Assembly: GCA_000467715.1 (NCBI GenBank)
Contig: AJFK01000230.1
Span: 1 to 31,691, forward strand
Origin: Hysterium pulicare CBS 123377
Taxonomy: Eukaryota > Ascomycota > Dothideomycetes > Hysteriales > Hysteriaceae
Length of the DNA stretch: 31,691 nucleotides
Direction of reading: 5' to 3'
Positions 1 to 31,691 of this stretch are shown piece by piece. The translations under genes and the position numbers were made by a program. The notes under the pieces were generated by a model. That model did not search any database and had not been told where the DNA came from. It saw only the letters and a program-made list of their open reading frames with translations. Each line of letters starts with the position of its first letter. The stretch's first letter is position 1.

Positions 1-1047
1 TCCTTGAAGACCCAAACGCGTGTACTCACCAGGGCGGAGCTCACGCGAGTCCCAAGCACCACCGCGATGATGGGAAGGGTCGTTTGCCTCACGTTGAGCT
101 ACACGCTGGAGGTATGCTTGGTGGTCAGCATCCCGTTTGGCTTTACGCTTTCGGTTAGCCTCGCGCTCGAGGAAGGCTTTGTGAGACTCTTCGCGTTCTT
201 TTTCCTTTCGAACATTGTACTGCGCCTTGGTTTCTTTGAGTGGTGCGAAGCGCTCATTTTCCTCTGGCTTGACAAATCGAGTGAGAAGGATGGGATTTGC
301 CTCCACAAACATTTTCACCTCATTCTTGTCAATCAGCGTGTCGTTCGCTTTATGATGGGCGATGTTCTTGACCATCAAGTAGGTATGTTCGCAGTCTGCT
401 GGGAGGTTGGCCCAGAGGTCCTTAATCTGCTGTGGATGCAGAGCCTTGCCGCTTAAGCCCTTCTCAATGTCGCGGTTGACAGTACGCGCGTCAGCGAAGA
501 GGCCAAAAGCCTTGAGAGCGCGCTGCAAGAAGATTGAGCCCAACAAGTTATTTGGGGCCTTGAGCTCGACGGGAATGGATGAATTACAGACAGTTTTCAT
601 CCAAGTGGTGATCGTGTGAACGCCTTGTGCCTCTGCAGACTTCTCTGGAAGACGAATGACTAGCGGAGAGGTAGCTTGAGGATCTAAGTACTTCTTCGTG
701 AGCGGAGCGAAATAAGCTAACATCCGATTAGCAAGGTTCTTCTGGAGAACCACATCTTTACCCTCGGGGCCTTTGGACAGAACGATCTCCATACGAGGGC
801 CATTCAGAAGGGCCTTTCGCTCTTGTGTAGTGAGCGCCTTGGCTAGATCAAGCAGTGTACTAGGGGTAGATGCTTTGACCGGTGCTTGGTCGCTAGAGGT
901 TGTCGTAGATTTATCTGTTGCTTCGAGTTTTAATCCGGCCGATAGCGTAGGCGATTTCTTCTCAGTCTTCTTGTTGGATTTCTTTTCACGGGTCACCGTG
1001 ACCCATTCGTTTTCGTACGCCGGAGAATTCGAAGTAGAATCAGACAT
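1..1047 (-). CDS. Divergent BTB/POZ-like protein, 3' end outside window
   Basis: The frame is open from the ATG at 1047 to the window edge, giving 349 residues with no stop, so the C-terminus lies outside. Residues 1-60 are polar and lysine-rich. From about residue 65 to 270 the protein aligns with the neighbouring gene at 1970-2656. The order of blocks (a strand-like segment MEIVLSKG, a short helix, a strand ending VIRLPEKS, then helices including the block LLGSIFLQRALKAFGLFADA and an IKDLWANLPADCEHTYLMV block) resembles the fungal BTB/POZ proteins in which the fold is followed by a helical tail, but the similarity is remote and is my inference. After residue 280 comes a highly charged Arg/Glu/Lys-rich tail, probably a helix. 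A role in protein-protein interaction is likely if the BTB assignment holds; no enzymatic residues are seen. Confidence 0.7.
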   Translation of the reverse strand, partial: MSDSTSNSPAYENEWVTVTREKKSNKKTEKKSPTLSAGLKLEATDKSTTTSSDQAPVKASTPSTLLDLAKALTTQERKALLNGPRMEIVLSKGPEGKDVVLQKNLANRMLAYFAPLTKKYLDPQATSPLVIRLPEKSAEAQGVHTITTWMKTVCNSSIPVELKAPNNLLGSIFLQRALKAFGLFADARTVNRDIEKGLSGKALHPQQIKDLWANLPADCEHTYLMVKNIAHHKANDTLIDKNEVKMFVEANPILLTRFVKPEENERFAPLKETKAQYNVRKEKEREESHKAFLEREANRKRKAKRDADHQAYLQRVAQREANDPSHHRGGAWDSRELRPGEYTRLGLQG

Positions 1048-1969
1048 CTTGGCGCCTGAATATTGCTTTGTGATGCGGAAACTTTATTGTTGGGTTGTAA
1101 TGATAGTAGTAGTGTTGATCTTGATAGCATAAGCAGTTGGGAGACGATAGAGAAGCATTTCAAGGACGACGGAGGGGGTTTATATGGGATTGGGATTTGA
1201 TGAATCTACGACATCGTCACTTCACAGTTTACTGTGGGTCGTGAACGCACAATGAAGAAGCTTTCTGCCAGTAGCACGAACTTATGAATTTCCAAGAGAT
1301 TCACAGACATCGCTCACCTATACAAGTAAAAAGCCCCGTAGATGGCTTTGTGAAGTGTATTTGCTTTCATAATGTGTACTTATGAATTGCAAAAGGAATG
1401 GAAGATCTTGTATGACATCAATGTCCATGGTGCTGAGACTGTGTCTGTACAGTAGTACTTGTTCATTGAAGTTTGGAAACGGCCTAGGTATTCTTAGTAT
1501 AGCAGCATTGTGCGGATGAGAATGAAAATCTTAAGGGTGAAAAGCCAAAAATAATTCAACAAGTATTTGAGCTGTGCACATACAAAGCAACAAGCAGCCA
1601 TAGTAGAACTCAAAGCAATCCGGGTTGAGGCTTGTCTTTGTTGACGGTTTCGTTGCCGGCCGAGCGTTTGAGCAATAATGCATTGGAGGCGCCACCGCAA
1701 ATAAATCGCGGGACCGTATGCTGACAAATGATCGATCTGTTTCAGTAGTCATAAAGCAGTAGAAAGCTTGAAGATGTTTGCAAACTCACTTGTATTTGGC
1801 TTCTATAATACTATTAACGTGGGGCATATGTCGCTCGCCCACAAAGCTCTAGCAAAGACTAAATTCTGTTGCTAAAGAGGTGGCACAACAAACGAAGATG
1901 AGAGAGTCAGCATTTAGACCTCATTCCTCGATCAGAATTCGCTCTACAGTTCGGCATAGACATTAGGGA
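1048..1969. other. Intergenic region between the tandem paralogues
   Basis: This stretch holds the presumed promoter of the gene starting at 1047 and the 3' region of the gene ending at 1970. Small minus-strand frames at 1494-1752 have no recognisable domain. A possible spliced 3' end of the downstream paralogue lies at 1849-1871. Confidence 0.6.
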
Positions 1970-2656
1970 CTACTTACTCAGGAGATACTTATCGTTATAC
2001 TCCGGGGAGTTTACGCGCTTGAGGAGGTCCGGGTGAGCCTCCACGTACTGCTTCGTGGCAATTGGATCTCGAAGCATCGAGGTATCATAATGATAGATGA
2101 TGTTCTCGACCATAACATGTGTGTACTTCGAGTCTCGGGGCAAGCATTCCCATATCTCCTTGATATGAGCAGGAGCTAGAGGGTTCTCCATTTTCTTTCG
2201 AATCCATGAGTCAACGCGGTCTGCATCAATACACAAACCCAAAGCTCTAAGAGCGCGAACTATGTATACGGATCCAAGTAGATCGCCAGGGCCCTTGAGA
2301 GGCGGTGGTGTTCTGGCGGTGCAGGCGTTCGTCATCCATGCTACTACTAAGCACATGCCTCGTGCTTCGGCGAGGTTTTCTGAGAGACGGAATACCATTC
2401 CTCCGCGGCAAGTAGAAGCACGTCTGGTGTAGTATTTGGCGGATTCTGGAGCATACTCTAGCATCATGCTCTGGGGTACGGCTTTAGCCAGGAGCTGATT
2501 GCCATTACCGGCAACGATGTCGACTTTGCTGCCGCGGAGAAGTGTCTGGCGTTCTCGTAATGTGAGAGACATTGCAACATCAAATGCCGAAGCTGGTTGC
2601 TTGTTCTTCTGTTCTGCAGTGCGCTGATTGTTGTCTTTAGTCATTGGAGAAGCCAT
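1970..2656 (-). CDS. Divergent BTB/POZ-like protein, paralogue of the gene at 1-1047
   Basis: This is a 228-residue single-exon frame. It aligns almost end to end with residues 65-270 of the adjacent gene. Shared blocks include LLGS followed by RAL.A.GL..DA, and IK..W..LP.D...T..MV.NI, so the pair arose by tandem duplication. It has a shorter polar N-terminus and lacks the charged C-terminal tail of its neighbour. Its last codons overlap a perfect splice donor (GTAAGT at 1977-1972). With an acceptor TTTAG ending at 1872 and a CTGAC branch point, splicing would replace the last two residues by seven others and end at 1849; both models stop at once. The BTB-like fold is inferred from the strand and helix pattern and is not certain. 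Function is unknown. Confidence 0.7.
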   Translation of the reverse strand: MASPMTKDNNQRTAEQKNKQPASAFDVAMSLTLRERQTLLRGSKVDIVAGNGNQLLAKAVPQSMMLEYAPESAKYYTRRASTCRGGMVFRLSENLAEARGMCLVVAWMTNACTARTPPPLKGPGDLLGSVYIVRALRALGLCIDADRVDSWIRKKMENPLAPAHIKEIWECLPRDSKYTHVMVENIIYHYDTSMLRDPIATKQYVEAHPDLLKRVNSPEYNDKYLLSK

Positions 2657-3384
2657 CTTGATATCTTATTCTGAAATGGTTTGAGAAATGCGCGATTTCA
2701 GATACGACGTAAGCGAAATGGGAAGTAAAAAGGGATATTCTTAAGAGGAGCAAGAGAAAATGGCGGGTGCAAATCTGGTAAGTATATAGATATAACAGCT
2801 ACTTTTCGAAGACCTGCATTGTGAAGGGCATCCATGTGAGGAAACCCTTTGTTCCTGCACAATATACGACTTTCAATCATAGTTCTTGTAAAGAATGCAG
2901 CGCGGGATTGAGCGTCATGCGCTCAGTATCAGGGCATTTTGGCTAGGAAGGACCAATTAGTGACTCAGGATGGTTGAGTGGATGGTTGTTTAAATACCTA
3001 GGTAAAGACGCGACGGCCAACGTGATCGTTACCGTCGCAAGGTTGCTGACCATGAACCTGGATCCAGCCTCTTGAACCTCGGTTTCACCCAAGTAGCACT
3101 GACGGTCCATATTCTACCCTGATGAGCTTACTGAGTAAATCTGCTGCAATCTTACAGTGTTCCTACGACCTTTCTTCTTTCATCACCGCTAGTCAAGACC
3201 TCTATAACCTCCTCAGTACCGCTCTCTCCATTTCTCACAGCACCTTCCGTATAACCTTTCCAAACCATGCTGGTTTCTGTCCCTACAAAATACACATTCT
3301 CAATGACTCCCTTATTGCAGATCCGACGTTGGTATTATATCGGGTTCCGCGACTGATTTTGGACATCCTTACTCAGGCCTTCTC
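2657..3384. other. Intergenic region, no gene seen
   Basis: This contains the upstream region of the minus-strand gene starting at 2656. The plus-strand frame at 3122-3490 has no family resemblance and no splice context. Confidence 0.5.
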
Positions 3385-3882
3385 CTATTCCCACTCGAAG
3401 ACTTCAAGACGCCGATGGGTCTTTTCTTTTGCCACGCCGGCAATGCTGTACTTCTCGGCGACTTGTACAAGGTATTCGCACTGTTTATGAGCTTAGACTT
3501 TCGACATTCCGCGCCCAGCGTTTGCGACCTCGAACACGTGGTTGCGGAAATCGCCGGCATCGGAATCAGAGCTATCGCGGATAAGCGCAGAAGGACCGCC
3601 ATCGATTGAATGCGCAAGGCCAGCTAGATCTTGCACCGTCCACCAATGCTGAGAGGAGATTTGGGTCACCTTCGAGAAGTAGCCGAGATGAGTAGAGGAG
3701 TTGAGTCCAGGCTTTGAGCCGGATAGGAGTGGAAAAACGTCAATGTAGCTGTAGATTGTGAACACGGAAAATAGGTCTTCCGTGGCGCAGATGATGGTAC
3801 CATCTGCTGCAGTCAACATCGCTCCCAAAGCATTCTGACTGATCCTCGTGGCGGTTGACAGTAAGACTGAGCCCGGCATCAT
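3385..3882 (-). pseudogene. Interrupted open frame, possible gene relic
   Basis: The minus strand reads 129 codons from an ATG at 3882 to a stop at 3495-3493. It continues in the same frame for another 36 codons to a second stop at 3387-3385. The segment after the internal stop (around YLVQVAEKYSIAGVAKEK) looks protein-like and recalls the helix that follows a BTB domain (A-[DE]-K-Y-x-[IV]-x-G-L). That makes a relic related to the nearby BTB-like pair conceivable. No intron that would remove the stop is visible. It may equally be chance. Confidence 0.25.
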
Positions 3883-4443
3883 GGAAGCAGCGGAGTATCA
3901 TAGAAAAGAGCTGGGCGCCTAAATTAGACGTCTGTCTCTAGTATTGGGCCTGAGTCAATAAGGCAACTTCCTATACCCTGCTAATTAGTGAATGGAATCG
4001 CAATTAGTCGAGCCCCAGCTTTGTCAGGAGTAGTCATGCTAAAGGCAGAGCTAGATGGTCCTCAGGAAGCAGATAAACCGTCCGAGCTAATTCTGAAAAG
4101 ACGGTTATAGACTATCAAGTTTCCATGTCTTGAATACTCAGATAAAAGCTAGTAATACTACTTAGCGGGCTCTCAAATATCGAGTACGAGAGTGGAGATA
4201 GCTAGTTTGGGCGTACTACCTAAGGTGTTTTCCAGGATCCATTTGAAGTGAAACATCTGATTTGATTTGGTAACATCTTTCAACTTGATTTGGAATCACG
4301 TCTGCAGCACTCGACCTTCCATTGGCTTATAGAACTATACATGTTGGTCCGTCCCAACTCAGTGTATGGTGATAAGCGACGGAGTTTCGGTTAACTCCAC
4401 ATAGTTTGAATGAGCTAACGGTCGTCGTTAGTGTCGTGGATAC
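3883..4443. other. Intergenic region, no gene seen
   Basis: No frame with recognisable content. The right end is the promoter of the RidA-family gene. Confidence 0.5.
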
Positions 4444-4452
4444 TATAAAAGG
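4444..4452 (+). promoter_or_regulatory. TATA box of the RidA-family gene
   Basis: TATAAAAGG lies 73 nt before the start codon at 4525, a usual spacing for a fungal core promoter with a short 5' UTR. Confidence 0.6.
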
Positions 4453-4524
4453 CCACAATTAGGATGAACGAAAGCCTACAGACAACGGTTCGATTAAAGT
4501 GCAAACACTTACCAATATACCACG

Positions 4525-5027
4525 ATGGCATCCATATCTCTTCTGAATCCGTCCAGCGTCGCGCCAATTGGTCCTTTCCACAGCCATGGCCTTGTAATTC
4601 CAGCGGGTCATGACATAATTATTACTGCAGGACAGATCGGGACAAGAGATCCGCAGGGAACAATTCCAGACTCATATGAGGAGCAAGTTGATGCAGCGGT
4701 CAAGAATCTAGGTGCGGTCCTTGCTGAGGGTGGGACTTCTCCGAAGGACATTATCAAATTGACATACTATATCGTCGATCACGGTTAGTCCAATCTTAAC
4801 CAATCTACCTTGCCGATAACTAGATATGCTCACATAAAACCTTGGGATTGTTAGATAGTTCGAAACGGTCGGTGCACATAAATGCATTGACAAAATTTCT
4901 GGAAGGGCACCGCCCAGGGACAGCTCTCATTGGGGTAGCCAAATTAGGGAATCAAAAACTCAAATTTGAGATTGAGGCTGTGGCGGCTGTGAAGGCAGGT
5001 ACGGCATCAAAGGCAAACCTGGCGTAG
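4525..5027 (+). CDS. RidA / YjgF-YER057c-UK114 family protein
   Basis: Two exons, 4525-4783 and 4855-5027, encode 143 residues, the usual RidA length. The 71-nt intron (GTTAGT..TTAG) interrupts codon 87 in phase 1. Family features are the ITAGQIG block near residues 34-40, a helix with a VDAAVKNLGAVLAEGG-type sequence, DIIKLTYYIVD, and the C-terminal FEIEAVAA strand. Family members form trimers; many hydrolyse the reactive enamines or imines made by PLP enzymes and amino-acid oxidases. The arginine that binds the substrate carboxylate in deaminase-competent members (the R of the PAR[ST] signature) appears to be replaced by Thr109 in RPGTAL. The protein may therefore belong to a RidA subgroup with another activity; that is inference from an alignment by eye. 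No targeting presequence is evident, so cytosolic. Confidence 0.88.
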
Positions 5028-5209
5028 TAGACATGGTGTTTCTCCGTTGGAAGTAGAATAGTCCGCGATTCTTTGTTTTTACTAGCCCAAAGAGGTCGCA
5101 CAATTGGGATGCAAACAATTTCAGCCCGCCTCACCGGCACAGATCCTGTCATCGTTACAATCAGTCCAGTCCGCGAAGTTGTCGCTACCTTAGCGCTAGG
5201 TTGATGGAT

Positions 5210-5345
5210 TTGAAGCAGTACAGCGTTGTAGGCTCGGTGTAGCATCAAGTTTGCACAACTAGACTGCGGCTCCTTGTCCAGAACAATCACCGAATTCCCG
5301 AGGTACTTGGTCAGCCAATATACCAGAGCTTTATCAATCGTTGCA
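5210..5345 (-). pseudogene. Possible relic of an FAD-dependent oxidoreductase
   Basis: The minus strand reads ALVYWLTKYLGNSVIVLDKE, which resembles the helix and second strand of the dinucleotide-binding fold of D-amino-acid-oxidase-type flavoproteins. The glycine-rich loop that should precede it is absent, and nothing convincing follows. It is short and may be chance, but it sits beside a RidA gene, a plausible partner for an amine or amino-acid oxidase. Confidence 0.15.
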
Positions 5346-7042
5346 AGTGCTTCCGTGCCACTTCGTCAAATTTTGGAGGCTTTGGTTACCTGAAGCGCAG
5401 TCAGAAGAGTTGTGTTGGCTTCTGTGAACAGCAACAAGGTAGGTTAGGTCCATTATGAAGGTCTTGCTCCGAGAAAGGAGTCAGGAGTTTGGAGAATAAT
5501 ACAACATCCTAAAGCCTTATGCCAAAACTCCACACCCAAACCCGAAAACTATTTGAAAGGTACTGGCGTACCTAAGTGGGCCCGCCCCTGAAGCATTGAT
5601 CTAGAGTCGGTATATCGTTCGGTACGAAAGGGTCCAAAATCTATATCTGAGGCTTTTTTTAGTTTCCGACGTTGGTAATTCTGCAGCTGTTGCAGAGAAA
5701 GCCATATGTCACTCCGTCACATTTTACTTTGCGCGTGTGAAATTCGGTACAGGCTCTTCTGATTGGTCGGACCAGTCCAGGAATTTGAATGTTTGGTTGC
5801 CATGTAGGCCTGATGGATTCCATTTTGCGTGGAAAGAGATCGCTGCTGTGAGTCTATCCGGTATCCTTTTAATTCTAACTACTGGGAATCTGAACTCGGT
5901 GTTCGTGCTTCCAGTAAGTCAGCAAATGATGGATGTTACTGATGACGTTCGTAACGCAACCAAATTTCGCTGCAAGAATCCCCAAGGCTTGGCGCTTACC
6001 TAACGACATTCTAGCCAACTCAACGCGTCAAAGTTCCCTCATCATCCTATGAATTAGATATCACTTCGACTGATTGCGAGACCATCTTAAAGATATCTAC
6101 ACCCAGAAATGAACTGCAGAGGAAGCTTGTTTGACCATCTACAAACGCGCTGCTATCGCGCAGCAGTTGGTGCGTCTGAAATGCCCGCGGCTCCACTCCA
6201 GCTTTTTGATTCGTGATACTCAAGTTGAACTGTCTGACCGGAGTATGCTTTGACGAGGTATTTGAGTGTGCGCGGGAATTGTACAGTTCTACAAATGGCT
6301 CCGGGAAGCTTGCTAGACCACTCCACGGCCTTCCCGTCAGATTTAAGGATCATGAAGATGTTGCTGGCCTTCGTTCGATATTTGGCCATGCTGGACACGC
6401 TGAGAATACTGCAGGAGAAGATGCTGTTTAGGTCAATGCATTAAGAGATACGGGTGGAATTGTTTTCCTGCGAACGCGATGCCTCACGCCCAACGAAGCT
6501 CAGCGACGTCCAGAGCGATTTAACGATTTATTGACGTAGGCAATAGAAAGACTAGTCACTTGTAGGGAAGAATGAAGTGTGGCTTCATACAATTGCTAAT
6601 TACTGGTGGTAGCTCTGGAGGCGAGGGGGCTTTGTTTGGCATGTACCTAGGTACGGATCGCTATAAGAAAGGGTAAGGCACTGGTCTAGAGCAGCTTTCC
6701 ATACTAAATCAGGGCGTGTATAACCTGGAATTATCTTTACTACTCTTTTACGATCTCTTTCGATTTCGGACCATTGGTTCATTCGTTTCATCTCCAATAG
6801 TAGGTCAATGTCCTTATCCGATGATCGCATTACCTATCCGCCGCATGGATAATGTGTACACGGGCTCGAATCAAGACATAATTTCTACTTTCCGGATCCT
6901 CCATCAAGGATCACATGCCCTTTCTACTCCTTCGTTGGAGTTTTGCAAGTCTTTGCGGCAGGCATAGATGTGCTTCCTCGGCCGTAAGCCTTCCTAACGT
7001 AGTCCTCTTAATTCCCCGTCTTTGAAAAGTTTCAATGAATTA
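5346..7042. other. Intergenic region, no convincing gene
   Basis: Frames at 5737-6003 (+), 6153-6398 (-), 6250-6444 (+), 6600-6830 (-) and 6716-6967 (+) are all under 90 codons, overlap on both strands, and match no family I know. The minus frame at 6153-6398 is preceded by an acceptor-like CTCCTGCAG, but no upstream exon is identified. Confidence 0.45.
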
Positions 7043-7052
7043 CTCACGTGAG
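7043..7052. promoter_or_regulatory. Palindromic E-box upstream of the small secreted protein gene
   Basis: CTCACGTGAG is a perfect 10-nt palindrome containing CACGTG, the binding core of bHLH factors. It lies about 138 nt before the start codon at 7190. Function is inferred from position only. Confidence 0.3.
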
Positions 7053-7189
7053 CTACCTCGCTTTTTCCCGTCCTCCACAAGCTATTCATTTTCACTTTCA
7101 CCTGCGCACCTCAAAATCAAGTTATTTCGGCCCTAATAGCACACACCAACCAACCATTATCCAAAGTTACCCAACGAATTCAATCAACA

Positions 7190-7592
7190 ATGTTTTCCCA
7201 CACTATCATCATGGTGCTCACCCTCCTCACGGCCGCCTATGGCCTTCCAATGGCTGACGTTGCCCGCATTCGCCTCTATGCTTCCTCCGACTGCAACGGC
7301 TCCTACAATGTTCTCCACCTAAATGCCAATGCATGCGAGGCTTTGACGGCAAAGACAGCGAGCGTCGAGTTCATCAATTCTGGCACTCACAATCCGCGTA
7401 AGCATCTCCGCTCCTTCTTTACTTGTGCTGCTCCCTATTGAGAGAAATGAGGAGATGGAGAATATGCTACTGACGGAGGATACAGTTCATATGTACAACA
7501 ATGGCAAATGTGGTACCGGATGGACCCCTCTACCAACCGACGGCTCTTGTGTCGACGTTTCCTCTTTCCCCAGCATTGAAGCATTGCCTTGA
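7190..7592 (+). CDS. Small secreted four-cysteine protein (paralogue A)
   Basis: Exons 7190-7397 and 7486-7592 encode 104 residues. The 88-nt intron begins GTAAGC, has a CTGAC branch point, ends TACAG, and is in phase 1. Residues 1-18 form a signal peptide (hydrophobic core MVLTLLTAAYG), so secretion is predicted. The mature part has exactly four cysteines, C35, C49, C78 and C91, which could form two disulfides, and ends in a PTDGSCVD block followed by ..ALP. The last 80 residues align without gaps with the last 80 residues of the gene at 8175-8815 (39 identical by my count). I recognise no named family. Size, signal peptide and cysteine pattern fit a fungal secreted or effector-like protein, which is inference. 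Confidence 0.8.
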
Positions 7593-8174
7593 AGATGGGG
7601 CCTTCCTAGCTTCTACCCTTATGAAGCTAGCATGGGGTCCAAAAGTGGATGGAGGAGTATGTGGCCCGGTGGAATGGAGTGTTGCTCTCGCGAGAAATCA
7701 AACTGCTTGAGGAAACCTTTGAAATGGAGAACCCCTGATTTGGGAGCTGGCGTCTTCATTCTCTAGATTTAGGATCCCGAAACCGGCATTTTGCACAATG
7801 ATCAAGAATGAGGTTCTACAGCTTCTGCTCAACAGAGTTTTCCGAAAGGATGTGGACTTCACACGGCACAATTTGCTCAAACATGGTGATAGTTCCTCTG
7901 CCCAAGCACTTCCCACGTGCGTCGTCAACTACGTTTCACGACGCAGCATCGTGCCTTCCTCTTCCGCCAGCAAACCGTCACACATACCATCGCACCGCTT
8001 GACGACAGAGTTCATAATTTCACTTCGAAATTATCACGAGACACAGTCTTATCCGAAGCGCCCGCTCTGACCTCACCTTCATCCTCCAACTTCCTCAACC
8101 CCAACGTCTCAACCACATCAGAACCTCACCACCTCACGACAACAACGACCAACCTATCCAAGCCCACGAAAACC
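7593..8174. other. Spacer between the tandem paralogues
   Basis: No separate gene is seen. The right part (about 8060-8174) is rich in C and A/T without G on the plus strand, typical of a fungal 5' UTR. It is formally in frame with the next gene, but the ATG at 8175 has the best context (AAAACCATGCC) and directly precedes the membrane segment. Confidence 0.5.
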
Positions 8175-8815
8175 ATGCCTTCCTTCCTTCGATCCCCCAC
8201 TCTCATCCCCGGCCTTATCCTCTGCGCCCTCCTCTTCATGCTCTTCTTTCCCATGCTCCACTACCACTTCGCCAAAGATCCATACCGCATCCGCCCAGGC
8301 ACCGAGATCATTGACGAGACTCGCGATCCCAAATACACCGGCAAGAATACTCACATTGTCTCGCGCCAAGCAGGACCCGAGATCGCACGTCTGCGGACCT
8401 ACGAAGTGGCTGCTTGCAATGACAGTTACGATGTGTTGCCTTTGCTAAGCAACGACTGCACGTATATGGATGGATGGGCCGCTAGTGTGCAGTATGTCGG
8501 CTCCAAGACTAGCAAGCCGAGTAAGCCATTTCTCCTCTCCTTTCCTTTGCTCTTTCCCGAACTACCACCCACCCCGCCCCAATCCGCGGGAACGTTTGAG
8601 TGCGGCGGGGTCCATTTTCTTCACCTCCTACCTTGGCCGTCAACTGTCCTACTCCTACTTTTGACGAAGGGAGATTCAGTGAAGCGGCAGATTGCTAATG
8701 CGTGATAGTCCATATCTTCAACACCGACGACTGCAGTGGTGGATTCACACCTATGCCAACTGACGGCTCTTGTGTCGATATCTCAACCTTCTATAGCGTC
8801 ATTGCTCTTCCGTGA
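8175..8815 (+). CDS. Membrane-anchored or secreted four-cysteine protein (paralogue B)
   Basis: Exons 8175-8520 and 8709-8815 encode 150 residues. The 188-nt phase-1 intron runs from GTAAGC to GATAG with a CTAAT branch point. The N-terminus has a long hydrophobic stretch (residues about 10-28, LIPGLILCALLFMLFF) that could be a signal anchor or an uncleaved signal. A polar linker of about 40 residues follows. The C-terminal domain, residues 71-150, is colinear with paralogue A: cysteines C81, C95, C124 and C137 keep spacings of 14, 29 and 13, and the PTDGSCVD block is identical. The intron falls at the same place and exon 2 has the same 107-nt length, showing tandem duplication. The N-terminal parts are unrelated, so the two probably differ in localisation. 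No function is known to me. Confidence 0.8.
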
Positions 8816-9467
8816 GCCAATCATGACATCAATCATGCACGAGGGAAGGTGATGGTGGTCGACGTGCCTATACCTGACGAACGATGCATGGAGGATCAAA
8901 AGGTCAGCATTGAAGAGTCTATTACGAAATGGGGAATGAGCGATTGAGAGAAGCAGGCACTTCCCGATGGATAGGCATGTAGGGAGCAAGCACGATTGCA
9001 CGAGAACCCAAAATTCTCAAGATAGGAACGAGACACTTTGAGATATGCAAAATGAGAGATTAATTAATGATACTCCTCTCCACTTCCCCTATCAACCACA
9101 TAACCACATATGCACATGAAGAAATGCTATATACGTGCCGCACTTCATCCCGTACAAGGGATTTGCAGCACCGCACCAGAAACAACATGTGCATGAACAC
9201 AAAACGAGTGACAAACGCAAAGGGGGTATGTGAATGATGCTCTAGCGCAACTCCAATCGCTGATGCAGATGATGCGGTAAACCAAAACCGTAATGTGATG
9301 TTCTCGTCGCCAAGGGGGAATCTTTTCGTACTTTTCCAAAAAAGGGAGGGTTGAGGAATGTGGATGCATTCCTACTCGACTTTTGTCCTCCAACAACAAA
9401 CAATTCTCATATATGTACCATCATAACCTTCGCTTACTTCATTTCAACTTGCTCGAGTGAATCCTCA
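8816..9467. other. Convergent 3' regions, no gene seen
   Basis: This lies between the 3' ends of a plus-strand and a minus-strand gene. The small minus-strand frames at 8783-9001 and 9145-9399 have no recognisable content. Confidence 0.5.
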
Positions 9468-11458
9468 TCAGGCAAATCCAAAACCCGTGAGTAAGTTCCT
9501 AACCTCTGCAGGCGGCATGCCATTCGTGCCGAGTGCCCTGACCTGAGACCCACGTCTCAGCCGTTGTAGGCCAACAGCGACTTTCCAGCTCTCGCCGTCA
9601 TCAATGATGAAGACGTATTTCTTGCCTTCTGGATCGCGGATCGAGGCGCGGAGAAGGTGTTTGCCATTTCTCTCGCCAGTCTAGAAATAGTCAGCATCAT
9701 CGCAGGAAACATCCTGAAGCCGAGCTGTAAGTTGCAAGGAAAATGGAAGGAGTGACTTACCTCGACGAGTTTCATGGTCCAAGCTTTAATATCCCATTCT
9801 CGCTGCGCGACATTTCGGACGTCGTCATCAATGAACAATCCCTCGGTAGTAATCTTCAGGATTAACCCATCAGTTACGTTACCAGTCCCTGCCACCAATT
9901 GCGCCACTGGCTTCGGGAACAAGTCATTGAAGAGATATACCGCTTTGATCTGGATCTTGTCTGGGTCATTGGTACTATAAGGGCCTCGCTGGCTGGGCGG
10001 CGGTGTCGTACGTGAGGTGCTTTGAGATGGAGCATAGGAAGATTCAGAATATACAGAAGACTGAGAAGGTACTGTGGGAGGGCGCTTGGGTTTGTCGTAG
10101 GGCCGGAATGAGTGGCCTTCGCTATCTTGGGAGCCAAGGTAGGATTTTGCACTGGGTTTTTCGTAGGGCTTCTTTGGGGAAACGGTGGCTTTGATTGGAG
10201 ATGAGCGGGTTGAGGTGACGGATGGAGCTGGAGGACTCCGAGCTCCTGCAAAGATATCTGTACGCTCACCGCTTCCCATTCCGTACGTTGCAGAGCGGCG
10301 ACTAGTCGCAATCTTCTCCGCTTCGGCCTTAAGGCGCGTTTCTCGTTCGCGTTCTGCGCGTTCGCGAGCGGCCTTCAGTCGCTCTGCCCGATCCTTGTCG
10401 GCTTTCTCCTTCGCTGCCTTTGCTTCCGCGTCCGCCTTGGCTTGTTCAGCTTTCTTCTTCGCCTCCTCTTCAGCCATGGCCTTCTGTTCTGCCTCCAGCT
10501 TCTCCCTGATCTCCTTTTCGATTTTAGTTCTCGCTTCGGCTTCCCGTGCTTCTCGTTCTCGTGCATCTTTCTCTCGCTGATCCTTCTCCCTCTGTAGTCT
10601 CTCCTTAGCGATTCGTTCACGAGCTTCCCTTTCTCGTTGTTCACGTTCTCGGGCCCTCATTTTCTCCCACTTCTCCTTTTCTGCCTGGGCTCGAGCTTGC
10701 CTCTCAGCTTCATCCTTCCGCTTTTGTTCCTCTTCTCGCCGTTTCTTCGCTTCTTCGGCTCGCTTTCGTTCTTCTTCTCGTTTTCTTGTCTCTTCACGAG
10801 CCTTCTCCCATCCCGATGAGGATGACGATTGGGGTTTTGACCATGAAGGCTCTGGCCGAGCTTCGGATTCAGGTGGCGGAGGTGGAGGTGGAGGCGGAGG
10901 CGGAGGCGGAGGCGGGGATTGTTGATGTTGATGTGAATGGGGCGGTGGTCCGTACCCAGGATGCGGTCCCCCTCCAGGAGTCTGTGGTTGAGGTCCAGCG
11001 CCCGGGAAGCCACCATGGGGTGGTGATTGAGCTCTTTGATATCCTGGAGAAGGACCTCCTGCTGTTCCCTGGGCTCCACCGGTTCTAGGCGGTGATCCAC
11101 TTGCTCCAGCCCCTCCCTCTCCTTGAGTCTTGCCCCAGGCCCAGCCAAGCACTCCAACTGCTACGATCAGCATCATAACACCGGTACCCCCAGATGCTAT
11201 CCCCTTGCTTAGCGTTGCTACCCATTGCTTGACCGTTGGCTCGATGATCTGCCATATTGCAATTGCGAGTACTGTGCTTGCTACTCCAGCCAGGAAGCTG
11301 TTTCGTTGCGGTGCAAGAGAAGGTAGGTAAAGAAACCCACCACCTGAGGAATGGGGGGGTATTATGAAGATATCGTAGTTTCCTGGAGGCAGCCCAGCTG
11401 AAGTTGTCTTTGGGTTGGAGCCATGGGGAGGTGGAGGCGGCGGTGGTGGGCCATCCAT
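9468..11458 (-). CDS. Membrane protein with proline-rich, coiled-coil and C-terminal globular regions
   Basis: Exon 1 (11458-9761) and exon 2 (9680-9468) are joined by an 80-nt phase-0 intron (GTAAGT..TCTAG), giving 636 residues. In order: a poly-proline start (residues 4-11); two hydrophobic segments at about 54-72 and 91-108; a Gly/Pro/Gln-rich stretch; 15 consecutive prolines at 182-196; a very charged Glu/Lys/Arg/Ala helix at about 217-383, probably a long coiled coil or single alpha helix; a Ser/Pro-rich linker; and a globular end at 501-636. Exon 2 completes the globular end with strands such as KKYVFIIDDGE and a final helix ESWKVAVGLQRLRR, a pattern reminiscent of a PH-like fold (inference). 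This suggests a membrane-anchored scaffold or tether. I do not recognise a named family. Without splicing, the frame would run into unrelated residues and stop at 9557. Confidence 0.82.
10871..10915 (-). repeat. Triplet repeat encoding poly-proline
   Basis: A GGN-type triplet tract on the plus strand, mostly GGC and GGT/GGA read in offset, encodes the 15-proline run at residues 182-196 of the coiled-coil protein. It is a likely site of length variation between strains. Confidence 0.7.
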
Positions 11459-12748
11459 CTCCGGCCCAGGTCTGGAAAAGGCCTCGAGGCCGGGTTGGAA
11501 GTCTCAGATACTCTTCTTATTTACTTTGTATGTTTACGCGAGAGGCTGCAGATCGGCAATTCGGGGAGGTGAGAGCGTTGTCGTGCGTTGGATGTGGCGT
11601 TCGTGCGTCGGAGAAAAGGCATAAAGATTGTTGCCTTGTTTTGGAGGGTAAAGGGCGGCCGTTTCGGGGAACCGATGCGTCAATGATGGGGTATTATATG
11701 ATAGGGATGGCAGATTGGGCAATGCTGAAACTCCAAACGCCGTCAGATGGATCGTGAGGGGGTGTACTGTACAGATTGGACGGAATTGAGGGCGGAGGTG
11801 ATTGTTGATGACTTTTGTTGATTGATGTTTTGGGAGCTCGTTTAGCGCCCGCGCGGGCCGTCACCCACCGCAAGGTTTGATCCGCACCTCCAGCTGCCAG
11901 GTGTAACGCTGGCGATGGAAAGCTTCGATGGGTCTTCGTCAGTTCATGCACCGAACTCCAGTCGTTTTGAAGGCCATCCCTCCCTTTCCCCAGCCAATTT
12001 GGCCAGCATCATCGTGGTGGCAATTGCGGGGCCTTGGTTGCGCTCTCGACACGGAGCTGTGAACGAATAACAAACATCATCTCCACCTCCGCATTGCTAC
12101 TGGATATGCTCAATGGGGCATCGTGACCAAGCGTGATTCGAGTCAGCAAATGCAGGCATTGGCAGAACGCGGCCAGCCATCATTCGCTGGGCCATGTGCT
12201 GGGCTGTGTGCTGAAGTCCCTCTCTGCAGCAGTCAAAAGAAATTTGGGCCACATGGAAGCCCCGGTCCCATCTCCTCGTTCTTTGCAATGTGCTCTCCTC
12301 CGCAATCCAATGCAGAACATGTTGACAAATCATCTACATGGGGTTGGAGAGGAGACTGTGGCGTTGCTTTGTATCAGTGCCAGTGCCGTGAATGACGATT
12401 GATTGTTTACTGTCGAAGTAAACAACACGACATCCGCTGTCACGACAGGATGCGTGCGTTGGCCCTGCAGACGAAAAGGCGGGACAGAACGGCCGGCTCG
12501 ACGTTCAAGACTGCCCACCAGCGACCAATAGCATCTGTCGCACGTCGTCATCCTTTTCCATTGGGACGAGTAAGCCACAGGACTCGAGCCAGCGGCAGTT
12601 GCGCACATCACGAGCACAACATTCATCGCATGCGGGCTCTCGTCGAGTCTAGCCTGTCCCAACGATATACGAAAGACTGTCATGGTCGTTTTCTGTTGTG
12701 GCACCCTGCTCATGGGACCGACCAGGTCTTGGCTGTTGACCCGCTAAC
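11459..12748. other. Divergent promoter region
   Basis: About 1.3 kb separates the start of the minus-strand coiled-coil gene from the plus-strand transporter, so it holds both promoters. Overlapping frames on both strands (11694-11951, 12123-12402, 12330-12713, 12399-12863) have no domain and look like chance. Confidence 0.55.
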
Positions 12749-14650
12749 ATGGAAACCTACGAGCTCACTCCGCACCCCCGAGAGCCGCATCGTGACGGGA
12801 CCGCCATGGAGGACGAGCCTCAGGACAGCGGACCCGATGCGCGCATACAGAAGAATACAGTGAAGAAGCTGGACGTATTATTACTTCCCTTTCTCTCTTT
12901 ACTCTTCTTGTTCAACTCACTTGATAAGTCTAATGTAGGCAGCATTCCCAGCAAACACCACTCTCATCCGGCTACCTAACCGCTATCAGATTGGAAATGC
13001 AGAATCCGCTCATTTCACATCCAACATAGGGCTACACAAAGACGACCTCAACACAGCCGTCGCCCTCTTCTTTGCCTTCTTCGTAAGCCTCCAACCCCTC
13101 GGCGCCGCGCTCGGAAGAAGATATGGCATGGTGGCCTGGGTCCCATCATGCATGGCTTTGTGGGGGGTATCAACAGCCCTACACATTTGGGTGAAAACCC
13201 GATGGCAGCTATTCACGCTGCGGATTATCATTGGCTGTCTAGAAGGTGGGTTAACTCCCTCCACCCGCTCTCCTCCCCGAAACCGACCTATCATGATGTC
13301 ATTATGGCTGATGTACCTGCAGCGGGATTTTATCCCGTAACGGTGTCCTTCCTCTCTCTCTTCTACACCCGCTTCGAGTTCGCGCGGCGACTCAGTCTTT
13401 TCTACGGGCAAGCTGCCATAGGCGGGGCATTAGGCGGCATCCTCAGCTACCTTGTGTTCTCTCGATTCCCAGGCGAACAACGTGATCACGAAGAAGGAGC
13501 GTTACCAGATAATAATAATGGCTGGAAATCGTGGCAGGTACTATTCCTGCTTGAAGGCATCTCAACGATCATTGTCGCACTTGTTGGATACCTCTGGCTG
13601 CCTCATGGACCCAGCACGGCCTGGTTCCTGAGTGATGAGGAGAGAGCATGGGCAGAGGAACGCATTAGACAAGATCGCACGCCAGCTTCTTCAACCTCTG
13701 CATCTCCTCATGCCACAAAAGCCGACGACGAAGAAGATGTTAACCACGAAGAATCTCACGGCCTCCTGGGTCAATCTCACGCCTCGTCATCCTCTCAACC
13801 CATAACCGACGATCGCGGCCTAACACCCCATGACATTCTCAGCGCCCTGCTCTCGCCCAAAATCTACCATATCCTTCTCTGCAACATCCTCAGCTCCATC
13901 CCCATATACGCCTTTTCCGTCTTTCTGCCCCTCGTCCTAGCGCCCCTAACAGGTGGGCGAGCCTCTCCCGCCCTTGTAAACCTCATGACAGCACCTCCCT
14001 TCATCTGCGGTGCAATTACCCTCTACCTCTTCGCTAGCTATAGCGACCGTCACCAGATCCGCATCATGCCCATCCTAACGGGCCTGGGAGTAGTGATCAT
14101 AGGCCTAACCCTTACAGTGGCAATGCCTCACACGAAGGGCTGGGCAATTCCTCGCTATCTCGCCCTGAACGTCCTCATCAGCGGATGTTTCGTGGCGTCT
14201 CCGTTAACAGTCGCCTGGATAAGCGGGAATACGCCGTCCCCTGGTAAACGTGCCCTTCTACTCGGTATCAATGGTTGGGGGAACTTAGCTGGTGTGTTGT
14301 CGGCACTGCTCTTTCGACCTAAATATGCTAAGGATGGTTATATTGTCCCTTTTTGGTGGACCCTGGTATGTGTTGGGTGTGCGGCCGGGGGCTATTGGCT
14401 TTTCTGGCGGAACTTGGCAGCGGAGAATGAGCGCAGGAGAGCTCTTCTTAGGGGTTGGGATGAGGAGGATGTTGAGAGGGAGCGGTGCGAGGGACGCGGC
14501 CCGCTTGTATCAGATAGGCGTGTCGTGGAGTGGGTTGCGAGGTGGTGCTTAGGAGTGAATAGGTTAGAGGGGGTGGCGAGATGGATAGAAGCGGCGAGAG
14601 ATGGTGGGAGAGACGGTGATGAGAGGATTACTTTTATTTATGGGCTATGA
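12749..14650 (+). CDS. MFS transporter, anion:cation symporter (Dal5/Tna1-like) type
   Basis: Three exons, 12749-12934, 12990-13245 and 13323-14650, encode 589 residues. The introns are 55 nt (CTAAC branch point) and 77 nt. The first transmembrane segment reads KKLDVLLLPFLSLLFLFNSL and is followed by LDKSNIGNAE across the first splice junction, the signature of this MFS branch. Across the second junction comes GCLEAGFYP, the usual start of segment 4 to 5. An LGRR loop between segments 2 and 3 fits the MFS. The central cytoplasmic loop, about residues 250-310, is long, acidic and Ser-rich. Known relatives carry organic anions such as allantoate, nicotinate, pantothenate or biotin precursors with protons across the plasma membrane; the substrate cannot be told here. 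The C-terminal tail (after WLFWRN) is unusually long, about 85 residues, Arg/Glu-rich and cytosolic. Confidence 0.9.
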
Positions 14651-15548
14651 TTTGCATCACTTGATTTGGATTGGGCTTTCGTGGTTACGGCGTTTAGCCC
14701 AGAGCGAGGTGGGATATTTAGGCACTTACAATACCCATATAGAGATACGTAGAGTCATCATTAGCAGATTCATTAGTATCATCATAAATCTTATTTAGTC
14801 ACTTCGGTACCTAGAGATCGTGCTTCCATAGAAACTATAATCGTTGGTGCTTTCGGTTTCCCATCAAATTTTCGCTGTCAAATTTTTTCGATGATGGGAA
14901 GAAGAGTTGAGGGCATAAAAGAGTAAACCAAAGATTTCGTATGTACAGGGAACAAAAACAGGCATGCGCCAGTCCACCAACCCCTACCCTTTCCGCCAAA
15001 GAATAGGGAGGTCTGCGGCATGGCTTCCAGCCACTGCCCAACCATTACAACTATAACAGTTGCTCGAAAATGGTTCTCGTCGTGAGCCATGCTTGTGAGT
15101 ACCGTAAACCAGAAGGCCCAAGAAGGTCGATGGCCCTTAGATTCCAAATGAGGGGTTTGAAACTCGGAATATAGTACCGAGCTCGTCGATGGGCTTTCTA
15201 TAAGCCAGGGTTTTCGGAACAAGCATTTAAGACCGCAGAGGTATAGTGAGGTCTGAATGAGCGGTTTGAGCTCCAGGGAACGTAGTGAGGTTTGAAAAGG
15301 AGTGGTTCATAAGAGTACTATGAACCACAGGAAAGGAAAAGGTCTAAACCATGTCGCTGAACCTAACATGCAGTCGTCGATGAATGACACTTTCTTCCAA
15401 AACCTCGATTTAGTAGAAGTCGGCAACATGAGGCCTTTTCCCACGAACCCGGAATCGGAATTCGGGAAAAGTGAATCCAAATGATATTTAGAAGTCGAAC
15501 GGTAAACATCCAGCGATAGTACTCAGTTCGAACTCCAATCCTCATTCC
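14651..15548. other. Convergent 3' regions, no gene seen
   Basis: This lies between the 3' ends of the transporter and of the acidic-protein gene. The 114-codon minus frame at 14878-15222 has no recognisable domain and no splice context. Confidence 0.5.
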
Positions 15549-16916
15549 TTACCACTCCCTCTCCTTAACGGCAGCATGACCAATATTCTCCTCCACCCCC
15601 CGATCTGGATGTACTCTCGCCTCAACCGTCAGTGCCCTCAACAAAACCCTCGTCTCCCGATGATTGAAAATGCGGGGACGACTGTGGAAGGGAAGACATG
15701 CAACATAGTCTCCGTCAGGGTACTCGTCGTGTTCGAAATGTGAAGCATATAAGGGTTCCAGTAAGAAAGAATTGCCTAGAGGTCCAGGGTTACTTGCTAT
15801 CGATTCCTGGATTATGGCCTCCAAACTGGCTGTAAGTTCGGGATCATCGTCCATATATGCCATATCGAGATGCTCTTCTTCTTCGTCGTCATGTTCCATT
15901 GGGTTACTGATGCCAGACTCCCCTTCCACTCCATCCATTCTGGCTTCCATGCCAACGGCTAAGGTGTATAGTTCGCGGTCATTCTCGTTCTCGGAAGGTA
16001 CATTGTTGACTTCACCCTCTGTGGAATGGAAAGCATCTTCTGCTCCGTAGCTCAGAAGCCCATCCCCAGTTGCTGTTGAAATGTCGGCTAAGTCTGAGTC
16101 GGTCTCCATGGGTCCGTAGCTTTGAAATCCAAACTGCTGGAAGCGTGAAGTACGTGAATTGTCTTCCTCGTCACTGGATGGGTCAATTAAATCATCCTCC
16201 TCCTCGTACTCGAATACAGATGTTGACTCAATCTCGACGTCCGAATCTTGTATTGAAGTCGACATGTCAGGTACAGATCCGACCGGGGCGTAGACAGAAC
16301 CATCGGGATCATTCTGATCCGAGGTCGATGCTTCCTCCTCTTCATCCGCCGTGCCTCCGTCCTCGCTCGCGTCGACTACAGATCCAGATATATTGGCTGT
16401 AGCAGGCTTTTCTCTGTTCACATGAGCAAGCCAATCTTCTTCAAATTCTTCATCGGCTTCCTGAAGAAGAGCCTCCCCATAATCCGATTTATTACGCCGT
16501 TCGGTATAATAGTCTTCGTTTGCGGATCGGTTCGTCGAATTCTTCGAGCTCTCTCTCGGGCTGATGGATGTGACAATTGATTTGGTCTTATCTGTGTTAG
16601 GATACTTGACATGGCTGAGCGAAGACCTTCTCTCGTTTACCTGTGTTGTTGCCTGTCGAGGAGAAGCTGTATGTTGCGGATTGGTGTCGCAGCAGATGTC
16701 TAAAGATGGGAGTATAATTAGCATGAGTTTCTAAAAGGAGTTTTGGTAGTGCCAGAACCCGTTTATTACTTCTGTTTATAGTTTTCTAATCTTCAAATAC
16801 CGCTCGAGTTCGATGTAGGTAGGAAACATATAAGGGGAAAGTACAAAGACGGGGACATAGACTTTGTAACCCGGACCTTACGTACCGTTGCGCGTCTGAC
16901 GCGCCGGTGGCCTCAT
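15549..16916 (-). CDS. Acidic, probably disordered protein of unknown function
   Basis: Exon 1 (16916-16886, 31 nt) encodes MRPPARQTRN plus one base. A 186-nt intron (GTACGT.., GCTAAT branch point, TTTAG) leads to exon 2 (16699-15549), giving 393 residues. The ATG at 16724 inside the intron opens the same frame but would read through the branch point and acceptor, so the two-exon model is preferred. Residues about 80-310 are dominated by Asp, Glu and Ser with little hydrophobic content (for example EEEDDLIDPSSDEED), consistent with intrinsic disorder and several casein-kinase-2-like sites. A more ordered C-terminus (HSRPRIFNHRETRVLLRALT) follows. No family is recognised. A nuclear or chromatin-associated role would suit the composition but is speculative. 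Confidence 0.75.
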
Positions 16917-17934
16917 AATGACTGCTCTCTAATGCTGGCACTGCTAGTACACTAAGTCAGCGATATTCTGGCTAATGCAATGGGTTTTCCACTACCGCGA
17001 CCCATTCAATTGCAATCGGACACAGGCGCTGGGATGGGGACCTACCTGTAGGGTGGACTTTGACGATTTGTGGTTGTTTTGATGGATGAGTGACGAAGTG
17101 AAGAACCTGCGCTCGCCTTTTATCTTGTTTTTGGGAAACTGTGTTGAGCCTGGATCAGGTGATTTCCGGCCGTCACTTTGATATCCAGCTTCTCTTGACT
17201 TCCATCTCTGCCCTAGTGAAGGCCATTCAACTTATGCACTAAGAATGATGTATTTGAGAGATGAAAGTGTATGTATTGTTAGAGTATAATGTTCCATGGA
17301 TATATACGTCCAATGTCGCTGTTGGAGGCATATGTGGTATCTCGTACTAGATCTGGGCTGCTGCATGGTAGCAGGACTCATGCTGAGAACAGCCATGCTA
17401 GAAAGGCCAGATTGAGCGGTCACTGAATTCGAGCATAAGTTATGATGCTTCGATAAGCAGGATATTACCGTCCGATATCTTGCTCGTCTAAGATTCTGAA
17501 TGAAGACTCGCGAAATAAATGAAAGGCAGAAAGAGTAGTGCGTTTGACCAGACATGTCGTCCACAAAGGTACATCAGTGTCTGGGAAGTACTGACAATGG
17601 GAGGGTAGAAAGGGATGGAGTTCAATGAAATGTGTGCCCGAGCCCGCCACAAGCTGGTGTGCACCTACGGTTGCGGTTCAAATGTCTACATCTGCGAGCC
17701 GAGGGTACAGCAACAGGTATAATCCCAAGAATCCAAGAGCCCTATTATGTACGGCACGGTTGTCGGTTAGCTCGTCACAGGCATAGGTACACAAATACGC
17801 ATTTCATACAAAGCTTGAGGTTTCACATCCCTATCCGATTTTCCGAATCAGTGCTATTTACAATCGCTACGCTCTAGAATCTGGCGCAATGATATCGAAT
17901 GGGTCCATATTGAATCTAAAGTACATGTCCGCCG
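16917..17934. other. Intergenic region, no gene seen
   Basis: This holds the promoter of the acidic-protein gene and the 3' region of the ATP8 gene. The frames at 17232-17564, 17465-17650 and 17632-17877 are short and without recognisable content. Confidence 0.5.
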
Positions 17935-18304
17935 CTATAGCTTGCTGATGAAGAGGCGCGCAGCCATCATGCGGACTCTCTGGGGGAGAATGTACTTAGA
18001 AAGTACGTAGATAAGGGATGGAATGAGGATGAAAGCGACCGTGGTTTCGTTGACGAAGAAGAAGGGGATGAGTTGGGGCATGGCCGAACGCAAGACCATC
18101 TGTAGCAATGGCAATCAGCAATGGTGCAGGCGGATTGGCATCGTGAACGCTCACCATTCCCTTGTTGTTCTCGGCGGGAGACGCAATCTGGTTGGATTTG
18201 GCATGGCCAGCGACGAAAGCAGGGCGAGCCATCGTCGATGGACGAAGGATGGCGGGTCGCTGGATAGCTCTTGCGAGCGGGCGGAAGAGTCGTGTGGAGT
18301 TCAT
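17935..18304 (-). CDS. ATP8: Nuclear-encoded mitochondrial ATP synthase F0 subunit 8
   Basis: Exon 1 (18304-18155) and exon 2 (18099-17935) are separated by a 55-nt phase-0 intron (GTGAGC.., CTGAT branch point, CTACAG) and encode 104 residues. Exon 1 gives 50 residues rich in Arg and Ala/Pro with a single acidic residue (MNSTRLFRPLARAIQRPAIL at its start), a typical matrix-targeting presequence. Exon 2 encodes six linker residues and then a 48-residue ATP8: MPQLIPFFFVN at its start, one membrane segment, LP at the membrane exit, a basic tail, and RLFISKL at the end. Yeast ATP8 has the same 48-residue length, the same MPQL.PF start and the same C-terminal RLFISKL. Subunit 8 is part of the F0 peripheral stalk in the inner membrane and is normally mitochondrially encoded. 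Standard code, nuclear codon use and introns exclude a recent mitochondrial insertion. Confidence 0.9.
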
Positions 18305-18312
18305 GATGGGCC

Positions 18313-18391
18313 CTGGGAGGTTCAACATTAGCTCGCATCCTTTGGCCAATTGACAAATATGCAGCCGAGCAAGTAGATCTGTATCACTAAC
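18313..18391 (-). other. Probable 5' UTR intron of the ATP8 gene
   Basis: On the minus strand a GTTAGT donor at 18391 and a CTCCCAG acceptor ending at 18313, with GCTAATG as branch point, define a 79-nt intron ending 8 nt before the ATG at 18304. It removes the in-frame upstream ATG at 18328, which supports the chosen start. Confidence 0.5.
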
Positions 18392-21300
18392 AATTGGTAT
18401 TTCAGCCCGCAGGTGATGATGGTAGATGGCGTTGATGAAGATAGAGCTCTCGTGGGAGGTCGTCAAGTGCTAAGTAAAGATTGACTTTGCCAAGCCCGAA
18501 GAGCCGCACATTTCTGGTTATGTAAGCTTTTGCTTCCATCTTTCTCCGTCGCGCCAGGAAACAACAACAAACCCGCATATCATCTCCATTATTTCCTTCA
18601 TATCCGCCTTTTCCCTAGGTTGGCTCTGTTCTTCGACCACCCTCTCACAAATGCGCATTGATGATGCATCGTAAACTTGATGCTATCAATGGAGAGCTAT
18701 ATTTCATTCGCAATGTGGCAGTTCCGTTAGCTATGAAACTACATACTCCTTCCTCGCTCTAGCCTGTCCGTTTCTCTACGAGATATCAATCACATTCTAG
18801 TGTTTTCGTCTATTTGCCTCTCCTCTCAGTGTCTGCACATTGGGAACGAATCATTCAAGTGGCAATGTATTCATGTCTGTGGTAACCAAGAGCCCCTTCA
18901 GCGCTTTACTGTGTAGACTTGCTAATGCTTTCCTGTAGAGCTAATCGATTGTAAAGTTCTATGATCAATGCCATTTTATCCAGAGTTGTAATGCCCTCAC
19001 GGCTTGATTATCTCGTCCCTCGCCTTCACCCTGCGCAGTATACAACGCGTAGTAGTCTCATGCCAGATCATGCAAATCTGCCACAACTTCTAAGCTACTA
19101 CTATCTTATTAACCCTTACTCTACATCAAATCCCCATGATATCTCACATGTAAGATCCATTAGAGGTTCCTATTTCAGTGGAAGCTACAGCTCCCATTCG
19201 CACAACTCTACGCTGGACCACGGCCTTGATGGCACCTCCAAACCTTTGCGACGTCATTTACCTAGAAAAGACACCATTTGTCTTAACTATCCCTCAACTT
19301 TAACGAGACGAAAGCTTGTCCGGCGTTGCGGGCTCAAAACAAGCGGCTGCTAGACTCGGTACAACGACTGTTGCAATGGCGAACGACAGACGAGACGTCG
19401 GGTGCTGTTACCGCAATGACCACAAGCCACATTCGGGCATGACTAGTACACCATGATGTTCAAACGAAAAAGATAAGTAGCTGATGCTAGTAAATACACA
19501 AGTTAATTCATCTACAATAGTAATCTATTCTACTATTATAGAAGAATAGAATAAAGAAAGGTCTAAAACAGAATACCAAATAAACTATTAAGACAATCTA
19601 AGACATGTTTGGGTGTCTTATTCACAAACCTCCATCGTCAAACAACATGTTCCACGGTACTGGAAGTGGTATAGTATATTAGCGCATCGAACCAAGAGGT
19701 AAATAGCCTCATCTTACTGACAAGTCTCGGGTCTTTATATAGCGGAACAGGTCCTCGTGCGCGGAAAATAATACGTGCTCTCCTACCTATCCATCTCATT
19801 TACTGCCATCAGGCTTTACGGGAAAGTCTTTTGAGTCCACCTCTTAGCCTCTCTAGTCGTCGAAACGGCTACTCTGGTAGCCACACTGCGTAGATCGAAC
19901 CCGGCATTGAGCCCTCACCGACAGCGCCTGGTCGTTGCAATCCTCTCTGTTGGGGTATTTGCTGCTTCGCAACGCCGGCACGAGTGCACTAGTTCGCCCA
20001 ACGTCCAAACGTGGAGATAATGGGAAAGACAGACCGGCATAATTTTGATAACGTCCGAAAACTGAGCATTGTTACCAAAGAGCACCGATCGATGAAATAA
20101 AGAGCGTTTGCTCGTCGAAACGGGTTGTTAGCACCGCTTTTTAAAAACAACAGACGGTCGAGTTATTCTTGCTTGGTACAGACGTTAGGTCTCTGCACAA
20201 TACACAGGCCCTGCGTGGCATAGATTTTTAACTCAACAACGCCTATCATCTTTGGAAAGTCCAGACTCCCGTCTTGTCGCTATCACAACGCATATGACCT
20301 GATCAATATCACGGAGTAGTAAACTTGCAACGCCGTACGTGGAGATTACACTGACGTGAAAAATACATAGGCTCATTGCTTGTATATCCCCACCTCGTAT
20401 TTCGAATGCTGTGTGATCGTAGCATAAGCATCAATGCTATACCTTCGTACAACGTTGTCAACACAATGGTGCTGGAGAAAGGACTGCGAATTGAAAAATC
20501 AACTTCCGCCACCATCCGGCGCATTGCTTTCACTGTCCTTTAGGCTTCAATTAGGAACGTGGCAATCGAGCAGCGTGATCGCATATATACGGCTAAAGTC
20601 GTTTAGAATCGAGAAGTGTTCCAGAATGTACCACACCGCTCAAGATTTACATTTCTAACGGTCCGAATAGATCTCCATCATGGTGCTTGAACTTCCAACA
20701 TCGAAGTCGAATACGCACATTACTCAAAATGGCCTGTAGCCCAGGTCCCGCACGCGCCATATTCTGCAGAGTTTCTGACGTACATAATCGGCAATGCACT
20801 ACTTTCTGTGCCCACAGATCTTTTGGGGCGGTATGGTGGCGAACTCACTGCTGTATGCACGCAAAGCCGTAAGGCCCGATGAATTTGTCAATCTTGCTTC
20901 TGCAGCTGTTCCAGAAGACAATTTTCTGCATTATCCCATGCCTTAAGGCTTTCATCTCATGCCTACTTTAAATTGTACTACTGACTCGAGTTCAACCCAC
21001 CATCTCACTAACAACAGCGATCATAGCTATAATTATCCGACCAACCTTGCCATTAGCCGGAACAGGACCCACATAGTTGGCTTCACATTCACCGAGCTGA
21101 CCTGAAGCCTGGGGCCGGCCAAGTGTGGGTCGTCCTTTTTCAGCTATCCGCCAAGGAAGTGTTTCCCAAATTCCCTTCTACCGGGCTTGATCGCCGAAGT
21201 TAACGTTATTGGCTTAGTTGAATCTGTCGCAGGTTACAGGCCTGTTCGCATGAGGCGGTCTGAAGTACCCGTGACTTGGATTCTATTGTAAGACGAGCAT

Positions 21301-21993
21301 GATCGACGCCTGAAGCGAAGCGTTTCGAGCCGTTTCAGGGGTCCCTGGTGTTAGGATGCTTGGGAGGCAAGTGGGGGAAGGGGTTGCGAGTGTAGAATGC
21401 CCCAGGCAGAGATGCTCCGAGTAGCGTTTGAGCAATGAGGAGTTCTAGAGGTGGGGTGGAAATGAGGTCAAAGTCGATATTGAAGTCAAGTGAAGTCTTA
21501 GCACAAGACTTGGGAAATGTCCATAGTAAGTCATTCAACGTCAGATTTGCGACAAGTAGAGATGTATGCTAAGATCGCAAAGAATCAAGTTAAAATTTGA
21601 AATTTTCCATTTGCAGAGTGCTTCTTTCAACAGAAGATCTACCTACCTAACGCTAGCTAACTACTTAATGGTATAAAGAGGTCATACACTCATCAAGGCT
21701 CCTTCGCCCGTAAACAAGAACACAGTTGCACTTTGATCGCGCAAACCTCTTGCCCTTCGCCAGAATGCATTGGTGTATATGACCGCAAAGAGATGATACT
21801 GGGTGGGAATGAGTAAAGAAAGTAATCGCTCGCTTGTCAAATGAAATGACCCAATCCCCAAATGCACCTACAATCCTCTATAGTCGAACGCCAAGCCCAC
21901 ACACAAAAATAGAATGGAGTGAAGGATAAAACAACATGGCCGCCAAAATTGACTTAAGGCTTGTGGCAGTAGCATCATACCACACATATGACG
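18392..21993. other. Long region without a recognisable gene
   Basis: About 3.6 kb. It includes the ATP8 promoter at its left end and the 3' region of the Rua1-like gene at its right end. Frames such as 18961-19353 (+) and 20309-20533 (-) are short and have no family resemblance, and no reverse transcriptase or transposase motif was seen. An AT-rich patch around 19490-19580 contains an inverted repeat. RNA genes without strong motifs cannot be excluded. Confidence 0.5.
19524..19550. repeat. AT-rich inverted repeat
   Basis: Arms TCTATTCT and AGAATAGA (8 nt each) enclose an 11-nt loop. The same TATTCTA/TAGAATA words recur in the AT-rich tract at the right end of the window (31663-31691), hinting at a shared mutated repeat family. 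Confidence 0.35.
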
Positions 21994-24033
21994 CTATATC
22001 ATGCCCGCTAAACTATTCAGAGGGGTCATCGTCGTTTTAATGCCGACTAGTTCTGGTTCACTGACTTGCTGACCCGGGCCTTGACCTTGCAACTGGCCTT
22101 GCCCTGAGAAGGTAGAAATCGAACGCAATGGTGGGCTGAACAATCCTAACACTGGCTCCTGCTTCGGCTCGATAGTCGTGTGCATCGATTGTGATTGCAT
22201 GGATGCTGAACTAGTATTCATCGACGGCATTGGCATTGGTGGCACTGATTGAGCATGGCGGTTCGAAATCAAAGTCGAATTTGAGTCCTGTGACGATTCC
22301 TTGGTGATAGGGTATGACGATGAAGTTGCTGATGCGGAAGAGACGGCGCGTGCGCGAACTTGGTGCGAGGTTTCACGGCGCCGTTTAGGGCCGTCTTTTA
22401 CCTTTGGGTGTGTGTGACACTGATAATAAATTAGCATCAGGGAAATGCAACCTCGCCATGAGAATCATACCTTATACGCGTGTCTGAACCACGTGGTTCC
22501 TTTCTTCTTGCTACTCACAAGCGCGATCCATTCGCCACAGCTTCCACAAAGACCCTCCCAAACATCCAAATTACCCTCCGTGCGCCTCGTATCCTGAGGG
22601 CCTTGGAAGGCAGCACCAGTCGCAGCGCTGACGCCATGAGTAAAGGACTTATCATACCAAAAGGCGCTGTTCTTGAGCACAAGCCATCGGCCGGGTTTAC
22701 AGAGTCCACACCAGCCCTCTCGCTTGTTACCATGACCGCGGACCCAACGTGGGGTATACAAATCCCCACCAAAGCGAAGGTCCTGTTCATGTGGAACGAG
22801 GTCTGGGTCAGAGGGATTCATGTCTGACTCTGGTGGATTTGAAGGCTCTTCATGAAGCGAGGAATACAGATCTGGAGGATCTGAAAGATCTGCGAAATGC
22901 GATGAACAACCGCTATGGCGGTCCGCATTGCTTTGCAGCAAGCGGAACAGCCCTTGAGACGGAAGAGGCCTAGGTACCTCCAAATGGAATGGTTGGTCCG
23001 GCGAGGCGAACAGTGCCGGGTTACTTGACTGCAGAGGATGAGGTTGCGAGTAAAGAACGTTTTGGGTCTGCAACTGAAAATTACTCAAGGCGTTCGGCGG
23101 ATATGCAGGTAGTGAATGATGAGGGTTCAGGCGTGGACCATACGTAGCGAACCTGTCCGAAACCTGGCTGATAGTTCTGGAGCCGGAGGGGGTCGAAGTA
23201 GGCGCATGTCCAGTGGACCATCTCTTGAAGCGGCTGCTTTCCATCGTATATGGCGACGATCGCATGTTATTATAAGGCGCAGGTGAGGCACGGGAGCGGC
23301 TACCACTTCTCACCACCGAATCGTGCTGCGTGCGTCTTGGTGAGGCGAGGGGCGAGAGAAGGCTCGGCGCAGGTTCAAGGTTGTTCCAAGGTTCACAATC
23401 TGACGCGTATGAAACCGCCTCGGATGCCGACATGTCCTCATACGTAGATACTTCTTGCAAGCCGCCCGTACTCGACATTGAAAATGAAGACTCAGACATT
23501 CGTCTAGAGGCGGTCGGATTAAAAGTTGCCATATTGTCGCCATCGTGCTCAAGGTTGTGATACTGCCTCAGATCAATAATTGGGGTGTCCTCGTCGTTAC
23601 CCATCAGGCCATGGCTGAATTCCGACATGTCCGGATCCATGCTAGGAAAGGATTCCAGCTCTTCACAGACCTTTTGGCCCCAAGAGCCTGTCGAAAGTGT
23701 TAGGTCGAGCCCTAAAAGGTCAACAAAAGGCTTACTGGTATCAATGACGGTTCCGGGGAAATAGTCAGTGGTAGCAGATGGCTCTACGTGTACACTGTTG
23801 CGGTAGCTTTGAGCAGTCATGCCAGCTGAATGTACAGCGGACACATCGATCTTATCTATGGATGGTATAGTAGCATTGCCCTCATTGCTACTCGTCAACG
23901 GGCCTTTTTGCATTTGGCTGTATGGATTATGAGTTGGCTGGACCGCCCAGGTTGGATACGATTGAGGTGGTCTAGGATGAGGATGGCTATGCGTCTGCTG
24001 GGGTTGTAGGGGAAGGTTCCCATATGGATACAT
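21994..24033 (-). CDS. Rua1/Meu26-type transcription regulator (Rua1 C-terminal domain)
   Basis: Exon 1 (24033-22471) and exon 2 (22419-21994), joined by a 51-nt phase-0 intron (GTATGA.., CTAAT branch point, ATCAG), encode 662 residues. The first 410 residues are Ser/Pro/Gln-rich and low in structure, as in many fungal regulators. Residues about 420-530 carry the conserved domain known from Ustilago Rua1 and fission yeast Meu26: GGDLYTPRWVRG, then GWCGLC (C442, C445), a WLVLKNSAFWYDK block, GLCGSC (C496, C499), and WFRHAYKCHTHPK spanning the intron (H518, C522, H525). The paired Cys and His residues suggest zinc binding. A basic stretch KRRR after the domain may be a nuclear localisation signal. 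Rua1 controls glycolipid secondary metabolism in Ustilago; the target in this organism is unknown. The 3' third is Ser/Met/Gln-rich. Confidence 0.9.
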
Positions 24034-24047
24034 TATTTGCGGCGCAT
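24033..24047 (-). promoter_or_regulatory. Minimal upstream ORF overlapping the start codon
   Basis: ATG CGC CGC AAA TAA begins 14 nt before the main ATG. Its stop shares one base with the main start (TAATG), an arrangement that favours stop-restart translation and may limit expression of the regulator. Its presence in the mRNA is assumed from its closeness to the start. Confidence 0.55.
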
Positions 24048-24079
24048 GTCGAGAGGGGTTTTGGGTGATCGTGTAAGAT

Positions 24080-24162
24080 CTATTAGATGAAGGTCGATAT
24101 CTTTATACATTATGATCAGTATTGAAGCTCAAAGTGAATATGGTGATATCAAACAGCCTTAC
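24080..24162 (-). other. Possible 5' UTR intron of the Rua1-like gene
   Basis: A GTAAGG donor at 24162 and a TCTAATAG acceptor ending at 24080 give an 83-nt candidate. The branch-point-like CTAAT lies too close to this acceptor, so another acceptor may be used. Confidence 0.3.
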
Positions 24163-26268
24163 TGTTGGACCGCATTAAATTCCATCTTTAGCCTCGTTAA
24201 TCTTCAATATTGCCCTAGTGTCTGTCTTGAAGAAAATCGACTGCGTAATCGTTAGACCAAAATAGGCAGTGCATGACCCGGCGCTGGCTGCGTACAGCAG
24301 CGTGCGTCTTGCACGGCAAGGCCGTGGAGGGGAGGCAAAGCAAGGGAGGAGCAGCGCGCGGAGAACGTACCAATTGGGACGGAAACTGATAGTAAGTTGA
24401 AAGAATGTAACTAGTTGATAGCGCTGTACGACTTGGAGCTCGTGGACTGGACAAAAGAAATGCTTGAAGTCGCTGAATTAAATGAATGTACGGAGATAGA
24501 TACCCTTCGTCGCAGCCAGCGCGGAAAGGAGCACGCTCCAGTGACTAATGAATGTGTAGATAAAAAATAGGGCGGGGATACTAAAGAGTGACGAGGCCAA
24601 AGTAAAAGGAACGGCAGCTTGAGGGACTGTGGGACTATATGGGAAAACACGGCTTTGGAAGTTTCCGTGGAGCGAAGATGAGATGAGATGACATGTTGGA
24701 GAGTTGACGCAGAGGAACCTACTGGGCGCTTGGTTTGAGCTCAGCTTCGGGAGGCGCCTTGGCTGCAGAGATCTGGAACGGCGACAGCTTGGGGCATTCG
24801 GATACAGGCGGTGCAGGCGTTCACCCGAAGGAGGAGGAAGACGGGGATGGAGGGGGTGGAGGGGGAGGGGTGTGGGTTGTCTAGGGTGCGAATATACAGG
24901 GCCCTACCTCTATCTAGGAGGACTCGCAACCTCATTCGGCCAAAGTCGTATGCCTTGCGAGCCAGATGGGATCGCTGGAGTCGCATCCTTGGAGCATCTC
25001 GAGTCTCCCTTGCGGCGGAGCAGGAATCTCCACATAGCGAACAGATTCAAGCATCAGTTGATCAAGGCTCGGGCAAGGCCAGTGCCGGCATGGGACAGAT
25101 GGTGGACGCTACGAGCAGCCCTATTCGCAAGGCGAAACTCATTGTGAGAGTGGGTTTCAGAAGGCCCTGGCTGCGATCTCCTCGATTGAGAAGAGAGCCC
25201 CAGGATGGTGAAGGTAGGTTGAGGTCGACCAGTACGCGACGTTGGATGTGTCAAGCTCCGACAAGTGCGAAACGGCCAGGGTGGTGGCCAAGCGAGCTCT
25301 CTCCCGCACCATCAACCTCACCACCACGAACAACAGAGCGAGAAGCGTCTTTGAAATCGCTCCGGCAGCGCAAAGAGATGGCCCGCCTTGCATGTTGCAC
25401 GCGCGCCACGACGGAGGTCGCACCGTGTTCATTATTGACGGTGCTGTTTTGGGGCGGGCGGTCCCTCCTGTGTCCATGTCAGGAAGAAAACACGGCGAAC
25501 GAGCCGTCTACGACGAAGCGCGTCTCTCCCCAGCATCGCGTGTACAATGAGTGAATGGCCGCTGCAGCAGACGCCCTTTGCGCTAACCATCCTGACAGCA
25601 ACTGACAGGACCCGAGAGGAACTCGACAGCAAACTCTGCGTGCCACAGTGCTTGCTGTTTGATCGGCATGGCCGCAATTTGGTCGGTGTGTAGGCCGCTG
25701 TTTGGCATGCAATGGACGTCATAAACGCTTCAAGCATAATAGCCGTCCTTCAACTAATTAATACAACCATTAGATATATTTGTCAGTATGCACCTCACCA
25801 TCCTGCCCGGCATCTTCGGCTTGGCTGCTGCCCCGCCGTTCGGTTGAGGAGAAGGTTCCATCCGGCTGAAGCATTGAGATTATAAACCCACGATAGGGCG
25901 AAAAGTAGGTGAATCGAAGAGAATTTCAGCCACCGTCATGCTTCCCCGTATCTCTGCTCGCCCTCACCGAAGGTTTGATCATGCGAACATGCTCAGAAAC
26001 CCAATCGAAGCGGCTGCAGCTGCTGTGTGCGCCATTCCCAACAACATTTCCCAAACGGAAGCCTCCCGCAGCCCACCGACAGATCATCCGCTATTTGTGT
26101 AACCCAGAATATCTCTCAAATGTAGAACATGCAACCTTCTAGAAACGGTCTATCATTCTTCCATTCTCATATCTGCATCCAAGCAAGTAAGGGATCCCCA
26201 CACCATCAAGCTCGAGCGTTATGACACTCTCATCTCTAATGTAGTTTGTACTCCTTCAAACCGTCTCT
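24163..26268. other. Long upstream region, no convincing gene
   Basis: About 2.1 kb, GC-rich between 24.7 and 25.6 kb with long overlapping frames on both strands (24811-25554 plus, 25157-25477 minus) of Arg/Ser-rich composition and no domain. It is probably the extended promoter of the Rua1-like gene and the 3' region of the sugar transporter. A 19-codon frame at 25790-25849 starts like a signal peptide but has no continuation that I could splice. Confidence 0.45.
24843..24870 (+). other. Potential G-quadruplex tract
   Basis: Four runs of four or five G on the plus strand (from 24843, 24852, 24861 and 24867) are separated by 5, 4 and 1 nt. It lies about 0.8 kb upstream of the Rua1-like start. 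Structure formation is inferred. Confidence 0.4.
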
Positions 26269-28394
26269 TTAGTGTCCCACGTGGTCTATGCCGATGCTTC
26301 CCGCTCTTTCCTTAACCGCGAACCGTGTCTCTTCCCTAGCAATTCGCTCGTCTGCCTCAATGTACTCAGTCGGTCTTTGAAGCTGCACGGCGATCTTGTT
26401 GCGGTTAATGAAGATTCCTGGATTAGTCTCGAAGAACCTATCAATATCTTCAAGCGTCCTATTGGCCGTTTCGGGATAAAAGAAGTAGGTGATCGGTATG
26501 AAGGCGAAGCAGATGACTGCCCAAATGATCCAGAACTTCCACCCCAGATTGTTAATTCCTGGCAGGGTAACCTGTACGACCATATAATTCTACCTTGGTG
26601 TCAGCAAAGTCGTACTACCCCCACGCCGCAACTCTAAGCCGGAGCACGTGTGCTTATTGTCGATGGAGCATTGCCTACCATGATCCAATTTGTGGCCTAG
26701 TTATAGCAATTAGTGTCAAGTAAGAGATATCTTCGATTGCGTCGACGTGTGCATACCATTGCCAATGACGCCCCTTTGGTTCTCAACTCCAAAGCGTTGA
26801 TCTCTGTGGGATAAAGCCAGGGGACGCCTAATACACCCATCCCAAAGCTCGCGAAAAAGACAAAGAAGAATGACACGGCAACAATGCCAAGCTTATACTC
26901 ATTTCCGCCATGGGCTGATATACCTAGTGCAATGGCAATAATGATCCAGCACGTCGAGCATGCTGCCGCAGAGCATATCATGACCCTCCGGCGTCCATAT
27001 CTTTCGATGACAAAATAAGCCAAGCAAGCAAAAACGAGGTAATCAACACTCCCCGCAGCGGCAAGAATGCGACTCAGCAATGTGGAAATGCCGAGGGCGT
27101 TGATGAAAATGTAACTCATGTCTAGCAATATGTTGAATGAATGAACTGACTCTCTTCAAAAGCATAGGAATCGAACACGTACAATAGCTTGTAACGTTGA
27201 TACCAGAAATTTGGTTCATCGCCTGCATCCAGGCCCCGAGAATCATCCTTCGTAACACGCCAGCCGGACCTCGACCGGTGATGAGTTGCCACCATGTGTA
27301 GGTTGACACCTGTTCTCGGTCCAGAATATCTTTAATAATATTAAATTGGGCATGGACGGACGGCGAGTCGGGCGTTGCTCCATGGCCTTCTAGCGCAGCA
27401 ATAACTTCGTAGGCTTCTTTATACTTGCCCTTTCGAATGAGAAGACGGGGTGAGTCTGGAAGAAAGGGGCACAAAGCGTAGACACAGATCGTGAAGCTTA
27501 TTTGGCAGGCAAGAGGTAGACGCCACGCAACGTCCTTTGGTGCGAACGAGCATCCAAGGGTGAGCCAATTGCTAATTGAGAACCCCGTGATGCAGTTGGC
27601 TGATATATTGTCAGGTATGGGCAGCGATTGGGGGGCGGAAAGAAAAAGAAACCCATTTGGATAATCACCAGCTTCCCTCTACTTCGCATCTTGCTCGTTT
27701 CGGCCTGCCAAACTCCAGCTGTAGCCGTATCTGTATACAGTTAGTAATAGAGTGCTTTGTGACGAAGCAAATCGACGTACTCATACCAGTTCCGAGCCCG
27801 GCTATAATTCTGCCCACCATCATCTGTGCGACGCCATAGCTGGCAGTTTGAATCACCGCTCCCACAGCAATGATTGATGAGCCGAGAATTATCACCCTAG
27901 GACGGCCAAGCATATCTCCTGTCCAGATTGTCGAAAGAGCACTGCTTCTTGTTAGCCTCCATGCACACTAGGTGTAAAAAATATTGTATTCCGAACTACG
28001 CATACACCGGAATGGTCGTTCGCATAGCCTTTTGTTGTTGAATGGGTAGGAAACGTGAAGCGCGACTCCAACTCATTATCACACCGATTGAACTCCACCA
28101 CCTCGACTTCTATGAGTTTGTCATGTGTACTCACCCAATAAAGCAACCGATATTATAAATACTTGTCATTGTTCCCTGCATATCTGCAGAAGGGTGACCG
28201 AAAGTTTCAAGAAAATTTTCGTTGATAATAACATTTCCAAAAACGCCTTATTCAACTGTTAGCATTTCCGTTCTATCTACTATCGGGGATAGCTCACCCT
28301 GATCATACCCATAAAATATCAAGACAGTTGATGCAGCAATCGATATCCATACAGTCAGCCGCTCCCCAGAGCCACCAAGATATTTGCGTGCCAT
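26269..28394 (-). CDS. MFS sugar transporter, intact eight-exon gene
   Basis: Exons: 28394-28298, 28246-28135, 27941-27781, 27730-27653, 27599-27183, 27121-26757, 26696-26679 and 26589-26269, giving 522 residues without internal stops. Introns are 51, 193, 50, 53, 61, 60 and 89 nt. Read singly, the frames look like broken pieces, but each junction restores family sequence: YGYDQG|VFGN, FIG|ALSTIWTGD, GTGM|NTATAG, NQISGINVTSY|YMSYIF, ATNWIM|NYMVV. Sugar-porter marks are GR followed by IIAGLGTG, PDSPRLL after segment 6, QISGINVTSYY in segment 7, ERYGRRRV between segments 8 and 9, PTEI..LELRTKG, and YPETANRTLEDIDRFF after segment 12. It is a plasma-membrane proton symporter or facilitator for hexoses or related compounds; the substrate is unknown. 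The 18-nt exon 7 encodes ATNWIM. Confidence 0.88.
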
Positions 28395-28545
28395 GCTTCA
28401 GACTACCTTCGAATTGTTGAGTCCTGATAGACAGAACAAAAAAAGGGGACAATATCTGGATAAATGAACTCAGCGAGGCCTGCCGAATCTATTGCACCAT
28501 TAAGCCAGAGCCCAATACCACGGTAAAGTTACGGCAAGCAGCCCA

Positions 28546-28554
28546 CTTTATATA
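28546..28554 (-). promoter_or_regulatory. TATA box of the sugar transporter
   Basis: TATATAAAG on the minus strand lies about 150 nt before the ATG at 28394, with a T-rich tract between them. The position fits a core promoter. Confidence 0.45.
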
Positions 28555-28634
28555 TTATTTCGACACGACTCTTCCGACTCATGCTCGATCCTCGCCCGCA
28601 CCTAATCCTCTTCACGGCCTCCGCTTCCCCAGCT

Positions 28635-29042
28635 TCACCCCATTGTCATTATACCCGCCCCTCCAAATAAGCTCAAGCCCCAGACGCCTATGCGCGCAGG
28701 TGGTCCATTCGCAGACGTCGTTTCACTTAGCCTTACACCAAAAACTGCGCTCGGTATATGTTTAAAGGCATCGGAAAGAGTACGATACTGGTAACAAATT
28801 ATTGGGCCGCTCCGTTCGGCATTATATTTTGCGGGGGATGTGCTCTTGGCCGTACTAAATGGAGCTGTGCTGGGGGAAAGTTTGCCGAGCGGCTCGGTGT
28901 TCGGGAAGGTTGAGCGAGCACAGGAGCTAGGAGGCTTCAACCACAGGAGAGTGCCAGCGACAAATGTGACTACATTAAACTCGAAAGAACCAGAAATTGC
29001 GCACTGTGGGCCTTGGTGGGTGTTATGAACGTTGAGCTCTTG
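28635..29042 (-). pseudogene. Orphan open frame, probable gene fragment
   Basis: The minus strand is open for 135 codons between a TGA at 29045-29043 and the TGA at 28637-28635, but there is no ATG near its start. The content looks like real protein (ISGSFEFNVVTFVAGTLLW, then CYQYRTLSDAFKHIPSAVFG, ending GVWGLSLFGGAGI). An acceptor-like CCCACAG at about 29005 could mark an exon start, but no upstream exon was found. The family is unknown. It is either the last exon of a gene with an unseen start or a relic. Confidence 0.35.
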
Positions 29043-30203
29043 TCAAACTTAATTTCCTGTAATCCCGTTCTCAGGCCGCGTATTGTTCAGGCTTCCGAAT
29101 GAGGTATGCCGATGCCGAGATAGAAAAACGCCAAGGCGAAGGCATTTGATATTGCGGTACCACAGCCAGGAACATGACGGTGAGGAAATATTCCTATCAG
29201 CAATAGCATGTCGGTAATCCTTCAGAAAGGAGGTCGACATACTATCCTTTCAACGCCCCGTATTTGCCACTTTCCATTACTGGAAAGTTGATTGCCAGAT
29301 CGTATCCTTCGCACCTTCACAATTCGAGAGGTTGCTCGAATCGGATGCCCTATGTCAAAGTCATCGGATTCAACCTGTACTGCGTAATGCTGACGTACTA
29401 GCAGTGGGAGTTCTTTGTCTTGCCAAATCTGCCAATCTCAGTCGCTCAGCAGGGTCAATGGCCTATGTAGATGGCGGCGGACGCACGGCCCAACGGGGTT
29501 CCTGCGTTACCAAAGACGCTAGCTTGAGAAGATCAGGTCCTTGCCAACTCTATCTCTTATGAACCCATCTTCCTCTCTGGGGCGAATACCATCGAGACAG
29601 GTCTATCGACAATCAGCACGCGGTGGCAAGAAAGGACCAAATGTATGAGTAGACCATCAAGGTGATACCCCGTTCGTCTTTCCAAGGTTCATCAAAATTG
29701 CCATGGACTGAATCCGAGAATTGACCGCGTGTTCACCCAGGTTAGCTCCTTGCAATATGGACAAACTCACATACCAGTGCTTGAGGAGACACAATCATTG
29801 CAAGAAACTCACTTGATGATCTGATACAGAGACATTCACAGTTGAACAATTAGACCATTTCTAGACCACTAAGAAGCATGTTAGTCTATGAACGGTTTTT
29901 AATGCTTTTCCCTTCCACTTTCAATCATTCAAGAACTTCTAGGCCATCGAGCACGGGTTTGCCGAGAAGCGTGACGAGCTGTGCAAGCTCACATCTAAAC
30001 CCCGTTCTTCCTTAGCAGGTGCTACGTAATCACGGCTAATACTAAGTGACGAAGATCTGTTTTCGATTCGAGACTTTCTGGCTATAGCCTGCCCTGAAAC
30101 AACGATCCATCTTCCGAGCTGTGATGAGCGTAGTAAGCTCCTGGTCATCATGCCGCGACCTTCCATGGTCTCGGCCATACCAACAGCGACCTCAAACTTC
30201 ACC
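29043..30203. other. Intergenic region, no gene seen
   Basis: Only short frames without resemblance (29049-29240 minus, 29332-29562 plus, 29939-30205 minus). It lies between two degraded coding regions. Confidence 0.45.
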
Positions 30204-30754
30204 ATGCCGACGATCCCTCTCGACTACTGCATACTTATATCTATCGCTGGTAACAGCTCGCTCGGCTACTACAAGTATCAGAATGTCCGCTTTGCCGCAG
30301 TACTGACCGGGACCTTCATTCGGCCAAGCCTGAGTGGCCGCCAGTCGAAACGGAAGCCAGCACTGGCACGTTAGCTAGCGCAGACGTCAGGTGTGACTCC
30401 ACAGGTGATTGCCTTTACATTGATGTCTGGGCGCCAGCAAATGCCTCCGGTAACGGCATTAAGCTGCTAGTAATGATATGGACGTATGGAGATGGGTTCA
30501 CCGGCGGAAGTAAATCGCAAAATACTCTAGAGAGCTCATTCAACCTCAGCAAAGATTTCGTCTTCGTTGTATATAACTTCTAATACAGCTTTATGGGACG
30601 TGCAACATGCTTTCTAATGGACGAAGAGATACATTAGTACTTTTAGCGGCAATCCTAGACAGATCACTGCAGTAGGGTTCTCTACTAGCGCTTCTCAGAA
30701 CTTGTTCCAGTTGACTAGATTTGCTGGACACAGTGAGCAGCTCTTTGATCGCGC
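30204..30754 (+). pseudogene. Broken type-B carboxylesterase / lipase
   Basis: Three frame segments follow the family order. Segment 1 ends GYYKYQNVRFAAV..TG. Segment 2, from 30326, starts KPEWPPVETE and contains DCLYIDVWAP and a WTYGDGFTGG block, where the intact family has the oxyanion loop GGG[FW]. Segment 3, from 30585, starts TALWDVQHAF and contains the nucleophile elbow as GFSTS (30675-30689) instead of GxSxG. Between segments 1 and 2 a single base is missing near 30310. Segment 2 ends in a stop at 30581, just where YNYRLG would be expected, and about 20 residues are lost before segment 3, which has a further stop at 30615. A GTAAGT donor at 30755 marks a former intron; nothing recognisable follows. 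Signal peptide and C-terminal half are absent. It is certainly non-functional as an esterase. Confidence 0.8.
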
Positions 30755-31539
30755 GTAAGTCGTAACCCCTATCATCATTAAGCCGAGAGATTTTGGTAGA
30801 ATGTGTCCTCTACCGTTGGCTGTATTGGAGGACAGTTGGACTGCATGCTTGAGGTAAATTTTAGCACACTGAATAGAGTAATAAACGACATCGTGGATAA
30901 ACATACCTACTAATTCCAGCCTAGGGTTGATAGCTATTTCCATTGCTAAGACCTATGAGGCGAATATCTATTAAAGGTGCTTCATCTTCAGCGGACCCCT
31001 GTTAATCACGCACAGATGGCATAAAGCCAATAGTTAAGCTTGGACCGGTATCAACACTGCCTAGGACGTATCGTCGTACTTACGTCTTTTCTTTCCTGCC
31101 ATTATAGATAATATTGTAGAACAGCTTTTATCTAGAATCTAACTACTCTAGTCTCGGCCTCCGATTCGTAGACATAAAGTAATTCGTTTGATTTAAAAGC
31201 ATACAATTTATTAGTGACACAAGCCCTCCAAAACTAAGACTAGAATACGACAGTAGAGTTAGACTCCACTACACACGGTATAGATCAAAAGTACTACTAG
31301 TATACGCTCTTAGCCAGTTCAAGCGCCACTAGCAGCTCAAATTCATCCTTCAACTTCACCCGTAGGAATCTCCCTAGAGGAAGAGGAGGCATGCAGGGTA
31401 GCACCAACATTAACTACACCATCAGTATTATAATGCAGAAATACCCGATGTCGTTCGTCCTCACGGCCAACCCGAGTTCACTGTAGAAACACAATAAGAT
31501 ATAATCGCCCAACCGGCCAAGACTCCGTCTTTGCCCTCC
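30755..31539. other. Region without genes
   Basis: Increasingly AT-rich towards the right, with no coding frame of note. It is probably decayed sequence flanking a repeat. Confidence 0.45.
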
Positions 31540-31691
31540 CGGGCTTAGTACACCATTTAGGTTGAGTACACCAGAACTTTTATATATAAAACCTAACGCT
31601 GCTTATGCAGCTTTAATAGTTAGGGTAGCTTTAATAGTTTTCTTACTACCTTTCTAAAAAGGTATTCTACTACTAGAATAATAATATTCTA
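31540..31691. repeat. AT-rich repeat tract at window edge
   Basis: A direct repeat of AGCTTTAATAGTT occurs at about 31610 and 31628. The words TATTCTA, TAGAATA and TATTCTA at 31663, 31674 and 31685 form overlapping inverted repeats. The tract is rich in TA, as in repeats altered by repeat-induced point mutation. The element continues beyond the window and cannot be classified. Confidence 0.4.

Follow-up and report, generated by a model that had tools for sequence, protein, structure and literature searches.

A probable nuclear gene for ATP synthase subunit 8 with a predicted mitochondrial presequence in Hysterium pulicare, and its relatives in several orders of Dothideomycetes

Structure of the gene and its surroundings

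The stretch of DNA analyzed here (the window; 31,691 nucleotides from Hysterium pulicare CBS 123377) is contig C182 of an assembly of 37.2 Mb in 596 contigs. Reading of its open frames revealed an intact gene of two exons on the minus strand, running from 18304 to 17935; a preliminary description had given 17935..18304, which is exact for the coding span, and had left the strand unmentioned. Exon 1 (18155..18304, minus strand) holds the start codon and encodes a 50-residue presequence, MNSTRLFRPLARAIQRPAILRPSTMARPAFVAGHAKSNQIASPAENNKGM, and similar N termini are found in related proteins. Exon 2 (17935..18099, minus strand) comprises 54 codons and a TAG stop and encodes a six-residue linker, MVLRSA, followed by the ATP synthase subunit 8 (ATP8) part. 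Between the presequence and the ATP8 part lies a phase-0 spliceosomal intron of 55 nt (18100..18154, minus strand), predicted from splice and branch signals; it is of the GT-AG type, beginning with GTGAGC and ending with CTACAG, and has a branch-like CTGAT 14 nt before its end. The joined coding sequence of 315 nt is in frame, is free of internal stops, and specifies 104 residues. Its GC content is 55%, its GC3 is 70%, and its frame is open under the standard code, in agreement with the nuclear codon use that had been ascribed to it.

The start codon at 18304 is backed by relatives that share the initial MNSTR motif. An upstream in-frame ATG sits within a weak candidate 5' UTR intron of 79 nt (18313..18391, minus strand), proposed from consensus signals (GTTAGT, CTAAT, and CCCAG), and splicing would remove this ATG. 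The gene had been said to contain spliceosomal introns in the plural; the 55-nt intron bears this out for one, but a second would require the 79-nt element, a consensus match. The GC content per kilobase of the window ranges from 42 to 56%, and the neighboring frames identified with Pfam are ordinary: an MFS transporter (12980-14650, plus strand), a Rua1_C-type transcription regulator (22465-24102, minus strand), and a sugar transporter (26697-27678, minus strand). The window also contains a long low-complexity open frame (9557-11503, minus strand), proline-rich and then charged, which matches no Pfam family.

Identity of the product as subunit 8

In the 104-residue product, Pfam recognized a single family, Fun_ATP-synt_8 (PF05933), at residues 57-104 (62.9 bits; curated cut-off, 26.1 bits), and the match spanned profile positions 1-48 of 48. 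The complete 48-residue domain lies at 17938..18081 (minus strand) and reads MPQL...RLFISKL; these are the last 48 of the 54 residues of exon 2, and the full-length subunit with this start and this end had thus been correctly recognized. When the whole 37.2-Mb assembly was searched with PF05933 in six frames at E values up to 10, the sole match was the locus at 17938-18081 (64 bits; E = 6.0e-16). The match at this locus is not a chance one.

The window protein was also compared with solved ATP synthase structures, and all 48 of 48 residues aligned with chain 6b2z_A (E = 5.4e-9), which we take to be the mitochondrially encoded Atp8 of Saccharomyces cerevisiae. This sequence match is preferred to a profile search of the solved structures, which gave yeast Atp8 at an E value of 7e-23 and is circular because its alignment already contains the yeast row. 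The yeast protein retains MPQL and RLFISKL, as does the core encoded in the window, but it is a 48-residue chain without a presequence. The best 19-residue hydrophobic stretch scored 2.41 in yeast Atp8 versus 1.88 in the window protein, a purely descriptive comparison with yeast as the only mitochondrial sequence.

Presequence and relatives

The first 30 positions of the presequence contain six arginines and no acidic residues, and Arg5, Arg8, and Arg12 are invariant in 20 aligned proteins (the window protein and 19 of its 75 relatives). From its composition and its likeness to genes of the kind for which TargetP predictions have been published (PMC5626475), the N-terminal extension is predicted to be a mitochondrial presequence. 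The proposal that exon 1 supplies such a presequence thus appears sound, given an extension that is arginine-rich, devoid of acidic residues early on, and conserved in relatives. When a donor of the presequence was sought genome-wide at E values up to 10, the gene itself was the sole match.

At E values up to 1e-3, the joined sequence matched 75 database proteins. The top matches, Lepidopterella palustris K432DRAFT_383797 (P0001; 79% identity) and a metagenome protein (80% identity), each covered 100% of the query, including the presequence. The Lepidopterella protein has the same presequence as the window protein but is annotated merely as a hypothetical protein/ATP synthase. Parastagonospora nodorum was absent from the names among the matches listed. 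Ten named relatives were looked up in the NCBI taxonomy, where Lepidopterella, Mytilinidion, and Lophium belong to Mytilinidiales; others among the named relatives are Pleosporales. In a tree of 36 proteins, in which 5 of 33 inner branches were starred and which is unsettled in its bootstrap and weak at depth, the window protein grouped with Lepidopterella, the metagenome protein, Mytilinidion, and Lophium (support of 85/81, not starred). By tree path, the nearest rows were the metagenome protein and Lepidopterella and then Zopfia, Delitschia, and Lindgomyces. With Lepidopterella (Mytilinidiales) as the closest named relative by sequence, the Pleosporales frame in which the gene had first been placed is too narrow.

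Among the 75 matches to the joined sequence were also proteins of Venturia inaequalis (Venturiales) and Coniosporium apollinis (for which NCBI gives no order). A profile search with the 48-residue core, of which the best 120 of 1000 matches were considered, added to these, among the matches listed, extended proteins from Verruconis gallopava (Venturiales), Aplosporella prunicola (Botryosphaeriales), and Trypethelium eluteriae (Trypetheliales) and partial proteins resembling exon 2 from Patellaria atrata (Patellariales) and Saccharata proteae (Botryosphaeriales). Orders that are missing from these 120 matches may likewise carry the gene. All seven (those of Verruconis, Aplosporella, Trypethelium, Patellaria, Saccharata, Venturia, and Coniosporium) matched PF05933 above its cut-off. 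The longest contigs listed for Saccharata (3.35 Mb), Venturia (2.88 Mb), Aplosporella (769 kb), Patellaria (685 kb), and Coniosporium (571 kb) exceed 236 kb, the largest published mitogenome size noted in the text available; the 200 kb for Verruconis and the 61 kb for Trypethelium do not settle the question by size. A group of ATP8 cores ends in FTSKL rather than FISKL (P0110, P0112, P0114, P0116, P0122, P0131, P0132, and P0134).

In local alignments with ten relatives, the window presequence scored above all 1000 shuffles for nine of them (scores of 59-183; shuffle means of 23-26), and for the tenth, Trypethelium, 20 of 1000 shuffles reached the score. The presequences of Venturia, Verruconis, and Aplosporella, compared pairwise, beat all 500 shuffles. 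For pairs with Coniosporium, between 0 and 28 of 500 shuffles reached the score, apart from 93 of 500 against Exserohilum; for pairs with Trypethelium, the number ranged from 11 of 500 (Delitschia) to 446 of 500. Homology of the presequence is therefore clear among the tested Mytilinidiales, Venturiales, and Pleosporales and for one protein of Botryosphaeriales and weaker for Coniosporium, and the Trypethelium presequence is not recognizably related.

The intron at the exon junction in relatives

The presence of the intron in relatives was judged from database proteins that had been predicted without splicing. Seven such proteins identified by eye (P0027, P0030, P0055, P0058, P0060, P0066, and P0071) carry an insert at the position of the exon junction of the window gene, and in 7 of 7 the insert can be read as having Val (GTN) as its first residue and Gln (CAG) as its last. 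The residue at position -7 from the core Met was then counted over 136 proteins, 40 of which had fewer than seven residues before the core and 1 of which (P0075) had no core motif; proteins were assigned to the two junction classes by length, with 45 residues ahead of the core as the boundary, except for nine that were assigned by hand after inspection of the proteins. Gln stood at -7 in 35 of 36 proteins that lacked the joined presequence, many of which are close relatives or metagenome predictions and hence not independent; in the exception, P0133, the residue at -7 is its first Met. Elsewhere upstream of the core in these 36 proteins, Gln accounted for 48 of 728 residues. The 59 proteins with a joined presequence had at this position Met (50), Leu (5), Gln (1), Ser (1), Ile (1), or Glu (1). 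This pattern fits a phase-0 intron whose CAG acceptor would lie six residues before MPQL, which is the position of the predicted intron in the window. Five members of the FTSKL group (P0114, P0122, P0131, P0132, and P0134) additionally have Gln at -7.

A gene of this kind had been expected to escape gene predictors easily, which proved partly right: it is annotated in many genomes, but several of the predictions are wrong. The seven proteins with inserts look wrong as predictions, with introns retained, and in P0075 (Pyrenophora teres f. teres) exon 1 was apparently read in another frame.

Nuclear location of the gene

The locus combines nuclear DNA, a predicted spliceosomal intron, and a nuclear base composition, as a relocated ATP8 gene should. 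Profiles for COX1 (best score of 13.1 bits; E = 0.57), ATP6, and cytochrome b found nothing above their cut-offs in the assembly, from which the mitochondrial DNA (mtDNA) was probably removed, if it had been assembled at all. Since cox1, atp6, and cob were not found in the assembly, we can only infer that atp8 has been lost from the mtDNA of this strain. A search for stray mitochondrial contigs in viral_contigs with the ATP8 alignment gave 38 pattern matches, 0 of which were confirmed.

With the mitochondrial genes undetected in the assembly, a mitochondrial copy of atp8 may still exist, and we considered whether the locus might be an unexpressed nuclear copy of mtDNA (NUMT), with the working atp8 still in the mitochondrion. 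NUMTs do not have a frame open under the standard code with a GC3 of 70%, a presequence, or an intron bearing splice signals, and the core and presequence are conserved in many genera; a NUMT is thus highly improbable. Very probably, the window gene is nuclear and functional and specifies ATP synthase subunit 8. The relocation to the nucleus asserted in the preliminary description is well borne out at the level of sequence by the intact two-exon gene, the complete domain, the single match in the assembly, and the conservation of both presequence and core. For such a gene we infer a pathway in which it would be transcribed in the nucleus and its 55-nt intron spliced out, the 104-residue precursor would be made by cytosolic translation and carried into the mitochondrion by the arginine-rich N-terminal presequence, the presequence would be cleaved near LRSA/MPQL, and the single-helix subunit would be inserted into the F0 sector.

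Nuclear and mitochondrial atp8 in published fungal genomes

Most fungi encode this subunit in the mitochondrion. A nuclear atp8 gene has already been published for Pleosporales, and the window gene is a new example of the phenomenon. In Stemphylium lycopersici, both atp8 and atp9 were described in 2017 as nuclear and N-terminally longer, with targeting predicted by TargetP (PMC5626475). Like the window gene, the Stemphylium gene (TW65_04673) is nuclear with an N-terminal extension, and its mitogenome lacks atp8; Stemphylium belongs to Pleosporales, whereas the window protein is nearer to Mytilinidiales, and the available text mentions no intron, the two genes being likened here by description (PMC5626475). 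Transfer of both atp8 and atp9 was reported for Shiraia-like fungi (PMC11881002), and a review lists nuclear atp8 and atp9 in Stemphylium and Pyrenophora tritici-repentis (PMC7272585); the probable source for the latter states just absence from the mtDNA in its available text (PMC5913888). The statement that mitogenomes of some Pleosporales lack atp8 agrees with repeated publication (PMC4366305, PMC6221350, PMC11167856, PMC5722872, and PMC5626475), and a nuclear ATP8 gene accounts for such mitogenomes. A further review counts atp8 among the genes rarely moved to the nucleus, with fewer than 6 transfers (PMC10809612).

For Botryosphaeriales, the mtDNA of Neofusicoccum parvum (in contigs unverified according to the authors) was reported with atp9 and without atp8, and for Macrophomina phaseolina the genes enumerated in the text include atp6 and atp9 but omit atp8, which is nevertheless named as one of the 15 genes behind the phylogeny in the same paper. 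Both reports agree with the nuclear ATP8 of Aplosporella and Saccharata, of the same order. In the open-license literature, as far as its text was available, we found no report of a nuclear atp8 in Dothideomycetes outside Pleosporales, of extended ATP8 proteins in Venturiales, Botryosphaeriales, Trypetheliales, or Coniosporium, or of the junction intron.

The presence of a nuclear gene is compatible with a second, mitochondrial one, and both could be functional. In a comparison of 20 mitogenomes, 19 of them reannotated with MITOS, atp8 was missing from nine (PMC7225605). The table of that paper has 10 Pleosporales, 2 Botryosphaeria (Botryosphaeriales), and 1 Venturia (Venturiales), 13 mitogenomes from orders with nuclear ATP8; therefore at least 4 of the 13 were annotated with atp8, and these annotations may be either wrong program calls or real mitochondrial copies. 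Dual coding would be in line with this count, with the mitochondrial atp8 of Pseudocercospora fijiensis, of another subclass (PMC7999263), and with the statement that atp8 exists in many Dothideomycetes orders (PMC11167856), but it is at odds with the other reports of Pleosporales mitogenomes free of atp8, and we consider it improbable in this fungus. The count of nine is smaller than the number of Pleosporales in the same table, ten, and conflicts with the papers that find Pleosporales mitogenomes without atp8.

One transfer or several

The authors of the Stemphylium study suggested that loss from the mtDNA followed the divergence of Dothideomycetidae and Pleosporomycetidae (PMC5626475). From the sequences compared here, the transfer appears broader and probably older than in this published account. 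The shared presequence and the shared junction residue (Gln at -7) argue for one old transfer. We therefore propose, with a confidence that is evenly balanced, that atp8 moved to the nucleus once, before the split of Pleosporales, Mytilinidiales, Venturiales, and Botryosphaeriales, and that the presequence exon was joined to it through a phase-0 intron at the same position. Such a transfer would be earlier than published and separate from the mitochondrial loss of atp9, and the mtDNA copy would have been kept in Dothideomycetidae and perhaps also in part of the orders just named.

Several independent transfers among the orders are a rather less likely explanation. Arginine-rich presequences could partly converge, the Trypethelium presequence looks unrelated, that of Coniosporium shows weak similarity in several of its pairings, and the deep branches of the protein tree are poorly supported, all of which would suit separate events. 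They would sit poorly, in turn, with presequences of the window gene, Venturia, Verruconis, and Aplosporella that mutually exceed all shuffles and with a junction intron that appears to lie at one position and in one phase. The count in PMC7225605 weakens the notion that atp8 was lost from mtDNA throughout these orders but leaves the shared presequence and intron untouched. In the same paper, order relationships are unstable, and one tree places Capnodiales between Venturiales and the pair of Botryosphaeriales and Pleosporales, so a single transfer would require that the mtDNA copy survived there. Under a single transfer, the gene may long have been present in both nucleus and mitochondrion; if a single transfer is true, the event is dated deeper, and the shared intron is its marker.

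In yeast, ATP8 has been made nuclear experimentally, for which a targeting sequence and adjustment of the genetic code were sufficient, but neither yeast ATP9 in nuclear form nor a relocated cytochrome b worked (PMC3420929). The yeast gene was engineered, whereas that in the window is natural. As a nuclear ATP8 that is both natural and widespread and brings its own presequence, it offers a ready comparison for experimental relocation. The genome of the window's fungus also contains a nuclear ATP9 gene (G000:C130, L013 complement, frame 2295-1657), whose N-terminal extension is apparently split by an intron. Like the ATP8 in the window, it specifies a small F0 subunit, a different one, outside the mtDNA with an N-terminal extension, and both small F0 subunits thus have nuclear genes in this fungus.
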